The position numbers were made by a program, and so were the translations under genes. From Cardiobacterium hominis (GTDB lineage Bacteria; Pseudomonadota; Gammaproteobacteria; Cardiobacteriales; Cardiobacteriaceae), in NCBI RefSeq assembly GCF_900637305.1, contig NZ_LR134365.1, forward strand, positions 799,501-863,500: a stretch of 64,000 bases of DNA. The letters are read 5' to 3'. The notes beneath the pieces were generated by a model that had not been told where the DNA came from, searched no databases, and worked only from the letters and a program-made list of their open reading frames with translations. How positions within the stretch are numbered: position 1 is the first letter of the stretch; every line of letters begins with the position of its first letter. This document shows, in pieces, positions 1-64,000 of this stretch.

Positions 1-1
1 G

Positions 2-883
2 CCGCTGCAATACGAAGCACTTGACGGCCAAGGCTACCAGCTGCGCGTGCGCGGCCTCAAAGGCGGCCATTCCGGGGTGGAAATCCACCTGCAACGAGGT
101 AACGCCATCAAAATCCTCGCCCGCGCCCTGCAAACCCTGCACGAAGACAAAGACTATGCGCTCAAACTTGCCGGCATCACCGCCGGCGACCTGCGCAACG
201 CCATTCCGCGCGAGGCCGATGCCGTGGTCGCCCTGAGTGGCAGCCAACTTGCCGCCGCCCAACAAACCCTGCACGAACTCACCGCGCAAATCCGCGCCGA
301 ACTGCCCGCGGAAGACCAGGGACTGCAAATCAGCCTGGAGCCGGGCGAAGCCATCAGCCGCGTATTGGACGGACAAAGTGCCGCCCGGGTCATCGCCGTG
401 CTGCGCAACCTGCACAACGGCGTGGATCGCATGAGTGTGGACATTCCCGGGCTGGTCGAAACCTCGAACAACGTCGCCGTCGTCAGAACCGATGACACCC
501 TGCGCGTGCGCTGCATGCTGCGCTCCTCGGTCGATAGCGCCCGCGACGACCTTGCCGCACGCATGGAAGCCCTGCTAAACCTCGCTGGCGGTAGCGCCGC
601 ATACACCGGCGCCTACTCCGGTTGGAAGCCGCAACCGCACGCCGAACTCGTGGAAAAACTGGCGGCACTGGGCGAGAAAATCTACGGCAAGATGCCGCCG
701 GTCAAAGCCATCCACGCCGGGCTGGAGTGCGGCATCCTCTACACCCACTACCCGCACTGGCAAATGGCCTCCTTCGGCCCGACCATCGTCTCGCCGCACT
801 CACCGGACGAAAAAGTGAACATCGCCAGCGTGGCGCGCAGCTACCAGTGGCTGACGGATTACCTGCAAGGCAAAATACTCTGA
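2..883 (+). CDS. pepD: Xaa-His dipeptidase (PepD, M20C), 3' part
   Basis: This is the C-terminal portion of a cytosolic zinc aminoacyl-histidine dipeptidase, which hydrolyses dipeptides such as carnosine-type Xaa-His. The frame is open from base 2, so the gene begins upstream of the window and the first in-frame GTG is not a real start. Visible family signatures are KGGHSG near the window start (lid/dimerisation domain), RNAIPREA, the HAGLECGI stretch carrying a metal/substrate-site Glu, and GPTIVSPHSPDE, which holds the late metal-ligand His. The C-terminus ends at the position usual for PepD. Sequence, order and motifs match E. coli PepD as I remember it. The gene is GC-rich, in sharp contrast to the pilus operon downstream. 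Confidence 0.9.
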   Translation, partial: PLQYEALDGQGYQLRVRGLKGGHSGVEIHLQRGNAIKILARALQTLHEDKDYALKLAGITAGDLRNAIPREADAVVALSGSQLAAAQQTLHELTAQIRAELPAEDQGLQISLEPGEAISRVLDGQSAARVIAVLRNLHNGVDRMSVDIPGLVETSNNVAVVRTDDTLRVRCMLRSSVDSARDDLAARMEALLNLAGGSAAYTGAYSGWKPQPHAELVEKLAALGEKIYGKMPPVKAIHAGLECGILYTHYPHWQMASFGPTIVSPHSPDEKVNIASVARSYQWLTDYLQGKIL

Positions 884-1352
884 GGGCACGATTAATTGAT
901 AGAGGCTTCAAGATTAAAATCGTTTGCTTAATTACGATAAATACATGGTTTTGTCGCGTGGATAGCGGTGAATACAGCTAGAGAGGCGCTTTCTCTGGAT
1001 AACGAAAAAACTATCGAATGACAATTCATTAAAGTAAAGAATAAACACCGTAGCGCAGAAACCGCTATCTCGTACAAACCTTAAAATATCGATAAAAGGT
1101 CAAAAAAGTGACTCATCTTGTGAATCACATTGGTGCATTAGTAAACCTATGAGGTGTAAGTTGTTGATTTTAATATTGATCTATGCCTGGCAAGTCTTGG
1201 TCGTCAGTAGACGGCTCGTGTTTATCCTACAGTGGTCTAATAAATAAAGAAAAATGGTGCTTGGCTTGATTCGTGCCTTTTGCAAGATGACGCCTTGACT
1301 TCAAATATTTTAAGGATTTCGGTCAGCAACATACTGAAAACAGGAGAAAATT
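884..1352. other. AT-rich intergenic region upstream of pilY1
   Basis: About 470 bp without a credible gene. Short frames here have no ribosome-binding site or family signature. Base composition turns AT-rich just after the pepD stop, marking the edge of the AT-rich pilus block. The 3' part must contain the promoter of the pilus operon. A sigma-54-like site is listed separately. Confidence 0.6.
1262..1277 (+). promoter_or_regulatory. possible sigma-54-type promoter for the pilus operon
   Basis: The sequence TGGCTTG-ATTC-GTGCC has the diagnostic GG and GC doublets exactly 12 bases apart, as in -24/-12 promoters (consensus TGGCACG-N4-TTGCA). It lies about 75 bp upstream of the pilY1 start. Several type IV pilin genes in other bacteria use RpoN with PilR, which makes it plausible. 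The match outside the doublets is only partial, so this is a weak call. Confidence 0.3.
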
Positions 1353-4300
1353 ATGACTCATCACTCAGTAGTAAAATACCATTTTCGCCCGTTGATGATT
1401 GCTTCAGCGGTAGGATTTATATGCCAAAACACATTGGCACAATCAACTCCTTCTATTAACGATACCCCATTTGCCAATCGGCCTTTGCATCTGCAATCGG
1501 AATCTAAAACCACCTCAGCGGGAGGAGTGAAACCGAATGTAATGTTATTCTTGGATGATTCGGGAAGCATGCTTGAAAATGCTAATACAGGAAGCTATAG
1601 GATTCCGGATCTATGGAATACCTATTTGGGAAACTGTACTTATAATCAGAATAATTTGCTGATTAGCAGGAATCTATTGCCGGGCAATGGTCAGCAAACA
1701 AATCCTTCAATGGGTCGGTGTTTGTATTATTATAATGCTGACATAATATATTATCGAAACAAAGGGTTGCCACCAGGACCTAAAAGCTTTTTAAGACCGG
1801 CTGCTCAAGTTAGGATGGATGCTAACATTAATGCGATTAATGAAGTCTTAACTAAGACGGGTGATTCTGTAAATTGGCATTTGCTAACATTGTGGGGTTC
1901 TGAGTTTAGACACCTTAATGGTGGATTTTATAAATTTGACAATATTGGAACGGCCTCGGTTGGCTTAAGCGCTGAAAAAGCTCGTAAGTTAGTAAATAAT
2001 ATGTCTCCAATAGCTGGGACGCCCGCTACAGAAAGATATTTAAAAGCCGCTAATGTTCTAGACCATCAAATAAAATATCGCTGCCAGAAAAACTATATAG
2101 TTTTTATGTCAGATGGTGAGGCAAATGGGGGAGGATTCCCATGGCCAGGTGGGGTATATGGAACGCAGCCGCAGTGGTGGAGTCAGCATGATTCTAGCGG
2201 TCCCAATAGCGGAGACCCCGGGAAGGGAGTGTCAGTGTTTTCTAGCAAATTATATAACATGGATATGCGTGTTGGCGGAACGGATGTAGAAGGAGGGAGT
2301 TGGGACGATCCTAAATATCCTAAGCAAAATATTGAGACTATCACTATAGGATATGGCAATGGTCTAACTCCACAGGGACGAAACTATTTAAAAAATGCAG
2401 CGCAACCTTCAGAAGGCGCTTATTTTGCTAATAATGCGAGTGAGTTGGCAGATGCATTCCTTAAAGCGCTAGCTAAAGTTCAAACTCAAACACCAGCAGA
2501 AGCTAAAGAAACCAGTTCTATATCAACACCTTCAGTAACGGGGTCTAGTGTGGCCGATCTGGCGGCATTTTTGACTTTGGATACGGGAAAATGGAGTAGC
2601 GAGCTTAAATTTTATAAATTTTCGACCAGCGGGCCTACTGCTGGCGAATTATTGAGAGATGGGCAAAATAACTTAGCTCCCCCTGTTCCTGCTATTTATG
2701 CAGACAGACGAGTTTTGGTTAATAATGGAACGCAAAAATATTGGCTAAATGGGAGTGATGCAAAAAAAGAAGATTTTGCCATCTTGAGCGATAAAGAGTT
2801 TAAGGATGGGTTTGTTCCATGGTTAATGCGCTCTAATAAAACGGATGAGCAAATTGAATTGGATGTTGCAGGAGTAACGCCTCGTACAGTTAAGAAATAT
2901 CGTAAGCGCAGCGCTCAGGCAGACGATCCGTCACGTCAAATGGGAGACGTTCTTGATGCGCCGACTATTGCATTAGGAAAAGACCAAGATAATCGGCAGG
3001 AATTCGTGATTACCGCTGCTAATGATGGAATGTTATACGTATTCCAATCCACTAGAGATCCTGCTAGACCGTATGGCTTGAAGCTTAATTATCTTCCGGC
3101 TGGAATGCAGCGGGAAAGTGCCGATGATTCGATTACGGTCGGCAAGGCAATCCATGCGATAGCAGAAGAAGGATATGGCAAGGATAATGTCAATTATCCA
3201 CATTTGTATCTGCATAATGGAGGCCTTACTTGGGGATTAACAGCAAAAACAAATGGCTTAAACCAACAATATGTAGTTTTGGCTACTATGGGTCAAGGGG
3301 GACGAGGTGCGTATGGGTTAACGATAGGAGGAAAAAAGCGCTTAGATCGTAATGGAAATACGCCAGCGGGAATGAATGCGCCAGAGTCAGATTGGTTAGA
3401 TGAAGTTCCATTGTGGGAAACAAAAAAGGGAGACAAAAACACTTTAGGTTATACCGTAAGTAAAGGGACGTTAGCTCAAGTTGCGACACGCTGGAATAAC
3501 GGAGAGGCAGTAAGAAATGCTGGGGTTCATTATTACGCATTTGTAGCAAATGGCTATAAGGCAAAAAATGCAGCAGTATCTTATGAATCGCCGACACTAT
3601 ATATATATGACATGTTGGGTCAGGAATTTGGCACGGATACGACCAAAACTTCTGGAGATATTAGCAATGGCAACCAGCCAGGACAGTTTATTAAGAAGAT
3701 TTCAGTAGGAGGAGCGGAGGGTGCATTATCCAGCCCCACAGTAGTAGATGTCGATTTCGATGGCGTTATAGATATTGCGTACGCCGGTGACCAATTTGGG
3801 AATTTATATCGCTTTGACTTCCGAAGTGCTCCTTCTGGTTGGAAAGTAAACAAAATGTATACGGGAATTCCTACGCAACCAATTACTTCAGCGCCAGCTG
3901 TATATAGAAAAGATGGCAACAAATATGTTGTTATTTTTGGAACGGGATCTGATATTTTTGAGGATGATCGAAAAGACATGAATCAGCAAATGATTATGGG
4001 GATTCATGATGATTTGACGCAGGATCCTGTTAATTTGCTGCCAAATGATAGCCGTATTGCCCAACAGGCTTTTACGAGTGATAATAAAATTCGCAAAATT
4101 GAAGTAAACAATTTTGATCCTAAAACACATTCGGCGTGGCGTATCAACTTAGAACCAGGAGCCATTTCGACTAGCGACGGAAGGACTGTTGCTTCAGAAA
4201 AAGTGGTATCTAAGCCACAAATGTTGTTAAGTACAGCATATATCACGAGTCGCATATATGAATACAAAGAAACCGCGACCGCTTTACCTTCAGGCGCTAC

Positions 4301-4739
4301 TAAGGGTAACACTTGTTTTGAAGAAAATTCCAAAGTTGAAACAGGGGGAACTAGCTGGCTGATGTCAATTGATGTGAGAACAGGCACGGCACCTACATAC
4401 AGTAGTGGGACAGTATTTAAAGGGGAAGCGGAGAATACGGCAGGAAAAAATTTAAATAGCATATCTTCTCAAGGTGCAATAATTGATGCTAATAAAGTAG
4501 CTCCCGATATTGAGGCACGCCTACCGAATGGTGATCATGAGGATGGAGTGGCTTCTCCTCTGACCCCTCCAGGAGAAAAAGGTACACCTCCACGAAATGA
4601 CTGTTTGGCTAAGGATGCTAAACCTAATATTGTCGTTGCAAATGATAGTAAAACCGCACTGCAGGATAATCCGTTAGATGGAAAACGTTGTGGCGATCCT
4701 TCCCTTTTCCGTGCAAGTGAACGTGAAATACAACTGTAA
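1353..4739 (+). CDS. pilY1: PilY1/PilC-type pilus tip adhesin
   Basis: A 1128-residue secreted protein of the PilY1/PilC family, which sits at the type IV pilus tip or outer membrane and controls retraction, adhesion and surface sensing. A signal peptide covers about residues 1-30. A von Willebrand A-like region begins near residue 63 and carries a MIDAS-type DDSGS (Asp68-x-Ser70-x-Ser72). The C-terminal half is the Neisseria-PilC beta-propeller, with a calcium-loop pattern Asp799-Val-Asp-Phe-Asp-Gly-Val-Ile-Asp807 followed by AYAGDQFGNLYRFD. Length is close to Pseudomonas PilY1. A good site, AACAGGAGAAAATT, precedes the ATG. It is the first gene of a tight operon with pilV-W-X-fimT-pilE. Base composition is far more AT-rich than the flanking housekeeping genes, which suggests transfer. 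No long homopolymer suited to phase variation was seen. Confidence 0.93.
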   Translation: MTHHSVVKYHFRPLMIASAVGFICQNTLAQSTPSINDTPFANRPLHLQSESKTTSAGGVKPNVMLFLDDSGSMLENANTGSYRIPDLWNTYLGNCTYNQNNLLISRNLLPGNGQQTNPSMGRCLYYYNADIIYYRNKGLPPGPKSFLRPAAQVRMDANINAINEVLTKTGDSVNWHLLTLWGSEFRHLNGGFYKFDNIGTASVGLSAEKARKLVNNMSPIAGTPATERYLKAANVLDHQIKYRCQKNYIVFMSDGEANGGGFPWPGGVYGTQPQWWSQHDSSGPNSGDPGKGVSVFSSKLYNMDMRVGGTDVEGGSWDDPKYPKQNIETITIGYGNGLTPQGRNYLKNAAQPSEGAYFANNASELADAFLKALAKVQTQTPAEAKETSSISTPSVTGSSVADLAAFLTLDTGKWSSELKFYKFSTSGPTAGELLRDGQNNLAPPVPAIYADRRVLVNNGTQKYWLNGSDAKKEDFAILSDKEFKDGFVPWLMRSNKTDEQIELDVAGVTPRTVKKYRKRSAQADDPSRQMGDVLDAPTIALGKDQDNRQEFVITAANDGMLYVFQSTRDPARPYGLKLNYLPAGMQRESADDSITVGKAIHAIAEEGYGKDNVNYPHLYLHNGGLTWGLTAKTNGLNQQYVVLATMGQGGRGAYGLTIGGKKRLDRNGNTPAGMNAPESDWLDEVPLWETKKGDKNTLGYTVSKGTLAQVATRWNNGEAVRNAGVHYYAFVANGYKAKNAAVSYESPTLYIYDMLGQEFGTDTTKTSGDISNGNQPGQFIKKISVGGAEGALSSPTVVDVDFDGVIDIAYAGDQFGNLYRFDFRSAPSGWKVNKMYTGIPTQPITSAPAVYRKDGNKYVVIFGTGSDIFEDDRKDMNQQMIMGIHDDLTQDPVNLLPNDSRIAQQAFTSDNKIRKIEVNNFDPKTHSAWRINLEPGAISTSDGRTVASEKVVSKPQMLLSTAYITSRIYEYKETATALPSGATKGNTCFEENSKVETGGTSWLMSIDVRTGTAPTYSSGTVFKGEAENTAGKNLNSISSQGAIIDANKVAPDIEARLPNGDHEDGVASPLTPPGEKGTPPRNDCLAKDAKPNIVVANDSKTALQDNPLDGKRCGDPSLFRASEREIQL

Positions 4740-4752
4740 ATAAGGAGGATCT

Positions 4753-5331
4753 ATGAAGTGGAGAAAAGGAGTATTGATGGGCGCAATGCGCGCCCATCAA
4801 AGAGGAATGACATTATTGGAAGTTGTCATTTCCATGTTGGTAGTTGCGTTGGGATTAGTGATGAGCATATCAATGATCCAAACTGCAAACCGTTTTGGTG
4901 ATACAGCTGAATATACGGCTTTTGCATTACAAAAAAGCCAGTTGATTATTGATACGATGCGAGCGAATGTGGTTGCAAAAGATACCTACATCATTAGTGG
5001 AATAAATACCCCAAATTCGGGGGACATAGACTATAACGCATTATATAACGAGTTAGATCCTATATATAACGCGACAGATAAAGGCATAGTTTTATCAAGA
5101 TTGATGGGTAAATTACAGTGTAAATCTGCATGCACGCCAGCAGAAGTCAATGCAAAAGAAGATGTTAATGCTTGGGTGGATGAGATAATAAATACATTGC
5201 CTGGAGGTAGGGCATTAATTGCAAAAGACAAGGAACACTATGAGGTGATTCTGATGTGGAGACACGTATCTGCTACAGGAAATACTAACGATGCTCCCGT
5301 ACAAGGAACACGCGTCTGGTTTACATTGTGA
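4753..5331 (+). CDS. pilV: type IV pilus minor pilin PilV
   Basis: A 192-residue minor pilin. The leader ends at Gly18, followed by MTLLEV, so prepilin peptidase would cut before Met19, with the conserved Glu at +5 (Glu23). The hydrophobic helix VVISMLVVALGLVMSISM follows. PilV-type proteins join PilW, PilX and FimT in the initiation complex that primes the pilus and carries PilY1. The first ATG is chosen because a perfect AAGGAGG lies just upstream. Later in-frame ATGs (4777, 4786) have no such site. The 5' coding region contains an 11-bp perfect hairpin (4774-4800), described separately. It lies 13 bp after pilY1 in the same operon. Confidence 0.88.
   Translation: MKWRKGVLMGAMRAHQRGMTLLEVVISMLVVALGLVMSISMIQTANRFGDTAEYTAFALQKSQLIIDTMRANVVAKDTYIISGINTPNSGDIDYNALYNELDPIYNATDKGIVLSRLMGKLQCKSACTPAEVNAKEDVNAWVDEIINTLPGGRALIAKDKEHYEVILMWRHVSATGNTNDAPVQGTRVWFTL
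4774..4800 (+). promoter_or_regulatory. perfect hairpin inside the 5' end of pilV
   Basis: TTGATGGGCGC, loop AATGC, GCGCCCATCAA: an 11-bp perfect GC-rich stem beginning 21 nt after the pilV start, in an otherwise AT-rich operon. No U-tract follows, so it is not a classical terminator. It could slow translation, stabilise or process mRNA between pilY1 and pilV, or expose alternative starts. Confidence 0.5.
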
Positions 5332-5359
5332 TTTTGTAATAAAAAAGAAGGCAGACAAA

Positions 5360-6517
5360 ATGAATTATTTAAATAAACAAAGAGGGCTATCGTTAATAGA
5401 ATTAATGATCGCTATGGGGTTGGGTGTACTCCTTTTATTAGGCTTGGTAACTGTTTTTATGACAGCTAATCAATCATCCAAACGACGATCTATATCAGAG
5501 AATCTAGATGAAACTGCACGGCAAGTGATAAGCCGCTTGGAGTATGATCTGCATAATGCCGGATATCTCGATCCTTTTTCTAGTGCAGCTGCAGCTAAGG
5601 CGGCCTTTGATACGGCGGATCCGCAAATTTTAGCTATTTATGCAAGACAAACAGCGAATTTAAATGCGAAATTAGAGGAGGCAACCCCGTTAGGTAAGTT
5701 TACTGAAGGAAAGATGGCTCCATTACTTGGATGCAATGGAAACTTCAATGATACCTTGCCTAGCGTAGGTAATTTGGCTAAATGCCAAAATAATGCCTTC
5801 AGTTTGCGCCAGGGAATTCAAATGGGATATCAATCTGTTGCCCCTGATAATATACAAGCTAAAGAGAATTCTGATCCCATAAAGGCGCCATCTCGCTCTT
5901 TGGCATTCAAAGTACAAGAGCAAGATCAGAGCTTTAGTGGTGCTGGAAGAGATTGTCTTGGTAGAAAGATTATTGATACGAATGGCTTGATAATTAATCG
6001 CTATGATGTACGTGACGGCAAGACTAAGATTGGAAACAATGTAGTAGGAAGTTTTGGTTGTAGCAGTAGCGTAGGTGAATGGCAGGGTATTGTGGAAGGA
6101 GTAGAAGAAATGGTGTTTCGCTATCTTGTGACCCCAGATAATAAAACTGCTGCTGGTGAAAAAATAGTATTTAAGGATGCCACGAGCGGCTTAGAAACTC
6201 TCAGTTATTTGCCTGCGAATAAGGTAGAGGATGTTAGTAATAGCTTAAAATGGGCTAGTGTCGTAGGCGTTGAAGTTTGCATAATTGTTGCTGTAGAACC
6301 TGTAGATGGAACTAGAGATGCTTCTTTCTCTGCTATTCAGACAAAAGTTCCTACCTGTGAGCGTCAGAATATAAATGCTACAGAACCTAAAGCGCCATTC
6401 AAGGCAGATATCGAGAGGAGAACAGGTGATTCTCGTTATTTTAAGCGATATGTGCAAATAATTACTATGCCTAATAGTTTATATGTGCCAGAATTGTTGA
6501 AAGATAATAAAATTTAG
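5360..6517 (+). CDS. pilW: type IV pilus minor pilin PilW
   Basis: A 385-residue minor pilin of the PilW type. The short leader ends in QRG, then LSLIELMIAMGLGVLLLL: the prepilin-peptidase site with Glu at +5 and a hydrophobic N-terminal helix. The large C-terminal globular part is typical of PilW/ComB. An open frame extends upstream to 5291, overlapping pilV, but the ATG at 5360 is preferred because the leader directly precedes the cleavage site and AAGAAGG lies upstream. Cysteines in the last two-thirds (for example GCSSSVGEW, VPTCERQ) may form disulphides. Member of the pilY1 operon. Confidence 0.86.
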   Translation: MNYLNKQRGLSLIELMIAMGLGVLLLLGLVTVFMTANQSSKRRSISENLDETARQVISRLEYDLHNAGYLDPFSSAAAAKAAFDTADPQILAIYARQTANLNAKLEEATPLGKFTEGKMAPLLGCNGNFNDTLPSVGNLAKCQNNAFSLRQGIQMGYQSVAPDNIQAKENSDPIKAPSRSLAFKVQEQDQSFSGAGRDCLGRKIIDTNGLIINRYDVRDGKTKIGNNVVGSFGCSSSVGEWQGIVEGVEEMVFRYLVTPDNKTAAGEKIVFKDATSGLETLSYLPANKVEDVSNSLKWASVVGVEVCIIVAVEPVDGTRDASFSAIQTKVPTCERQNINATEPKAPFKADIERRTGDSRYFKRYVQIITMPNSLYVPELLKDNKI

Positions 6518-6527
6518 GAGAATAGTC

Positions 6528-7325
6528 ATGAAAAAAATAGTCTTATGCAGAAAGCGAGAGCTGGGAGTCGTTTTGCTTAGTTGTCTTGTTTTTTTGCTGA
6601 TTCTACTGGGTATAGTTCGTTTTGTAATGACGAGTGCTCGTTTAGAGGAGCGTAAAGCGGGTGTAGACTATGAAATGATGACGGCTCGTCATTCTGCGCA
6701 GATGGCTATTCGTCAAGCAGTGAAATATATTATGGATCAGGGGTTGCAGCTCTGCATTAAATCAAATAATACTTCGCCTAATGCGCCTACTTCCCCAGGT
6801 AACGGTGTAAACCAGAAATGCGAAGATAAGAATCAAGCAGAATTGGCAAATATATTATGGAAGAATTCGGATGGCGATCTAGGTACTGCGCTTGATAAGA
6901 TTGGGCAAAAGCAGGTTCTAAATAAAGGTGTATATACATATGCTTTTATTGCAAATAACTATTCGAATTGTAGGCCATTCTGGACATGCATTGATTGGAC
7001 TGTTAATGCAAAATCCGTTGCGGTTACGGGCAAGCAGCTTAATGATAAGGCAGGAGCTAGCTTGAATAAGCTGGAGTCTATTGAGTGTACTGAATGTGAA
7101 ACTACGTCTGGGGTTAAGCCACGGTTTGTCATAGAAAGATTTCTGGCTAGTGATTTGAAAAACATGGATTTCCCAGATCAATCATTAACGCTGAAGAGTA
7201 GTGATGTTGTAGTGTTTCGAATTACTGCGGTCGGATTTGGGAATGGTCAGGGGAATGGTCAGGGAGGTAGTAACGTCAATACGACTAATGCAGTAATGCA
7301 AGCAATCTATGTTCTTAATGGATAA
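6528..7325 (+). CDS. pilX: type IV pilus minor pilin PilX-like
   Basis: A 265-residue PilX-type pilus assembly protein. After a basic leader (MKKIVLCRKRELG) comes VVLLSCLVFLLILLGIVRF, the hydrophobic helix, with the PilX-family habit of lacking the usual +5 Glu. The globular domain holds several cysteines (QLCIKS, QKCED, NCRPFWTC, CTECE), typical of PilX pairs. Near the C-terminus a short tandem DNA repeat (GGAATGGTCAGG twice) encodes GNGQGNGQ. The gene starts 10 bp after pilW with AGGAG upstream. Assignment between PilX and another accessory pilin is by position and N-terminus. Confidence 0.8.
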   Translation: MKKIVLCRKRELGVVLLSCLVFLLILLGIVRFVMTSARLEERKAGVDYEMMTARHSAQMAIRQAVKYIMDQGLQLCIKSNNTSPNAPTSPGNGVNQKCEDKNQAELANILWKNSDGDLGTALDKIGQKQVLNKGVYTYAFIANNYSNCRPFWTCIDWTVNAKSVAVTGKQLNDKAGASLNKLESIECTECETTSGVKPRFVIERFLASDLKNMDFPDQSLTLKSSDVVVFRITAVGFGNGQGNGQGGSNVNTTNAVMQAIYVLNG

Positions 7326-7338
7326 GGGGTGATATTAC

Positions 7339-7851
7339 ATGTTAAAGGATAATAGATATCGCCAAGGTTTCACTTTGCTGGAGCTTATGGTTACTATAGC
7401 GGTTTTAGGTGTCTTAATAGGGTTGGCTGCGCCTAGCTATTATAGATTTTTGGAACGCCAGAAGGTTCGCTCAGCACTTAATGAGTGGAAAAGTTCGTTT
7501 TATTATGCTCAGAGCGAGGCTTTACGACTTAAAGATAATGTGATTTTCTGTTCTGCTGATGCTGGAGGGAAAAAGTGTAGTGAAAGTAATGATTTTGCTA
7601 ACGGATGGCTTGTGCTTCATGAAAATGGTAATGGTATAGATGTTCTTCAAGATGTAGTTATTAGTGATAAAAACCTTAGTATAGACTTGAATCTTACTGG
7701 AGCCCAAGGTAAACTGATGTTTTTGGGAAATGGTCGTCTGAGGAATACAAATGCTGGTGCTTCTTTAGTCATAAAGAATAAAGTGCATACTTCAATATTA
7801 AGTATTTCGTCGGGTGGGCGCTTAAGGGAGAGTAGTAATGAAAAAATATAA
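7339..7851 (+). CDS. fimT: FimT/GspH-type minor pilin
   Basis: A 170-residue pseudopilin. Leader RQG is followed by FTLLELMVTIAVLGVLIGLAAPS, giving the canonical Phe+1 and Glu+5 and a long N-terminal helix. The domain after residue about 45 (SALNEWKSSFYYAQSEALR) matches GspH/FimT, the minor pilin group linked in some species to DNA binding during transformation. Its 3' end overlaps the next gene by 14 bp, so the two are probably translationally coupled. The region is strongly AT-rich like the rest of the operon. Confidence 0.85.
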   Translation: MLKDNRYRQGFTLLELMVTIAVLGVLIGLAAPSYYRFLERQKVRSALNEWKSSFYYAQSEALRLKDNVIFCSADAGGKKCSESNDFANGWLVLHENGNGIDVLQDVVISDKNLSIDLNLTGAQGKLMFLGNGRLRNTNAGASLVIKNKVHTSILSISSGGRLRESSNEKI

Positions 7852-8320
7852 CGGTTTTACTTTGTTGGAATTGTTGATTGTCATTGCGGTAATAGGAATT
7901 ATCGTTGCTATTGCCATACCAAGTTATACGCGATATGTCGTTCGAGCCCAACGCGTGGAAGCTCGCGACACACTACAGGCAGTAGCAAATCTGATTGAAC
8001 AAAATTATCGAGTCACCCGTAACTATAAATTAATGGCGGATAATAAAACTAAGTTGTCTGATGATATTATCAAGAACTGGCATATGGATAAGATCCCAGC
8101 AAACGGAGATGCTCGATATGAAATAAGTTTTGTAAATGGCTCTATTACTGAAAATGGTTACATTCTTCAGGCGGCTGCAGTTGGCTTTCAAGCTAAAAGA
8201 GATACTGATTGTCCATATTTTTTCTATGATCAGAGTGGTGTCAAAATGGCGTCAAAAGATAATAAACTACCAGAAAAAGGTAGTCGTGATCCCGTTTCAA
8301 TAGCATGTTGGTCTAAATAA
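7838..8320 (+). CDS. pilE: type IV pilin-like protein PilE
   Basis: A 160-residue pilin-like protein with a very short leader: MKKYNG, then FTLLELLIVIAVIGIIVAIAIPSY, an almost ideal class IVa pilin helix with Glu+5. The C-terminal part has two cysteines (DTDCPYFF and SIACWSK) forming the expected D-region loop. Position last in the pilY1 operon is that of the PilE minor pilin in Pseudomonas, so it is more likely the minor pilin than the major subunit. AGGGAG is upstream, inside fimT. A strong terminator follows directly. Confidence 0.83.
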   Translation: MKKYNGFTLLELLIVIAVIGIIVAIAIPSYTRYVVRAQRVEARDTLQAVANLIEQNYRVTRNYKLMADNKTKLSDDIIKNWHMDKIPANGDARYEISFVNGSITENGYILQAAAVGFQAKRDTDCPYFFYDQSGVKMASKDNKLPEKGSRDPVSIACWSK

Positions 8321-8340
8321 TTCCATTGTGAATTGATGTT

Positions 8341-8366
8341 AAGCGGCGTTTACGCGCCGCTTTTCT
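8341..8366 (+). terminator. terminator of the pilus operon
   Basis: AAGCGGCG, loop TTTACG, CGCCGCTT, then TTTCTT: an 8-bp perfect stem with a T-rich tail 20 bp after the last pilin gene. Confidence 0.85.
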
Positions 8367-8370
8367 TATG

Positions 8371-8935
8371 GAAGCTAGGGTAGTAGACAATGCACTCCAA
8401 ACGCAACCCGACCGCGACGCACTCCTAGAGAACCGTACTGAGAAAGTTACGTTTGAGTTTGTTGTAGCATACGCTTCAATCGGGAAAATGTATTCTCAAC
8501 CAAAAGTCTGATTTTATAAAGATACTAGTCCATATTTTTGTTTTTTCCTCCCGATCCCGTTTGTAGGGATGTTAGCCTTGCTGTTGCTTTCGGCAATCTG
8601 CGCGCGCAGTTTGTCTGAATGGTGCCCTTGTCTGCATTCACAGCCCCGATTTCCCCTGAATCTACCGCTGCTATCAACTCGGGGCGGCACAGACGTTATT
8701 CATATTGCCCGCTGTAATAATAATTTCCAGTGTTTTGCCGCAAGAATCAACCATCTGGTGAATCTTGCTAGCCGCTCCTTCCCGACTGACGTCAATGGCA
8801 TGGCCATCTTCGCCGCTACATGCTGCAGCACCTGCTGCATGCTGATGTGTCTGTATGTGTGCGCCTGGATGCAGCTGCCGTCCCATTACCGATTCCTTGT
8901 TTGGCATCAGCGGATAATCTTCTGAGGCGTATAGG
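8371..8935 (-). pseudogene. degraded IS5-family transposase remnant
   Basis: Read on the minus strand, pieces of an IS5-type transposase appear in different frames. First comes IQTHQHAAGAAACSGEDGHAI, then SREGAASKIHQMVDSCGKTLEIIITAGN, then in another frame RPELIAAVDSGEIGAVNADKG, further on LVENTFSRLKR, and in yet another frame YNKLKRNFLSTVL. These correspond in order to the TTKIH...VD block, the ADK block and the C-terminal RYDKLKRNFL block of that family. The N-terminal part is missing at the junction with the next IS (8936). Several frameshifts and stops make it non-functional. Long forward frames over this stretch are shadows. Confidence 0.7.
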
Positions 8936-8960
8936 ACAAAAAAGAGCCAAGAATCGCTGT
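8936..8960 (+). repeat. left terminal inverted repeat of the IS
   Basis: GGCGTATAGGACAAAAAAG followed by AGCCAAG. It pairs with 9924-9948, whose reverse complement differs by one inserted G in the A/G run. Confidence 0.8.
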
Positions 8961-8962
8961 AA

Positions 8963-9987
8963 TCCTTATGCTGCGAGGCTTTAAGTGGGGTTAAAGGCTT
9001 TGAACACAAAAAATGCTTTTTCTGCGGCTCAAAGCAAGTCAAAAAAGATGGCAGGCGAAATGGCAAGCAACGATATAAATGCAAGGCTTGCGGCAAACGT
9101 TTTGACGGCGGCAAGCGCCTTCAAAACGACGAGCTTTGGACAGCTTATAGCGCAGGCAAACAAACGGCCGCGCAGCTTGCCAAGCAGTATGGATGCAGCA
9201 GCAAAACCATCTATCGCCGCCTTCGCAGGGTGCAAATCAGGGAGCGCTACCCGCTGCCCGAAAAAGCCAACATCATCATGGATACCACCTATTTTGGCCG
9301 CGATTTTGGCGTGCTGGTGCTGATGGACAGCATCAGCCAGCAGGCTCTGTCCGTCAATGAAGTCAAATACGAAACCAACGCACTCTATGCCGCGGCGCTG
9401 AACGAGCTTCGGGAAAAAAGCGTTGTAATACAGAACATTGTTTGCGACGGGCGAAAGGGATTACTACAGATGTTTTCCGGGATTCCCGCGCAACTGTGCC
9501 AGTTTCATCAGGCAAAACTGTCAGCCGTTACCTGACGCACAACCCGAAAACGGCAGCAGGCAAGGCGCTGTGGCAACTGACGCTCACCCTGAAAGACAGC
9601 GGCAAGACAGCGTTTCAAGGCGCGCTGCAGGCGTGGTTTAGGCAGCATGAAGAGTTCCTTAACGAACGAACAATCAACGAGGAAACCGGCAGCAGTTCGC
9701 ACTACACGCACAAGACGCTGAGAAGCGCGTATTTGAGCCTGAAACGGAACCTGGACTACCTGTTTACCTTCGAGGAGCACCTTGAGTTGGGCATGTGCAA
9801 CACCACCAATTTGCTGGATGGGCGCTTTGCCGACTTAAAGCGCAAATTGGGGTGTCATCACGGGATGAAAAGAGAGAATAAAGTCAAGTTTATAAAGGGT
9901 TATTTCGCCATTTCTGACGATGATGGCTCCTTTTTTGTCCTATACGCCGCTGGTGGAGTACTGTACATGATGAATATTATTTATTAA
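8963..9987 (+). pseudogene. frameshifted transposase (IS256 family, variant Zn-binding type)
   Basis: The first frame reads CFFCGSK...YKCKACGKRFDGGKR (a CxxC...CxxC zinc ribbon), a helix-turn-helix (TAAQLAKQYGCSSKTIYRRL), the DDE start IIMDTTYFGRDFGVLVLMD, then VCDGRKGLLQMFSG and CQFHQAK, and hits a stop at 9533-9535. The +1 frame resumes with TVSRYLTHNPKTAAGKALW and goes on to FLNERTINEETG, YTHKTLRSAY and NTTNLLDGRFADLKRKLG. One base has been lost near 9515-9525. No ATG, GTG or TTG exists in frame before the zinc ribbon, so the start is also damaged. The stop lies outside the right inverted repeat. The family is well recognised from the DDE and NTTN-LDG blocks. The copy is inactive unless frameshifting rescues it. 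Confidence 0.8.
9924..9948 (-). repeat. right terminal inverted repeat of the IS
   Basis: TGGCTCCTTTTTTGTCCTATACGCC. Its reverse complement matches the left end at 8936. Confidence 0.8.
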
Positions 9988-10011
9988 ATAATGCTTGAGG
10001 TGCGTATTGTT

Positions 10012-10530
10012 ATGAAATCAAAGCTTAAAAAATACAGACTCCTTGCTAGGCTGACGCAAACTGAAGTTGCTGAAGCGGTCGGTGTTAGCCAGCCAACCTA
10101 TCAACGCTGGGAAAGCGGGACAAACAGCGTTCCCAAAACCAAAGCGGCCAAACTAGCCAAAATATTGGGTATCACTCAGCGACAAGTAGAGGGGCAGCCG
10201 GAGCCGTTTGACTTGCTCAATGTTGATGCCAGCGTTTCCGATGAACGCAAATATTTTGGTGAAGTTTCCATCCATTTTGCCAGCGGCTCCCCTCCGCTGC
10301 TATTAACGATAACGCAAGCTGAGCGCTTAAATCTTTATGCCGCGCTACAAGGAGAAGCATCGTTTATTCGGATTGAATCACTGGATAACCGTATTGTCTC
10401 TGTACGCCGTAAAGCCATTGCAGATGTATTTTTTTCTGAGGAAGCCTATGATGATTATGGCCCCGAAGAAGATTATGGCTCACAACATCTCGGCATTTTT
10501 CCTGATGAAAAATTCTGGCAAATCATCTAG
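10012..10530 (+). CDS. XRE-family helix-turn-helix regulator, N-terminal part before an amber stop
   Basis: A 172-residue product with an N-terminal Cro/CI helix-turn-helix: KKYRLLARLTQTEVAEAVGV, then SQPTYQRWESGTNSVPKTKA, then KLAKILGITQ. The rest matches no family I can name but is acidic near the end (DDYGPEEDYGS). The ATG at 10012 is chosen because GAGGTG lies at good spacing, although the frame is open from 9991. The frame ends at a TAG (10528-10530) and then continues open in the same frame for another 440 bases with similar acidic composition. This looks like one gene of about 320 codons broken by a nonsense mutation. It lies just outside the IS. Confidence 0.75.
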   Translation: MKSKLKKYRLLARLTQTEVAEAVGVSQPTYQRWESGTNSVPKTKAAKLAKILGITQRQVEGQPEPFDLLNVDASVSDERKYFGEVSIHFASGSPPLLLTITQAERLNLYAALQGEASFIRIESLDNRIVSVRRKAIADVFFSEEAYDDYGPEEDYGSQHLGIFPDEKFWQII

Positions 10531-10971
10531 CAGTTGGAGGAACCGGAATTCCTCGATGGTGAGTTTGATAAAAACGAAATCAATGAAGCTATGAAAAAAC
10601 TGTTATTTGACGACAGCGAACTTGATGAACTAATTGCAAACGGTAGTATCAAACCGGAAGAACGTAGTGCGGTGAAAAAAGCAGCGGAAGAAACCGCAGA
10701 ATTGTATCTCGCAAGGGCACGAGATATTACGTGGCAAATTCCCGGCTTGCGTAGTCGTTGTATTTCGGTTTATGAAAGCAGAGATTTATATGAAGCCTTT
10801 TATGATTTGCAATGGAGTGGCGAACAAGAGATGGTGCGCTTGGCGTCTGAAGAATATTATTATGAAATTTTTTTGAATACATCGGCGATAGATTATATTG
10901 CCGCTCCGGCACACAAATTCCACGAAGGAGAATTGCAAAGTGCCGCCGAAGAAATGGGTGAAGAAGAATAA
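10531..10971 (+). pseudogene. 3' part of the amber-interrupted HTH gene
   Basis: The frame continues directly after the TAG at 10528 without any shift (QLEEPEFLDGEFDKNEINEA...) and runs to a TAA at 10969-10971. The content is helical and very acidic, ending in AAEEMGEEE. A TTG at 10534 could in principle restart translation, but no ribosome-binding site precedes it. The simplest reading is that CAG or GAG mutated to TAG in one original gene. The alternative is amber readthrough or an encoded pair. I do not recognise the domain. Confidence 0.65.
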
Positions 10972-11005
10972 CGAGCTGCAAAACCAAAAAATATGCGGTG
11001 AATTG

Positions 11006-11619
11006 TTAAATTAAGTGTAAGGCTTCTTCAAAATGCACCTCATAAAGCGTTTTTCACTGTAAGCACTAAAGCGGACGGTTGTTCAATGTCTACACAGCTT
11101 TCTCGATGTATTCATCATTCGGGCAATATTTCCGCAGCAGGCCGTCGGTGTTTTCGTTCGCTCCGCGCGCCACGGTTGGTGCGGTGGCGGAAAGTAAATT
11201 TTTACTACCCAAGACTTCTGCCACCACCGCGTGCTGCGCGAGCTTTTTGTCCGGTCCGGCGTAATGGCGTGCCGCACCTGATTTTCCAGCAGTTTACCCA
11301 TCGCCGTATTCATTCCGTCCGCCGTCATTCCACCCACTCGCGGGCAAAGGCAGGTAACAGTTTTTCCCGCTCGGTCAGCGTCATCACTACCGCTCCGCCG
11401 GTAGTCTCGACGACGTTGTCAGCCTCCCAGTCGCTCAGCAGTTCCCTCGCTTCTGCGACTGCCGGGCGCTCTGATCGTGTTCTCTCGCAAAGTCGCCGCG
11501 TGCAGGAGCGCCCTTGTACAGGCACTTTTTGCCGGGGTGGCGTAGTTGATGGCATACGGACTACCTTTGTGGCGAAGGCGGTATTGAAGCCTGCTCCGGC
11601 GCCAATGTCGCGGTAAAAA
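11006..11619 (-). pseudogene. degraded IS30-family transposase remnant
   Basis: On the minus strand, in shifting frames, one reads SERPAVAEARELLSDWEADN then VVETTGGAVVMTLTERE (the GDWE block of IS30). Later pieces are KLAQHAVVAEVLGSK and, in the next frame, NENTDGLLRKYCPNDEY, and finally TLNNRPL and TLYEVHFEEALHLI with a stop at 11006. Order and motifs are those of the IS30 catalytic domain and C-terminus, with at least four frameshifts and an internal deletion. The N-terminal DNA-binding part is absent, and the remnant is bounded by the MITE at 11620. Confidence 0.75.
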
Positions 11620-11711
11620 GGCGTATGGGACAAAAAAGAGCTAAGAATCGCTGTAAGCCTTGCAGCACAAGGCTTACAGCGTTTTTATGCCTTCATTTTG
11701 TCCTATGCGCC
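11620..11711 (+). mobile_element. 92-bp MITE sharing the ends of the nearby IS
   Basis: It starts GGCGTATGGGACAAAAAAG and ends TTTTGTCCTATGCGCC, the same termini as the IS at 8936-9948. Its first 40 bases (to ...GAATCGCTGTAA) also match the IS left end. The middle is a perfect 14-bp stem (CGCTGTAAGCCTTG, loop CAGCA, CAAGGCTTACAGCG) followed by TTTTTA, so it carries a built-in terminator on the plus strand. There is no coding capacity. It was presumably mobilised in trans by this IS family. No clear target duplication was found. Confidence 0.75.
11645..11682 (+). terminator. intrinsic terminator within the MITE
   Basis: A stem of 14 perfect base pairs (CGCTGTAAGCCTTG / CAAGGCTTACAGCG) with a 5-base loop and a T5 tail. 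It would stop plus-strand transcripts wherever the MITE lands. Confidence 0.65.
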
Positions 11712-11722
11712 GGTATTGCAAC

Positions 11723-11751
11723 AAAAAAGCCGGATTTGCATCCGGCTTTTT
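11723..11751 (-). terminator. terminator of the nlpE-like gene (bidirectional)
   Basis: AAAAAGCCGGAT, loop TTGC, ATCCGGCTTTTT: a 12-bp stem with A/T tails on both sides. It lies 12 bp beyond the stop of the minus-strand lipoprotein gene. Confidence 0.85.
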
Positions 11752-11763
11752 GTTGTCTGTCGT

Positions 11764-12210
11764 TTATTGGCGCTTGAGGCGGTAGTTGTCGTCTGGCAGT
11801 TTGCGCTCACCTTTGCTGCCATCCGGCAGGCGGACTTCCAGGAAACTGTCGCCAACCATGAAAGTGAGGTTGCTGGCGTTGTTGTCCAGTTGCAGGTGTT
11901 TCTTGTCGGTAGTGTAGCGGTAGAGGCCGCTGGCGGTGTGGTCTTCCGGTTTTTTGCCGAGTTTGGTGGACTGGATGGTGTAGTTGCCGGCGCCGTCCAG
12001 GGTCAGGCTGGTTTGCAGGCCATCGCAGTCGGCGCAGGGCAGTACGCCGTTGTAGGTGCCTTTGAACGGGTCAGTTGCGGCAGCGGCAGGCGGCGGGCTG
12101 GTTTGGCTGTTGGCAGGTGCGGTGGTTGCCGTGGGGGTACTGCCGCCACCCAAGCAGCCTGTGAGCAGGAAGGCAACGAGCAGTCCGGCGGGTTTGAGGG
12201 TTTTCGTCAT
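11764..12210 (-). CDS. NlpE-like outer-membrane lipoprotein
   Basis: A 148-residue lipoprotein. The signal peptide ends in the lipobox LLTGC with Cys19 as the lipidated residue, followed by a Thr/Pro/Ala-rich linker (about 20-45). A single NlpE N-terminal-type domain follows, marked by GTYNGVLPCADCDGLQTSLTL, whose CxxC is the family hallmark. In E. coli NlpE this domain takes part in surface and copper stress signalling to Cpx. Here only the N-terminal domain is present, as in many short NlpE relatives. It is on the opposite strand to the IS debris, followed by its own terminator, and sits upstream of waaA on the same strand with about 90 bp between. Confidence 0.82.
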   Translation of the reverse strand: MTKTLKPAGLLVAFLLTGCLGGGSTPTATTAPANSQTSPPPAAAATDPFKGTYNGVLPCADCDGLQTSLTLDGAGNYTIQSTKLGKKPEDHTASGLYRYTTDKKHLQLDNNASNLTFMVGDSFLEVRLPDGSKGERKLPDDNYRLKRQ

Positions 12211-12304
12211 TGAAAGGGCTCCTTTTGTATGGATAGGGGTTTGCCGGCGCGTAATGTACCCCGCTGGTCTGCTTTGGGCAATGTTTGCCGTTGTTGCGTT
12301 TCGT

Positions 12305-13552
12305 TCATTTTATATGGTCTTCGAGATGGCGCAGGTGGGCGGCAACAATGTTTTCGTAGCCGCTCATGCAGGCGCGGATGGCAGCGCTGTGCGGGGCGGC
12401 ATGCAGGGCGAGCAGGGCGGCGGCAAGGGTTTCGGGGCGGTTGTCGGCGAGTTCGCGCGCGAAGGGTTCGCGCACGAGGCGGTCGCGGATGTGCTGGAAG
12501 TTGTACATGCTGGCACCAAAGGTGACAGGAATGCCCGCGTGCAGCGCTTCGAGCGGGTTGTGGCCGCCGCGCGCGATGAGGCTGCCGCCGATGAAGGCAA
12601 GGTCGCTGATGCGGTAGTAGTGGGCGAGTTCGCCGAGGGTGTCGAGGATGAGGATGTCGCGGTCGCCGCTGGCGGTTTCGCCCCGACTGCGCAGACGCGG
12701 GGTGTAACCGGCGTCGCGCACCAGCTTGGCAACGCTGTCGCGGCGTTCGGGGTGGCGTGGCGCGAGGATGAGGCGTGCGTGCGGCAGGGTTTGTTGGAGA
12801 ATGCGGTGTGCGGCGATGGCGCTTTCGTCTTCGCCGGGGTGGGTGCTGGCGGCAATCCAGGTGTCAGGTTGGCGTGCGGCAGCAATGTCTGGCGGCAGCG
12901 GGGTTTCCGGCGGGGTTTGGTATTTGAGGTTGGGGGTGATGCTGATGTTTGCGGCGGGTACGCCCAGTTTGCGGAAACGGCGGGCGTCGTTACGGGTTTG
13001 CGCGTTTATTTGTAGATGGGCGAGCGGTTCGCGCAGCAGGTGGCGGGCGTAGCGATGGTAGCCGCGCAGGGATTTGGCCGAGAGGCGGGCGTTGGTGAGG
13101 ATGACCGGCACGCCAGCGCGGGCAGCAAGGCGGATGAGGTTCGGCCAGATTTCGGTTTCCATGAGGATGAGTGCGCGCGGCCGGATGTGTGCGAGGATGC
13201 GGCGGCAATTGGCAATGGTGTCGTAGGGCAGGTAGCTGTAGGTGATGCGCTGCGGGTGGCGCGCCTGGTATTGGGCAATTTGTGCGCGACCGGTCGGGGT
13301 GGTACAGGTGAGCCAGAGGTTAAGGTCGGGGTGTTGGGCGAGGAGGCTGTCAAGCAGCGGGCGGATGGCGAGAAATTCGCCGACGCTGACGGCGTGTACC
13401 CAGAGGCCGTTTGGCAGGGCAGGGGGGAGGCAACGGGCAAAACGTTCACTGATATGGCGGCAGTAATCACGATTTTTGCGTGATTTGCAGAGGAGGCGGA
13501 GCAGGGCGAAGGGAGCGAGGAGGTGCAGCAGCAGGTTGTAGAGGATGTTCAT
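12305..13552 (-). CDS. waaA: 3-deoxy-D-manno-octulosonic acid transferase WaaA
   Basis: A 415-residue inner-membrane-anchored glycosyltransferase (GT30) that adds Kdo from CMP-Kdo to lipid IVA, the first step of LPS inner-core assembly. An N-terminal hydrophobic anchor (NILYNLLLHLLAPFALLRLL) is followed by the acceptor domain with VHAVSVGEF and METEIWPN. The C-terminal nucleotide-sugar domain carries AASTHPGEDE, LAPRHPER, and FIGGSL...GGHNPLEALHAGIPV. Length is near the E. coli value (425). It is divergent from apaH with a 43-bp gap that must hold both promoters. I see no second waaA domain, so one or two Kdo additions cannot be decided. Confidence 0.93.
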   Translation of the reverse strand: MNILYNLLLHLLAPFALLRLLCKSRKNRDYCRHISERFARCLPPALPNGLWVHAVSVGEFLAIRPLLDSLLAQHPDLNLWLTCTTPTGRAQIAQYQARHPQRITYSYLPYDTIANCRRILAHIRPRALILMETEIWPNLIRLAARAGVPVILTNARLSAKSLRGYHRYARHLLREPLAHLQINAQTRNDARRFRKLGVPAANISITPNLKYQTPPETPLPPDIAAARQPDTWIAASTHPGEDESAIAAHRILQQTLPHARLILAPRHPERRDSVAKLVRDAGYTPRLRSRGETASGDRDILILDTLGELAHYYRISDLAFIGGSLIARGGHNPLEALHAGIPVTFGASMYNFQHIRDRLVREPFARELADNRPETLAAALLALHAAPHSAAIRACMSGYENIVAAHLRHLEDHIK

Positions 13553-13595
13553 GTAAAATACCGGTTTTTACGCGGCATTATAGCGAAGGACGGTT

Positions 13596-14390
13596 ATGGC
13601 GATTCTGGCGATTGGTGATGTGCACGGGCACTACGAGGCGCTGTTGCGCTTGTTAGACAAGGCGGGTTATGGCGATGGCGATGAGCTGTGGTTTGTCGGC
13701 GATTTGGTCAATCGCGGCCCGGATTCGGCGGGAGTACTGCGCTTTGTGCATGGCCTCGCGCGCAAGCGGGTGGTACTCGGTAATCATGATTTTTCGATTC
13801 TGGTGCAGGCGCAGCGCTTTCCGGGGAACAAGTTGCAAGCGTCCACGCTGGAAGTGTTGCAAGCGGATGACGGCGAGGAATTGATTGACGGACTGCGAAA
13901 ATTTCCGCTGCTATATGCCGATACACGCTTGCAGACGGTGATGTCGCATGCAGGGCTGTTCCCGCAGTGGTCGCTGGAACAAGGGCAGGCAGCAAGCGCT
14001 GCGGTATCGGCGCAGTTGCGCGGCAGCGGCTACCGCGATTTCCTGCGCGAGATTTTTGGCAATCTGCCAAACCAGTGGTCGTCAGAGTTGCGCGGCATGG
14101 ATTATTGGCGCTTCGCCGTCAATGCGTTTTGCCGGATGCGCTACCTTAATGAAGACGGCAGCCTGAATCTGGAGGCGAAGGACAAACCAAAGAAAACAAA
14201 AGGATTGCAGCCGTGGTTCAGTGTTGCACAAACCTGCGGTTGGCGGCAACTGTTCGGACATTGGGCGAGCTTGGGGCTGCGTACGGAAGGGAATATCGTC
14301 TGCCTGGATGGCGGTTATGCCTGGGGCGGACAGCTGGCTGCGTATGATGTGGAAAATCGCCGTCTTGCTGCGACGCTTTCTGCGAAATAA
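13596..14390 (+). CDS. apaH: bis(5'-nucleosyl)-tetraphosphatase, symmetrical (ApaH)
   Basis: A 264-residue metallophosphoesterase that splits Ap4A into two ADP and can remove Np4 caps from RNA. Motifs run in order: AIGDVHGHY (metal ligands Asp and His), FVGDLVNRGPDS, VVLGNHDFS, MSHAGLFPQW, and FGHWASLG near the C-terminus. These give the calcineurin-like dinuclear site, and the length fits ApaH rather than the shorter protein phosphatases. It stands alone, not in the E. coli ksgA-apaG-apaH order. A second phosphoesterase with different C-terminal architecture is encoded at 47588. Confidence 0.93.
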   Translation: MAILAIGDVHGHYEALLRLLDKAGYGDGDELWFVGDLVNRGPDSAGVLRFVHGLARKRVVLGNHDFSILVQAQRFPGNKLQASTLEVLQADDGEELIDGLRKFPLLYADTRLQTVMSHAGLFPQWSLEQGQAASAAVSAQLRGSGYRDFLREIFGNLPNQWSSELRGMDYWRFAVNAFCRMRYLNEDGSLNLEAKDKPKKTKGLQPWFSVAQTCGWRQLFGHWASLGLRTEGNIVCLDGGYAWGGQLAAYDVENRRLAATLSAK

Positions 14391-14445
14391 ACCGTTTGCA
14401 ATCTAAAGAGTTAAAAAACTTCAGGGCGGAAAAATCAAGTAGCGC

Positions 14446-14473
14446 TTGACGTCGCAAGCGCGCTGTATATAAT
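14446..14473 (+). promoter_or_regulatory. sigma-70 promoter of the tRNA-tuf operon
   Basis: TTGACG, 16 bp, TATAAT, followed by a GC-rich discriminator (GCGCGCC) before the start region about 14480. A GC-rich discriminator is the hallmark of stringently controlled stable-RNA promoters. It lies immediately upstream of tRNA-Tyr. Confidence 0.85.
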
Positions 14474-14489
14474 GCGCGCCTACTTTCCC

Positions 14490-14574
14490 GGAGGGGTTCC
14501 CGAGCGGTCAAAGGGAGCAGACTGTAAATCTGCCGGCTCAGCCTTCGTAGGTTCGAATCCTACCCCCTCCACCA
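14490..14574 (+). tRNA. tyrU: tRNA-Tyr (GTA)
   Basis: An 85-nt class II tRNA with a long variable arm, anticodon GTA in the loop CTGTAAA, T-loop GTTCGAATC and encoded CCA. The acceptor stem GGAGGGG pairs with CCCCTCC. First gene of the Tyr-Gly-Thr-tuf unit, equivalent to E. coli tyrU-glyT-thrT-tufB. Confidence 0.96.
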
Positions 14575-14582
14575 TTCAACTT

Positions 14583-14656
<74 letters not shown>

Positions 14657-14667
14657 GCACCTAAAAA

Positions 14668-14743
<76 letters not shown>

Positions 14744-14793
14744 TCTTTTTTGTTTCCTATTCTTCTTCATAATTTTATTTTGGGCGGATTGAG

Positions 14794-15984
14794 ATGTCTA
14801 AAGAGAAATTTTCCCGAACCAAACCGCACGTAAACGTTGGTACTATCGGCCACGTTGACCACGGTAAGACTACCCTGACAGCTGCGCTGACCAAAGTAGG
14901 TGCAGAACGTTTTGGCGGAACCTTCAAGGCTTACGACCAAATTGACGGTGCGCCGGAAGAGCGTGCGCGTGGTATCACCATCTCAACCGCACACGTTGAA
15001 TACGAATCCCCGAACCGTCACTACGCACACGTAGACTGCCCGGGACACGCCGATTACGTCAAGAACATGATCACCGGTGCGGCACAAATGGATGGCGCAA
15101 TCCTTGTTTGCTCTGCAGCGGATGGTCCGATGCCGCAAACCCGTGAACACATCCTGCTCTCCCGTCAAGTAGGCGTGCCGTATATCGTTGTTTACCTGAA
15201 CAAGGCAGACATGGTTGACGACGCCGAACTGCTTGAGCTGGTTGAAATGGAAGTTCGTGATCTGCTGAGCGAATATGACTTCCCGGGTGACGATACCCCG
15301 ATCATTATCGGTTCTGCCCTGAAGGCACTTGAAGGCGACCAGTCAGACATCGGTGTGCCGTCTATTGTCAAACTCGTTGATGCGTTGGACAGCTACATTC
15401 CGGAGCCGCAACGTGATATTGACAAACCGTTCCTGATGCCGATTGAAGACGTCTTCTCTATCTCTGGTCGTGGTACCGTAGTAACCGGTCGTATCGAGCG
15501 CGGTGTTATCAAAGTCGGCGAAGAAATCGAAATCGTCGGAATCCGTCCGACGGCGAAAACCACCTGTACCGGTGTAGAAATGTTCCGCAAACTGCTGGAC
15601 CAAGGTGAGGCAGGTGATAACGTTGGCGTACTGTTGCGCGGTACCAAGCGTGAAGAAGTTGAGCGTGGCCAAGTATTGGCCAAGCCGGGTACTATCACGC
15701 CGCACACCAAATTTGAAGCGGAAGTGTACATTCTGTCCAAAGACGAAGGTGGACGACACACCCCGTTTTTCAAAGGCTATCGTCCGCAATTCTACTTCCG
15801 TACCACCGACGTAACCGGCGAATGCATTCTGCCGGAAGGCGTAGAAATGGTCATGCCGGGTGACAACGTGAAGATGAACGTTCACCTGATTTCGCCGATT
15901 GCTATGGACGAAGGGCTGCGCTTTGCGATTCGCGAAGGTGGTCGTACAGTAGGTGCTGGCGTCGTCGCTAAAATTATCGAGTAA
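14794..15984 (+). CDS. tufB: elongation factor Tu, first copy
   Basis: A 396-residue GTPase that delivers aminoacyl-tRNA to the ribosomal A site. G-box motifs are G19HVDHGKT26 (P-loop), RGITIS (switch I), DCPGHADY (switch II), NKAD and GSALKAL, followed by the two beta-barrel domains. It follows the tRNA trio as tufB does in E. coli. The second copy at 31038 encodes an identical protein except for one Val/Ile difference (SIVKLVDAL here, SIIKLVDAL there), and the nucleotide sequences are nearly identical. It ends at a terminator hairpin whose loop holds the -10 of the next promoter. Confidence 0.97.
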
Positions 15985-15990
15985 TAAAAC

Positions 15991-16018
15991 TTGAAAATGC
16001 AGAGGGCGGTGATATAAT
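15991..16018 (+). promoter_or_regulatory. sigma-70 promoter for trpT-secE-nusG
   Basis: TTGAAA, 16 bp, TATAAT. The -10 hexamer lies inside the loop of the tuf terminator stem and the spacer contains the 5' arm. Transcription would begin near 16025, giving a leader that runs into tRNA-Trp. Confidence 0.7.
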
Positions 16019-16032
16019 CCCCGCCCTCTTTT
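16001..16032 (+). terminator. tuf terminator overlapping a promoter
   Basis: AGAGGGCGG, 11-base loop TGATATAATCC, CCGCCCTCT, then TTT: a 9-bp perfect GC-rich stem with a short T tail. Confidence 0.75.
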
Positions 16033-16045
16033 CAACAGAAAGTAC

Positions 16046-16121
16046 AGGCGAGTAGCTCAATTGGCAGAGTTGCGGTTTCCAAAACCGTCGGTTGGGGGTT
16101 CGAGTCCCTCCTCGCCTGCCA
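16046..16121 (+). tRNA. trpT: tRNA-Trp (CCA)
   Basis: A 76-nt tRNA. The anticodon loop TTCCAAA gives CCA, the acceptor AGGCGAG pairs with CTCGCCT, the T-arm is GGGGGTTCGAGTCCCTC, and CCA is encoded. It lies directly upstream of secE, as in many gammaproteobacteria. Confidence 0.96.
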
Positions 16122-16138
16122 GATTCCAGAGGGACGTG

Positions 16139-16516
16139 ATGCAACAAAGCACGGCAGAACAGCAGAAGAAATCGACAGATCCCTTGTTTACGGCGTTGGC
16201 CGTAATTTTGTTTTTGGGCGGTTTTTATCTGGCAGGTTCAACAACATTTTTAACCGGGGCTTCCGGTTTTGTCCGCTTTGGCGTTGTTGTGGCTTCTCTA
16301 GTTGCGTCTACAGCCGCGCTATGGCCGACCAGCCATCGCACATATATCCTTTCTTTGATGCGTGGCGCAAGAATTGAAATGCGCAAAATGCGCTGGCCGA
16401 CCAAAGATGATGCAGTCAAGACGACAATGGTGGTTTTGCTTTTGGTGGCGATCTTTTCTATTGTGCTAAGTATTTTTGACTGGATACTCACAAGTATTGT
16501 CAAGGCGCTACTCTGA
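16139..16516 (+). CDS. secE: preprotein translocase subunit SecE
   Basis: A 125-residue subunit of the SecYEG channel, clamping SecY at the inner membrane. Three hydrophobic segments are visible: about 18-36 ([18 protein letters not shown]), about 44-62, and the C-terminal one 101-122 ([20 protein letters not shown]). The conserved amphipathic stretch [12 protein letters not shown] precedes the last. The three-helix form is the one found in enterics. A longer frame from 16061 runs through the tRNA and is rejected. The ATG at 16139 gives the right length. The stop overlaps the nusG start (TGATG). Confidence 0.93.
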
Positions 16517-17052
16517 TGTCAAAGCAATGGTATGTATTGCAGACCTATTCCCAATTTGAGGGGCAGGTTAAGCGTGCTTTGATGGAACGCATTGAGCGCG
16601 AAGGATTGCAGGATAGTTTTGGGCAAATTTTGATTCCTTCGGAAGAAGTTGTCGAAATCAAGGATGGCAAGAAGCGCAATTCGCAGCGCAAATTCTTTCC
16701 CAATTATGTGTTGGTTGAAATGGAAATGAATGACACGACCTGGCATGTCGTGCGTAGCATTCCGCGTGTTTCGGGTTTTGTCGGTGGTACTGCTGAGAGT
16801 CCTGCGCCCATTCCTGCACATGAAGTGGAAGCGATTTTGCGTCGCATCGAAGAGGGGATTGAAAAACCACGTCCGAAAACCTTGTTTGAAGTAGGTGAGG
16901 AAGTGCGGATTATTGATGGTCCGTTCGCTGAATTTATGGGTACGGTAGAAGAAGTTATGTATGAAAAAAGCAGGCTGAAAGTTTCCGTACTCATCTTTGG
17001 TCGACCAACCCCGGTGGAGCTTGAGTTCCACCAGGTTGAGAAAGATCTGTAA
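16516..17052 (+). CDS. nusG: transcription termination/antitermination factor NusG
   Basis: A 178-residue factor that binds the RNA polymerase clamp through its N-terminal NGN domain ([20 protein letters not shown]) and Rho or S10 through its C-terminal KOW domain ([24 protein letters not shown]). Length and domain order are as in E. coli (181). The start overlaps the secE stop by one base, so translation is coupled. The usual partner S10 is encoded in the same super-cluster at 32234. Confidence 0.96.
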
Positions 17053-17097
17053 AAACAGGGGAGCCGCAAGGCGTTATTACCCATCAGGAGTAAAATC

Positions 17098-17526
17098 ATG
17101 GCTAAGAAAATTACTGGCTACATCAAGCTGCAAATTGCGGCAGGCAAAGCGAATCCGAGTCCTCCGGTTGGTCCGGCCCTTGGTCAGCATGGCGTAAATA
17201 TTATGGAATTCTGTAAGGCATTCAATGCTGAGACGCAAAGTCTGGAAGCAGGTATGCCCATTCCAGTCGTGATCACAGTTTATAGTGATCGCAGTTTCAC
17301 TTTCGTTACCAAGACGCCGCCTGCATCTTATCTGCTGAAAAAAGCAGCGGGAGTTAAATCTGGAAGTAGTCGACCCAATACGGAGAAAGTAGGAAAAGTT
17401 ACCCGCGCCCAGTTGGAGGAAATCGTTAAGGTCAAGCAGCCCGATTTAACTGCGGCAGATTTGCAGGCAGGTATTAATACCATCGCAGGTAGTGCGCGTT
17501 CCATGGGCTTGAAGGTTGAGGATTGA
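17098..17526 (+). CDS. rplK: 50S ribosomal protein L11
   Basis: A 142-residue protein of the GTPase-associated centre. It binds 23S rRNA helices 43-44 with its C-terminal domain and is needed for RelA activation. The N-terminal [20 protein letters not shown] and [19 protein letters not shown] blocks, with the proline-rich hinge of thiostrepton-sensitive L11, are present. AGGAG precedes the ATG. Its TGA lies 2 bp before the rplA start, the L11 operon of other bacteria. Confidence 0.97.
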
Positions 17527-17528
17527 TT

Positions 17529-18224
17529 ATGGCCAAATTGTCTAAACGCGCTAAAGCTTATCGCGCACAAGTAGAAGCTGGCAAAGTGTACTCGTTAATG
17601 GATGCACTGACACTTCTGAAATCTATCCCTGCGGCGAAATTCGTTGAATCTGTTGATGTGGCTATCAACTTAGGTATTGATCCACGCAAGTCCGATCAAG
17701 TCGTGCGTGGTGCTGCAGTGCTGCCGAATGGTACAGGTAAATCTGTTCGTGTCGCCGTCTTTGCACAAGGTGCGGCTGCCGACGCAGCAAAAGCGGCTGG
17801 TGCTGATCTGGTTGGTATGGATGAGCTTGCCGATGAAATCAAGGGTGGGCGTAGTGATTTTGACGTGGTTATCGCAGAACCTGCGGCCATGCGAGTTGTC
17901 GGGCAGTTAGGGCAAGTGTTGGGGCCGCGCGGCTTAATGCCGAACCCGAAAGTGGGTACGGTTACACCGGATGTTAAAACTGCTGTAGAAAATGCCAAGG
18001 CTGGTCAAGTACGTTTCCGTGCTGACAAAGGTGGCGTAGTTCATGCGATGATCGGTAAAGTCAGTTTCACCGAGCAACAGCTGGCAGAAAACTTGGGTGC
18101 TTTGGTTGCTGAGGTTAACAAATTACGTCCGGCTGCAGCTAAAGGCATTTATCTGAAAAAAGCATTTTTGTCTACCACCATGGGGCCGGGTATCGCGGTG
18201 GATGTCGCTTCATTGGGCGTGTAA
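17529..18224 (+). CDS. rplA: 50S ribosomal protein L1
   Basis: A 231-residue protein of the mobile L1 stalk near the E site; in E. coli it also represses its own L11-L1 mRNA. Signatures are [20 protein letters not shown] and the central [14 protein letters not shown]-like stretch [17 protein letters not shown]. The ATG at 17529 is chosen over an upstream TTG (17523), because the protein then begins [11 protein letters not shown] as in relatives. Its Shine-Dalgarno region lies in the end of rplK. Confidence 0.97.
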
Positions 18225-18404
18225 GAGAACTTGGAATTTGGGATAGCTGCATGGCAGCTATCGTCAAAGACTGCAGGTGTTCGCCAGAACTTAATTTCCT
18301 GCATAGATGGTAGGTCAACTTCAGCTATCTGAAAAAGGCTATACCAAGGTCCACTAGGTAACTGGTGGTGTTAGGGTAACCCGATCCGACTTAAGGAGTA
18401 TGGA
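18225..18404 (+). promoter_or_regulatory. rplJ leader (L10 autoregulatory region)
   Basis: A 180-base gap before rplJ with several imperfect stems, for example GATAGCTGCATGGCAGCTATC, a 9-bp perfect hairpin right after rplA. In E. coli and many other bacteria this interval of the mRNA folds into the structure bound by L10-(L12)4 to repress translation. Position and size fit. Specific kink-turn bases were not verified. Confidence 0.6.
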
Positions 18405-18938
18405 ATGGGCTTAAATTTAACCAGCAAAAAAGCGGTTGTTGCGGAAATCAGCGAAGTCGCTGGTAAGGCATACGCGTTGGTTGCGACGGAATACCACGGT
18501 CTGACTGTGGCGCATATGACGCAACTGCATGCACGTGCCCGCGAAACCGGGGTTTATCTGCGGGTGGTTAAAAATACCCTGGCCAGAAGGGCGTTTGACG
18601 GGACGGAATTTGCGTGTACGCAAGATCGTCTGGTTGGTCCGCTGGTTTTGGCTTTCTCAATGGAAGACCCGGGCGCAGCTGCACGTTTGTGGCGCGACTT
18701 CTTCAAGGAAAACGACAAGCTTGACAAAAAAATGGTCAAGTTTCTGAGTGTTTCCGGTGAAGTATTGCCGGGCAGTGAACTGGAACGGTTGGCCAAGCTG
18801 CCGACTAAAGAAGAGGCATTGGCATTGCTTATGGCTTGTATGCGTGCGCCGCTTGACAAATTTGCGCGCACCCTCAACGAAATTCCGGGCAAACTGGTTC
18901 GTACTATTGATGCTATTCGCCAAAGCAAGGCTGCGTAA
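18405..18938 (+). CDS. rplJ: 50S ribosomal protein L10
   Basis: A 177-residue stalk base protein that anchors L7/L12 dimers and binds 23S rRNA. It has N-terminal LTSKKAVVAEISEVAGKAYA, YHGLTVAHMTQLHARARETG and VVKNTLARRA, then the C-terminal helix that holds L12 (FARTLNEIPGKLVRTIDAI). It is slightly longer than the E. coli protein (165). TAAGGAG precedes the ATG. It is probably feedback-regulated through the leader upstream. Confidence 0.96.
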   Translation: MGLNLTSKKAVVAEISEVAGKAYALVATEYHGLTVAHMTQLHARARETGVYLRVVKNTLARRAFDGTEFACTQDRLVGPLVLAFSMEDPGAAARLWRDFFKENDKLDKKMVKFLSVSGEVLPGSELERLAKLPTKEEALALLMACMRAPLDKFARTLNEIPGKLVRTIDAIRQSKAA

Positions 18939-18989
18939 TTGCGCCTTGGGTATTGTTTAACATTTTTGATTTAATTTTTGGAGTATAAA

Positions 18990-19364
18990 ATGGCTATCGC
19001 TAAAGAAGATATCCTCAATGCCATTGCTGAAATGACAGTTATGGACATCGTTGATCTGATTTCTGCAATGGAAGAAAAATTCGGCGTTACTGCGGCTGCT
19101 GCAGTTGCTGCTGCGCCGGCTGCTGCTGGCCCGGTTGCTGCTGCTGAAGAACAGACTGAATTTGACGTCGTTCTGACTGATGCTGGCGCCAACAAGGTTG
19201 CTGTCATCAAGGTCGTGCGCGCTGTGACCGGTCTGGGTCTGAAAGAAGCCAAAGAAGCAGTTGACGGTGCTCCGTCTACCCTGAAAGAAGGCGTTGCTAA
19301 AGAAGAAGCTGAAAAAATCAAGGCTGAACTCGAAGGCGCCGGTGCCAAAGCGGAACTCAAGTAA
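18990..19364 (+). CDS. rplL: 50S ribosomal protein L7/L12
   Basis: A 124-residue stalk protein that recruits translation GTPases. It has an N-terminal dimerisation domain ([20 protein letters not shown]), an Ala-rich hinge (about 38-57), and the C-terminal factor-binding domain ([36 protein letters not shown]). The ATG at 18990 with TTTTGGAG upstream is chosen over a TTG at 18978. An attenuator-like terminator separates it from rpoB. Confidence 0.97.
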
Positions 19365-19384
19365 GTTCCTTTGGTTCTTTTCTG

Positions 19385-19416
19385 AAAGTACTGGCGCTTG
19401 CGCGCCGGTACTTTTT
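19385..19416 (+). terminator. rplL-rpoB attenuator/terminator
   Basis: AAAGTACTGGCGC, loop TTGC, GCGCCGGTACTTT, then TT: a 13-bp stem with one T-G pair and a U-tract. In E. coli a partial terminator at the same place sets the ratio of ribosomal proteins to polymerase subunits. The same role is inferred. Confidence 0.85.
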
Positions 19417-19543
19417 GTCGTCTGTGAAAGATGATGCGACTGGAAATGGCAGCTTGATGCAGCCGTTTGTTATCGCATGATCTTTTATGAATCCCGATTT
19501 TCCGTGCCCTGCGCATGTTCTGACGTCCGAGGTTAATGCCGTT

Positions 19544-22500
19544 ATGACTTATACGTTTACCGAGAAAAAACGCATCCGCAAAAATTTCAGCAAACATCCC
19601 ACCGTGCTGGATACACCTTATTTGCTATCGATGCAGCTGGATTCTTATCGTGACTTTTTGCAGAAGGGTATTCCATCGGACAAACGCGCCGATATTGGCC
19701 TGCATGAGGCGTTTTCCTCCATTTTCCCGATTGAAAGCCATAATGGATTGGTCGAATTGCAATATGTCGGCTATGAATTGGGGCGACCTGAATTCGATGT
19801 ACGCGAATGTCAGTTACGTGGTGTGACCTATGCCTCGCCATTGCGGGTCCGGATGCGTCTTGCCATTTATGACAAGGGGAATCACGACAAGCGCAAGCTG
19901 AAACAAATTATTGAATCTGAACCGGTCTTTATGGGCGAGATGCCGTTGATGACCGATAACGGAACATTCGTGATTAACGGTACCGAGCGTGTCATTGTCT
20001 CCCAGCTGCACCGCTCTCCGGGGGTGTTTTTTGACCACGATAAAGGCGTTGGTCACAGTTCCGGCAAATTGTTGTTTTCTGCCCGCGTTATTCCCTATCG
20101 TGGCTCTTGGCTGGATTTTGAATTCGATGCCAAAGACTTGCTCTATTGCCGTATTGACCGCCGTCGTAAATTGCCGGTGACCGTGCTTTTGCACGCGCTT
20201 GGTTATACGGATGCGGAAATTCTCGGCGAGTTCTTTGAAACGCAAACTTTCAAAATCAGCAAAAACAAGCTGGAAATGAAATTCCAGCCAGCGCAATTCA
20301 AGGGTGAAGCGGTTGCTTTTGATATTATGGCCGATGGCGAAGTGTTGGTCGAAGCTGGCAAACGCATCACTTCCCGCCATGTGCGCCAATTGGAAGAAAA
20401 GAACGTTACCAGCCAAGTCGTGCCAATGGACTTTGTCGTTGGCAAGATTCTTGCCAAGGATTTAATTGACAAGGAAAGCGGCGAGTTGGTTTTACAGGCC
20501 AATACGGTTCTTACCGAAGAGCATATCGTGAAGTTTATTGAATTGGGCGTAAAAACGTTTGAAACGCTTTATGTCAATGAGCTGGACCGTGGCGCTTATA
20601 TTGCTGATACTTTGCGTGCTGATGAAAGCACTGATCAGGATAATGCGCGGGCGGAAATTTACCGCATGATGCGTCCGGGTGAACCGCCAACGAAAGATGC
20701 GGCAGATGGTCTTTTTGAAAATCTTTTTTTCAATGAAGAACGCTATGATCTTTCCCGCGTCGGGCGGATGAAATTCAATCGCCGCTTGGGGATTGAGGAA
20801 AAAGAAGGTAGCGGCGTGCTTTCCAGGGAAGATATTGTCCGCGTCCTGAAAACACTGATTGCCATTAAAGATGGTGACGGTACGGTTGATGATATTGACC
20901 ACCTCGGTAATCGCCGCATCCGTTGCGTCGGTGAAATGGCAGCCAATGCTTTCCGCATTGGTTTGGTGCGCCTCGAGCGCTCGATTAAAGAGCGCCTAAG
21001 CCAGGTTGAATCCGAACAATTGACGCCGAAAGATTTGATTAACCAAAAACCGGTTTCCGCCGCGATCAAAGAATTCTTCGGCTCTTCGCAGTTGTCGCAA
21101 TTTATGGATCAGAACAACCCGCTGTCGGAAGTCACTCACAAGCGCCGTATTTCCGCGCTCGGCCCGGGTGGCCTGACGCGCGAACGCGCGGGTTTTGAAG
21201 TGCGCGACGTACACCCGACGCATTATGGTCGTCTCTGCCCCATTGAAACGCCGGAAGGTCCGAACATCGGCTTGATCAACTCGCTTGCCGTTTATGCCAA
21301 AACCAATGAATACGGTTTCCTTGAAACGCCGTATCGGAAAGTCGTGGATGGCAAGGTGACGATGGAAACGGAATATCTTTCTGCAATTGAGGAATCCAAA
21401 TACGTTATCGCCCAGGCGAATGCCGCGCTTAATGAAGACGGCACTTTCCGCGACGATCTTGTCTCTGCCCGCTACGAAAATGAATTCATGCTGGCGCGTG
21501 CTGACCGTATTGATTATATGGACGTTTCGCCGAAGCAGATCGTCTCCGTCGCCGCTTCGCTTATTCCATTCTTGGAGCATGATGACGCTAACCGTGCGTT
21601 GATGGGCTCGAACATGCAGCGTCAGGCGGTGCCGACGTTGCGCGCCGATAAGCCCTTGGTCGGCACCGGTATGGAGCGGGTCGTTGCTAGCGATTCCGGC
21701 GTATTGGTGCGCGCCGAGCGTGGCGGGGTGATTGATCTCGTTGATTCCTCGCGTATTGTCGTCAAAGTCAATGATGATGAAGTGCAGCCGGGCGGTCTGG
21801 GGGTGGATATTTACAACCTCACCAAATACACCCGCTCCAACCAGAACACTTGTATCAACCAGAAGCCGCTGGTCAAGCCGGGCGATGTGGTCGCGCGTGG
21901 TGATGTACTCGCCGACGGCCCGTCCACCGATTTGGGCGAACTGGCGCTGGGGCAGAATATGCTCATCGCCTTCATGCCTTGGAACGGCTATAACTTCGAG
22001 GACTCCATCCTCATTTCCGAGCGTGTTGTCCAGGAAGACCGCTTTACCACCATTCACATCGAGGAGCTGACCTGCGTCGCGCGCGACACCAAACTCGGCT
22101 CGGAAGAAATCAGTAGCGATATTCCGAACGTCAAGGAAAGTGCGTTGGCGAAACTGGATGGCACCGGTATCGTTCATATCGGTGCGGAGGTGAAAGCGGG
22201 CGATATTCTCGTCGGTAAAGTTACACCGAAGGGCGAGCGCTCGCAGTCACCGGAAGAGAAACTCTTGCGTGCGATTTTTGGCGAGAAAGCCTCTGACGTC
22301 AAAGACAGCTCGCTGCGCGTGCCGACCGGTATGGACGGTACCGTGGTGGACGTGCGCGTTTACACCCGTGATGGTGTGGAAAAAGACGCGCGCGCGAAAG
22401 AAATCGAGGCGATGGAAATCGAGAGCATCGCCAAAAACATTAAAGACCAATTGCGCGTCTTTGAAAGCGATATTCACGAACGGGTGGCGCGATTGCTGCT

Positions 22501-23617
22501 CGGTCAGGCGGTCAAAAAGGCGCCGAAGCGTAAGTCTGGCGACTTGGTCGATCAGGCGCTGTTGAACGAACTCAAGCCGGAGCAGTGGTTTGATCTGCGC
22601 CTGCAAGAAGCTGACATCAACGAACAGCTCGATGGTATGCACCAGTTGCTGCTCGACAAGCGGCGCGAGTTGCAGGACTACTACGAGGAAAAAAAGGCCA
22701 AGTTTGCCCAAGGCGACGACCTTGCCCCGGGGGTGCTGAAAATGGTCAAAGTCTATCTTGCCGTCAAACGTCGCCTGCAACCGGGTGACAAAATGGCGGG
22801 TCGCCACGGGAACAAGGGTGTGGTGTCACGCATCGTTCCGGTGGAAGACATGCCATATATGGAAGATGGCACCCCGGTTGATATCTGCCTCAACCCGCTC
22901 GGTGTACCTTCGCGGATGAACATCGGCCAGGTGCTGGAAACGCACCTCGGTTGGGCGGCGCGTGGTATCGGGCTGCGCATCGGCGAAATGCTTGACCAGA
23001 ATGAAAAACCGCGCAAATTGCGGGATTATCTGAACGAAGTCTATAACCATGACAGCCAGCGCGAAGCGCTCGACAGTCTTGATGACGGTGATTTCGTCGC
23101 CCTTTGCCAAAATCTGCGTGCCGGGGTACCGATGGCGACGCCAGTCTTTGACGGGGCGAAAGAAGCCGAAGTGCAGCGCATGCTGGAGTTGGCCGGGCTG
23201 CCGAAGAGTGGTCAGACCCGCCTTTACGACGGCCGCACCGGCGAACCGTTCGACCGCGACGTCACCGTCGGCTACATGTACATGCTCAAGCTGAACCACT
23301 TGGTTGATGACAAAATGCACGCGCGCTCTACCGGGCCGTACTCGCTCGTCACCCAACAGCCGCTTGGTGGCCGTGCCCAGTTCGGCGGGCAGCGTTTCGG
23401 GGAGATGGAGGTGTGGGCGCTGGAAGCCTATGGCGCCGCTTACACCCTGCAGGAAATGCTGACGGTGAAATCGGACGACGTCGAAGGCCGCACCAAAATG
23501 TACAAAAACATTGTCGATGGCAACTTGCAGATCGATCCCGGCATGCCGGAGTCGTTCAACGTACTCACCAAGGAAATCAAGGCCCTCGCCATCAACATCG
23601 ATCTGGAACAGGAATAA
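19544..23617 (+). CDS. rpoB: DNA-directed RNA polymerase subunit beta
   Basis: A 1357-residue catalytic subunit. The start is set at 19544 so that the protein begins [15 protein letters not shown] as in relatives; the frame is open from 19487. The rifampicin-binding cluster reads [20 protein letters not shown] then [10 protein letters not shown], with the usual susceptible-type residues. Further blocks are [46 protein letters not shown] (active-site lysines) and the C-terminal [18 protein letters not shown]. Slightly longer than E. coli (1342). It lies 21 bp upstream of rpoC. Codon use is GC-rich, unlike the S10-spc genes further on. Confidence 0.97.
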
Positions 23618-23638
23618 TCAACGCAGGCAGGTTTTCAC

Positions 23639-26600
23639 ATGAAAGAACTCATCAATATGTTCAAACCGCAGGACGGCGTGGATGACTTTGATCGCATCCG
23701 CATCGGCCTCGCTTCTCCCGACATGATCCGCTCTTGGTCGTTCGGTGAAGTCAAAAAACCTGAAACGATCAACTACCGCACCTTCAAGCCGGAACGCGAC
23801 GGCCTGTTCTGCGCCAAAATCTTCGGGCCTATCAAAGATTACGAATGCCTCTGCGGCAAATATAAGCGCCTCAAGCACCGCGGTGTTGTCTGCGAAAAAT
23901 GTGGCGTGGAAGTCACCAAATCCAGCGTTCGTCGTGAGCGCATGGGGCATATCGAACTGGCTACTCCAGTCGCGCACATCTGGTTTTTGAAATCGCTGCC
24001 GTCGCGCATCGGCCTGCTGCTTGACCTCACCCTGCGTGAAATCGAGCGGGTATTGTATTTTGAATCCTTCATCGTCCTCGATCCGGGCATGACGCCGCTG
24101 GAAAAGAACCAGCTGCTCAACGAAGAAGCCTATTTGAATGCGGTGGAAGAATACGGTCACGAATTCAAGGCGATGATGGGCGCGGAAGCGATTCAGGAAA
24201 TCCTGCGCAGCACCGATTGGCGCGATGTCCTGCAAACGCTGAAAGAAGAGTTGGAGCAAACCTCTTCCGAAACCAAGAAAAAACGTCTGGTGAAGCGCAT
24301 CAACCTGATTGACGCCTTCGTCCCTGACCCGGATGACCCGAAAAAAGTCGTCGGCAAACCGGAATGGCTGATTCTCAACGTGCTGCCGGTACTGCCGCCT
24401 GACCTGCGTCCGCTGGTGCCGCTCGACTCCGGCCGCTTTGCGACTTCCGATTTGAACGATCTCTATCGCCGCGTCATTAACCGTAACAACCGCCTGAAGC
24501 GCCTGCTGGAGCTGTTCGCGCCGGACATCATCGTCCGCAACGAGAAGCGGATGCTGCAAGAAGCGGTTGACTCGCTGCTCGATAACGGCCGTCGTGGCCG
24601 CACCGTCACCGGTTCCAACAAGCGTCCGCTGAAGTCGCTTGCCGACATGATCAAGGGCAAGCAGGGGCGTTTCCGGCAAAACCTGCTGGGCAAGCGCGTC
24701 GACTACTCCGGCCGCTCCGTTATCGTGGTTGGTCCGACCCTGCGCTTGCACCAATGCGGCCTGCCGAAACGCATGGCGCTGGAACTGTTCAAACCGTTCA
24801 TCTTCCAGCAGCTGATTGAAAAAGAACAGGCACCGACTATCAAAGCGGCGAAGCTGATGGTGGAGCGCGACGAGCCGGAAGTCTGGGATGCGCTGGAATA
24901 CGTGATCCGCGAACACCCGGTCATGCTCAACCGTGCGCCAACCCTGCACCGCCTCGGCATTCAGGCGTTTGAACCGATCCTGATTGAAGGTAAGGCAATT
25001 CAGCTGCACCCGCTGGTTTGTGCCGCATTCAACGCTGACTTTGACGGCGACCAGATGGCCGTGCACGTACCGCTCTCGCTGGAAGCGCAGTTGGAAGCGC
25101 GCGCGCTGATGATGAGCTCGAACAACATCCTCTCGCCTTCCAACGGCGAGCCGATTATCGTGCCGTCGCAGGACGTGGTACTCGGCCTCTATTACATGAC
25201 GCGCGAACGCGTCAATGCGAAAGGCGAGGGCATGCGCTTTGCCGATATCAAAGAAGTAGAGCGCGCCTACCAAGCGGGCGAAGTGCACCTGCAAGCGAAG
25301 ATTGAAGTGCGTCTGGACCTCTTTGAAGACGGCAGCAAAAATTTCCGCCGCATCCAGACTACCGTTGGCCGTGCGCTGCTGTCGCAAATCCTGCCGGAAG
25401 GGCTATCGTTTGACCTCATCAACCGTGCGATGAACAAAAAGGCGATTTCCAACCTGATCAACCAGTGCTACCGCCAGATTGGCCAGAAAGAAACCGTCAT
25501 CCTCGCCGACCAGCTGATGTACACCGGTTACCGCTACGCGACCTACTCTGGCGCGTCCATCGGTATCGTCGATATGGTCGTGCCGGCGGCGAAAGCGGAA
25601 ATCCTGCAAACGTCTGAAAACGAAGTGAAGGAAATCGAAGACCAGTACGCCAGCGGTCTCCTTACCCAAGGCGAAAAATACAACAAAGTCATCGATATCT
25701 GGTCACGCGCCAACGAAAAACTGGCGAAGGCGATGATGGACAACCTGCGCCAGGAAGATGTGGTCAACCGCGACGGCGAAACCGTCAAGCAGGAATCCTT
25801 CAATTCCGTGTACATGATGGCGGACTCCGGCGCGCGGGGCTCTGCGGCGCAGATTCGTCAGCTCGCCGGCATGCGTGGTCTGATGGCCAAGCCGGACGGC
25901 TCCATCATCGAAACACCGATTACCGCGAACTTCCGTGAGGGGTTGAACGTCCTGCAATACTTCATCTCTACCCACGGCGCGCGCAAAGGTCTGGCCGATA
26001 CCGCGCTGAAAACCGCAAACTCCGGCTACCTTACCCGCCGTTTGGTGGACGTTTCGCAAGACGTAGTCGTCAACGAAGAAGACTGCGGCACGACGCGCGG
26101 CTTTGAAATTCAGGCGGTGGTTGAAGGCGGCGATGTGGTCGAGCGCCTGAGTGACCGCGTGTTGGGACGCGTACTGGCCGAACCGGTCGTCAATCAAGAC
26201 GGTACCGTCGTACTGGATGCGGGCACCCTGCTCGAAGAAAAAGAAATCGCCGTGCTGGAAAGCGCGGGCGTGGATCGCGTTGTGGTGCGCTCGGTCATTA
26301 CCTGTGAATCGCGCTACGGCGTCTGTGCGCAGTGCTATGGCCGTGATTTGGCGCGCGGACACCGCGTTAACGTCGGCGAAGCCGTCGGCGTCATCGCCGC
26401 GCAATCCATCGGTGAGCCGGGTACCCAGCTGACGATGCGTACCTTCCACATCGGCGGGGCAGCATCGAGCGCGGCCGCGGTTGGTTCCGTTGAAGCGAAG
26501 ACCAACGGTACCGTGCGCCTGACCAATATCAAAACGGTCACTAACAAAGACGGCAAACTGGTCGCGGTTTCCCGCTCTGGCGAATTGTCGGTCATTGACC

Positions 26601-27886
26601 AGAACGGCCACGAACGTGAGCGCTATAAAATGCCCTACGGTGCAACGCTTGGCATCGAGCACGGTGACGAAGTCAAACAGGGACAGTTGCTCGCCAGCTG
26701 GGATCCGCACACCCACCCGATTATCGCCGAGGTGAGCGGTCGCATCGTCTTCCAGGATTTCGAAGATGGCGTTACCGTCCAGGAATCCTCCGATGCCGAC
26801 ACCGGTTTGACGGTACGGACCATCATGGATAACGCGCTGCGCTCCACTTCCGCCAAGGACAAGCGTCCGCTGATTCAACTGCTGGACGACAACGGCCAGC
26901 CGGTAAAACAGGCTGGTTCCGATATCCCGGTCAACTACTTCCTGCCGGGCGGCGCGATTGTTCACCTGGACGATGGTGCCAAGGTAGAAGTGGGTGACGT
27001 TCTGGCGCGTATGCCGCAGGCGTCTGGGAAAACCGCGGACATCACCGGTGGCCTGCCGCGCGTTGCCGACCTCTTTGAAGCGCGCAAACCGAAAGAGCCG
27101 GCGATTCTCGCTGAAAAAACCGGTACCGTCTCCTTTGGCAAAGAAACCAAAGGCAAACAACGCCTCATCATCAGCGCAGAGGATAACGAAGTCATCGAAA
27201 TCCTTATCCCGAAATGGCGTCGTCTCAACGTCTTTGAAGGCGAACAGGTCAAACAGGGCGACGTGCTGGCCGATGGCGAACTGACCCCGCATGACATCCT
27301 GCGCCTGCGTGGCGTGGCGGAACTGGCAGCACATATCGTGCGCGAAATCCAGAACGTTTACCGCCTGCAAGGGGTAAAAATCAACGACAAACACATCGAA
27401 GTTATCGTGCGCCAGATGCTGCGCAAGGTAATCGTGCTCGATGCCGGCGAATCCCGTCTGATCGTCGGCGAGCAGGTCGATTTGCAGCGCGTTCTCAGCG
27501 AGAACGACCGCCTGCAAGCCCAGGGCAAACTGCCGGTGCGTTACGAACCGGTGTTGATGGGTATCACCAAAGCATCCCTGGCAACCGAGTCCTTCGTATC
27601 GGCGGCCTCATTCCAGGAAACCACCCGCGTCCTGACCGAGGCCGCGGTGCTGGGCAGTTTCGACGAATTGCGCGGTCTGAAAGAAAACGTTATCGTCGGT
27701 CGCCTGATTCCGGCAGGTACAGGCTTGGCCTATCACCAACAGCGTCGCGCCAACCGCGAAGAAGAGCAGGCGCTGTTCGAGATGGTCAAAGAAGAAGATG
27801 CCGAAGCGGAAACGCTGGCAGAAACCGGAAAAATGGTGATGGCTGAAGCAGAAATGCCAGTCGACGGTGCTGACGACACCGAGTAA
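23639..27886 (+). CDS. rpoC: DNA-directed RNA polymerase subunit beta'
   Basis: A 1415-residue subunit holding the catalytic metal. The N-terminal zinc ribbon uses Cys70, Cys72, Cys85 and Cys88. The invariant NADFDGDQM places the three Mg-binding Asp at 467, 469 and 471. Bridge-helix and trigger-loop regions follow ([33 protein letters not shown]), then the second zinc site CGTTRG...[19 protein letters not shown]. The C-terminus is acidic. Length is as in E. coli (1407). A strong promoter for the str operon lies just after the stop, so rpsL has its own start. Confidence 0.97.
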
Positions 27887-27934
27887 GTCATCATGCCAGT
27901 CAAGTTCCCGCGGCAGCGTGAGCGTTGCGCGGGC

Positions 27935-27963
27935 TTGACATCCCAGAAGCAGGGGCATACTAT
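27935..27963 (+). promoter_or_regulatory. sigma-70 promoter of the str operon
   Basis: TTGACA, 17 bp, TACTAT: a perfect -35, optimal spacing and a good -10, about 65 bp upstream of rpsL. A GC-rich discriminator (GCGCCACC) follows, consistent with growth-rate control. The -35 abuts an imperfect stem (CAAGTTCCCGCG...CGCGGGCTTG) that lacks a U-tract. Confidence 0.85.
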
Positions 27964-28025
27964 GCGCCACCTTTGGCGTAGCGCCGCTGAAATTAAATTT
28001 ATGAAAAGTTTGGAGAACTTTATTC

Positions 28026-28400
28026 ATGGCAACTGTTAACCAGCTCGTGCGCAGCCCGCGTACGCGCCAGAAAGAAAAAAACAACGTTCCTGCACTGCAG
28101 GGCTGTCCGCAAAAACGTGGCGTGTGCACCCGTGTGTACACCACCACGCCGAAAAAACCGAACTCTGCGATGCGCAAGGTTGCACGTACCCGTTTGACCA
28201 ACAAGTACGAAGTAACCGCCTATATTGGCGGTGAAGGGCACAACCTGCAAGAGCACTCCCTGGTGCTTATTCGCGGCGGACGGGTCAAAGACTTGCCGGG
28301 CGTGCGTTACCACATCGTGCGTGGTGCGCTGGATACCGCTGGCGTGAAAGACCGCAAACAAGGTCGTTCCAAATACGGCGCCAAACGTCCCAAGTCATAA
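28026..28400 (+). CDS. rpsL: 30S ribosomal protein S12
   Basis: A 124-residue protein at the decoding centre. The streptomycin-relevant lysines are wild type: Lys43 in [13 protein letters not shown] and Lys88 in [13 protein letters not shown]. Length equals the E. coli protein. TTTGGAGAAC precedes the ATG. First gene of the str operon (rpsL-rpsG-fusA-tuf), driven by the promoter at 27935. Confidence 0.97.
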
Positions 28401-28405
28401 CTTAA

Positions 28406-28888
<483 letters not shown>

Positions 28889-28918
28889 CGCGTTCACCAT
28901 AAGGAGTCAAACAAACAC

Positions 28919-31015
28919 ATGGCACGCAAAACCCAAATTAACCGATACCGTAACCTCGGTATCATGGCGCATATCGACGCCGGCAAAACGACGACGACCG
29001 AGCGCATCCTTTACTACACCGGTATGTCGCACAGAATCGGCGAAGTGCACGAAGGTGCAGCGACGATGGACTGGATGGAACAGGAGCAAGAGCGCGGGAT
29101 TACGATTACTTCCGCTGCGACGACCTGCTTCTGGAAAGGCATGGGTGGTCAATTCGATGAACACCGCATCAACATCATCGATACTCCCGGGCACGTAGAC
29201 TTCACCATTGAAGTAGAGCGCTCACTGCGGGTGCTTGATGGCGCTTGCCTGGTACTCTGCGCAGTCGGCGGCGTACAGCCGCAAACTGAAACCGTTTGGC
29301 GTCAAGCTAACAAGTACCGCGTTCCGCGCATCGCTTACGTCAACAAAATGGACCGCACCGGGGCGGACTTCCTGCGCGTTGTCAAACAAATGGAAGACCG
29401 TCTGAATGCGCAACCGATTCCGCTGCAACTGCCGGTTGGTGCTGAAGAAAACTTCAAAGGCGTCATTGACCTCATTAAGATGAAAGAAATTATCTGGAAT
29501 GAGGATGACAAAGGCATGACCTTCAAATATGCCGATATTCCTGCTGATCTGCTTGCAGCCTGCGAAGCACAACGTGAAAAACTGGTTGAAGCCGCTGCTG
29601 AAGCTAACGAAACCCTGATGGAAAAATATCTGGGTGGTGAGGCGCTGAGCGAAGAAGAAATTATCACCGGTCTGCGTGAGCGCACGATTAATAACGAAAT
29701 TGTTCCGGTCGTTTGCGGTTCATCCTTCAAGAACAAGGGTGTACAGGCGATGCTGGATAAGGTTATTGAATTGCTGCCAAGCCCGGTTGATATCGATGCG
29801 ATTCAAGGGGTCAACCCGAATACCGAAGAAGCGGATAGCCGCGAAGCGGATGACAATGCACCGTTCTCCGCTCTGGCATTCAAGATTGCTACTGACCCGT
29901 TCGTGGGTACGTTGACCTTCGTGCGTTGCTATTCTGGCGTCCTGGAAGCAGGCACTACTGTGCTCAACTCCGTCAAAGACAAACGCGAACGTATCGGCCG
30001 TATCGTCCAGATGCATGCCAATACCCGTGAAGAAATCAAAGAAGTCTATGCGGGTGATATTGCAGCGTGCGTCGGCTTGAAAGATGTCATTACTGGTGAA
30101 ACCCTGTGTGATGTCAATAAGCCGATTATTCTGGAGCGGATGGAATTCCCCGAGCCGGTTATAGCTGTCGCGGTTGAACCGAAGACCAAGTCTGACCAAG
30201 AAAAAATGGGCATGGCCTTGGCCAAGCTGGCGCAAGAAGATCCGTCATTCCGTGTGCATACTGATGAAGAAACCGGGCAGACCATTATCTCCGGTATGGG
30301 TGAGCTGCACCTGGAAATTATCGTCGACCGTATGAAGCGTGAGTTTAAAGTAGAAGCTAACGTCGGCGCACCGCAAGTCGCCTATCGTGAAGCACTACGT
30401 GAAAGTGTCGAGCAAGAAGGTAAATTTGTGCGTCAATCGGGTGGCCGTGGTCAATACGGTCACGTCTGGCTGCGTATCGAACCGCAGGAGCCTGGTTTTG
30501 GCTACGAGTTCGTCAACGCGATTGTCGGTGGTGTCGTTCCCAAAGAATACATCCCTGCTGTTGACAAGGGCGTGCAAGAACAAATGCAAAATGGTGTACT
30601 GGCAGGCTATCCGGTGGTGGATGTCAAAGTTACCCTGTTTGACGGTTCATTCCACGAAGTGGATTCCTCAGAAATGGCATTTAAATTGGCCGGTTCTGAA
30701 GGCTTCAAACTGGGGGCACGCAAGGCCAAGCCGGTATTGCTGGAGCCGATGATGAAAGTGGAAGTTTCTACACCCGAAGATTACATGGGCGACGTCATCG
30801 GTGACCTGAACAGCCGTCGCGGCCTCATCCAAGGTATGGATGATGAAGCAAGCGGCAAGATTGTCCGCGCTCAAGTCCCGCTGGCAAAAATGTTCGGCTA
30901 TGCCACCTCATTACGCTCATTGAGCCAAGGTCGCGCCAGCTATTCCATGGAATTTGACTGCTACAATGAAGCGCCGAGCAACGTTGTTGACGAAGTCATC
31001 AAGAGCAAATCCTGA
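28919..31015 (+). CDS. fusA: elongation factor G
   Basis: A 698-residue translocase GTPase. Motifs are [15 protein letters not shown] (P-loop), [14 protein letters not shown] (switch I), [20 protein letters not shown] (switch II) and [10 protein letters not shown], then domains II-V with [10 protein letters not shown] and GRGQYGHV. One fusA copy is seen, in the standard place between rpsG and tuf. AAGGAGT precedes the start. Length is close to E. coli (704). Confidence 0.97.
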
Positions 31016-31037
31016 TTTTTATTTTTGGAGTTAAATC

Positions 31038-32228
<1,191 letters not shown>

Positions 32229-32233
32229 ACGCC

Positions 32234-32548
32234 ATGGCAAATGCACAAAAAATCCGGATTCGTCTGAAGTCATATGATCATCGTCTGATCGATGCTTCCG
32301 CGAAGCAGATTGTTGAGACCGCTAAGCGTGCCGGTGCCCAAGTTAAGGGGCCGGTACCGCTTCCTGTGAAAAAAGAGATTTATACCGTATTGATTTCTCC
32401 GCATGTCAACAAGGATGCGCGTGATCAATATGAAATGCGCACGCATAAACGTATCATGGATATTGTTGATCCTACGGACAAAACCGTTGATGCGTTGATG
32501 AAGTTAGATCTCGCGGCAGGTGTTGACGTAAAGATTGAGTTGCAGTAA
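32234..32548 (+). CDS. rpsJ: 30S ribosomal protein S10 (NusE)
   Basis: A 104-residue protein of the 30S head that also serves as NusE in antitermination, binding NusB and NusG. It begins [20 protein letters not shown] and contains [20 protein letters not shown] and [20 protein letters not shown]. It sits 5 bp after tufA and has no clear Shine-Dalgarno sequence, so it probably depends on coupling to tufA translation. A terminator-like hairpin separates it from rplC, so it behaves as the end of the str operon rather than the head of S10. Confidence 0.96.
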
Positions 32549-32575
32549 AATCGCGCACCTTTCTTGAAAGTCCTG

Positions 32576-32614
32576 AAAGGCGAAGAGGGTTACCCGCCCT
32601 CCTCTCGCCTTTTT
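32576..32614 (+). terminator. terminator/attenuator between rpsJ and rplC
   Basis: AAAGGCGAAGAGGG, loop TTACCCG, CCCTCCTCTCGCCTTT with a two-base bulge, then TT. It follows the rpsJ stop by 27 bp and precedes the rplC start by about 20 bp. The position suggests either termination of str or an attenuator for S10; in E. coli the L4-controlled attenuator lies before rpsJ instead. Confidence 0.75.
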
Positions 32615-32633
32615 CATTTACATGAGGAAAAAT

Positions 32634-33272
32634 ATGACAATGGGTTTAGTGGGTCAAAAAATAGGTATGACCCGTATATTTAATGAGGATGGTAGTGCTT
32701 GCGCCGTAACGGTTATTGAAGTTAAGCCTAACATCATCTCACAGATCAAAACGCTCGCTACTGACGGTTATAATGCTGTTCAGGTCTCTGTGGGCGAACG
32801 AAAAACAAATCGCACCAGCAAGGGGCTTGCGGGGCATTTTGCCAAAGCTAACGTGGCTGCCGGTGTTGTTATTAAGGAATTCCGTATTGCCGCAGAAGAT
32901 GTTGCTCAATTTAGTTTGGGTAGCGCGGTTGATGTTTCTCTGTTTTCAGAGGGGCAGCGTGTTGATGTCCGTGGGCGCAGCGTTGGTAAAGGGTTTGCCG
33001 GCACCATCAAGCGCCACCATTTTAGCGGGCAGCGTAAAACACACGGTAACTCGCTTTCGCATCGTGTGCCGGGTTCTATCGGTCAGAACCAAACCCCAGG
33101 TCGTGTTTTCAAGGGAAAGAAAATGTCTGGCCATTTGGGAAACAAAATGCGTAGCACCCAAAACTTGGAAATTGCACGCGTGGATGGCGAGCGTAATCTG
33201 CTTCTGATTAAAGGGGCGGTTCCAGGTGCGAAGGGCGGTTTTGTTGTGATTCGTCCGTCAGTAAAAGCATAA
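32634..33272 (+). CDS. rplC: 50S ribosomal protein L3
   Basis: A 212-residue protein that binds near the peptidyl-transferase centre and starts 50S assembly. It begins [20 protein letters not shown] and has the extended loop [20 protein letters not shown] and [12 protein letters not shown]. Among three in-frame ATGs, 32634 is preferred because GAGGA lies 7 bases upstream; 32640 is also possible. From here on the genes use noticeably more A/T-ending codons than rpoBC and the str genes. Confidence 0.95.
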
Positions 33273-33283
33273 AGGAGGCATTC

Positions 33284-33892
33284 GTGGAAATTAAGTTTAA
33301 AAATGCTTCCGGTTCCATCGCGGTTGCAGATGATATATTTAATGTGGCTTTTAATGAACCTTTAGTTCACCAAGTGGTGACCGCATATTTCGCAGGCTCA
33401 CGTTCTGGAACTAAAGCGCAAAAAACACGTTCGGAAGTTTCTGGCGGTGGCGCTAAACCTTGGAAACAAAAAGGTTCAGGTCGTGCTCGCGCAGGTACCA
33501 TTCGTTCACCTATTTGGCGTGGTGGTGGCGTGTCGTTTGCTGCAAAACCGCGTGACTATAGTAAAAAAGTCAATCGCAAAATGTATCGTGCTGCGTTGCG
33601 TAGTATTTTTTCTGAACTGCAACGTCAAGACCGTCTTTGTCTTGTGGAAGAATTGAATTTTTCTTCAAACAAGACGAAAGACTTCGTGTCATATGCCGCT
33701 GAGATGGGATTTGGACAAGACTTTCTTCTGATTACAGAGTCCCTTAATGAGAACCTGTTTTTGGCTTCTCGAAATATTCCTTCTGTTGTGGTTGTGGACG
33801 TTGAGGCTATCGATCCTGTGTTGTTGCTTCGTCATGAAAAAGTGGCGATTGACAAACTTGCGATTGAGCGAATTAATGAGTGGCTGTCATGA
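33284..33892 (+). CDS. rplD: 50S ribosomal protein L4
   Basis: A 202-residue protein lining the exit tunnel and, in E. coli, repressing the S10 operon. It contains GTKAQKTRSEVSGGGAKPWK and GTIRSPIWRGGGVSFA, the long loop that reaches the tunnel. It starts at GTG with an excellent AAAGGAGG upstream, whereas most neighbours use ATG. The stop overlaps the rplW start (ATGA). Confidence 0.95.
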   Translation: MEIKFKNASGSIAVADDIFNVAFNEPLVHQVVTAYFAGSRSGTKAQKTRSEVSGGGAKPWKQKGSGRARAGTIRSPIWRGGGVSFAAKPRDYSKKVNRKMYRAALRSIFSELQRQDRLCLVEELNFSSNKTKDFVSYAAEMGFGQDFLLITESLNENLFLASRNIPSVVVVDVEAIDPVLLLRHEKVAIDKLAIERINEWLS

Positions 33893-34188
33893 AACAAGAA
33901 TATATTTTACAAATCATTCAGGGGCCTTTGGTTACCGAAAAGTCTTCTTCAGCAACGGCAAAAAAACAGCTCGTTTTCAAAGTGGCACGTAAAGCAACTA
34001 AAGAAGAGATTAAAGAAGCGGTAGAACAGTTATTAGAAGTTACTGTGGTCGCCGTTAATACGATAAATGTCAAAGGTAAAAGTAAGCGTTTTGGTCAACG
34101 CGCAGGCTACCGTAAGGATTTTAAAAAGGCTTACGTTAGCTTGGATAAAGGCGTAGATATGGAAGCTTTATTGTCAGAGCAGGCATAA
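33889..34188 (+). CDS. rplW: 50S ribosomal protein L23
   Basis: A 99-residue protein at the tunnel exit, docking site for trigger factor and SRP. It starts MKQEYILQIIQGPLVTEKS; the ATG overlaps the rplD stop by four bases, implying coupled translation. The upstream frame extension (33880) lacks a site and is ignored. The conserved VNTINVKGKSKRFGQRAGYR loop is present. Confidence 0.95.
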   Translation: MKQEYILQIIQGPLVTEKSSSATAKKQLVFKVARKATKEEIKEAVEQLLEVTVVAVNTINVKGKSKRFGQRAGYRKDFKKAYVSLDKGVDMEALLSEQA

Positions 34189-34197
34189 GGAAAAGAT

Positions 34198-35031
34198 ATG
34201 GCTATTATCAGAAAAAAACCTACATCTCCCGGACGTCGCTTTGTTGTAGATGTATCACGACCTGCCTTGCATAAGGGGCAGCCATTTGCTGCATTAGTTG
34301 AAAAAAAATCGAGTACTGGTGGGCGCAACAACGTTGGGCGAATTACTACGCGCCATCGTGGAGGTGGCCATGCGCAAAAGTATCGTATTATTGACTTTAA
34401 GCGTCAAAAAGATGGGATTGAAGCGGTTGTTGAGCGACTTGAGTACGATCCTAACCGCTCTGCCTATATTGCTTTAGTTTGTTATTCGGATGGTGAGCGC
34501 CGCTATATCATCGCTGCTCGCGGTATGAAAGCGGGTGACCTTATTAGAAATGGTGACGATGCTCCAATTAAAACAGGAAATTGTTTGCCCATCCGTAATA
34601 TTCCTGTTGGTTCAACAGTATATTGTGTAGAGTTGAAGCCTGGGCGAGGTGCACAATTGGCTCGTAGTGCAGGCACATCTGTACAGATTGTTGCTCGAGA
34701 TGGCAAATATGCGACCATTCGTTTGAAATCAGGTGAACGCCGTCGAGTTTTGAGCGATTGCCGAGCAGTTTTGGGTGAAGTAGGTAATCATGAACATAGT
34801 TTGCGCTCCTTGGGTAAAGCGGGGGCAAAGCGGTGGCGTGGTATTCGTCCTACTGTCCGTGGTGTTGTTATGAACCCAGTTGATCACCCTCATGGAGGTG
34901 GTGAAGGTCGTACTTCTGGAGGTCGTCACCCTGTTTCTCCTTGGGGGACACCTACTAAGGGTTATAAAACTCGTAAGAATAAGCGTACTGAAAAAATGAT
35001 CGTTCAGCATCGCAATAATAAGAGAGGTTAA
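34198..35031 (+). CDS. rplB: 50S ribosomal protein L2
   Basis: A 277-residue core protein needed for subunit association and peptidyl-transferase function. [20 protein letters not shown] near the N-terminus and [20 protein letters not shown] with the conserved His near the C-terminus are intact, followed by the basic tail [20 protein letters not shown]. Standard S10-operon position, 9 bp after rplW. Confidence 0.97.
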
Positions 35032-35034
35032 AAT

Positions 35035-35307
35035 ATGCCACGTTCTCTGAAAAAAGGCTTCTTTATTGATTTGCATCTGGTGAAAAAAATCGAGAATGCT
35101 GTAGAAACCAACAATAAAAAGCCAATCAAAACTTGGTCACGTCGTTCTATGATTATTCCGGAAATGATCGGACTAACAATTGCTATACATAATGGTAAAC
35201 AGCATGTTCCCGTTTTAGTAAGTGAGGACATGATTGGGCATAAATTGGGTGAATTTGCACCTACTCGCAATTATCGCGGACATGCGGCGGATAAGAAAGG
35301 CAGATAA
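35035..35307 (+). CDS. rpsS: 30S ribosomal protein S19
   Basis: A 90-residue head protein that pairs with S13 and contacts the A-site tRNA side. It begins [19 protein letters not shown] and has [20 protein letters not shown] and [17 protein letters not shown]. Only 3 bp separate it from rplB. The length is two residues short of E. coli, within the normal range. Confidence 0.96.
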
Positions 35308-35319
35308 GGGGTAAAAGTA

Positions 35320-35652
35320 ATGCAAGCTATTGCAAAATTACGAGCGGCTCGGATTTCTGCGCAAAAAGCTCGATTGGTTGCCGATCAGATTCGCGGTAAG
35401 CATGTGAATGAAGCAATCGAAATTCTAACGTTTAGCCAGAAAAAGGCATCTACTATTATTTTGAAACTGTTAAATTCCGCTATTGCTAATGCGGAGAATA
35501 ATGAGGGTGCGGATATAGACGTTTTGCGTGTTGCTGAGATTCAGGTGGGCGAAGGGATGACTATGAAGCGCTTTGCTGCGCGAGCCAAAGGGCGCGGGAA
35601 TCGCATTCTGAAGCGGACGAGCAATATCTTTATTCGCGTACAAGAAGTTTGA
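35320..35652 (+). CDS. rplV: 50S ribosomal protein L22
   Basis: A 110-residue protein with the beta-hairpin that lines the tunnel constriction ([20 protein letters not shown]) and is a known site of macrolide resistance changes; the hairpin tip shows no deletion. N-terminal [20 protein letters not shown] is typical. The start is ATG at 35320, 12 bp after rpsS. Confidence 0.95.
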
Positions 35653-35667
35653 TTGGAGATTGAATTT

Positions 35668-36390
35668 ATGGGTCAGAAAGTACATCCTATCGGTTTTCGT
35701 TTAGGAGTATCCAAAGATTGGGTCTCTAAATGGTATGCGGAAGGCAAAGATTACGCTAATTTCTTAGAGAAAGATTTTGAAGTACGTGAGTTTATTCGCA
35801 AGAAATTAGCACACGCTTCAGTTAGTCAGATTCAAATTGAGCGACCACGAAACGGTGCGCAAATTACTATTTTTACCGCCCGCCCAGGAATTGTTATTGG
35901 GCGCAAGGGTGAAGATATTGAAGTTTTGAAGCAGGAAATAAGCTCTATTATGGGCGTTCCTACATCAGTCAACATAGAAGAAATCCGTCGTCCTGAGCTT
36001 GATGCTTATTTAGTTGCGGACGGTATAGCGAAACAGTTAGAGCGACGTGTTATGTTTCGCCGTGCAATGAAACGCTCGGTTGCATCTACTATGCGTTTAG
36101 GAGCTGCTGGAATAAAAGTAAGTATCGCGGGTCGCTTGAATGGTGCCGAAATCGCCAGGACAGAATGGTATCGCGAAGGCCGCGTTCCTTTGCACACGTT
36201 GCGCGCAGATATTGATTATGGCTTTGCAGAAGCGCATACCACCTATGGCGTTATTGGTGTTAAAGTATGGATCTTCAAAGGTGAGAATCTAGAGGGCCTC
36301 GATGCTAATGGCAATGTCGTTGGTGAGGTGCCAGAAGAAAAGCGCGCTAGACGCAACAATAAGCCTCGTACGTCGCGACGCAAAGATTAA
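35668..36390 (+). CDS. rpsC: 30S ribosomal protein S3
   Basis: A 240-residue protein at the mRNA entry, with KH domain ([20 protein letters not shown]) and C-terminal domain ([20 protein letters not shown]). The ATG at 35668 is chosen so that the protein starts [13 protein letters not shown]; the frame is open from 35653. TTGGAGATTG is upstream. The C-terminal tail is basic ([16 protein letters not shown]). Confidence 0.96.
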
Positions 36391-36402
36391 AGGTGAAGTA
36401 AA

Positions 36403-36816
36403 ATGTTACAACCTAAACGAACAAAATTTAGAAAACAACACAAGGGGCGTAATCGTGGCTTGGCTCAGTCAGGAAACGAAGTTAGCTTCGGTGAATACGG
36501 TTTAAAAGCTACAACGCGCGGCAGAATTACAGCTAGACAGATTGAAGCAGCGCGTCGTGCAATAAATCGCCATGTGAAGCGCGGCGGTAAAATGTGGATT
36601 CGTATTTTTCCTGATGTTCCAGTAACTAATAAACCTTTAGAAACACGCCAAGGTAAAGGTAAAGGTAATGTGGAATATTGGGTCGCTAAAGTCCAGCCCG
36701 GAACAGTAATGTATGAACTAGAAGGTGTGAGTGAAGAGCTGGCGCGGGAAGCATTCCGTTTGGCAGCAGCAAAGCTCCCTGTTCGTACCGTATTTGAAAC
36801 GCGCAAGGTGATGTAA
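36403..36816 (+). CDS. rplP: 50S ribosomal protein L16
   Basis: A 137-residue protein at the A-site tRNA elbow. It begins [20 protein letters not shown]. The motif [20 protein letters not shown] includes the Arg that is hydroxylated in E. coli by RoxA. The stop overlaps the rpmC start by one base (TAATG). Confidence 0.96.
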
Positions 36817-37010
36817 TGTCTTTTAAAGAATTGCGAGAAAAAAGTATAGACGAGCTGCGTGAGGAGCTTTTATCCTTGCGTCAGACACAGCTGAAGCTAA
36901 CTATGCAAAAAACTAGTGGGCAGTTGGAGCAGACGCATCAGATTCGTCAGGCTCGGCGTGATGTTGCTCGTATAAAAACCTTGTTGTCTCAACATAAGGT
37001 TAAGGTTTAA
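36816..37010 (+). CDS. rpmC: 50S ribosomal protein L29
   Basis: A 64-residue two-helix protein near the tunnel exit next to L23. [20 protein letters not shown] and [19 protein letters not shown] match the family, and the length equals that of E. coli (63). Start codon shared with the rplP stop, so coupled. Confidence 0.94.
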
Positions 37011-37014
37011 TTTT

Positions 37015-37278
37015 ATGACTGAAAAACAAAGCATTCAGCGGGTATTGCAAGGACAAGTCGTTAGTAATAAGGGCAATAAATCTATTACAGTGACAGTTGT
37101 CCGCTATGAACGCCACCCCGTATATGGTAAATATATTAAACGTACTCTGAAGTGTCACGCTCATGATGAAAATAATGAGTGTAATATTGGTGATACTGTA
37201 CGTATTGCACAAAGTCGTCCGATTTCAAAGACCAAAACTTGGCGTTTAATTGAAATCGTTGAGCGAGCTAAGGGCTGA
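37015..37278 (+). CDS. rpsQ: 30S ribosomal protein S17
   Basis: An 87-residue primary 16S-binding OB-fold protein. [40 protein letters not shown] and [20 protein letters not shown] are diagnostic. It lies 4 bp after rpmC at the end of the S10 group. No terminator is seen before rplN, so S10 and spc appear to be co-transcribed. Confidence 0.95.
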
Positions 37279-37289
37279 GGAGTGACATC

Positions 37290-37658
37290 ATGATTCAAAT
37301 GCAATCACGTTTAACTGTTGCGGATAATAGTGGCGCTCGAGAACTACAATGTATCAAAGTTCTTGGTGGATCTCATCGTAGATATGCAGGTATTGGCGAT
37401 GTAATTAAGGTTTCTATAAAAGAGGCATTGCCTCGGGGGCGCGTCAAAAAAGGTGATGTATATAACGCCTTAATCGTTCGGACCAAAAAGGGTGTTAGGC
37501 GCAGAGATGGTTCTGTTTTGAGATTTGATAGCAATGCAGCCGTGCTGTTGAATAATAAATTGGAGCCTATTGGCACTCGTGTATTTGGACCTATAGCACG
37601 TGAGTTACGTAGTGAAAGATTTATGAAGATCATCTCACTTGCCCCTGAAGTGCTGTAA
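37290..37658 (+). CDS. rplN: 50S ribosomal protein L14
   Basis: A 122-residue protein at the subunit interface, the binding site of the silencing factor Rsf[41 protein letters not shown] and the C-terminal [20 protein letters not shown] are conserved. First gene of the spc group. GGAG lies upstream. Confidence 0.96.
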
Positions 37659-37670
37659 GAGAGGTAAAAC

Positions 37671-37985
37671 ATGAAACGTATTCGTAAGGGCGATGAGGTT
37701 ATTGTCATCGCAGGCAAGGCGGAAAATAAAGGACAGCGCGGCACTGTTTTAAAGGTAGCCAATGATTATGTCGTTGTTGATGGTATTAATCATGTTTTTA
37801 AGCATGTTAAGCCAAATCGTCAAATGCAGACAGAAGGCTCAATCGTGAAAAAAGAAGCACCCATTCATATTTCCAATGTGATGTTATTTAACCCGAGTAC
37901 CGGTAAGGGTGATCGAGTGGGCTTCAAGATAGAGTCAGGTAAAAAAGTTCGCGTCTATAAATCTACAGGCGCACAAGTAGATTGA
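37671..37985 (+). CDS. rplX: 50S ribosomal protein L24
   Basis: A 104-residue assembly initiator with an N-terminal KOW motif ([20 protein letters not shown]) and [22 protein letters not shown] upstream of the ATG. Length equals E. coli (104). Confidence 0.95.
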
Positions 37986-37999
37986 GGATTTAAATATTT

Positions 38000-38539
38000 A
38001 TGGCTAGATTACAAGAGCAATATCGCCAGGAATTTGCACCGGCGCTGCAGAAGCGACTTGGATTGGCTAATGTCATGGAAGTTCCTAAATTAATCAAAAT
38101 TACGATTAATATGGGTGTAGGTGAAGCTGTTAATGACAAAAAACTAATGGACAATGCTGTCCGTGATTTGGCATTAATTGCAGGGCAAAAACCTTTAGTA
38201 ACAAAATCTAAAAAATCAATTGCGGGTTTTAAAATTCGTGACGGATGGCCTATCGGGTGTAAAGTTACATTGCGCCGGGAGCAAATGTATGAATTTTTAG
38301 ACCGTTTAATTAATATTTCTTTACCACGCACTCGAGACTTTCGTGGTTTAAGTTCAAAGTCATTTGATGGTAGAGGAAATTATAGTTTTGGTGTGCGAGA
38401 GCATATTATCTTCCCAGAGATTGATTTTGAGAAAACAGACGCGATGCGTGGTATGGACATTACTTTTACCACGAGTGCTAAAGACGATGCTGGCGCAAAA
38501 GCGCTCCTAGAATCGTTTGGTTTCCCCTTTAGGAGTTAA
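38000..38539 (+). CDS. rplE: 50S ribosomal protein L5
   Basis: A 179-residue 5S rRNA-binding protein of the central protuberance that contacts S13 through bridge B1b. It has [35 protein letters not shown] and [20 protein letters not shown]. The translation stop is 4 bp before the rpsN start. Length equals E. coli (179). Confidence 0.96.
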
Positions 38540-38543
38540 GATT

Positions 38544-38852
38544 ATGGCTAAAAAAAGCATGGTAAACCGTGAGGCCAAACGCATTAAATTGGTGAAGAAG
38601 TTCGCTGCTAAACGATTTGAACTAAAAGAAATCATTCGTAAAGTAGAATTTTATTCGGAAGAAGAGCGTATGGCTGCGCAAGAAAAATTACAAAAGTTAC
38701 CCAGGGATGCGTCGCCTGCGCGTATTCAGCGTCGTTGCCGCATTACTGGGAGGCCACATGCTGTTTACCGCAAGTTTGGTCTGTCGCGTAATAAGTTGCG
38801 TGAATTGGCCATGCGGGGAGAAGTCCCCGGTATCAAGAAGGCTAGCTGGTAA
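38544..38852 (+). CDS. rpsN: 30S ribosomal protein S14
   Basis: A 102-residue protein of the long, zinc-independent (C-minus) class: it has a single relevant Cys in [20 protein letters not shown] instead of two CxxC pairs. Start 38544 gives [20 protein letters not shown]; the frame is open from 38517 inside rplE. AGGAGTTAAG precedes it. Confidence 0.95.
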
Positions 38853-38919
38853 TATTCGAGTTGGCTATTTAAGTTCCAGGCTCGTTATTTGAGCTGATAC
38901 TGAATTATAAGAGGTAGTT

Positions 38920-39309
38920 ATGTTAACTGATCCGGTCGCTGATATGCTGACTCGTATCCGTAACGCCCAACGTATAGGGCGTTCTTTAGTAGTAATGCCG
39001 GCATCAAAGCAAAAAGTTGCTATTGCTAGAGTGCTGCAAGATGAAGGCTATATTCACTCGTTTGAGGTCAAGGAAGACGTGAAAGCCGAACTCACCATAA
39101 ACTTAAAATATTATCAGGGGAAACCCGTTATTGAATTGATTGCGCGTGCTAGCCGCCCAGGATTACGGCTTTTTAAAGGTAAGAATGCGTTGCCTCGGGT
39201 TCAAGGTGGGCTAGGTATTGCGATTATCTCAACTTCCCAAGGTGTCATGAGTGATCATATGGCACGTCAGAAAGGGATCGGCGGCGAAGTAATTTGTTAC
39301 GTAGCTTAA
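38920..39309 (+). CDS. rpsH: 30S ribosomal protein S8
   Basis: A 129-residue central-domain 16S-binding protein; in E. coli it represses the spc operon by binding at the L5 start. It begins [20 protein letters not shown] and ends [13 protein letters not shown] with the conserved GGE. Separated from rpsN by 67 bp in which I see no clear promoter. AGAGGTAG is upstream. Confidence 0.96.
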
Positions 39310-39331
39310 ACTATTGTAGGAGTGAATAATA

Positions 39332-39865
39332 ATGTCACGTGTTGGTAAACAGCCGATTTCTATTCCTAAAGGTGTGGATATTACAATTGCGGGTAAGCAA
39401 GTTACGGTTAAGGGGAGTAAAGGCAGTCTGACGCTTAATCTTCATGCTTACATTAATGCTAGCCAAGAAGATAATGTCGTTTGTTTGATACCAGAGCAGC
39501 AAGATTCAGCACATTGGGCAATGTGTGGGACTATGCGTGCTTTGTTGAATAATATAGTTATTGGTGTCAGTCAAGGATTTGAAAAAAAATTACAGCTGAT
39601 TGGCGTTGGTTATCGCGCTCAGGCTCAAGGGCAAAAACTCAATCTTTCCTTGGGGTTTTCGCACCCAATAGAATTTAATGTTCCGGCAGGAATTGTTGTG
39701 GAAACGCCCAGTCAGACAGAGATTCTTGTTAAAGGGAGTGATAAGCAGCAGGTTGGAGAAGTTGCAGCAAAAATAAGAGCTTATCGCCCCCCAGAGCCTT
39801 ACAAAGGCAAGGGCGTGCGCTACGTAGATGAGCATGTTGTTATGAAAGAAGCCAAAAAGAAATAA
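39332..39865 (+). CDS. rplF: 50S ribosomal protein L6
   Basis: A 177-residue protein with two similar beta domains near the factor-binding site. SRVGKQPISIPKGVDITIAG at the N-terminus and IRAYRPPEPYKGKGVRYVDE near the C-terminus are the family marks. Length equals E. coli (177). TAGGAGTGA is upstream. Confidence 0.96.
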   Translation: MSRVGKQPISIPKGVDITIAGKQVTVKGSKGSLTLNLHAYINASQEDNVVCLIPEQQDSAHWAMCGTMRALLNNIVIGVSQGFEKKLQLIGVGYRAQAQGQKLNLSLGFSHPIEFNVPAGIVVETPSQTEILVKGSDKQQVGEVAAKIRAYRPPEPYKGKGVRYVDEHVVMKEAKKK

Positions 39866-39874
39866 CAAGGTGAG

Positions 39875-40234
39875 ATGATGAATCAGAAAAAAATTAATCG
39901 TATTCGCCGTGGAAAGCGTATTCGTTTGAATATTCGTGAAGCTGGAAAAGTTAGCTTAATCGTAAATAAGACTTCGCAACATACTTACGCGCAAATCATT
40001 AGTGCAGATGGTTGCAGTGTATTGGCGAGTGCATCTACCTTGCAGGCTGAAGTGCGCGAAGGATTGAAGCATGCTGCCAATATTGAGGCAGCGGCAAAGG
40101 TTGGTAAAATTATTGCTGAAAAAGCGAAACAGTTAGGGCTGAATAGCATCGCTTTTGATCGTAGCGGTTTTCGCTATCATGGTCGGGTTAAGGCATTGGC
40201 TGATGCTGCTCGCGAAGCAGGTTTGGAATTTTAA
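39875..40234 (+). CDS. rplR: 50S ribosomal protein L18
   Basis: A 119-residue 5S rRNA-binding protein. A basic N-terminus ([17 protein letters not shown]) is followed by [20 protein letters not shown] and [20 protein letters not shown]. Two adjacent ATGs (39875, 39878) exist; AAGG is spaced slightly better for the second, so the product may be 118 residues. Confidence 0.94.
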
Positions 40235-40243
40235 GAGGTACTT

Positions 40244-40759
40244 ATGGCGCAACAAAAAGAACGCCCTCAAGATAGTGAGTTCTTGGAAAAATTGGTTGCA
40301 GTAAATCGTGTAACTAAAGTCGTAAAAGGTGGCCGTCAATTTGCTTTTACAGCGTTAACTGTTGTTGGTGATGGCAATGGCCGTGTAGGTTATGGTTATG
40401 GTAAGGCTAAAGAAGTCCCCGTTGCTATTCAAAAAGCTATGGATCAAGCCAAGAAAAGCCTAGTAAAAGTCAGCTTGAATAACGAAACATTGCAGCACCC
40501 CGTGGTGGGCACTCATGGCGCGGCAAAAATTTATATGCAACCTGCTTCTGCAGGTACGGGGATTATTGCGGGAGGTGCCATGCGTGCGGTTTTTGAGGTT
40601 TTGGGCGTCAAAGATGTGTTGGCAAAATGCATGGGAACTCGCAATCCAGGTAATGTTGTTCGTGCGACTATAGCTGGATTACAAAAAATGACCACAGCAT
40701 ACGAAGTCGCTGCGAAACGCGGAAAACCAATTGAAGAGGTATTGGCAAATGTCGAATAA
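40244..40759 (+). CDS. rpsE: 30S ribosomal protein S5
   Basis: A 171-residue protein at the mRNA channel, needed for fidelity. The dsRNA-binding-like N-terminal domain contains [20 protein letters not shown] and [20 protein letters not shown]. The C-terminal domain has [20 protein letters not shown]. The end overlaps the rpmD start by 11 bases, giving coupled translation. Confidence 0.96.
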
Positions 40760-40937
40760 AAAAATTAGTGTTACGCTTATAAAAAGCAAGTATGGACGTT
40801 TGGAAAATCATCAAAAATGCCTTGTTGGTCTGGGCTTACGTAAGATGCATCAAACCCGCGTTATTAGTGATACGCCTGAAAATCGTGGGATGATTAATAA
40901 AATCTCTTATCTCCTTAAAGTGGAAGAGGTGCGTTAA
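40749..40937 (+). CDS. rpmD: 50S ribosomal protein L30
   Basis: A 62-residue small protein with [40 protein letters not shown] and a final strand ([15 protein letters not shown]). The start at 40749 lies inside the 3' end of rpsE. The stop overlaps the rplO ATG (TAATG), so three genes are translationally linked. Confidence 0.93.
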
Positions 40938-41377
40938 TGTTATTAAATGATTTAAGTCCAGCTCTTGGATCTCGTAAAGAACGTAAACGCCTTGGTCGCG
41001 GCATCGGTTCTGGATTGGGTAAAACCAGTGGTAAAGGGCATAAAGGGCAGAAAGCCCGTGCAGGAGGCTACCATAAAGTTGGCTTTGAAGGTGGTCAAAT
41101 GCCATTGCAACGTCGTTTGCCAAAGCGTGGCTTCCGTAGTCGCGGCAAAGGGGCAATTGCTCAACTTCGTACCTCTGAACTGAATCTGCTCGCGTCTGTT
41201 TCTGCCACAATAGATCTCGCGGTTCTTAAAGAGCATAATTTGGTTCCTGTGAGTGCCTCATCTGCTAAAGTATTTTTAAGTGGTGATGTTACAGCGGCCT
41301 TTGCGCTCAAGGGTATTGGCGTTACAGCAGGTGCTAAAGCGGCTATAGAAGCGGCCGGTGGCTCAATATCTGAGTAA
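40937..41377 (+). CDS. rplO: 50S ribosomal protein L15
   Basis: A 146-residue late-assembly protein with a glycine- and lysine-rich N-terminal extension ([35 protein letters not shown]) and a compact C-terminal domain ending [11 protein letters not shown]. It precedes secY with a 29-bp gap, the conserved arrangement. Confidence 0.95.
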
Positions 41378-41406
41378 CCCATATTTTTTAACGAAAAGGT
41401 GTATTC

Positions 41407-42732
41407 ATGGCAAAACCCGCCAGCAATTCACATAAAGAGTTGATTTCGCGGTTGTGGTACTTGGTTTTTGCACTAATTATTTATCGTATTGGTGTTCATA
41501 TTCCTGTCCCAGGTGTAGATCATGAAAAGGTTCGTCAGTTGTTTGACAGTGGTGACGGATCTATTTTCCAACTTTTTAATATGTTCTCAGGGGGGGCATT
41601 GAGTAATGCCTCTCTACTCGCCTTAGGTGTAGCGCCATATATTTCAGCATCTATCGTGTTGCAACTTTTTACGCATATGTATCCGCCTCTGAAAGAATTG
41701 CGGCAGCAGGGTAGTAGTGGGCAGAAAAAGATTAGTCAATATACCCGTTATCTTGCGCTAGTTTTTGCGCTAGTTCAAGGATTTGCTATTTCGCGTATGG
41801 TTATAGCTCAGGGGTTGACGCTTTTTTCAGGCCAGGCGTTTCTGATTACGGGGACGATTTGTTTGGCTACGGGTGCGCTATTCATGATGTGGCTAGGTGA
41901 ACAAATTACCGAACGTGGCATAGGTAATGGTGTATCTATGTTGATTTTTGCAGGTATTGCAGTTCATATTCCCGCAGGCATTGCTAATTTGGTATCGCAG
42001 ACGAAAGATGGTAATATCAGCTTCTTGGGCTTTTTCTTGATGTTGTTTATAATAGTCGCCTTGTTTGGCCTGATCGTTTTCGTAGAGCGGGCACAGCGGC
42101 AAATTGCCATACATTATGCCAAGCGCCAAGGCATGGGAATGCAGACTATGGGACAACGCTCACACCTGCCGTTGAAAATTAATATGGCAGGGGTTATCCC
42201 TGCAATTTTTGCGTCTGCCATTATCACGCTATTGGTGTCACTGTTTGCACTGTTGGGCAATATTTCGGGCGCAGTTGGACGTTATTTTGCAGATTTGGCT
42301 CACGGGTTTTCTCAAGGTAACTGGTTATATATAGCAACATTTTCGTTACTTATCATCTTGTTTTCGTTTTTCTACACTGCAATGATGTTTGAAAACAGAG
42401 AGCTTGCCGATAATCTGAAAAAATCTAACGCTTTTATTCAAGGTTTCCGTCCAGGTAGGCAGACTGCAGAATATCTGGATATGGTGCAAGAGCGTTTGAC
42501 GCTGGTTGGCGCTATCTATGTTGCATTTGTATGTATTATGCCAACATTGATGAATTTGGGCTCTGCTTCAGGGCAGGCATTGTTTCTTTTTGGTGGAACT
42601 TCATTATTGATCGCTGTTGTTGTTGCGATGGATTTTGTGTCACAGGTTCAGTCTCATATAATGTCCAAACAGTATGAGTCTTTAATGAAGAAAGCGAATT
42701 TGTCCGGCTTGGGCGGGCAGAGTCTTCGCTGA
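41407..42732 (+). CDS. secY: preprotein translocase subunit SecY
   Basis: A 441-residue pore subunit of the Sec translocon with ten predicted membrane helices. Family blocks are RIGVHIPVPGVD (TM1 end), the plug/TM2 region FNMFSGGALSNASLLALGVA then PYISASIVLQL, GNGVSMLIFAGI, the cytosolic loop QGMGMQTMGQRSHLPLKINM, and IQGFRPGRQTAEYLD before the last helices. The ATG has AAGGTG upstream. Partner SecE is encoded at 16139. SecG is not in this window. Confidence 0.97.
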   Translation: MAKPASNSHKELISRLWYLVFALIIYRIGVHIPVPGVDHEKVRQLFDSGDGSIFQLFNMFSGGALSNASLLALGVAPYISASIVLQLFTHMYPPLKELRQQGSSGQKKISQYTRYLALVFALVQGFAISRMVIAQGLTLFSGQAFLITGTICLATGALFMMWLGEQITERGIGNGVSMLIFAGIAVHIPAGIANLVSQTKDGNISFLGFFLMLFIIVALFGLIVFVERAQRQIAIHYAKRQGMGMQTMGQRSHLPLKINMAGVIPAIFASAIITLLVSLFALLGNISGAVGRYFADLAHGFSQGNWLYIATFSLLIILFSFFYTAMMFENRELADNLKKSNAFIQGFRPGRQTAEYLDMVQERLTLVGAIYVAFVCIMPTLMNLGSASGQALFLFGGTSLLIAVVVAMDFVSQVQSHIMSKQYESLMKKANLSGLGGQSLR

Positions 42733-42756
42733 ATCAAGTATTTTAGGGAGTTTTAT

Positions 42757-42870
42757 ATGAAAGTTAGTGCATCTGTCAAAGTTATGTGCCGTAACTGTCG
42801 TGTTATCCGTCGCCACGGTAGTGTGCGTATCATTTGTTCGGATAAACGTCATAAACAGCGCCAAGGTTAA
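42757..42870 (+). CDS. rpmJ: 50S ribosomal protein L36
   Basis: A 37-residue protein of the zinc-containing (C-plus) class: Cys11-x-x-Cys14, Cys27 and His32 form the site in [20 protein letters not shown] then [15 protein letters not shown] precedes the ATG. It stands between secY and rpsM as in other proteobacteria, closing the spc group. Confidence 0.93.
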
Positions 42871-42892
42871 TTTTTTGCGGCAGAAACATAAC

Positions 42893-42907
42893 TACTACTC
42901 GGTAGTA
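42893..42907 (+). promoter_or_regulatory. small hairpin in the rpsM leader
   Basis: TACTAC, TCG, GTAGTA: a 6-bp stem in the 85-bp AT-rich gap between rpmJ and rpsM. The alpha-operon leader lies here in E. coli and binds S4. I cannot confirm the pseudoknot, so this is only a position-based suggestion. Confidence 0.3.
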
Positions 42908-42955
42908 ATTGAATGTCTGATTTTATGATTTTATAGTTTTTAGGAGTTGAGAAGA

Positions 42956-43312
42956 ATGGCTCGTATTGCCGGAATCAATGTACCAACGCAAAAACATACT
43001 GTTATTGCGTTAACTTCAATTTATGGTATTGGGCCTACTCGGGCACGTGATATTTGCGTCGCAGCTAAAGTAGAGCCAAGTAAAAAAATTCGCGATTTGT
43101 CTGATGCGGAAGTTGATGCTTTGCGTGCGGCGGTTGCTGAATATCAGGTGGAAGGCGATTTACGTCGTCAGGTTTCCATGAATATTAAACGTTTAATGGA
43201 TTTGGGCTGTTATCGTGGGCTACGCCATCGTCGTAGTTTGCCTGTACGTGGTCAACGCACCAAGACTAATGCGCGCACGCGTAAAGGTCCCCGTCGTCCT
43301 ATTAAACGTTAA
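42956..43312 (+). CDS. rpsM: 30S ribosomal protein S13
   Basis: A 118-residue head protein bridging to L5 and contacting P-site tRNA with its basic tail ([20 protein letters not shown]). It begins [20 protein letters not shown]; the ATG at 42956 is preferred over an upstream in-frame codon because TAGGAGTTGAG fits it. First gene of the alpha group (rpsM-rpsK-rpsD-rpoA-rplQ). Confidence 0.96.
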
Positions 43313-43327
43313 TTTAGAGAGAATGTT

Positions 43328-43726
43328 ATGGCTAAGGCTGCTAGTAAACAAAAAAATGTAAGAAAAAAAGCAAAGCGTGTTGTGGTGGATGCTGTTGCGC
43401 ACGTCCACGCTTCTTTTAATAACACGATCGTGACCATTACTGATGGTCAAGGTAACACGCTTTCTTGGGCAACTGCTGGTGGTTCTGGTTTTCGCGGTTC
43501 AAGAAAAAGCACTCCGTTTGCGGCCCAGGTTGCAGCAGAGCGTGCGGGGAATGCAGCCAAAGAATTTGGTGTGCAAAATCTTGATGTGAATATCAAAGGA
43601 CCCGGCCCTGGACGTGAATCAGCAGTACGTGCATTGAATGCTGTAGGTTTTAATATCCACAGCATTACCGATGTGACTCCGATTCCGCATAATGGTTGCC
43701 GTCCTCCCAAAAAGCGTCGCGTTTGA
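43328..43726 (+). CDS. rpsK: 30S ribosomal protein S11
   Basis: A 132-residue platform protein near the E-site m[43 protein letters not shown] and the C-terminal [14 protein letters not shown] are diagnostic. The basic, Lys-rich N-terminus ([16 protein letters not shown]) is somewhat longer than usual. 15 bp after rpsM. Confidence 0.96.
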
Positions 43727-43744
43727 ATTTATACGGAGTAATTA

Positions 43745-44365
43745 ATGGCTAGATATATTGGACCCAAGTGCCGTTTGGCGCGCCGTGAGGGTGTCGATCT
43801 TGAACTGAAATCTGGTATTCGTCCTACCGAATCTAAGTGCAACATGAATTCTGCTCCTGGGCAGCATGGTGCGCGTCGTGGACGTTTGTCTGACTATGGT
43901 AACCAGTTGCGCGAGAAACAAAAGTTGAAGCGTATCTATGGTGTATTGGAGCGTCAGTTCCGCAACTATTATAAGAAGGCCTCTCAAAAGAAGGGCTCTA
44001 CGGGTGAAAACTTGTTGCAGTTTTTGGAACAACGCCTTGATAACGTTGTCTATCGTATGGGTTATGGTGCTACGCGTGCGGAAGCGCGTCAACTTGTATC
44101 GCATGGCGCGATTGAGGTAAACGGTAAACGCGTTACGATAGCTTCTTACCAGGTGAGAGCAGAAGATGTGGTTGCCGTGCGCGAGAAGAGTCGCAAGCAA
44201 GTTCGCATTCAGAGCTCATTGGAAGTCGCTGCGCAACGAGGCTTTGTAGATTGGGTTGAAGTTGATACGGCAAAAATGTCTGGATTGTTCAAACGTGTAC
44301 CAGAGCGTATTGATTTGTCCGCAGATATCAACGAATCACTGGTAGTAGAGCTATATTCGAAGTAA
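43745..44365 (+). CDS. rpsD: 30S ribosomal protein S4
   Basis: A 206-residue primary 16S-binding protein and, in E. coli, translational repressor of the alpha operon. It contains [40 protein letters not shown] and the S4 fold [20 protein letters not shown]. Length equals E. coli (206). Confidence 0.97.
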
Positions 44366-44414
44366 TTTTTGCGATTTCTTGCTTTTTGTGGTTTTTATTT
44401 TATAGGCGTTTGAT

Positions 44415-45383
44415 ATGGCTTTATCAGAATTATTAACTCCGCGCATTGTCAAAATCCAGGAAATGGGTTTGAATACGTCGCGGGTGACGCTGGAGCCGCT
44501 GGAGCGCGGTTTTGGTTATACTTTGGGTACAGCTTTGCGTCGCGTTCTGCTTTCGTCCATTGAAGGCGCTGCTGTTACCGAATGTGAAATCGATGGGGTT
44601 TTGCACGAGTATTCCGGTATTGAAGGGGTGAGTGAGGATGTCATAGATGTTCTTCTCAACCTTAAAGGTTTGGCTTTAATTCTGCACGAGGGCGAACGCG
44701 CCGAGATGCGTTTGTCCGTTAACAAGGCGGGAGAAGTCAAAGCCAGTGATTTTAGTGCGCCTTCTAATGTTGAAATTTGTAATCCTGATCATGTCATTGC
44801 ACATCTGACCCAAGATGTTTCTTTCAGTATGACCGTAGTGGTCGAGAAGGGGCGCGGGTATCGCGTGGCAACGCAGGAAATTGATACGGCTACTCATGCT
44901 CCGAATGTATTGCGCGTAGATGCGTCTTTTAGTCCCATCAAACGTATTGCATATCGTGTTGAGGCTGCACGGGTCGAGCAACATACTGATTTGGATAAAT
45001 TGGTTATCGATATTGAATCCAATGGTACGATCGATCCGGAGCAAGCTATTCGCGAGGCGGCGACTATTCTGCATAAGCAAATCGCGGTTTTCGTTAATCT
45101 GGAATCTACCGAAGTTGAAGCCGAATATGAGGAAGAGGTACAGGTTGATCCGGTACTGTTGCGCCCGGTTGATGATCTGGAATTGACCGTACGCAGTGCC
45201 AACTGTCTCAAGGCGGAAAACATTAATAATATTGGTGATCTGGTACGCCGCACAGAAGTTGAGCTCTTGAAGACCCCGAATTTGGGCAAGAAATCACTGA
45301 ACGAGATTAAAGAGGTTCTGGCCGCGCATGGCTTGGAACTGGGTATGGATCTGGAGAACTGGTCCGGTAGGGACAGTCACTGA
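44415..45383 (+). CDS. rpoA: DNA-directed RNA polymerase subunit alpha
   Basis: A 322-residue subunit. The N-terminal dimerisation domain ([40 protein letters not shown]) scaffolds beta and beta'. After a linker rich in Glu/Val, the C-terminal domain ([11 protein letters not shown]-like [40 protein letters not shown]) binds UP elements and activators. AGGCG lies upstream. Confidence 0.97.
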
Positions 45384-45418
45384 GTCGTGATCCATCGAGA
45401 TAATTAGGAGTTTTATTT

Positions 45419-45796
45419 ATGAGACATAAATTAGCGGGACGTAAATTTAACCGCACCAGCGCGCATCGCAAGGCGATGTTCAAGAATATGTCAGTTTCGT
45501 TGATTGAACATGAGCTGATTAAAACCACGTTGCCAAAAGCCAAGGATTTGCGCGGTATTATTGAGCCGATGATTACTCATGCAAAAAATCATGACGACGT
45601 AGCGGGACGCCGTTTGGCCTTCTCTCGTTTGCGTGATCGCAAAGCGGTGCAGAAGTTGTTTGCCGAGTTGGCTCCGCGCTATAAGGAGCGTCCGGGTGGT
45701 TATGTTCGCATTTTGAAGTGCGGTTATCGCCCTGGCGATCAGGCTCCCATGGCTTATGTTGAGCTGGTGGATCGTCCTGTTGCTGATGCAGAGTAA
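45419..45796 (+). CDS. rplQ: 50S ribosomal protein L17
   Basis: A 125-residue protein, the last gene of the super-cluster. It begins [20 protein letters not shown] and has [19 protein letters not shown] and [26 protein letters not shown] precedes the ATG. A strong terminator follows 22 bp after the stop. Confidence 0.96.
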
Positions 45797-45818
45797 TGAT
45801 TTCCGGCACTTTGTTTGC

Positions 45819-45845
45819 AAACCGGCTTTTTGAGCCGGTTTTTTA
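45819..45845 (+). terminator. terminator of the ribosomal super-cluster
   Basis: AAACCGGCT, loop TTTTG, AGCCGGTTT then TTT: a 9-bp perfect stem and T-tract just after rplQ. Confidence 0.9.
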
Positions 45846-45859
45846 TTTGCTGAGGCTTG

Positions 45860-46110
45860 TATGACCATCTTCCTAAAGCCTCATACTGTGTTGCGCCGCC
45901 TCGCGGTAGATGCTTACGGGGATTGCTAGACAAGCGCGACTGAAGTCGTACGTTTTTAGAGCGATACACCGAAAGCCTCCGATAAGGCGCATCGCTGAAG
46001 ACAGTACGCGGTTGTACGGCGCGGGTTTCCCATAAAAATAGCTTCACCATTTTTATGGGTGTCCGTTCAGACGGCGCAACACGGTATGAGGCTTTCGGGG
46101 GATGGCTATA
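45860..46110. repeat. 251-bp palindromic repeat with about 40-bp imperfect terminal inverted repeats
   Basis: The left arm (TATGACCATC..., then AAAGCCTCATACTGTGTTGC GCCG) and the right arm read in reverse complement (TATAGCCATC..., then AAAGCCTCATACCGTGTTGC GCCG) match over about 40 bases with few differences. Internal hairpins exist: a 10-bp perfect stem CCATAAAAAT/ATTTTTATGG, and GCGAT...ATCGC enclosing GCCT...AGGC. A minus-strand frame across it has no ribosome-binding site and is judged non-coding. A related 89-bp element lies at 48713. It resembles a MITE. Confidence 0.7.
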
Positions 46111-46350
46111 GATGATGGATGATGAAGGTTTCCTTTCTCCTCTTGGAGGATAAGAGTAGCTTTGTCATTCCTGTAAGGAAGCCCGGTCGGATGCTGCAAT
46201 GCCGTTCAGGGATTTGTGTGGATTGGTATAATGCCAGAACGCTTGATAATGGTATCCGCTACTATAGAGTTAGCGGTCATGGTAGTGTATTGATAATGGA
46301 AGTTTTGGTAGGAATTGAATTTGGCAGAAATTGAAATGGTAGGAGGAATA
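46111..46350. other. intergenic region before the SMI1-SUFU gene
   Basis: About 240 bp with no convincing gene. A TATAAT at about 46228-46233 could be a -10 for the downstream gene, but no good -35 was seen at proper spacing. A 71-codon frame here lacks a ribosome-binding site and family features. Confidence 0.4.
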
Positions 46351-47583
46351 ATGAATTTGGTGACGCGTTATTTGCAATGGCTCAAGGAGCATGGGTTGGA
46401 TACTTATGCTTATCCGCCATTAAGTGATGATGAAATTACTGCTTTTGAAACGGCGCAAGGTATAGCTTTGCCCGCTGCGCTGCGTGAACTGTATTTGCAT
46501 CTGGGCGGTCAGGAGAGCGAAATTTTGAATCAGATCCCCTATCGTTTGATTCCACTGGCTGAAATGGTTACGGTACAGGCGCATTTGCTGGCACAGGTGC
46601 AGCAGGCATTTGGCGAAAACTGGGCAGATTTTCGTTTGGATGGTTTTGAAGATGGCGATATGGTGCGAAATCTGCTTTTTCATGATAAGCGCTTGCCGAT
46701 TTTCCAGAACGACAACGACGATTATTATTGTCTGGATTTTGCACCGGCGGAAGCGGGCAGGGCAGGGCAGGTAATCGCCGTGCGTGGCGAGCCGGATGGT
46801 GAGAGCACGGATTTGCTCTTGATGTTTGATACTTTTGACGCCTGTCTGGAAGATATTATTGAGGATTTGGATAATGAAGCGATGCAGGATATGGAATCTT
46901 TTTTCGCGCATACTGGCGAAACTTTGCAGGCACTGGGCGAACATTTGGATGAATTGGATACAGCCGACTTCTATGATGCGGAAATCGGGGCGCATATTGA
47001 GAGGACTTTGGGTGCGATAGACGGGGTCTTGCATGATATGACGCCAGGGGCACTGCGGGTGCATGTCTATCATGTCGCGGCCGATGCGGGGCGTCCGTTT
47101 CAATTGTTAATTACCAGCGGCATGAGCAGTCTGCCGATGGCGTTTCCAGATGATGGATATGAAGCGCTGCGTCGTGCGGAATTGCTCGTGATGTTGCCAC
47201 CGGACTGGAATGTGCGGGCACAGGAAGACGTTAGCACTTGGCCGATGCAATGGCTGAAGATTCTGGCGCGGTTACCGCACGAGCAGCACACTTGGCTCGG
47301 TTACGGGCATACGATTACTTTTAGCGAGGACGCAACAGCGACGCTGCTGGGTACGCCGTTTAACAGCCTGCTGGTATTGCCGCCGCGCACATTGCCGGAA
47401 GACTTTGTGCGCCTGCAAACGGCAGATGGCGAGGTTATCAACTTTTATGCGCTGGTACCGCTTTATCCAGCGGAATTTGCACTCAAGGAACGTGATGGGC
47501 TGGAGGCGTTGCTGACGCGCTTCAATGCGAGCCATATCACGGAATGCGTGGATCTTTCACGTGTGGATTGCGCGGCATCGTAG
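46351..47583 (+). CDS. SMI1/KNR4-SUFU two-domain protein (possible immunity protein)
   Basis: A 410-residue cytosolic protein. The N-terminal domain (about 1-165) fits SMI1/KNR4: PPLSDDEITAFETAQGIALP then AALRELYLHLGGQ, and later LPIFQNDNDDYYCLDF. A linker rich in Asp/Glu helices follows (about 170-225). The C-terminal domain (about 230-400) fits suppressor-of-fused: PFQLLITSGMSSLPMAF, RRAELLVMLPPDW, WPMQWLKILARLPHEQHTWL then GYGHTITF, and NFYALVPLYPAEFALKERDG. Both domains are well known as immunity modules against polymorphic or contact-dependent toxins. The start is set by TAGGAGGA directly before the ATG. No toxin gene is adjacent, so the role is inferred. Confidence 0.8.
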   Translation: MNLVTRYLQWLKEHGLDTYAYPPLSDDEITAFETAQGIALPAALRELYLHLGGQESEILNQIPYRLIPLAEMVTVQAHLLAQVQQAFGENWADFRLDGFEDGDMVRNLLFHDKRLPIFQNDNDDYYCLDFAPAEAGRAGQVIAVRGEPDGESTDLLLMFDTFDACLEDIIEDLDNEAMQDMESFFAHTGETLQALGEHLDELDTADFYDAEIGAHIERTLGAIDGVLHDMTPGALRVHVYHVAADAGRPFQLLITSGMSSLPMAFPDDGYEALRRAELLVMLPPDWNVRAQEDVSTWPMQWLKILARLPHEQHTWLGYGHTITFSEDATATLLGTPFNSLLVLPPRTLPEDFVRLQTADGEVINFYALVPLYPAEFALKERDGLEALLTRFNASHITECVDLSRVDCAAS

Positions 47584-47587
47584 CATT

Positions 47588-48616
47588 ATGCCCTGCATCC
47601 AAACCCTGCCTGAAGGCTGTCTTGACATCATCGGCGACATTCACGGTCAGTATGCGGCGCTGCAAGCCCTGCTACGTCACCTCGGCTACGACGAGGACGG
47701 CACGCACCCGCAGGGGCGGCATCTCATCCTCCTCGGCGACCTGGTGGATCGCGGCGCGGATGTCCCCGCCGTGCTGGATTGGTACCAGCGCCTGCACGCG
47801 CGGGGCAGGGTGCAGACCGTACTCGGCAACCACGAAATTAACCTGCTGCTTAACGACGCCAAAGACGGCAGCGGCTGGTTTTTTGACCGTCGCGCCGCGC
47901 GCGATGCCCGCATCTATGCGCCGTGGCAGCGCTATCCCGCCGCACGGAAAGCCGCGCTTGTCGCCTTCCTCAACACACAGCCGCTGGTATTGCAGCGCGC
48001 CGACCTGCGCATCGTGCATGCGGCCTGGGATGCCGACGCTGTCGCCCATCTGCAAACGGCAGCGGCGGATGACATCATTAGCCTGCATTGCCATTGGGAG
48101 ACGGCGCTGGATGATGGCGCGCCCGCGCAACCGTGGTATCAGGACTGGCGCGCGGAAGAAGGCTTGGCGGGAGATTTGGGCGACCCGCAGCAGGCGCCCG
48201 CCTTCCGCCCCGCCACTGCCGCGCGCGACGTTTATTACAGCCGTGGCAATCCGGTGCGTGTTCTGACCTGCGGTGTGGAGGCTCCTTCCGCCGTGCCGTT
48301 CTATGCGGGCGGTCGCTGGCGTTTCGTCGAGCGCCAGGCGTGGTGGGATGACTATCGTGATGACACCGCCGTCGTCATCGGCCACTACTGGCGGCGTTGG
48401 CGCGGCGACACGAACCCGCTCTTTCCCTTCCCGCCCCATCACTGGCACGGCGCGCGTCGCAACGTCTTCTGCTGCGACTTCGCCGTCGGCGCACGCTGGC
48501 GCGACCGCGCCACAGGCACCGCGCCGGAGCAGTCGCCGTACCGCCTCGCCGCCCTGCGCTGGCCGGAGCGGACGCTGTTGTTTGACAACGGCGAAGCGGT
48601 AGCGACGGTGGCGTAA
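47588..48616 (+). CDS. metallophosphoesterase of the serine/threonine phosphatase-like family
   Basis: A 342-residue calcineurin-like phosphoesterase. Metal-site motifs are IIGDIHGQY, LLGDLVDRGADVPAVLDWYQ and TVLGNHEINLL, with a later HAAWD and GHYWRRW supplying His ligands. The middle and C-terminal parts, rich in Trp and Arg, are longer than in PrpA or ApaH, so substrate cannot be assigned (protein phosphatase or nucleotide hydrolase). Start at 47588, 4 bp after the SMI1-SUFU stop, so the two genes are probably co-transcribed, although codon use here is much more GC-rich. The open frame from 47525 lies inside the upstream gene. Confidence 0.82.
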   Translation: MPCIQTLPEGCLDIIGDIHGQYAALQALLRHLGYDEDGTHPQGRHLILLGDLVDRGADVPAVLDWYQRLHARGRVQTVLGNHEINLLLNDAKDGSGWFFDRRAARDARIYAPWQRYPAARKAALVAFLNTQPLVLQRADLRIVHAAWDADAVAHLQTAAADDIISLHCHWETALDDGAPAQPWYQDWRAEEGLAGDLGDPQQAPAFRPATAARDVYYSRGNPVRVLTCGVEAPSAVPFYAGGRWRFVERQAWWDDYRDDTAVVIGHYWRRWRGDTNPLFPFPPHHWHGARRNVFCCDFAVGARWRDRATGTAPEQSPYRLAALRWPERTLLFDNGEAVATVA

Positions 48617-48625
48617 TGGGTCATT

Positions 48626-48643
48626 CGCGCAAGATTTTGCGCG
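48626..48643 (+). repeat. short perfect hairpin after the phosphoesterase gene
   Basis: CGCGCAA, GATT, TTGCGCG: a 7-bp stem starting 10 bp after the stop, without a T-tract. It may act as an mRNA 3' stabiliser or a weak Rho-dependent end. Confidence 0.4.
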
Positions 48644-48712
48644 GTGTCCCGCGGATTTCCGGACTGTGTGGTTCTTTGTCAGGAACTATGCGGGTAATTG
48701 CTGTAGCGGGCT

Positions 48713-48801
48713 TATAGCGATCCTCCAAAAATCTCATACGGCGTTTCATTGCTGGGGGATGTAGGGGACGCCTTGTCTGAAATTTTATGTCGATGGCTAT
48801 A
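48713..48801. repeat. 89-bp Correia-like palindromic element
   Basis: It begins TATAGCGATCCTCCAAAAAT CTCATACGGCGT and ends ACGCCTTGTCTGAAATTTTA TGTCGATGGCTATA, so its ends form imperfect inverted repeats starting TATAGC-ATC. The left arm closely matches the termini of the 251-bp repeat at 45860 (TATAGC, ATCC, CC, AAA, CTCATAC in the same order). TATAG...CTATA ends and the inner ACGGCGTT / GCCTTGTC words recall neisserial Correia elements; that likeness is from memory. Confidence 0.65.
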
Positions 48802-48819
48802 GGCTCGGGTAATTAAACT

Positions 48820-48852
48820 AAAACCCCGTCAGCGCTACGCTAACGGAGTTTT
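48820..48852 (-). terminator. terminator of the fHbp-like gene
   Basis: Read on the minus strand: AAAACTCCGTTAGC, loop, GCTGACGGGGTTTTAG. It is a long stem with two mismatches and T4. It lies 20 bp beyond the minus-strand stop at 48872 and may also end plus-strand transcripts. Confidence 0.7.
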
Positions 48853-48871
48853 ATTGCAAGAAATTTGTATG

Positions 48872-49477
48872 TTATTCGCTAATCGCGCCGCGGCTTCCTT
48901 GGAATACGGCCAAGCCCTCGCTATTGGGGTATTTTACTTTTCCAGATATTTCTGCTGCACTGGGTCCCCATAAACGTGCGTCATATTGTGCTGTGCCAAA
49001 TTTTCCGTTGGCAATGCCGTTAACTTCTGCAAAGACATAATCAGCTTCATTATATTGGTCAAATTTTGCGGGCTGCAATGTAATCGTACCATATTGGCTT
49101 AATCCTTCTATTTTGCCCTGACCTTCTTTTTTACCGAAATCTACATCGTAAGCCAGTGTCCCTTTCTCTTCATTATTAAATGCAACACCGGTATAAGTAG
49201 CTTTTCCGCGAGTAGGCATATTATCTGCAGTTAGTGGTTCTACGCCATAAGCCATATTCAGGGAAACGCCTTTGGTGGTTTTTTGGATATAAGCACCGCT
49301 ATAGAATCCGTTATAGCTGCGAATTTTTACAGTATCGCGCATATTGGAGCCATCTGTGAATACGCTTTGACCCGTTGCATCGTACCAGCCTTGCGGCAAA
49401 CTACGAAAATCTGTCCTGAGTTCCTGGTTAGATAGTGAAAGAAGTTTGTGTCCATTCGCTATGGTATCCACGGACAA
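48872..49477 (-). CDS. factor-H-binding-protein-like surface lipoprotein, lacking its signal peptide
   Basis: 201 codons from a TTG. The C-terminal half resembles the neisserial fHbp beta-barrel in order and spacing: MPTRGKATYTGVAFNNEEKG, TLAYDVDFGKKEGQGKIEGL, then FAEVNGIANGKF and LWGPSAAEISGKVKY. The first ATG in frame is about residue 47. The start region abuts the terminator of the histidine-kinase gene upstream. No lipobox, signal peptide, ribosome-binding site or promoter is visible, so this is probably a 5'-truncated gene. The lipoprotein at 62038 shares MPT-G-ATY-G and GP-A-EI-G and keeps its lipobox. Expressed status is doubtful. Confidence 0.65.
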   Translation of the reverse strand: MSVDTIANGHKLLSLSNQELRTDFRSLPQGWYDATGQSVFTDGSNMRDTVKIRSYNGFYSGAYIQKTTKGVSLNMAYGVEPLTADNMPTRGKATYTGVAFNNEEKGTLAYDVDFGKKEGQGKIEGLSQYGTITLQPAKFDQYNEADYVFAEVNGIANGKFGTAQYDARLWGPSAAEISGKVKYPNSEGLAVFQGSRGAISE

Positions 49478-49479
49478 GG

Positions 49480-49505
49480 AAAAACCCGCATTGCTGCGGG
49501 TTTTC
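49480..49505 (-). terminator. terminator of the histidine-kinase gene
   Basis: AAAACCCGCA, loop GCAA on the minus strand, TGCGGGTTTT then T: a 10-bp perfect stem with T5. It lies a few bases after the kinase stop and directly before the fHbp-like frame. Confidence 0.85.
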
Positions 49506-49511
49506 TTTTTT

Positions 49512-51014
49512 TCAGAACTCGCTTTCGTTCTGCCGCCGCAGGTAGGCGGTTTCGCTCGGCAGGGTGATTTCGATGCGCAGCCCGGGCTTGTTGTCGTGCA
49601 GTTGCAGGCTGCCGTTGTGCAGGGCGACGATGGCGCTCACCAGCGACAGTCCCAGGCCGTTGCCGGGGGTGCTGCGCGCGCTGTCCAGGCGGACGAAGCG
49701 TTTTAGGACGTCGTCGCGTTTGTCTGGCGGGATGCCGTGGCCGTTGTCGCCGACGCTGACGTGGATGTTTTCGCCGCGCTGTTCGGCGGTGAGGGTGATG
49801 TGGCCGCCGCTGGGGGTGTATTTGACGGCGTTGTCCAGCAGATTGGTGATGGCCTGGGCGATAAGTTGGCGGTTGCCCATGATGTCCAGCCCGCGTTCGA
49901 TGTGCGCTTCAAAGCTGTGTTCGCCTTCTTCGGTCATGACGTCGTAGAGTTCGGCGAGATCGTCGCAGATGGCGCTCAGGCTTTCGTGTTTGAAGTCGTC
50001 TTTGGCGCGGCTTTCGACTTGCGCGATGTTTAGCAGGGCGTTGAAGGTTTTCAGCAGGTTTTCGGCGTCTTCGACGGAGTCGGCGATGACTTCGCGCAGG
50101 GCGGCCGCTTCGCTGTTGCGGTCGAGCAGTGCGACTTCCATGCGGTTGCGCATGCGGTTGAGCGGGCTGCGCAGGTCGTGCGCTATGTTGTTGGTGACTT
50201 GCCGCTGGCTGGTGATGAGCGCTTCGATGCGATCGAGCATGTGGTTCAGGTCGTCGGCGAGCTGGCTCATTTCGTCGGCGTCATTGGCGTGGGTGGGGAC
50301 GCGCTCGGAGAAGTCGCCATCCACGATGCGCCGCGCGGTACGGCTGATGCGCGAGATGCTGTGGATGATGGTGTAGCCGATGAGAAAGCTGCCGATGAAG
50401 GAGGCGATGAGGAGCAGGCCGGTGACGTAGATGCTGTTGTCGAGCATCCGCTTGAGCATTTTGCGCTCATTGGTGGTGTCGTAGGCGGTGATGAGGGTGT
50501 AGCGGTTGTCGGCGGTATTGACGATGACGACGCGCATGACGAGGTTGATGCGCATGTCGCTGCCGGGGTCGGTCGCGGGGTTGATGCGGCAGAGGTCGGC
50601 GACGCTGCTGTCCAGGATGATGAGGTCGGCGGCGCTGGTGTCGATGGTTGCGGGTGCGTTGTTGTTGCGATTGGTAAAGGGCAGGCCGTTGCTGCCGCTG
50701 GGCGGGCTTTTGGCGGTGACGCAGAAGGTGATGTTCGGGTCGCCGGGAACGCGCTCGATGATGCCAAGTACCGGGGTGTAAAGGCCGATGCTGGTGCGCT
50801 CTTCAAAGCGGCGACGCAGGCTGGTGGTTTCGGCAAGCAGGCGCGAGTCGATTTGTTCGCGGATTTCTTTTTCGGCGCTGCGGTAGAGGGTGTACATCGA
50901 GATGCCGGTGACGAAGCTCGATGCTAGGGTAAAGAGCAGGGAAAATTTGAAGGCGGTAGTTCTTACCGCCTTCCCCCAGTCGCGCAGCCGCTTAGTTATA
51001 GCCGTTTGGGTCAT
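49512..51014 (-). CDS. sensor histidine kinase of a two-component system
   Basis: A 500-residue inner-membrane kinase. TM1 is about 22-45 (FKFSLLFTLASSFVTGISMY), a periplasmic domain about 46-192 has two cysteines (Cys98, Cys142), and TM2 is about 194-216. A HAMP domain (SRISRTARRIVDGDFSERVP) follows, then the dimerisation helix with phospho-acceptor His279 in NNIAHDLRSPLNRMRNRME. The ATPase domain has N-box NLLDNAVKYTP, G1 DNGHGIP, and GNGLGLSL. The cognate regulator gene overlaps by 23 bp upstream. The divergent DegP-type protease suggests an envelope-stress role. The signal is unknown. Confidence 0.92.
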   Translation of the reverse strand: MTQTAITKRLRDWGKAVRTTAFKFSLLFTLASSFVTGISMYTLYRSAEKEIREQIDSRLLAETTSLRRRFEERTSIGLYTPVLGIIERVPGDPNITFCVTAKSPPSGSNGLPFTNRNNNAPATIDTSAADLIILDSSVADLCRINPATDPGSDMRINLVMRVVIVNTADNRYTLITAYDTTNERKMLKRMLDNSIYVTGLLLIASFIGSFLIGYTIIHSISRISRTARRIVDGDFSERVPTHANDADEMSQLADDLNHMLDRIEALITSQRQVTNNIAHDLRSPLNRMRNRMEVALLDRNSEAAALREVIADSVEDAENLLKTFNALLNIAQVESRAKDDFKHESLSAICDDLAELYDVMTEEGEHSFEAHIERGLDIMGNRQLIAQAITNLLDNAVKYTPSGGHITLTAEQRGENIHVSVGDNGHGIPPDKRDDVLKRFVRLDSARSTPGNGLGLSLVSAIVALHNGSLQLHDNKPGLRIEITLPSETAYLRRQNESEF

Positions 51015-51681
51015 AGAGGCTGTATCCTGCGCCGCGTTCGGTATGAATCAGGGGTGGGTCGAAGTCTTTGTCGATTTTGCTGCGCAGGCGCGAGATGTGG
51101 ACGTCAATGACGTTGGTCTGCGGGTCAAAGTGGTATTCCCACACTTTTTCGAGGAGCATGGTGCGGGTGACGACTTGGCCGGCGTTGCTCATCAGGTATT
51201 CGAGCAGGCGGAATTCGCGCGGTTGCAGGTTGATTTTGCGGCCGCTGCGCGTGACTTTGCGCTTGAGGCGATCGAGTTGCAGGTCGGCGACTTCCAGCAT
51301 CATTTGATCCTGGATTTCGCCGCCGCGACGCCGGGTCAGCGCCTGCACGCGGGCGAGCAGTTCGGAGAAGGCGTAGGGTTTGACGAGGTAGTCGTCGCCG
51401 CCGGCGGCGAGGCCTTCGACGCGGTCATCCACTTCGCCGAGGGCAGAGAGGATGAGGACGGGCGTGCTCATGCCGTCCTTGCGCAGTTTTTCGATGACGG
51501 AGAGGCCGTCCAGTTCGGGTAACATGCGGTCAACGATGAGGATGTCGTACTGGCCGCTTTGTGCCATGGACAGTCCCTCGGTGCCGGTGTGCGCGGCATC
51601 GACGACATAGCCGCTTTCGCTCAGACCTTTGGTGATATAGGCTGCGACGTCTTTGTCGTCTTCGATGATCAGAACGTGCAT
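50992..51681 (-). CDS. OmpR-family response regulator
   Basis: A 229-residue regulator. The receiver domain has acidic pocket Asp8/Asp9, phospho-acceptor Asp51 (ILIVDRMLPELDG), Ser79 and Lys101 (YLVKPYA). The winged-helix output domain has INLQPREFRLLEYLMSNAGQ, VVTRTMLLEKVW, NVIDVHISRLRSKID and the closing GAGYSLYDP. It is transcribed with the kinase gene, overlapping by 23 bases. The 97-bp gap to the divergent protease gene contains an inverted repeat that could be its operator. Confidence 0.94.
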   Translation of the reverse strand: MHVLIIEDDKDVAAYITKGLSESGYVVDAAHTGTEGLSMAQSGQYDILIVDRMLPELDGLSVIEKLRKDGMSTPVLILSALGEVDDRVEGLAAGGDDYLVKPYAFSELLARVQALTRRRGGEIQDQMMLEVADLQLDRLKRKVTRSGRKINLQPREFRLLEYLMSNAGQVVTRTMLLEKVWEYHFDPQTNVIDVHISRLRSKIDKDFDPPLIHTERGAGYSLYDPNGYN

Positions 51682-51713
51682 GAAGTTCTCCTAAGTTTTC
51701 TTTAATCGACCGG

Positions 51714-51744
51714 TTCTGGCGCGTTAAGGTTGCATTCGCCAGAA
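51714..51744. promoter_or_regulatory. inverted repeat in the divergent regulator/protease intergenic region
   Basis: TTCTGGCG, 15 bp, CGCCAGAA: perfect 8-base arms halfway between the two divergent start codons. A dyad here could be a binding site for the response regulator or part of the protease promoter. OmpR-type regulators more often use direct repeats, so this is tentative. Confidence 0.4.
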
Positions 51745-51778
51745 TATGCGCCCTATCTTAAAGCAATCAGAGGTGTTC

Positions 51779-53143
51779 ATGAATAAAACATTGGTTATCT
51801 TAGCTTTGGCACTTGCTGCCCCGATGAGCTTCGCTGACCCCGCGCCGGACTTCACCGCGCTCGTCGCCAAAACCAAAGACGCGGTGGTGAGCATCGAAGT
51901 GGAAAGCCGCGTCAGCGCGCCATCCACCATCAACGGCTTCCCGCCGGAAATCTTTGAAGACTTCTTCGGCTTCCCCGAACCCTTCGGCCAACAATTCGAA
52001 GCGCCGCGCGAACAGCGCATCCTGCAAGGCCAGGGCTCCGGCTTTATCATCGACAGCGACGGCTACATTCTCACCAACGCGCACGTCGTGGAAGGCGCGG
52101 AAAAAGTGCGCGTCCAGCTCAACAACAACAAAGAATACAACGCCGACGTCATCGGCCTCGACAAACGCACCGACGTCGCGCTCGTCAAAATCCAGGGCGA
52201 CCACCTGCCCGTCGCCAAAATCGGCGACTCCGACCAGGTCCAGGTAGGCGACTGGGTACTGGCCATCGGCTCACCCTTCGGCTTTAGCCACACCGCGACC
52301 CAGGGCATCGTCAGCGCCGTCGCGCGCAACCTGCCGAGCGGCGACTACGTCCCCTTCATCCAGACCGACGCCGCCATCAACCCCGGCAACTCCGGCGGCC
52401 CGCTCTTTAACAGCAAAGGCGAAGTCATCGCCATCAACTCGCAAATTTACAGCCGCAGCGGCGCCTTTAACGGCCTCGCCTTCTCCATCCCGATCAACAT
52501 GGCGAAAAACATCGCCGACCAACTGAAAGACAAAGGCGAAGTCGTGCGCGGCTGGCTCGGCGTGCGCATCCAGGGACTCGACCAAACGCTCGCCGAATCC
52601 TTCGGCATGGAAAAACCGCAAGGCGCGCTCGTCGCCTCCGTCGAAGAAAACTCGCCCGCCGCCAAAGCCGGCATCGAAAACGGCGACGTCATCCTCCAGT
52701 ATAACGGCAAAGCGGTGAGCAAATCTGCCGACCTGCCCGCCTACGTCGCCTCCACCCCGATAGGCGAAAAAGTCGAAATCAAACTGCTGCGCGACGGCAA
52801 AGAAGAAACCGTCAAAGCCGAAATCGGCAACCTCAACGACGTCAGTGGCGACGGCAAAGCCAGCGCGAGCATCCGCGGCCTCAGCCTGGGCACCCTCGAA
52901 AACGAAGACCGTGAAGCGCTCGATTACCGTGGCAAAGGCGTGCGCATCAGCGGCGTCAAACCTGGCTCTGCGGCAGAAAAATCCGGACTGCGTGCGGGCG
53001 ACATCATCATCGCCGTCGGCGGCAAGCGCGTCGAAGACCCCAAAACCGCGCAGCGCCTGCTGGAAAAAGCCAACAGCAAACGCCCGGTACCGCTGCTCAT
53101 CTACCGCAACGGGCAGAACCTCTACCTCGCGTTACAGCCGTAA
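51779..53143 (+). CDS. degQ: periplasmic serine endoprotease, DegP/DegQ type (Do family)
   Basis: A 454-residue HtrA protease/chaperone for misfolded envelope proteins. The signal peptide (about 1-20, MSFA before DPAP) exports it. The trypsin-like domain carries the catalytic triad His102 (LTNAHVVEGA), Asp132 (KRTDVALVKI) and Ser205 (NPGNSGGPLFN). Two PDZ domains follow: the first after VVRGWLGVRIQGL (about 250-340), the second after about 375 (KGVRISGVKPGSAAEKSGLR). The total length fits DegQ (455) and the lid loop before Ser is short. ATG at 51779 with AGAGG upstream; the frame is open from 51746. Divergent from the two-component system. Confidence 0.93.
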   Translation: MNKTLVILALALAAPMSFADPAPDFTALVAKTKDAVVSIEVESRVSAPSTINGFPPEIFEDFFGFPEPFGQQFEAPREQRILQGQGSGFIIDSDGYILTNAHVVEGAEKVRVQLNNNKEYNADVIGLDKRTDVALVKIQGDHLPVAKIGDSDQVQVGDWVLAIGSPFGFSHTATQGIVSAVARNLPSGDYVPFIQTDAAINPGNSGGPLFNSKGEVIAINSQIYSRSGAFNGLAFSIPINMAKNIADQLKDKGEVVRGWLGVRIQGLDQTLAESFGMEKPQGALVASVEENSPAAKAGIENGDVILQYNGKAVSKSADLPAYVASTPIGEKVEIKLLRDGKEETVKAEIGNLNDVSGDGKASASIRGLSLGTLENEDREALDYRGKGVRISGVKPGSAAEKSGLRAGDIIIAVGGKRVEDPKTAQRLLEKANSKRPVPLLIYRNGQNLYLALQP

Positions 53144-53204
53144 AACCCGCGTCATTATCGCAAGTTGCGTTAGCGCGAAGCGCGTAACCCAAACCAACCA
53201 AAAC

Positions 53205-53226
53205 AGGGAGCCTCGGCTCCCTTTCT
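53205..53226 (+). terminator. terminator after the Do protease
   Basis: AGGGAGCC, TC, GGCTCCCT then TTCT: an 8-bp perfect stem with a short T-rich tail and a tight two-base loop, 62 bp after the stop. Confidence 0.6.
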
Positions 53227-53247
53227 CACATCCAGACCGTCCCAACC

Positions 53248-53829
53248 ATGCACATCGAAACCCACCCCTTCCCGCCGGTACTGCCGGAACACGCCACCGT
53301 GATGATGAGCGGCAGCTTCCCACCCACCGCCGACAAGCGCAGCATGGCATTCCACTACCCCAACTACCAGAACGACATGTGGCGCGTTTACGGCGCCATC
53401 TTCTACGATGACCCCAAGCACTTTGAAGTCGCGGGCGAAAAACGCTTCGACGCCGCACGCATCCGCGCCTTCCTTGTCGCACGCGGCATCGCCATCTGCC
53501 CCAGCGTGCGCCGCGCCATCCGCGAAAAAGGCAACGCCGCCGACGCGCACCTGCGCATCATCGAAACCCTCGACCTGCCCGCCGTAGTGCGGCAAATGCC
53601 GCAACTGCGCCACATCATCACCACCGGCGGCAAAGCGACCGACGTCCTGCTTGGCTTCACCGGCGATGCCAAAGCCTCACTAAAAACTGGCGAAAACCTC
53701 ACCTTCCGCCTCGACGACCGCGAACTCAGCCTTACCCGCCTGCCTTCCACCTCGCGCGCCTACCCGCTCAAACTCGCACAAAAAATCGCCGCCTACCGCG
53801 CCTTCTTCCAGCGCTGCGGGCTGGTCTGA
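53248..53829 (+). CDS. uracil-DNA glycosylase family protein
   Basis: A 193-residue protein of the UDG superfamily, which removes uracil or mismatched bases. The N-terminal catalytic-type motif reads VMMSGSFPPTADKRSMAFHY then PNYQNDMWRVYGAIF, corresponding to the G-x-x-P-G loop group with Phe/Pro variation. IITTGGKATDVLL lies in the later core and LPSTSRAYPLKLAQKIAAY near the end is in the place of the DNA-intercalating loop (PSTS for HPS). Function by analogy. It may be a mismatch-specific or hypoxanthine enzyme. No strong ribosome-binding site. Single gene between the protease and the membrane operon. Confidence 0.72.
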   Translation: MHIETHPFPPVLPEHATVMMSGSFPPTADKRSMAFHYPNYQNDMWRVYGAIFYDDPKHFEVAGEKRFDAARIRAFLVARGIAICPSVRRAIREKGNAADAHLRIIETLDLPAVVRQMPQLRHIITTGGKATDVLLGFTGDAKASLKTGENLTFRLDDRELSLTRLPSTSRAYPLKLAQKIAAYRAFFQRCGLV

Positions 53830-53855
53830 AAACCACGACAACGGATACGGCGGTT

Positions 53856-54662
53856 TCAGCCAGTTTTCTCGCGGCTGCCATACAGCGCGGCCAGCGCGAG
53901 GGCGAGTCCGGCGAGGTCGTCCACGCCGTAGTGGTAGCGCAGCCAGATGGTGGCGGCAATCGTCCCCGCGGTGACGGGCGCGAGGAGCAGTGCGGTTTTA
54001 CGCTTGCCGTCGCGCCAGAGGAAGGCGGTGATGTAGAGGGTGAGCGCGGTGTGCAGGCTGGGGAAGACGTCCATGCCGGTGACGCCGTCCTTGACGATGG
54101 CGATGACCGCCGGTGCGAGGATGCCGCCCGCGCCTTGGTCGGGCAGGGTGGTGAAGGCAGGGCCGGCGGCGGGCAGGAGCAGGTAGCCTGCAAGCCCCGC
54201 GAGATAGATGCCGATGAGGCCGTTGTAGAAACGGGCGGCAGACGGTTCGCGGCGCCGCCAGGCGTAGTAAGCGACGCCGCCGAGGACGATGGGGAAGAAG
54301 GCGAAGTAGCAGGCGGCAAGCAGGTCGGTGAGTGCAGGGTGCGCTTCGTAATGAAACCAGGCGGGCAGCGGTTTTCCGCCCCAGAGGCGGCTGTCGGCGG
54401 TGGCAAGGAGGGCGTCGGCATGGGAGTGCAGCCAGTGCTGGTTGAGGGGTTTGAGCAGCGGGAAGGCGAGCCAGATGAGGGCGAAAAGCAGCGCGCCGTT
54501 CCAGGCGCTGGCGCGCAGGCGGTAGACCACGCCCCAGAGGATGAGGCAGGCGGCAAGCAGCGCGAGGCTTTGTGGCTGCGGCGCGGCGATGAGGGCGAGC
54601 GCGGCAAGGGCAAGAATGAGCGCAAGCAGGGCGAGGGTGGTGTGGACGAGGGTGCGGTTCAT
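53856..54662 (-). CDS. PAP2-family membrane phosphatase
   Basis: A 268-residue integral membrane protein with about six helices (LVHTTLALLALILALAALAL, SLALLAACLILWGVVY, LLFALIWLAFPLL, LLAACYFAFFPIVLGGVAYY, others). Phosphatase motifs occur as VFPSLHTALTLYIT (PSxH type) and WLRYHYGVDDLAG (RxxxxH...D), as in the inositolphosphotransferase/PAP2 branch. It probably dephosphorylates a lipid phosphate or diphosphate. The start ATG overlaps the stop of the upstream acyltransferase (ATGA), so it belongs to the CPBP-PlsC-PAP2 operon. A longer upstream frame (to 55199) is a shadow of the acyltransferase gene. Confidence 0.82.
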   Translation of the reverse strand: MNRTLVHTTLALLALILALAALALIAAPQPQSLALLAACLILWGVVYRLRASAWNGALLFALIWLAFPLLKPLNQHWLHSHADALLATADSRLWGGKPLPAWFHYEAHPALTDLLAACYFAFFPIVLGGVAYYAWRRREPSAARFYNGLIGIYLAGLAGYLLLPAAGPAFTTLPDQGAGGILAPAVIAIVKDGVTGMDVFPSLHTALTLYITAFLWRDGKRKTALLLAPVTAGTIAATIWLRYHYGVDDLAGLALALAALYGSREKTG

Positions 54663-55837
54663 GGGGTTTCCGGCAAGGGCAGGGGAGCGGGTTCGGGGTA
54701 GGCGCGCCAGGTGAGGACGGCGGCGGCGAGCCACAGGCCGCCCGCGAGTGGTGCGAGGTATAGGGCAGCGAGCCAGAGCGGGATTTGCAGCAGCGCGCCG
54801 GCCATGCCGCCGAGGATGCGGAAGAAACTGGTGTTGTTGCGGCCATCGGCGGCACGCGCGGCGAGGCAGGCGCCGGCGACGATGAGCGGGCAGGTGAGGC
54901 ACAGGGCGAGGGTGGCAAAGCGGTTTACATACACTTGAGCGCTCATGGTGTATGTAAATGTAGCGGTTTGAGGCGTCGCTGGCGCGGGTGGTTTGCTGCC
55001 CCCACCCTGACCCTCCCCCACGGGGGGAGGGGATAGATCGGCGGGAGGCTTGGCAATGGTGGGCGATTCGGCAACTGGTGCGCTCCTTCCCTCTACGGGG
55101 CAGGGCAGGGTGCGGCACCCTATGTTTGCGGGGTGGTTTGCGCGCTGCGCCCGCAGAAACGCCACGCCGTAATCTTCGCCTTGTTGTGCCGCCTGCCATG
55201 CCGCGTGCTGGACTTGATTGAAATGCGCAGCGTCGGCGCAGTTCACGGAGACGGCATCCAGCGCGGCGGCGAGTTCGTCTTGCAGTTCGGCGACGCTTTC
55301 GCCCTGCGGGGTGAACGGCGCGCCCATGTTGAGGCTGACGCGGCTGCGGAAGCCGTCCGGTTTGCTGTAATAGGCGGCGGCGGGCTGGACGACGAAATCA
55401 GCGCCCGCCGCTAGCAGTTTGGCGACGATGACCGCCATGCCGCTGTGGTACGGTAGCGGGCGGTATCCCCAGTCGCTGGTGCCTTCGGGGTAGAGGGCGA
55501 GGCTGCCACCGGCGCGCAGTTGGGCGATGGCAGCGGCGACGGGCGCGGCGACGGCGTCTGCCGGGATACCGTAGCGCGCGCGGTCTTTGCCGCGCACGAC
55601 CGGGATGCCGTCAAACAGCAGGCGCAGCGGCCCGCGCAGCAGTTGCACGGAGATGAGCGAGGGGGTATCGCCGAGGGCTTTTTGGTACACGAAGCCGTCG
55701 ATGGCGCCGTTGCGGTGGCTGAGTAGGTAGAGCGTCGGGCGGTCGCGGCAGGGCGTGCCGAGGATGTCCACGCGGCGGTAGTAGAGGGTGCGCAGCAGGC
55801 CGCCGAGCAGGCAGATGCGGCGCGGTAGTCGCTTCAT
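54659..55837 (-). CDS. PlsC-domain acyltransferase with an unusual C-terminal membrane extension
   Basis: 392 residues. About 1-245 is a 1-acylglycerol-phosphate acyltransferase-like domain: LYLLSHRNGAIDGFVYQKAL (His...Asp catalytic motif with five residues between), LFDGIPVVRGKDRARYG and LALYPEGTSDWGYRPLPYHS. After that comes a Pro/Gly-rich low-complexity stretch encoded by a GC-rich repeat (about 55000-55130). Then VYVNRFATLALCLTCPLIVA and a second pair of hydrophobic segments encode a small membrane domain. A 35-bp palindrome lies at the junction (54924). Start 55837 overlaps the stop of the CPBP gene (ATGA). The C-terminal part may once have been a separate gene starting at MSAQVYVNRF. 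Confidence 0.78.
   Translation of the reverse strand: MKRLPRRICLLGGLLRTLYYRRVDILGTPCRDRPTLYLLSHRNGAIDGFVYQKALGDTPSLISVQLLRGPLRLLFDGIPVVRGKDRARYGIPADAVAAPVAAAIAQLRAGGSLALYPEGTSDWGYRPLPYHSGMAVIVAKLLAAGADFVVQPAAAYYSKPDGFRSRVSLNMGAPFTPQGESVAELQDELAAALDAVSVNCADAAHFNQVQHAAWQAAQQGEDYGVAFLRAQRANHPANIGCRTLPCPVEGRSAPVAESPTIAKPPADLSPPPVGEGQGGGSKPPAPATPQTATFTYTMSAQVYVNRFATLALCLTCPLIVAGACLAARAADGRNNTSFFRILGGMAGALLQIPLWLAALYLAPLAGGLWLAAAVLTWRAYPEPAPLPLPETP
54924..54958. repeat. 35-bp palindrome within the acyltransferase gene
   Basis: TTTACATACAC, TT, GAGCGCTC, ATG, GTGTATGTAAA: outer 11-bp perfect arms around an 8-bp perfect inner palindrome. It sits exactly where the low-complexity linker meets the C-terminal membrane domain. 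Confidence 0.7.
54998..55130. repeat. GC-rich REP-like repeat in the acyltransferase gene
   Basis: It contains CCCTCCCCC-ACG-GGGGGAGGG and, further on, AGGGTGC-GGCACCCT, both near-perfect stems, separated by about 70 bp. It is read in frame as a Pro/Gly-rich linker (LSPPPVGEGQGGG). Such compact GC-rich palindromes are typical of dispersed intergenic repeats, here captured within a gene. Confidence 0.55.
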
Positions 55838-56667
55838 GCGATGCTGCCGCGCTGGAAGAACAGTTTGCGATCGCGCGTGAGGAGGTACGCCGCCAGTATG
55901 AGAAATAGGCCGCTCTGGATGATTTTGCTGGCCGGGTGCGCGGCGAAGATTTCGTTGGAGATGTTGGCGACGGCGTGGAAGAGTACGGCAATCCACACGT
56001 TGCGCCCGGCTTTCGCGTAAACCCAGTTCATGATGAAGACGAACATGAAGACGCTGACGAGGAAGTTCACGCCGTACTGCCAGCCTTCGGCGACGAGGTT
56101 CGCCTGGTAGTAGCCCTTGATGGTGGCGAGTGGCAGATGCCACGCGCCCCAGAACAGCGCAAAGATGATGGAGGTGGTAAAGAGGTTGAAGCGGCGCAGC
56201 AGGGTGTCGGTGCCGTAGGTGTGCCAGGCGAGTTCTTCGACCAGCGCGGCAAAGAGGAGGATGAACCACGGCGAAAACAGCGCGCTGCTGAAGCTGGGCG
56301 AGCCGCTAATCACGAACTGGTCGGCGCTGTAGCCGAAGGCGAGCGAGATGGCCATCGCCACGATGATGGAAAGCGGCGGGAAGATGAGGGTGAAGGCGAC
56401 AATGGGCGCGTTGAGCCCGCGCCGGGTGAAAAGCCGCGCTTTCAGGTCGGCGAGCAGCAGCGAGTCGGCGGCGAATAGCCAGGCGGCGACGGCAATCGGC
56501 GCCAGCAGGCCGGCCATGCCGAGTGTGCCTTGCAGCCAGGCGTAGTCGGCAGCCTGCGGCAGTTGGCTGAGGTAGCCAGCGAGAAACCAGCAAAACCACG
56601 GGATGGTGATTGACCAAAAGTAGAAGAAGACGGGGCGGTTGTAGCGGGCGAGGATGGACGGGTTCAT
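55834..56667 (-). CDS. CPBP-family intramembrane metalloprotease
   Basis: A 277-residue membrane protein with about eight helices. The CPBP/Abi motifs are AALVEELAWHTYGTDTLLRR (Glu-Glu...Arg type), FALFWGAWHLPLATIKGY (W-x-x-WH) and LFHAVANISNEIF (HxxxN), the three blocks that form the Rce1-like active site. Substrate unknown; in other bacteria such proteins process pheromones, bacteriocin immunity factors or membrane proteins. ATG at 56667 has GGAG 8 bases upstream. A MEIL start a few codons earlier is possible. First gene of the operon with PlsC and PAP2. Confidence 0.85.
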   Translation of the reverse strand: MNPSILARYNRPVFFYFWSITIPWFCWFLAGYLSQLPQAADYAWLQGTLGMAGLLAPIAVAAWLFAADSLLLADLKARLFTRRGLNAPIVAFTLIFPPLSIIVAMAISLAFGYSADQFVISGSPSFSSALFSPWFILLFAALVEELAWHTYGTDTLLRRFNLFTTSIIFALFWGAWHLPLATIKGYYQANLVAEGWQYGVNFLVSVFMFVFIMNWVYAKAGRNVWIAVLFHAVANISNEIFAAHPASKIIQSGLFLILAAYLLTRDRKLFFQRGSIA

Positions 56668-56728
56668 CAGGATCTCCATATGTGAAAACGGCGGCATGTT
56701 AGCGCCGCCACAGGCAGGGCGCAAAAGA

Positions 56729-56764
56729 AAAACCGCCGCAGGCGGGGTGTATGCAGCGGTTTTA
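56729..56764 (-). terminator. terminator of the MipA/OmpV gene
   Basis: On the minus strand: AAAACCGCTGCA, loop, TGCGGCGGTTTT then TCTTTT. It is a 12-bp stem with one mismatch, 12 bp beyond the stop of the porin gene. Confidence 0.75.
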
Positions 56765-56775
56765 TGGGGTGGCTA

Positions 56776-57558
56776 TCAGAAGTTGTAGCGCACGGTCGCC
56801 ATACCGGTGGCGGCGGTTTTTTTCTTGACGATCGGGCTGTCGCCTGCCTTGCCGGTGAGGCGGGTCACGCCGACGCTGGCGCCGGTCGTCCAGTTTTCAT
56901 CGAGCTGGTGCTCCCAGCCTGCGCCCGCCGAGTAGCCGTAAATGCCCGCCTTGGCTTTGTGTTCGCGGTAGCCGCTGCGTGCGGATTGTTCGGGCGAGAC
57001 GCCGAAGTAGGTGCGGTTGTAATTGCCGCTGCCGCCAAGCGCGTTGGCATTGAGCATGAGCTGGTCGCTGTCGCCCATCGGCAGGGTTGAGCTGACGCCG
57101 AGGCTGTAATCCACGCCGCGGTGTTTTTGTCCGGCCAAGGGGACGTTCACGTCGCCGCCGACCGCCAGCCACGGGGTGATTTCCTGGCTGACGCTGACGT
57201 TGGCGAGCGCGCTGCCTTTAACTCTGCCCATGCCTTTGAGTTCTTTCGAGCCGGGGCGGTAAATGCTGTTTTTTTCGGTGCGGCCGGGGTCGTAATTGAG
57301 GGAGCCCGATGCGGCAAATCCGGCGTCGTTCTGGTATTGCGCGCCCAGTCCGCGCGCGGAATCGGCGAAGAAAGTGCCGTCGGTGAAGCTAAATTCCGGG
57401 CTGATGGTGGCGTGGTAGTCGTCCGAGCCGAGGTAACGCGGTGCGAGGCCAGCCGACATGCCGACCGAGCTGTGCCATCCTGTATCGCTGTCGTCTTGTG
57501 CCTGTGCGCCGACTGCCAGTGCGAGGAGCAGCAGCGGGAGTGTTTTCATGGGTTTCAT
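56776..57558 (-). CDS. MipA/OmpV-family outer membrane protein
   Basis: A 260-residue outer-membrane barrel. The signal peptide (about 1-20, KTLPLLLLALAVGAQA) is followed by VGMSAGLAPRYLGSDDYHAT then ISPEFSFTDGTFFAD, the recognisable N-terminal part of MipA/OmpV, and alternating hydrophobic strands ending in the C-terminal Phe motif TGMATVRYNF needed for BAM assembly. MipA scaffolds murein enzymes in E. coli, while other members have roles in adhesion or antibiotic response; which applies here is open. AGGAAG lies 7 bases before the ATG. Confidence 0.88.
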   Translation of the reverse strand: MKPMKTLPLLLLALAVGAQAQDDSDTGWHSSVGMSAGLAPRYLGSDDYHATISPEFSFTDGTFFADSARGLGAQYQNDAGFAASGSLNYDPGRTEKNSIYRPGSKELKGMGRVKGSALANVSVSQEITPWLAVGGDVNVPLAGQKHRGVDYSLGVSSTLPMGDSDQLMLNANALGGSGNYNRTYFGVSPEQSARSGYREHKAKAGIYGYSAGAGWEHQLDENWTTGASVGVTRLTGKAGDSPIVKKKTAATGMATVRYNF

Positions 57559-57810
57559 ATCGTTCTTCCTTTTGAAATGACGGCGGTGCCGCCCGTTGCA
57601 ACCGGATGCGGGAGATACCGCGGATCGCCCCGTAGGTGAAGTGGTTGTTTTGCAACAAATCCGCTTTCATCCTGTCGTATCAGAAGCCAAATGTCTTTAT
57701 GAACAAGGGAATTTTGACTACGCGGCGATTATAAATCATCTGTAAGGAAGTTGTATTAAAACTACACGCCGTGTTTCATGTATGCGACAAAAAAGCGACG
57801 TGCCGCCGCT
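57559..57810. other. intergenic region between xerC and the MipA/OmpV gene
   Basis: About 250 bp with no gene. It must contain the promoter of the porin gene on the minus strand. The part near 57700-57770 is AT-rich. No recognised operator was seen. Confidence 0.4.
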
Positions 57811-58716
57811 TCAGCTTGTTTCGCCGTCGCGTTTTTTTTTCGCGCGCGGGTGTTTTTCGTCGTAGGTGCGGGCGAGGTGCTGGTAGTCGAGGTGGGTGTA
57901 GATTTGGGTGGTGGCGAGGTTTTTGTGGCCGAGCAGTTCTTGCACGCTGCGCAGGTCGCCGGAGGATTGCAGGATGTGGCTGGCGAAGGTGTGGCGCAGC
58001 ATGTGCGGGTGCACGTTCACCCCCGGCAGGCGCTCGGCGGCGTAGGCTTTGAGGCGCAGGGCGATGCCGCGCTCGGTCAGGCGGCCGCCGTTTTTGTTGA
58101 GGAATAGCGCCGGTTCGTCGGCTTTTTTGAGGAGCTGGCCGCGCACCGTCTGCCAGCGGGCGAGGGCTTCGCGCGCTTTGCTGCCGATGAAGATGAGGCG
58201 TTCAACGCCGCCTTTGCCGCGGATGATGTGGTGTTCGCTGTCGGGGCCGAGGTCGCGGTTGTCGAGCGACGCGAGTTCGGCGAGGCGCAGGCCGGCGGAG
58301 TAGAAAAGTTCGAGGATGGTGTGGTCGCGGATGAGGTTGGGGTTGTCGGTCGCGGGCGCTTCCAGCAGGGTGGTGATTTGTTCGGGGGTGAGGGCGTCGG
58401 GTAGCGGCTGGCGCGCTTGGCGCGGCAGTTTGAGCGCGGCGGCAGGGTCGGTCGGCAGGCCGCGCAGGCGGTGCAGCCAGCGGTAGTAGCTGCGCAGGGC
58501 GGCGCGGTGCTGGTTGAGGGTGGCGGGGCTGTATTTGCCGCCGCCGAGGGTTTTGGTCAGGTAGTTTTGCAGGTCGCGCGGCTCCAGCGCGTGCAGGTCG
58601 CGGTCGCGGTGGGCTTCGGCGAACTGGTAGAGCAGGCGGCGGTAGGTGGCAAGGGTTTGCGCCGCTTTGCCGCGTTCGTAGCGCAGGTAGGCGAGGTGGT
58701 CGTCGATGTCGTTCAT
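57811..58716 (-). CDS. xerC: site-specific tyrosine recombinase XerC
   Basis: A 301-residue recombinase resolving chromosome dimers with XerD at dif. The N-terminal SAM-like domain (DDHLAYLRYERGKAAQTLAT) binds DNA. The catalytic domain has the Arg in SAGLRLAELASLDNRDL, Lys in IRGKGGVERL, the box HPHMLRHTFASHIL with His and Arg, and the second His plus nucleophile Tyr in LLGHKNLATTQIYTHLD. Start 58716 fits family length; the longer frame to 58812 runs into dapF. Gene order dapF-xerC on this strand is the standard gammaproteobacterial one. Confidence 0.93.
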   Translation of the reverse strand: MNDIDDHLAYLRYERGKAAQTLATYRRLLYQFAEAHRDRDLHALEPRDLQNYLTKTLGGGKYSPATLNQHRAALRSYYRWLHRLRGLPTDPAAALKLPRQARQPLPDALTPEQITTLLEAPATDNPNLIRDHTILELFYSAGLRLAELASLDNRDLGPDSEHHIIRGKGGVERLIFIGSKAREALARWQTVRGQLLKKADEPALFLNKNGGRLTERGIALRLKAYAAERLPGVNVHPHMLRHTFASHILQSSGDLRSVQELLGHKNLATTQIYTHLDYQHLARTYDEKHPRAKKKRDGETS

Positions 58717-58736
58717 GGTCGGGGGCGGGCGGCTGT

Positions 58737-59579
58737 TTATCCCGCCAGTTCGCCGTGATAGACGGTCGCGGCAGGGCCGGTCATGTAGAGGGGCTGTCCC
58801 GTGCCTTGCCACTGGATGGTGAGGTTGCCGCGCGGCAGTTCGACTTGTACTTCGCGATCGAGCAGGCCGCGCATGATGCCGACGGCAACTGCCGCGCAGG
58901 CGCCGGTGCCGCAGGCCTGGGTTTCGCCCGCGCCGCGTTCGTAGACGCGCAGGCGGATGTGGCGGCGGTCGCGGATTTGCATGAATCCGGCATTGACGGC
59001 GGCGGGAAAGAGCGGGTGTTGTTGCAGCGCGGCGCCGACTGCCGCGACGGGAGCGGTCGCTACGTCGTCCACGACGCAGACAGCGTGCGGGTTGCCCATG
59101 CTGACAATGCCCATTTCCAGCGTCTCGCCCGCGGCGCTGACCGGCTGGTAGAGGCGCTCGGTTTGGGCGGGGGTGAAGGGGGTGAAGTCCGGCTCGCCCA
59201 TATCGACGCGGTATTGTTCGCTGCCGTCGCTGTCCGTGCCGACGTAGGCGATGGTGATGCTGCCGCGTTTGATGGCGACGCGCAGCGGGCGGTCGAGCGG
59301 GTGCAGGCTGTGGTCGCGCAGATATTTACCGAAGCAGCGCGCGCCGTTGCCGCAGTGTTCGACTTCGCTGCCGTCGGCGTTGTAGATGCGGTAGGCGTAA
59401 TCGTGCGCGGCATCCGGCGCGGGTTCGATGATGAGCAGTTGGTCAAAGCCGATGCCGCTGTGGCGGTCGGCCAGCGCGCAGATGCGCGCGCGCGGCCAGT
59501 CGAAGGGTTGTTGCAGGGCGTTCAGCACGATGAAATCGTTGCCGAGGCCGTGCATTTTGCTGAAACTGCGGATGCTCAT
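58737..59579 (-). CDS. dapF: diaminopimelate epimerase
   Basis: A 280-residue enzyme converting LL-DAP to meso-DAP for lysine and peptidoglycan. Begins SIRSFSKMHGLGNDFIVLNA. The two catalytic cysteines are in EVEHCGNGARCFGKYL and ETQACGTGACAAVA. MGNPHAVCVVDD and FPAAVNAGFMQI complete the family pattern. The start ATG overlaps the end of the upstream small membrane protein by 4 bp (coupling). Followed by xerC 20 bp away. Confidence 0.95.
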   Translation of the reverse strand: MSIRSFSKMHGLGNDFIVLNALQQPFDWPRARICALADRHSGIGFDQLLIIEPAPDAAHDYAYRIYNADGSEVEHCGNGARCFGKYLRDHSLHPLDRPLRVAIKRGSITIAYVGTDSDGSEQYRVDMGEPDFTPFTPAQTERLYQPVSAAGETLEMGIVSMGNPHAVCVVDDVATAPVAAVGAALQQHPLFPAAVNAGFMQIRDRRHIRLRVYERGAGETQACGTGACAAVAVGIMRGLLDREVQVELPRGNLTIQWQGTGQPLYMTGPAATVYHGELAG

Positions 59580-59839
59580 CGGCGCGCAACCGCGTTTACC
59601 AGCAGCAAGATGAGGATGGCGCCGAGTACCGAGCCGATAAACCCGGCGGGTTGGCCGATGCGATACCAATGCAGCGCCTGGCCGATATAGCCCGCAACCA
59701 CTGCACCGCCAATGCCAAGCAGGGTGGTGAAGATGAAGCCCATCGGATCGCGCCCCGGATAGAAAAAGCGGGCGACAAGGCCAACAAGGAAACCAATAAC
59801 GATGGTGTAGATAAGACCTGAACCAATGTGGATAGTCAT
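59576..59839 (-). CDS. GlsB/YeaQ/YmgE-family small membrane protein
   Basis: An 87-residue protein with three hydrophobic helices (IYTIVIGFLVGLVARFF, FTTLLGIGGAVVAGYIGQAL, FIGSVLGAILILLLVNAV). The GRDPMGFIFTTLLGIGGAVV block is typical of the stress-linked family, sometimes annotated as transglycosylase-associated. Molecular function is not known. It overlaps the start of dapF by 4 bp, an unusual operon partner. AGGAGCG lies upstream of the ATG. Confidence 0.85.
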   Translation of the reverse strand: MTIHIGSGLIYTIVIGFLVGLVARFFYPGRDPMGFIFTTLLGIGGAVVAGYIGQALHWYRIGQPAGFIGSVLGAILILLLVNAVARR

Positions 59840-59933
59840 AAAGCGCTCCTGTGTTAGTGAAAGCGCCCCGCACTATAACGGCGTGAAGCGGGGGTGGTGT
59901 TACAATACCGCCACGCTATCACAAGGATAATTC

Positions 59934-60983
59934 ATGAAAAACGACCTGCTGCTGCGCGTGCTGCGCGGCGAACCCGTCCCGCGAACCCCCGTCTGGATGA
60001 TGCGCCAGGCCGGGCGTTACCTGCCTGAATACCGCGCCACGCGCGAGGCGGCGGGACAATTTATGACCCTCTGCCAGACGCCCGAACTTGCCTGCGAAGT
60101 CACCCTGCAACCGCTGGCGCGCTTCCGCCTGGACGCCGCCATCCTCTTTTCCGACATCCTGACCATCCCCGACGCGATGGGGCTGGGGCTCTCCTTCGTC
60201 CCCGGCGAAGGCCCGGCGTTTGACCGCCCGGTGCGCAGCCACGCCGACGTACAGGCCCTGCCCATCCCCGACATGCACGACGACCTCGGCTACGTCATGC
60301 AGGCGGTGCGCCTCATCCGGCGCGAACTGGACGGCAGCGTGCCGCTCATCGGCTTCGCCGGCAGCCCGTGGACGCTTGCCACCTACATGATCGAAGGGCA
60401 GGCGAGCCGCGACTTCGCCGCCGCCAAAACCCTGCTCTACCAGGAGCCGCGCACCCTGCACCTGCTGCTCGACAAACTCGCGCGCGCCGTCACCGCCTAC
60501 CTGCTGGCACAAATCGAAGCGGGCGCGCAGGCGGTGATGCTCTTTGACAGCTGGGGCGGCAGCCTCGCCTGGCAGGCCTACCGCGAATACTCTCTCGCCT
60601 ACATGCAGCGCATCATCACCGGCATCGGCGACAAAGCGCCGGTCATCCTCTTTACCAAAGGCGGCGGCAACTGGCTGGACATGATGAAAGACAGCGGCGC
60701 GGCGGCCGTCGGCCTGGACTGGACGACCCCGCTCGCCAGCGCGCGGAGCATCCTCGGCGAAAACATCGCGCTCCAGGGCAACCTTGACCCCGCCATCCTG
60801 CGCGCCAGCCCGGACATCATCGAAAACGAAGTACGCCGCGTACTTGCCGACTACGGCCACGGCCACCGCCACATCTTCAACCTCGGCCACGGCATCACTC
60901 CGGACATCCCGCCCGAACACGCGGCAGCGATGATCGAAGCCGTACACAAACACAGCCCGCAATACCACAAGGAGCACCCATGA
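59934..60983 (+). CDS. hemE: uroporphyrinogen decarboxylase
   Basis: A 349-residue cytosolic enzyme that decarboxylates uroporphyrinogen III to coproporphyrinogen III in haem synthesis. The signature [16 protein letters not shown] (substrate-binding Arg and Gln) is at the N-terminus, followed by [19 protein letters not shown] with the catalytic Asp, and [16 protein letters not shown]. The C-terminal [15 protein letters not shown] is conserved. AAGGAT precedes the ATG. The end overlaps the start of the next gene by four bases (ATGA). Confidence 0.95.
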
Positions 60984-61528
60984 CCTACAACCTCATGAAC
61001 CAACACGGCGCCACCCTCCACGACAAGGCGCTGAACGGCCTCTACTACTTCCAGCTCAACCTCGATGCGCTCTGTGAAAAACTGGGCGTCCCCTACCTCA
61101 GCGAATACGTTGATGACTACGCCTTCCGCCAGGAAATGCTCGCCAGCGGCGACTACGACGACCTGATCGAAGAAATTGGCGGCGACCCGAACGACCTGCT
61201 CGACCCCGAAGCCTGGCATGACCCCGCCGCGCTGCTCGCCCTTCTGGAAGCGCTGGAACAACACCTGCGCGCCCGGCCGGATGACATCTACAACGTCTCC
61301 ATTGATGACGACGATGATGATGACGCATTTGATGACGACGATGACGGCTGCAACTGCGACGACAGCTGCGGCTGCTGCGCGGGCGATGAAGACTACGACG
61401 CCGAAGATGGCGACGACATCATCGAACTCACCCCGGAACTCATCCTGGAAGACATCGCCGCGCTCAAACCCGTACTGCAACAAGCCATCACCGACGGCGA
61501 CAAAGTGCATCTGCGGATGTTGAGCTGA
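60980..61528 (+). CDS. unrecognised acidic Asp/Cys-rich protein downstream of hemE
   Basis: 182 residues. The N-terminal part is helical ([35 protein letters not shown]). The middle has runs of Asp ([17 protein letters not shown]) directly followed by a cysteine cluster, [10 protein letters not shown], and more acid ([13 protein letters not shown]), then a helical tail. I know no family with this exact layout. The Asp runs and Cys cluster could bind metal ions; inference only. Translation is coupled to hemE through an ATGA overlap, suggesting a job near haem or iron metabolism. Followed by a terminator at 61581. Confidence 0.65.
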
Positions 61529-61580
61529 AAATGAGGGCAGACGGTCGGCCAAAACATTCGCGCCATAGATCGTCATCCAT

Positions 61581-61610
61581 AAAAAAACGCCGCAGTTGCG
61601 GCGTTTTTTA
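61581..61610. terminator. bidirectional terminator between the Asp/Cys-rich gene and the XRE gene
   Basis: AAAAAACGCCGC, AGTT with partial overlap, GCGGCGTTTTTTA: a strong GC stem with A-tract and T-tract, serving converging genes. The same core sequence recurs at 62821. Confidence 0.88.
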
Positions 61611-61633
61611 CGATGCGATGTTTTGAATCACGA

Positions 61634-61891
61634 CTATGCCAAATGCTGCAGCGGGTTTTTATCCAGCAGCACAACCAGATCAACATCTAGCCCTACGGCC
61701 AGTTTCCCCATGACATCAATAGTGACAGCGCGGTTACCCCGCTCGACATCACTCAAGTAAACCCGGCTGATCCCTGCCGAAAAGGCGAGTTCCTCTTGTG
61801 AGATGTTTTTTAGTCGTCGCAAGGTTCGCAGGTTCTGCGCAAAACGCAGCCGGATTTCAGGAATGCTTTCAGTAGATTGTGCTTCTTTCAT
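61634..61891 (-). CDS. XRE-family helix-turn-helix regulator
   Basis: A small DNA-binding protein, 85 residues from ATG at 61891 (97 if it starts at the TTG at 61927). The HTH occupies most of it: FAQNLRTLRRLKNISQEELA, FSAGISRVYLSDVERGNRAV and TIDVMGKLAVGLDVDLVVLL. No other domain. A perfect 14-bp palindrome (CGGGAA-GT-TTCCCG, 61894-61907) lies at the preferred start, inside a larger dyad, and looks like an autoregulatory operator. Convergent with the Asp/Cys-rich gene and divergent from the lipoprotein gene downstream. Confidence 0.82.
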   Translation of the reverse strand: MKEAQSTESIPEIRLRFAQNLRTLRRLKNISQEELAFSAGISRVYLSDVERGNRAVTIDVMGKLAVGLDVDLVVLLDKNPLQHLA

Positions 61892-61919
61892 GCCGGGAAG
61901 TTTCCCGTCAGCCCGGCAT
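61890..61919. promoter_or_regulatory. palindromic operator candidate at the XRE gene start
   Basis: ATGCCGGG...CCCGGCAT with 14 bp between, enclosing CGGGAA-GT-TTCCCG. The two overlapping dyads are close to the start codon of the regulator gene and within about 120-150 bp of the divergent lipoprotein start. An HTH dimer could use it to control either gene. Confidence 0.55.
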
Positions 61920-62037
61920 ATCAACAACGTACCATAAGAGCCAAAAAGAATCTCATAGTTTACATTTTGAGTACGATTGAGTAATCTTGCGGCATCACTT
62001 TATATACTTTCTTCTCATCAAAAAACCGGAGCGTTCA

Positions 62038-62802
62038 ATGAACAGAAAAAATCGTAATATTTTGTTTGCAGTCCTGCCTTTAGGTCTTGCTGCTTGTGGT
62101 GGTGGTAGCGGTGGCGATAACCCTACTGTTGATAATAAACCACAACAGCTTGGTAAAACGGCGAATTATATCGGAGCCATTTTTATGGCTCCTGCCAACC
62201 AATCCAGCGCTCACGAGACGGTTGGTACTAATGATTCCAGCAATCTTACGCTAACTACGAGTAATGGCGACCGCTTCATTTTGCCACGAACATCAGAAGG
62301 CGCGAACCAACGAGGCAATATGCTCATCTATGGCTCCGCTACTGGCAAAGACGGCCATTTCACCGCGCCAGATAACCGTTCGTATCAGTCTTTTCAGGTT
62401 AGCGACAACAGCTACGCTTACAGCCAATTTGGCTTTGCCTATGCTTCAGACAATACGCTCGGCGGTTTTTATCGCGGGCAACCTGTTGGAAGCATGCCCA
62501 CCAGTGGCACCGCGACTTATCGCGGTGATGCTATCGTCGCAACATTTAACGGCGAAAATTTCAATAAAACGGAACTTGGGACGGTGCGTGCCGATGCAGA
62601 TTTCGCAGCGAGGAAATTGCAATTTAGTCTGAATAGTGCTTCGCATCAGGGTAGTATTGATGCTGCCATAGATAACAACTTATTTATTGGCGCCAATAGT
62701 AATAATAGTGTTGGTGGAGTTTTCTATGGACCGAATGCTGAAGAAATTGCCGGTTCTTATTCCGCCGCGGGCGTTTTTGCGGTTTATGGAGCCAAGCGTT
62801 AA
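62038..62802 (+). CDS. Slam/fHbp-type surface lipoprotein
   Basis: A 254-residue lipoprotein. Signal peptide 1-18 ends in the lipobox LAAC, followed by GGGSGGD, a glycine anchor typical of surface-exported lipoproteins. The rest is a beta-barrel-like domain of the HpuA/fHbp/TbpB-barrel kind: SMPTSGTATYRGDAIV, LGTVRADADFAARKLQFSLN, FIGANSNNSVGGVFYGPNAE then EIAGSYSAAGVFAVYG. The MPT-G-ATY-G and GP-AEI-G pattern is shared with the truncated gene at 48872. A Slam exporter would be expected elsewhere. Ligand unknown. The ATG at 62038 has CCGGAG upstream; a candidate promoter (TTGAGT, 17 bp, TTATAT) lies just before. Confidence 0.78.
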   Translation: MNRKNRNILFAVLPLGLAACGGGSGGDNPTVDNKPQQLGKTANYIGAIFMAPANQSSAHETVGTNDSSNLTLTTSNGDRFILPRTSEGANQRGNMLIYGSATGKDGHFTAPDNRSYQSFQVSDNSYAYSQFGFAYASDNTLGGFYRGQPVGSMPTSGTATYRGDAIVATFNGENFNKTELGTVRADADFAARKLQFSLNSASHQGSIDAAIDNNLFIGANSNNSVGGVFYGPNAEEIAGSYSAAGVFAVYGAKR

Positions 62803-62820
62803 TATCCCGCTATTTATTTG

Positions 62821-62858
62821 CGCATAAAAAACGCCGCAGTTGCGGCGTTTTTTATGCG
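62821..62858. terminator. bidirectional terminator between lipoprotein and rpiA
   Basis: CGCATAAAAAACGCCGCA / TGCGGCGTTTTTTATGCG: one of the strongest stems in the window, 17-18 bp around a three-base centre. It serves both converging genes. Core identical to 61581. Confidence 0.9.
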
Positions 62859-62866
62859 TAAATGCC

Positions 62867-63523
62867 TCAACGGGTGCCAATCCGCCCGCTTTGATAGGCG
62901 GTAATCACCACATCCGCCGCCTGGCGGGCGAAAATGCCGTTGGTTACCACGCCGGGGATGTTGTTAATCGCTTCTTCCAGCTTGTAGGGTTCGGCGATTT
63001 CGAGGTGATAGACGTCCAGAATCCAGTTGCCGTTGTCGGTAACGACGTTTTCGCGCCAGCGCGGTTCGCCGCCCAGTTTCACCAGCTCGCGCGCGACGAA
63101 GCTGCGCGCCATCGGGATGACTTCCACCGGCAGCGGGAAGCGCCCCAGCACCGGCACCTGCTTGCTTTCATCGACGATGCAGACGAATTTGGCCGAACAG
63201 GCGGCGACGATTTTCTCGCGGGTCAGCGCCGCGCCGCCGCCTTTGATCATCGCCTTGTGCGGGTTGATTTCGTCGCAGCCATCGACGTACACGTCAATGC
63301 GGCCGACGCTGTTCAAATCGCTCACGCGGTAGCCGAGCGCCTCAAGGCGGCGCGTGCTTTCGTCCGAGGCGGTGACGATGTCGGCGAACTGCATTTTTGC
63401 CGCGCCGAGCGCTTCGATGAAGCAATTGACCGTCGAGCCGCTGCCGACCCCCAATGTGATACCGTCTTCGATATAATGCAGCGCCGCTTTGGCCGCCAGC
63501 ATTTTCAGGGCATTTTGATCCAC
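62867..63523 (-). CDS. rpiA: ribose-5-phosphate isomerase A
   Basis: A 218-residue isomerase interconverting ribose-5-phosphate and ribulose-5-phosphate in the pentose phosphate pathway. Motifs: [15 protein letters not shown] (phosphate loop), [35 protein letters not shown] then [11 protein letters not shown] with the catalytic Asp/Lys/Glu positions. Length equals E. coli RpiA (219). It is divergent from ilvA with a 31-bp gap, the same neighbour pair as in several gammaproteobacteria. Confidence 0.95.
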
Positions 63524-63554
63524 TTTTTCACCTCATTTTTAAGGAAATTCACGC

Positions 63555-64000
63555 ATGCAGCATTATATCGAGAAAATTTTTACCGCTCCGGTTTATGACG
63601 TGGCGACGAAGACGCCGCTGGACGCGATGCCGCGCCTCTCCGACCGGATCGGACATAACGTTCTCTGCAAGCGCGAAGACCTGCAACCGGTGTTTTCCTT
63701 CAAACTGCGCGGCGCCTATACCAAGATGTACCGCCTGAGCACCGAAGAACGCGCGCGCGGCGTGATTTGTGCCTCGGCGGGCAACCACGCCCAAGGCGTC
63801 GCTCTTTCTGCCAACCGCCTCGGCATGCGCGCGGTCATCGTCATGCCCGTCACCACGCCGCAAATCAAGATTGACGCGGTACGGCGTCTGGGCGGGGCGC
63901 AGGTGGAAATCGTCCTGCATGGCGACTTCTACGACGCCGCCTCGCAGCACGCGCGCGAACTGCAAAAAGCGCACGGCTACACCTACATTCACCCGTTTGA
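63555..64000 (+). CDS. ilvA: threonine dehydratase (biosynthetic), 5' part
   Basis: The first 148 codons of a PLP enzyme that deaminates L-threonine to 2-oxobutanoate for isoleucine synthesis; it runs off the window. The PLP-lysine motif reads FSFKLRGAYTKM (Schiff-base Lys), followed by VICASAGNHAQGVALSANRL, the phosphate-binding Ser-Ala-Gly-Asn-His, and ITVMP-like VIVMPVTTPQIKIDAVRRLG. Start at 63555 has AAGGAAA upstream. Whether it has the C-terminal ACT domains of the feedback-inhibited form cannot be seen. Confidence 0.93.
   Translation, partial: MQHYIEKIFTAPVYDVATKTPLDAMPRLSDRIGHNVLCKREDLQPVFSFKLRGAYTKMYRLSTEERARGVICASAGNHAQGVALSANRLGMRAVIVMPVTTPQIKIDAVRRLGGAQVEIVLHGDFYDAASQHARELQKAHGYTYIHPF

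Follow-up and report, generated by a model that had tools for sequence, protein, structure and literature searches.

The locus and its elements

The window, a 64,000-nt stretch of the Cardiobacterium hominis chromosome, carries two palindromic elements behind rplQ that bracket a pair of genes (Table 1). Pfam domains confirmed what the sequence-only reading had made of this pair, an SMI1/KNR4 + SUFU protein, possibly an immunity protein, followed by a metallophosphoesterase; both genes lie outside the mobile elements.

Table 1. Genes and palindromic elements discussed in the text (window coordinates)
Feature	Position	Strand	Remarks
rpoB	19487-23617		in the window
rplQ (ribosomal protein L17)	45419..45796	+	Pfam PF01196, E 3e-37; upstream of the first element
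Truncated, degenerate copy	45860..45956	+	97 bp; left end TATGACCATC..CTCATAC and core start
Complete 154-bp 'long' Correia-type element	45957..46110	-	ends TATAGCCATCC / TAGAGCGATACACC
Additional palindromic stretch in the long form	46021..46068	-	CCCATAAAAATGG...TTTTTATGGG; missing in 107-bp copies
SMI1/KNR4 + SUFU domain protein	46315..47583	+	PF09346, PF05076
Calcineurin-like phosphoesterase (metallophosphoesterase)	47588..48616	+	PF00149
89-bp short-type element	48713..48801	+	TATAGC...GCTATA ends both kept, apical core lost

The first palindrome has the inverted ends that had been read from it, as outer arms of 42 nt (45860-45901 and 46069-46110) that are 83% complementary. Its ends are indeed related to those of the second palindrome, but it is not the single 251-bp element that had been proposed: a truncated copy abuts a complete 154-bp element. 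The truncated copy matches the consensus at 86%, a match confined to consensus positions 6-49, and lacks both the apical core and the right end. The complete element is of the same type as two others in the window's genome, G000 (G000:301450-301603 and 207620-207774), and its extra palindromic stretch was delimited by comparing 107- with 154-bp copies and gonococcal 106-bp with 155-157-bp elements. The 89-bp element was found with both ends as first described; its inner words are GGCGTTT and GACGCCTTGTC, and a related short copy lies at G000:699426-699560. We built a covariance model from 63 sequences representing many genera, including three copies from the window's genome and none from the window itself; it matched both the long element (cmsearch, 33.7 bits, 45958-46111, minus strand) and the short one (26.4 bits, 48712-48800, plus strand). 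The RNA folding z-scores of these two elements are −4.3 and −2.8, respectively.

The sequence-only reading had also raised the possibility that the gene pair moves as a cassette, and a comparison of the gene positions with G002, the nearest relative that has the genes, gave no sign of this. The two genes are unlinked there: the phosphoesterase orthologue lies elsewhere, adjoining an unrelated gene (for a metallopeptidase-like protein, as predicted from its translation) and preceded, at a distance of about 10 bp, by one family element, the SMI1/SUFU match is weak and at a third location, and a different sequence with transposase genes stands behind rplQ. The bracketing elements themselves differ in type and lie on opposite strands, which also speaks against a cassette. 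Directly beside the short element, a gene at 48872-49477 (minus strand) encodes a factor H binding protein C-terminal domain (PF08794, E 2e-25).

Copy number and insertion at TA

Searches of the 2.67-Mb chromosome with the shared terminus and with the 107-bp consensus found about 50 separate copies, and because the termini recur at so many places, a chance resemblance between the two elements of the window is excluded. Fifteen copies are near full length, at 88-99% match to the consensus, and copies at unrelated sites are up to 99% identical to it. Most are 107 bp long and some 154 bp. Nearly all of the 29 copies inspected begin with TATAGC or end with GCTATA; they are mostly intergenic, in many cases following a stop codon by a few bases. 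At four loci in this genome (L044, L038, L031 and L010), IS30-type IS copies that are 97-98% identical and have ends GGCGAATT..CAAGTGCAACA lie 0-60 bp from an element, in some cases with a small palindrome, CATACA..TGTATG, between the two.

The mode of insertion was visible in two congeneric genomes of the same family as the window's genome, G009 and G010, which share about 89% identity. G009 lacks two of the elements present in G010 (L306:1731-1837 and 4043-4147), and its flanks there join at a single TA; at the second of these sites the right TA copy reads TT, a single mismatch. It is from these sites, rather than from the copies in the window, that precise insertion at TA is evident for the family. 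Intragenomic empty sites were sought in G000 and none was found.

Shared core and differing ends in neisserial Correia elements

Since 1986, descriptions of Correia elements have treated them as a feature of Neisseria. Our literature search, which was incomplete, found no report of them outside this genus, and an earlier IS630 proposal for them may exist. For comparison we took gonococcal Correia elements from N. gonorrhoeae NZ_CP119140.1. This record and NZ_CP119142.1 are labelled as plasmids, yet they measure 2.17 Mb, the former carries four 16S genes, and both look like chromosomes.

In general architecture the elements resemble Correia/CREE/NEMIS closely. Both have TATAG...CTATA ends, TA insertion and two size classes (PMC2649163, PMC5039591), and the 107- and 154-bp forms fall within the published ranges of 104-108 and 153-157 bp (PMC2649163). 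Both occur in tens to hundreds of copies and share an asymmetric core that has a TACGG side and a GACAA side: the sides CCGGTACGG and TCAGGACAA of the Correia core have their counterparts here in CTCATACGG and CTCAGACAA. Over the inner 60 bp, 47 of 61 alignment columns are identical to the gonococcal core (77%), with a score of 30; 2000 dinucleotide shuffles averaged 1.4 and did not exceed 13.5. Even the long forms are built alike. Those of the gonococcus (155-157 bp) have a palindromic insert of 47-50 bp between GCCT and CCGTAC, and the 154-bp form carries one of about 47 bp at the same point, although its sequence is unrelated to the gonococcal insert. A scan for the IHF consensus, allowing up to one mismatch, gave no match in either our long forms or the gonococcal ones.

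The ends are a different matter. The 26-bp Correia terminal repeat, TATAG[CT]GGATTAA..., was not found, TATAG alone being common to both. Beyond it, the similarity of the outer 24 bp to Correia ends is at chance level for the left end and marginal for the right one, whose score is equalled by 72 of 2000 shuffles. The hosts differ as well: in an rpoB tree, from which we disregarded a Chitinimonas row that was in the wrong frame, the window's genome and its order fall outside the betaproteobacterial rows. Thus the suggestion of a Correia-like MITE outside Neisseria holds as regards copies, sizes, core and TA insertion, with the likeness residing in the core and not in the ends.

The common size classes, TATAG ends and core might reflect a recent transfer of Correia elements from Neisseria by natural transformation, followed by spread. 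We regard this as very unlikely. Beyond TATAG the left end is no more than chance-similar to the neisserial one, the core identity is just 77%, and five genera of the window's family carry elements, with ends that differ among the lineages inspected. These lineage-specific ends largely refute the transfer.

Lineage-matched ends of resident IS630 elements

The mechanism that mobilises Correia elements has been described as undetermined (PMC2649163, PMC2229807), and one paper notes that an origin from IS630 is generally assumed for TATA-ended MITEs (PMC4853749). IS630-type transposases (PF13358) are present in the same genomes as the elements studied here. In the window's genome, a decayed IS630 of 923 bp (G000:967890-968812) starts with TATAGCAATCCTC, and its end, reverse-complemented so as to read inwards, is TATAGCGATACACC. 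These match the left (TATAGCAATCC) and right (TATAGCGATACACC) ends of the G000 MITE, respectively. This IS630, the only one in G000 with matching ends, is broken by stop codons.

Ends in common with a resident IS630 were also found in G002, where 12-13 of 17 positions after TATAG agree with the G002 MITE, and in G010 and G011. The similarity is modest in G380 and in the gonococcus (9.5 of 17 on average); the latter has six IS630 places, with ends TATAGTCAATTAA as compared with TATAGTGGATTAA in Correia. When MITE ends were assigned to IS630 ends in all combinations, pairing within the same lineage gave the highest total of 120 assignments for five lineages, and was likewise the best of 720 for six. 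The IS ends were chosen by inverted symmetry and inspection, guided in G011 by the MITE end; of the two results, that for five lineages is the cleaner because the sixth lineage was recognised with that guide. Two side observations concern the IS630 copies themselves: a gonococcal one (L345, 793-1850) is interrupted by a long Correia element, and many IS630 fragments lie at contig ends in G010.

We therefore have a concrete candidate for the mobiliser of a wide family, with ends matched lineage by lineage, and with it model hosts that are not pathogens. In our view both palindromes of the window are probably Correia-type MITEs whose TATAG ends are acted on by an IS630 transposase in trans, and in which the core has been conserved and the ends exchanged in the course of evolution. 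Most likely, an IS630-family transposase would recognise the terminal repeats of about 26 bp (TATAG...), mobilise the element and join it into a TA dinucleotide, which would become duplicated. The ends of the elements in each lineage would thereby follow those of its IS630. The inner part of about 60 bp, GGCGTTGC..GCCTCGCCGTAC-N-GTACTGTCTTCGGC..GCGCCTTGTC, is a palindromic core common to a much wider family, and may be retained since it aids transposition or the tolerance of the element.

There are parallels for such a pairing. The RUP element of Streptococcus pneumoniae is a 107-bp MITE with TA targets whose ends match those of the resident IS630-Spn1 (PMC2229807, PMC3049150); its host is Gram-positive, and the likeness rests on size, targets and ends. 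The TATAG-ended MITE of Candidatus Thiomargarita nelsonii, which its authors compared with both Correia and IS630, likewise has TATA ends and a large hairpin, but differs, by its published description, in a divergent internal sequence and in lying with a group I intron (PMC4853749).

Symmetry of the arms, probably kept at the DNA level

In the alignment of the helices, paired cells make up 88%, as against 69% in shuffles, and 313 cells are changed on both sides, as against 101. In the wider set, whose alignment was fitted to the model, these doubly changed cells number 325 versus 100. Sliding the partners abolishes the pairing signal. Part of the arm covariation is expected, because the lineages differ in their terminal repeats.

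Strong compensatory change in helices is what one would look for if the element were primarily a structured RNA or an mRNA 3' processing signal (an RNase III substrate, as reported for Neisseria) and mobile only secondarily, and the folding z-scores of full-length copies (−5 to −8), as well as the frequent position of elements immediately behind stop codons, agree with that. Nevertheless, we think such a primary role unlikely. G-U pairs are scarce in the arms, at about 17 of 638 paired cells (about 1% in the wider set), unlike in RNA helices and as in DNA inverted repeats, and this scarcity points to a symmetry that is kept at the level of DNA rather than as an RNA helix. The elements also show no preferred orientation towards neighbouring genes (34:29 in 63 cases), and precise TA insertions between related genomes fit mobile DNA better than an RNA signal. 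Rfam searches of the window and of 11 loci holding relatives, at gathering and relaxed thresholds, returned no relevant match.

A wider family with the same core

The specificity of the covariance model is supported by 200 kb of gonococcal DNA, in which every match of at least 28 bits was a Correia element. With this model the element was found in 8 of 12 genomes of the GTDB family of the window's genome. Copy numbers per genome reach 144 in G010, followed by 43 in G002, 37 in G000 by a stricter count, 24 in G011 and 22 in G009; at about 107 bp each, the copies in G010 make up about 1% of its 1.4 Mb. In a class-wide draw, 35 of 369 genomes had matches at E <= 0.001, the E-values of the model being rough. 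The more distant of these class-level matches have the GCGTTGC / GCGCCTTG loop in common but lack the GTAC apex. In several distant relatives (L261, L263, L265, L270, L272, L275 and L285), a mini-palindrome, CCCGAAGGG or CCCTTCGGG, stands at one outer end, and the opposite end has GCTCTGA or GCTGA.

We also searched a collection of named genomes with a core pattern chosen so that typical Neisseria copies drop out. Among the matches listed, nearly all hosts were betaproteobacteria (Janthinobacterium, Massilia, Undibacterium, Comamonas, Chitinimonas, Nitrosovibrio, Methylotenera, Ralstonia and others). Conservation in the 63-sequence alignment extends to the motifs GTTG and CGCCTTG, which lie outside the search pattern.

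Repeats of the GAGCGGCTAACAAAACC type enclose the core in Chitinimonas, Eleftheria and Massilia, and in the best copies they are flanked by TAA at either end. The same 20 bases precede an annotated IS5-family transposase in Cupriavidus taiwanensis STM 8555, where TAA is again found on both sides. This IS thus resembles the Burkholderiales relatives in its ends and its TAA duplication, and differs from them in having a transposase and no core; its ends are unlike those of the window's genome. A search with the Undibacterium end gave chance matches only. Since the core occurs with IS630-like ends in Neisseriaceae and in the window's family, and with IS5-like ends in Burkholderiales, it is tied to two unrelated kinds of end, through either an exchange of ends or repeated capture.

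These Burkholderiales copies bear on another candidate mobiliser, as IS1106, of the IS5 family, has been proposed for this role in Neisseria (PMC3898611). IS5-family transposases might then mobilise the element in the window's genome too, where transposases of IS4/IS5 type are present. We consider this extremely improbable: among the IS4/IS5-type loci examined in G000, G002, G010 and two genomes of the named collection, none has MITE ends on both sides, and IS copies with clear repeats carry other ends, for example AGAACGTGTTCAT.

An IS630 transposase remains the preferred mobiliser in the window's genome, and the two end kinds raise a broader question about the family. MITEs are normally viewed as deletion derivatives of one IS, and it would be unusual among them for the same core to switch between IS630-type and IS5-type ends. 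The chances seem to us evenly balanced that Correia elements represent one local branch within a superfamily spanning the proteobacteria, in which the core would be a transposase-independent module with an advantage of its own and the ends would be swapped (IS630 with TA, IS5 with TAA). If so, the family would be defined by its conserved core and not by its ends.

Two sets of core-pattern matches stand apart. JAFRMR010000001.1, from a MAG labelled Clostridia (L146, L198), has two matches on one contig; the one inspected lacks the flanking motifs, and the matches are possibly a coding repeat or contamination. In Janthinobacterium sp. LM6 (L138, 868-1053), two copies of the core element overlap in tandem, a possible internal duplication.
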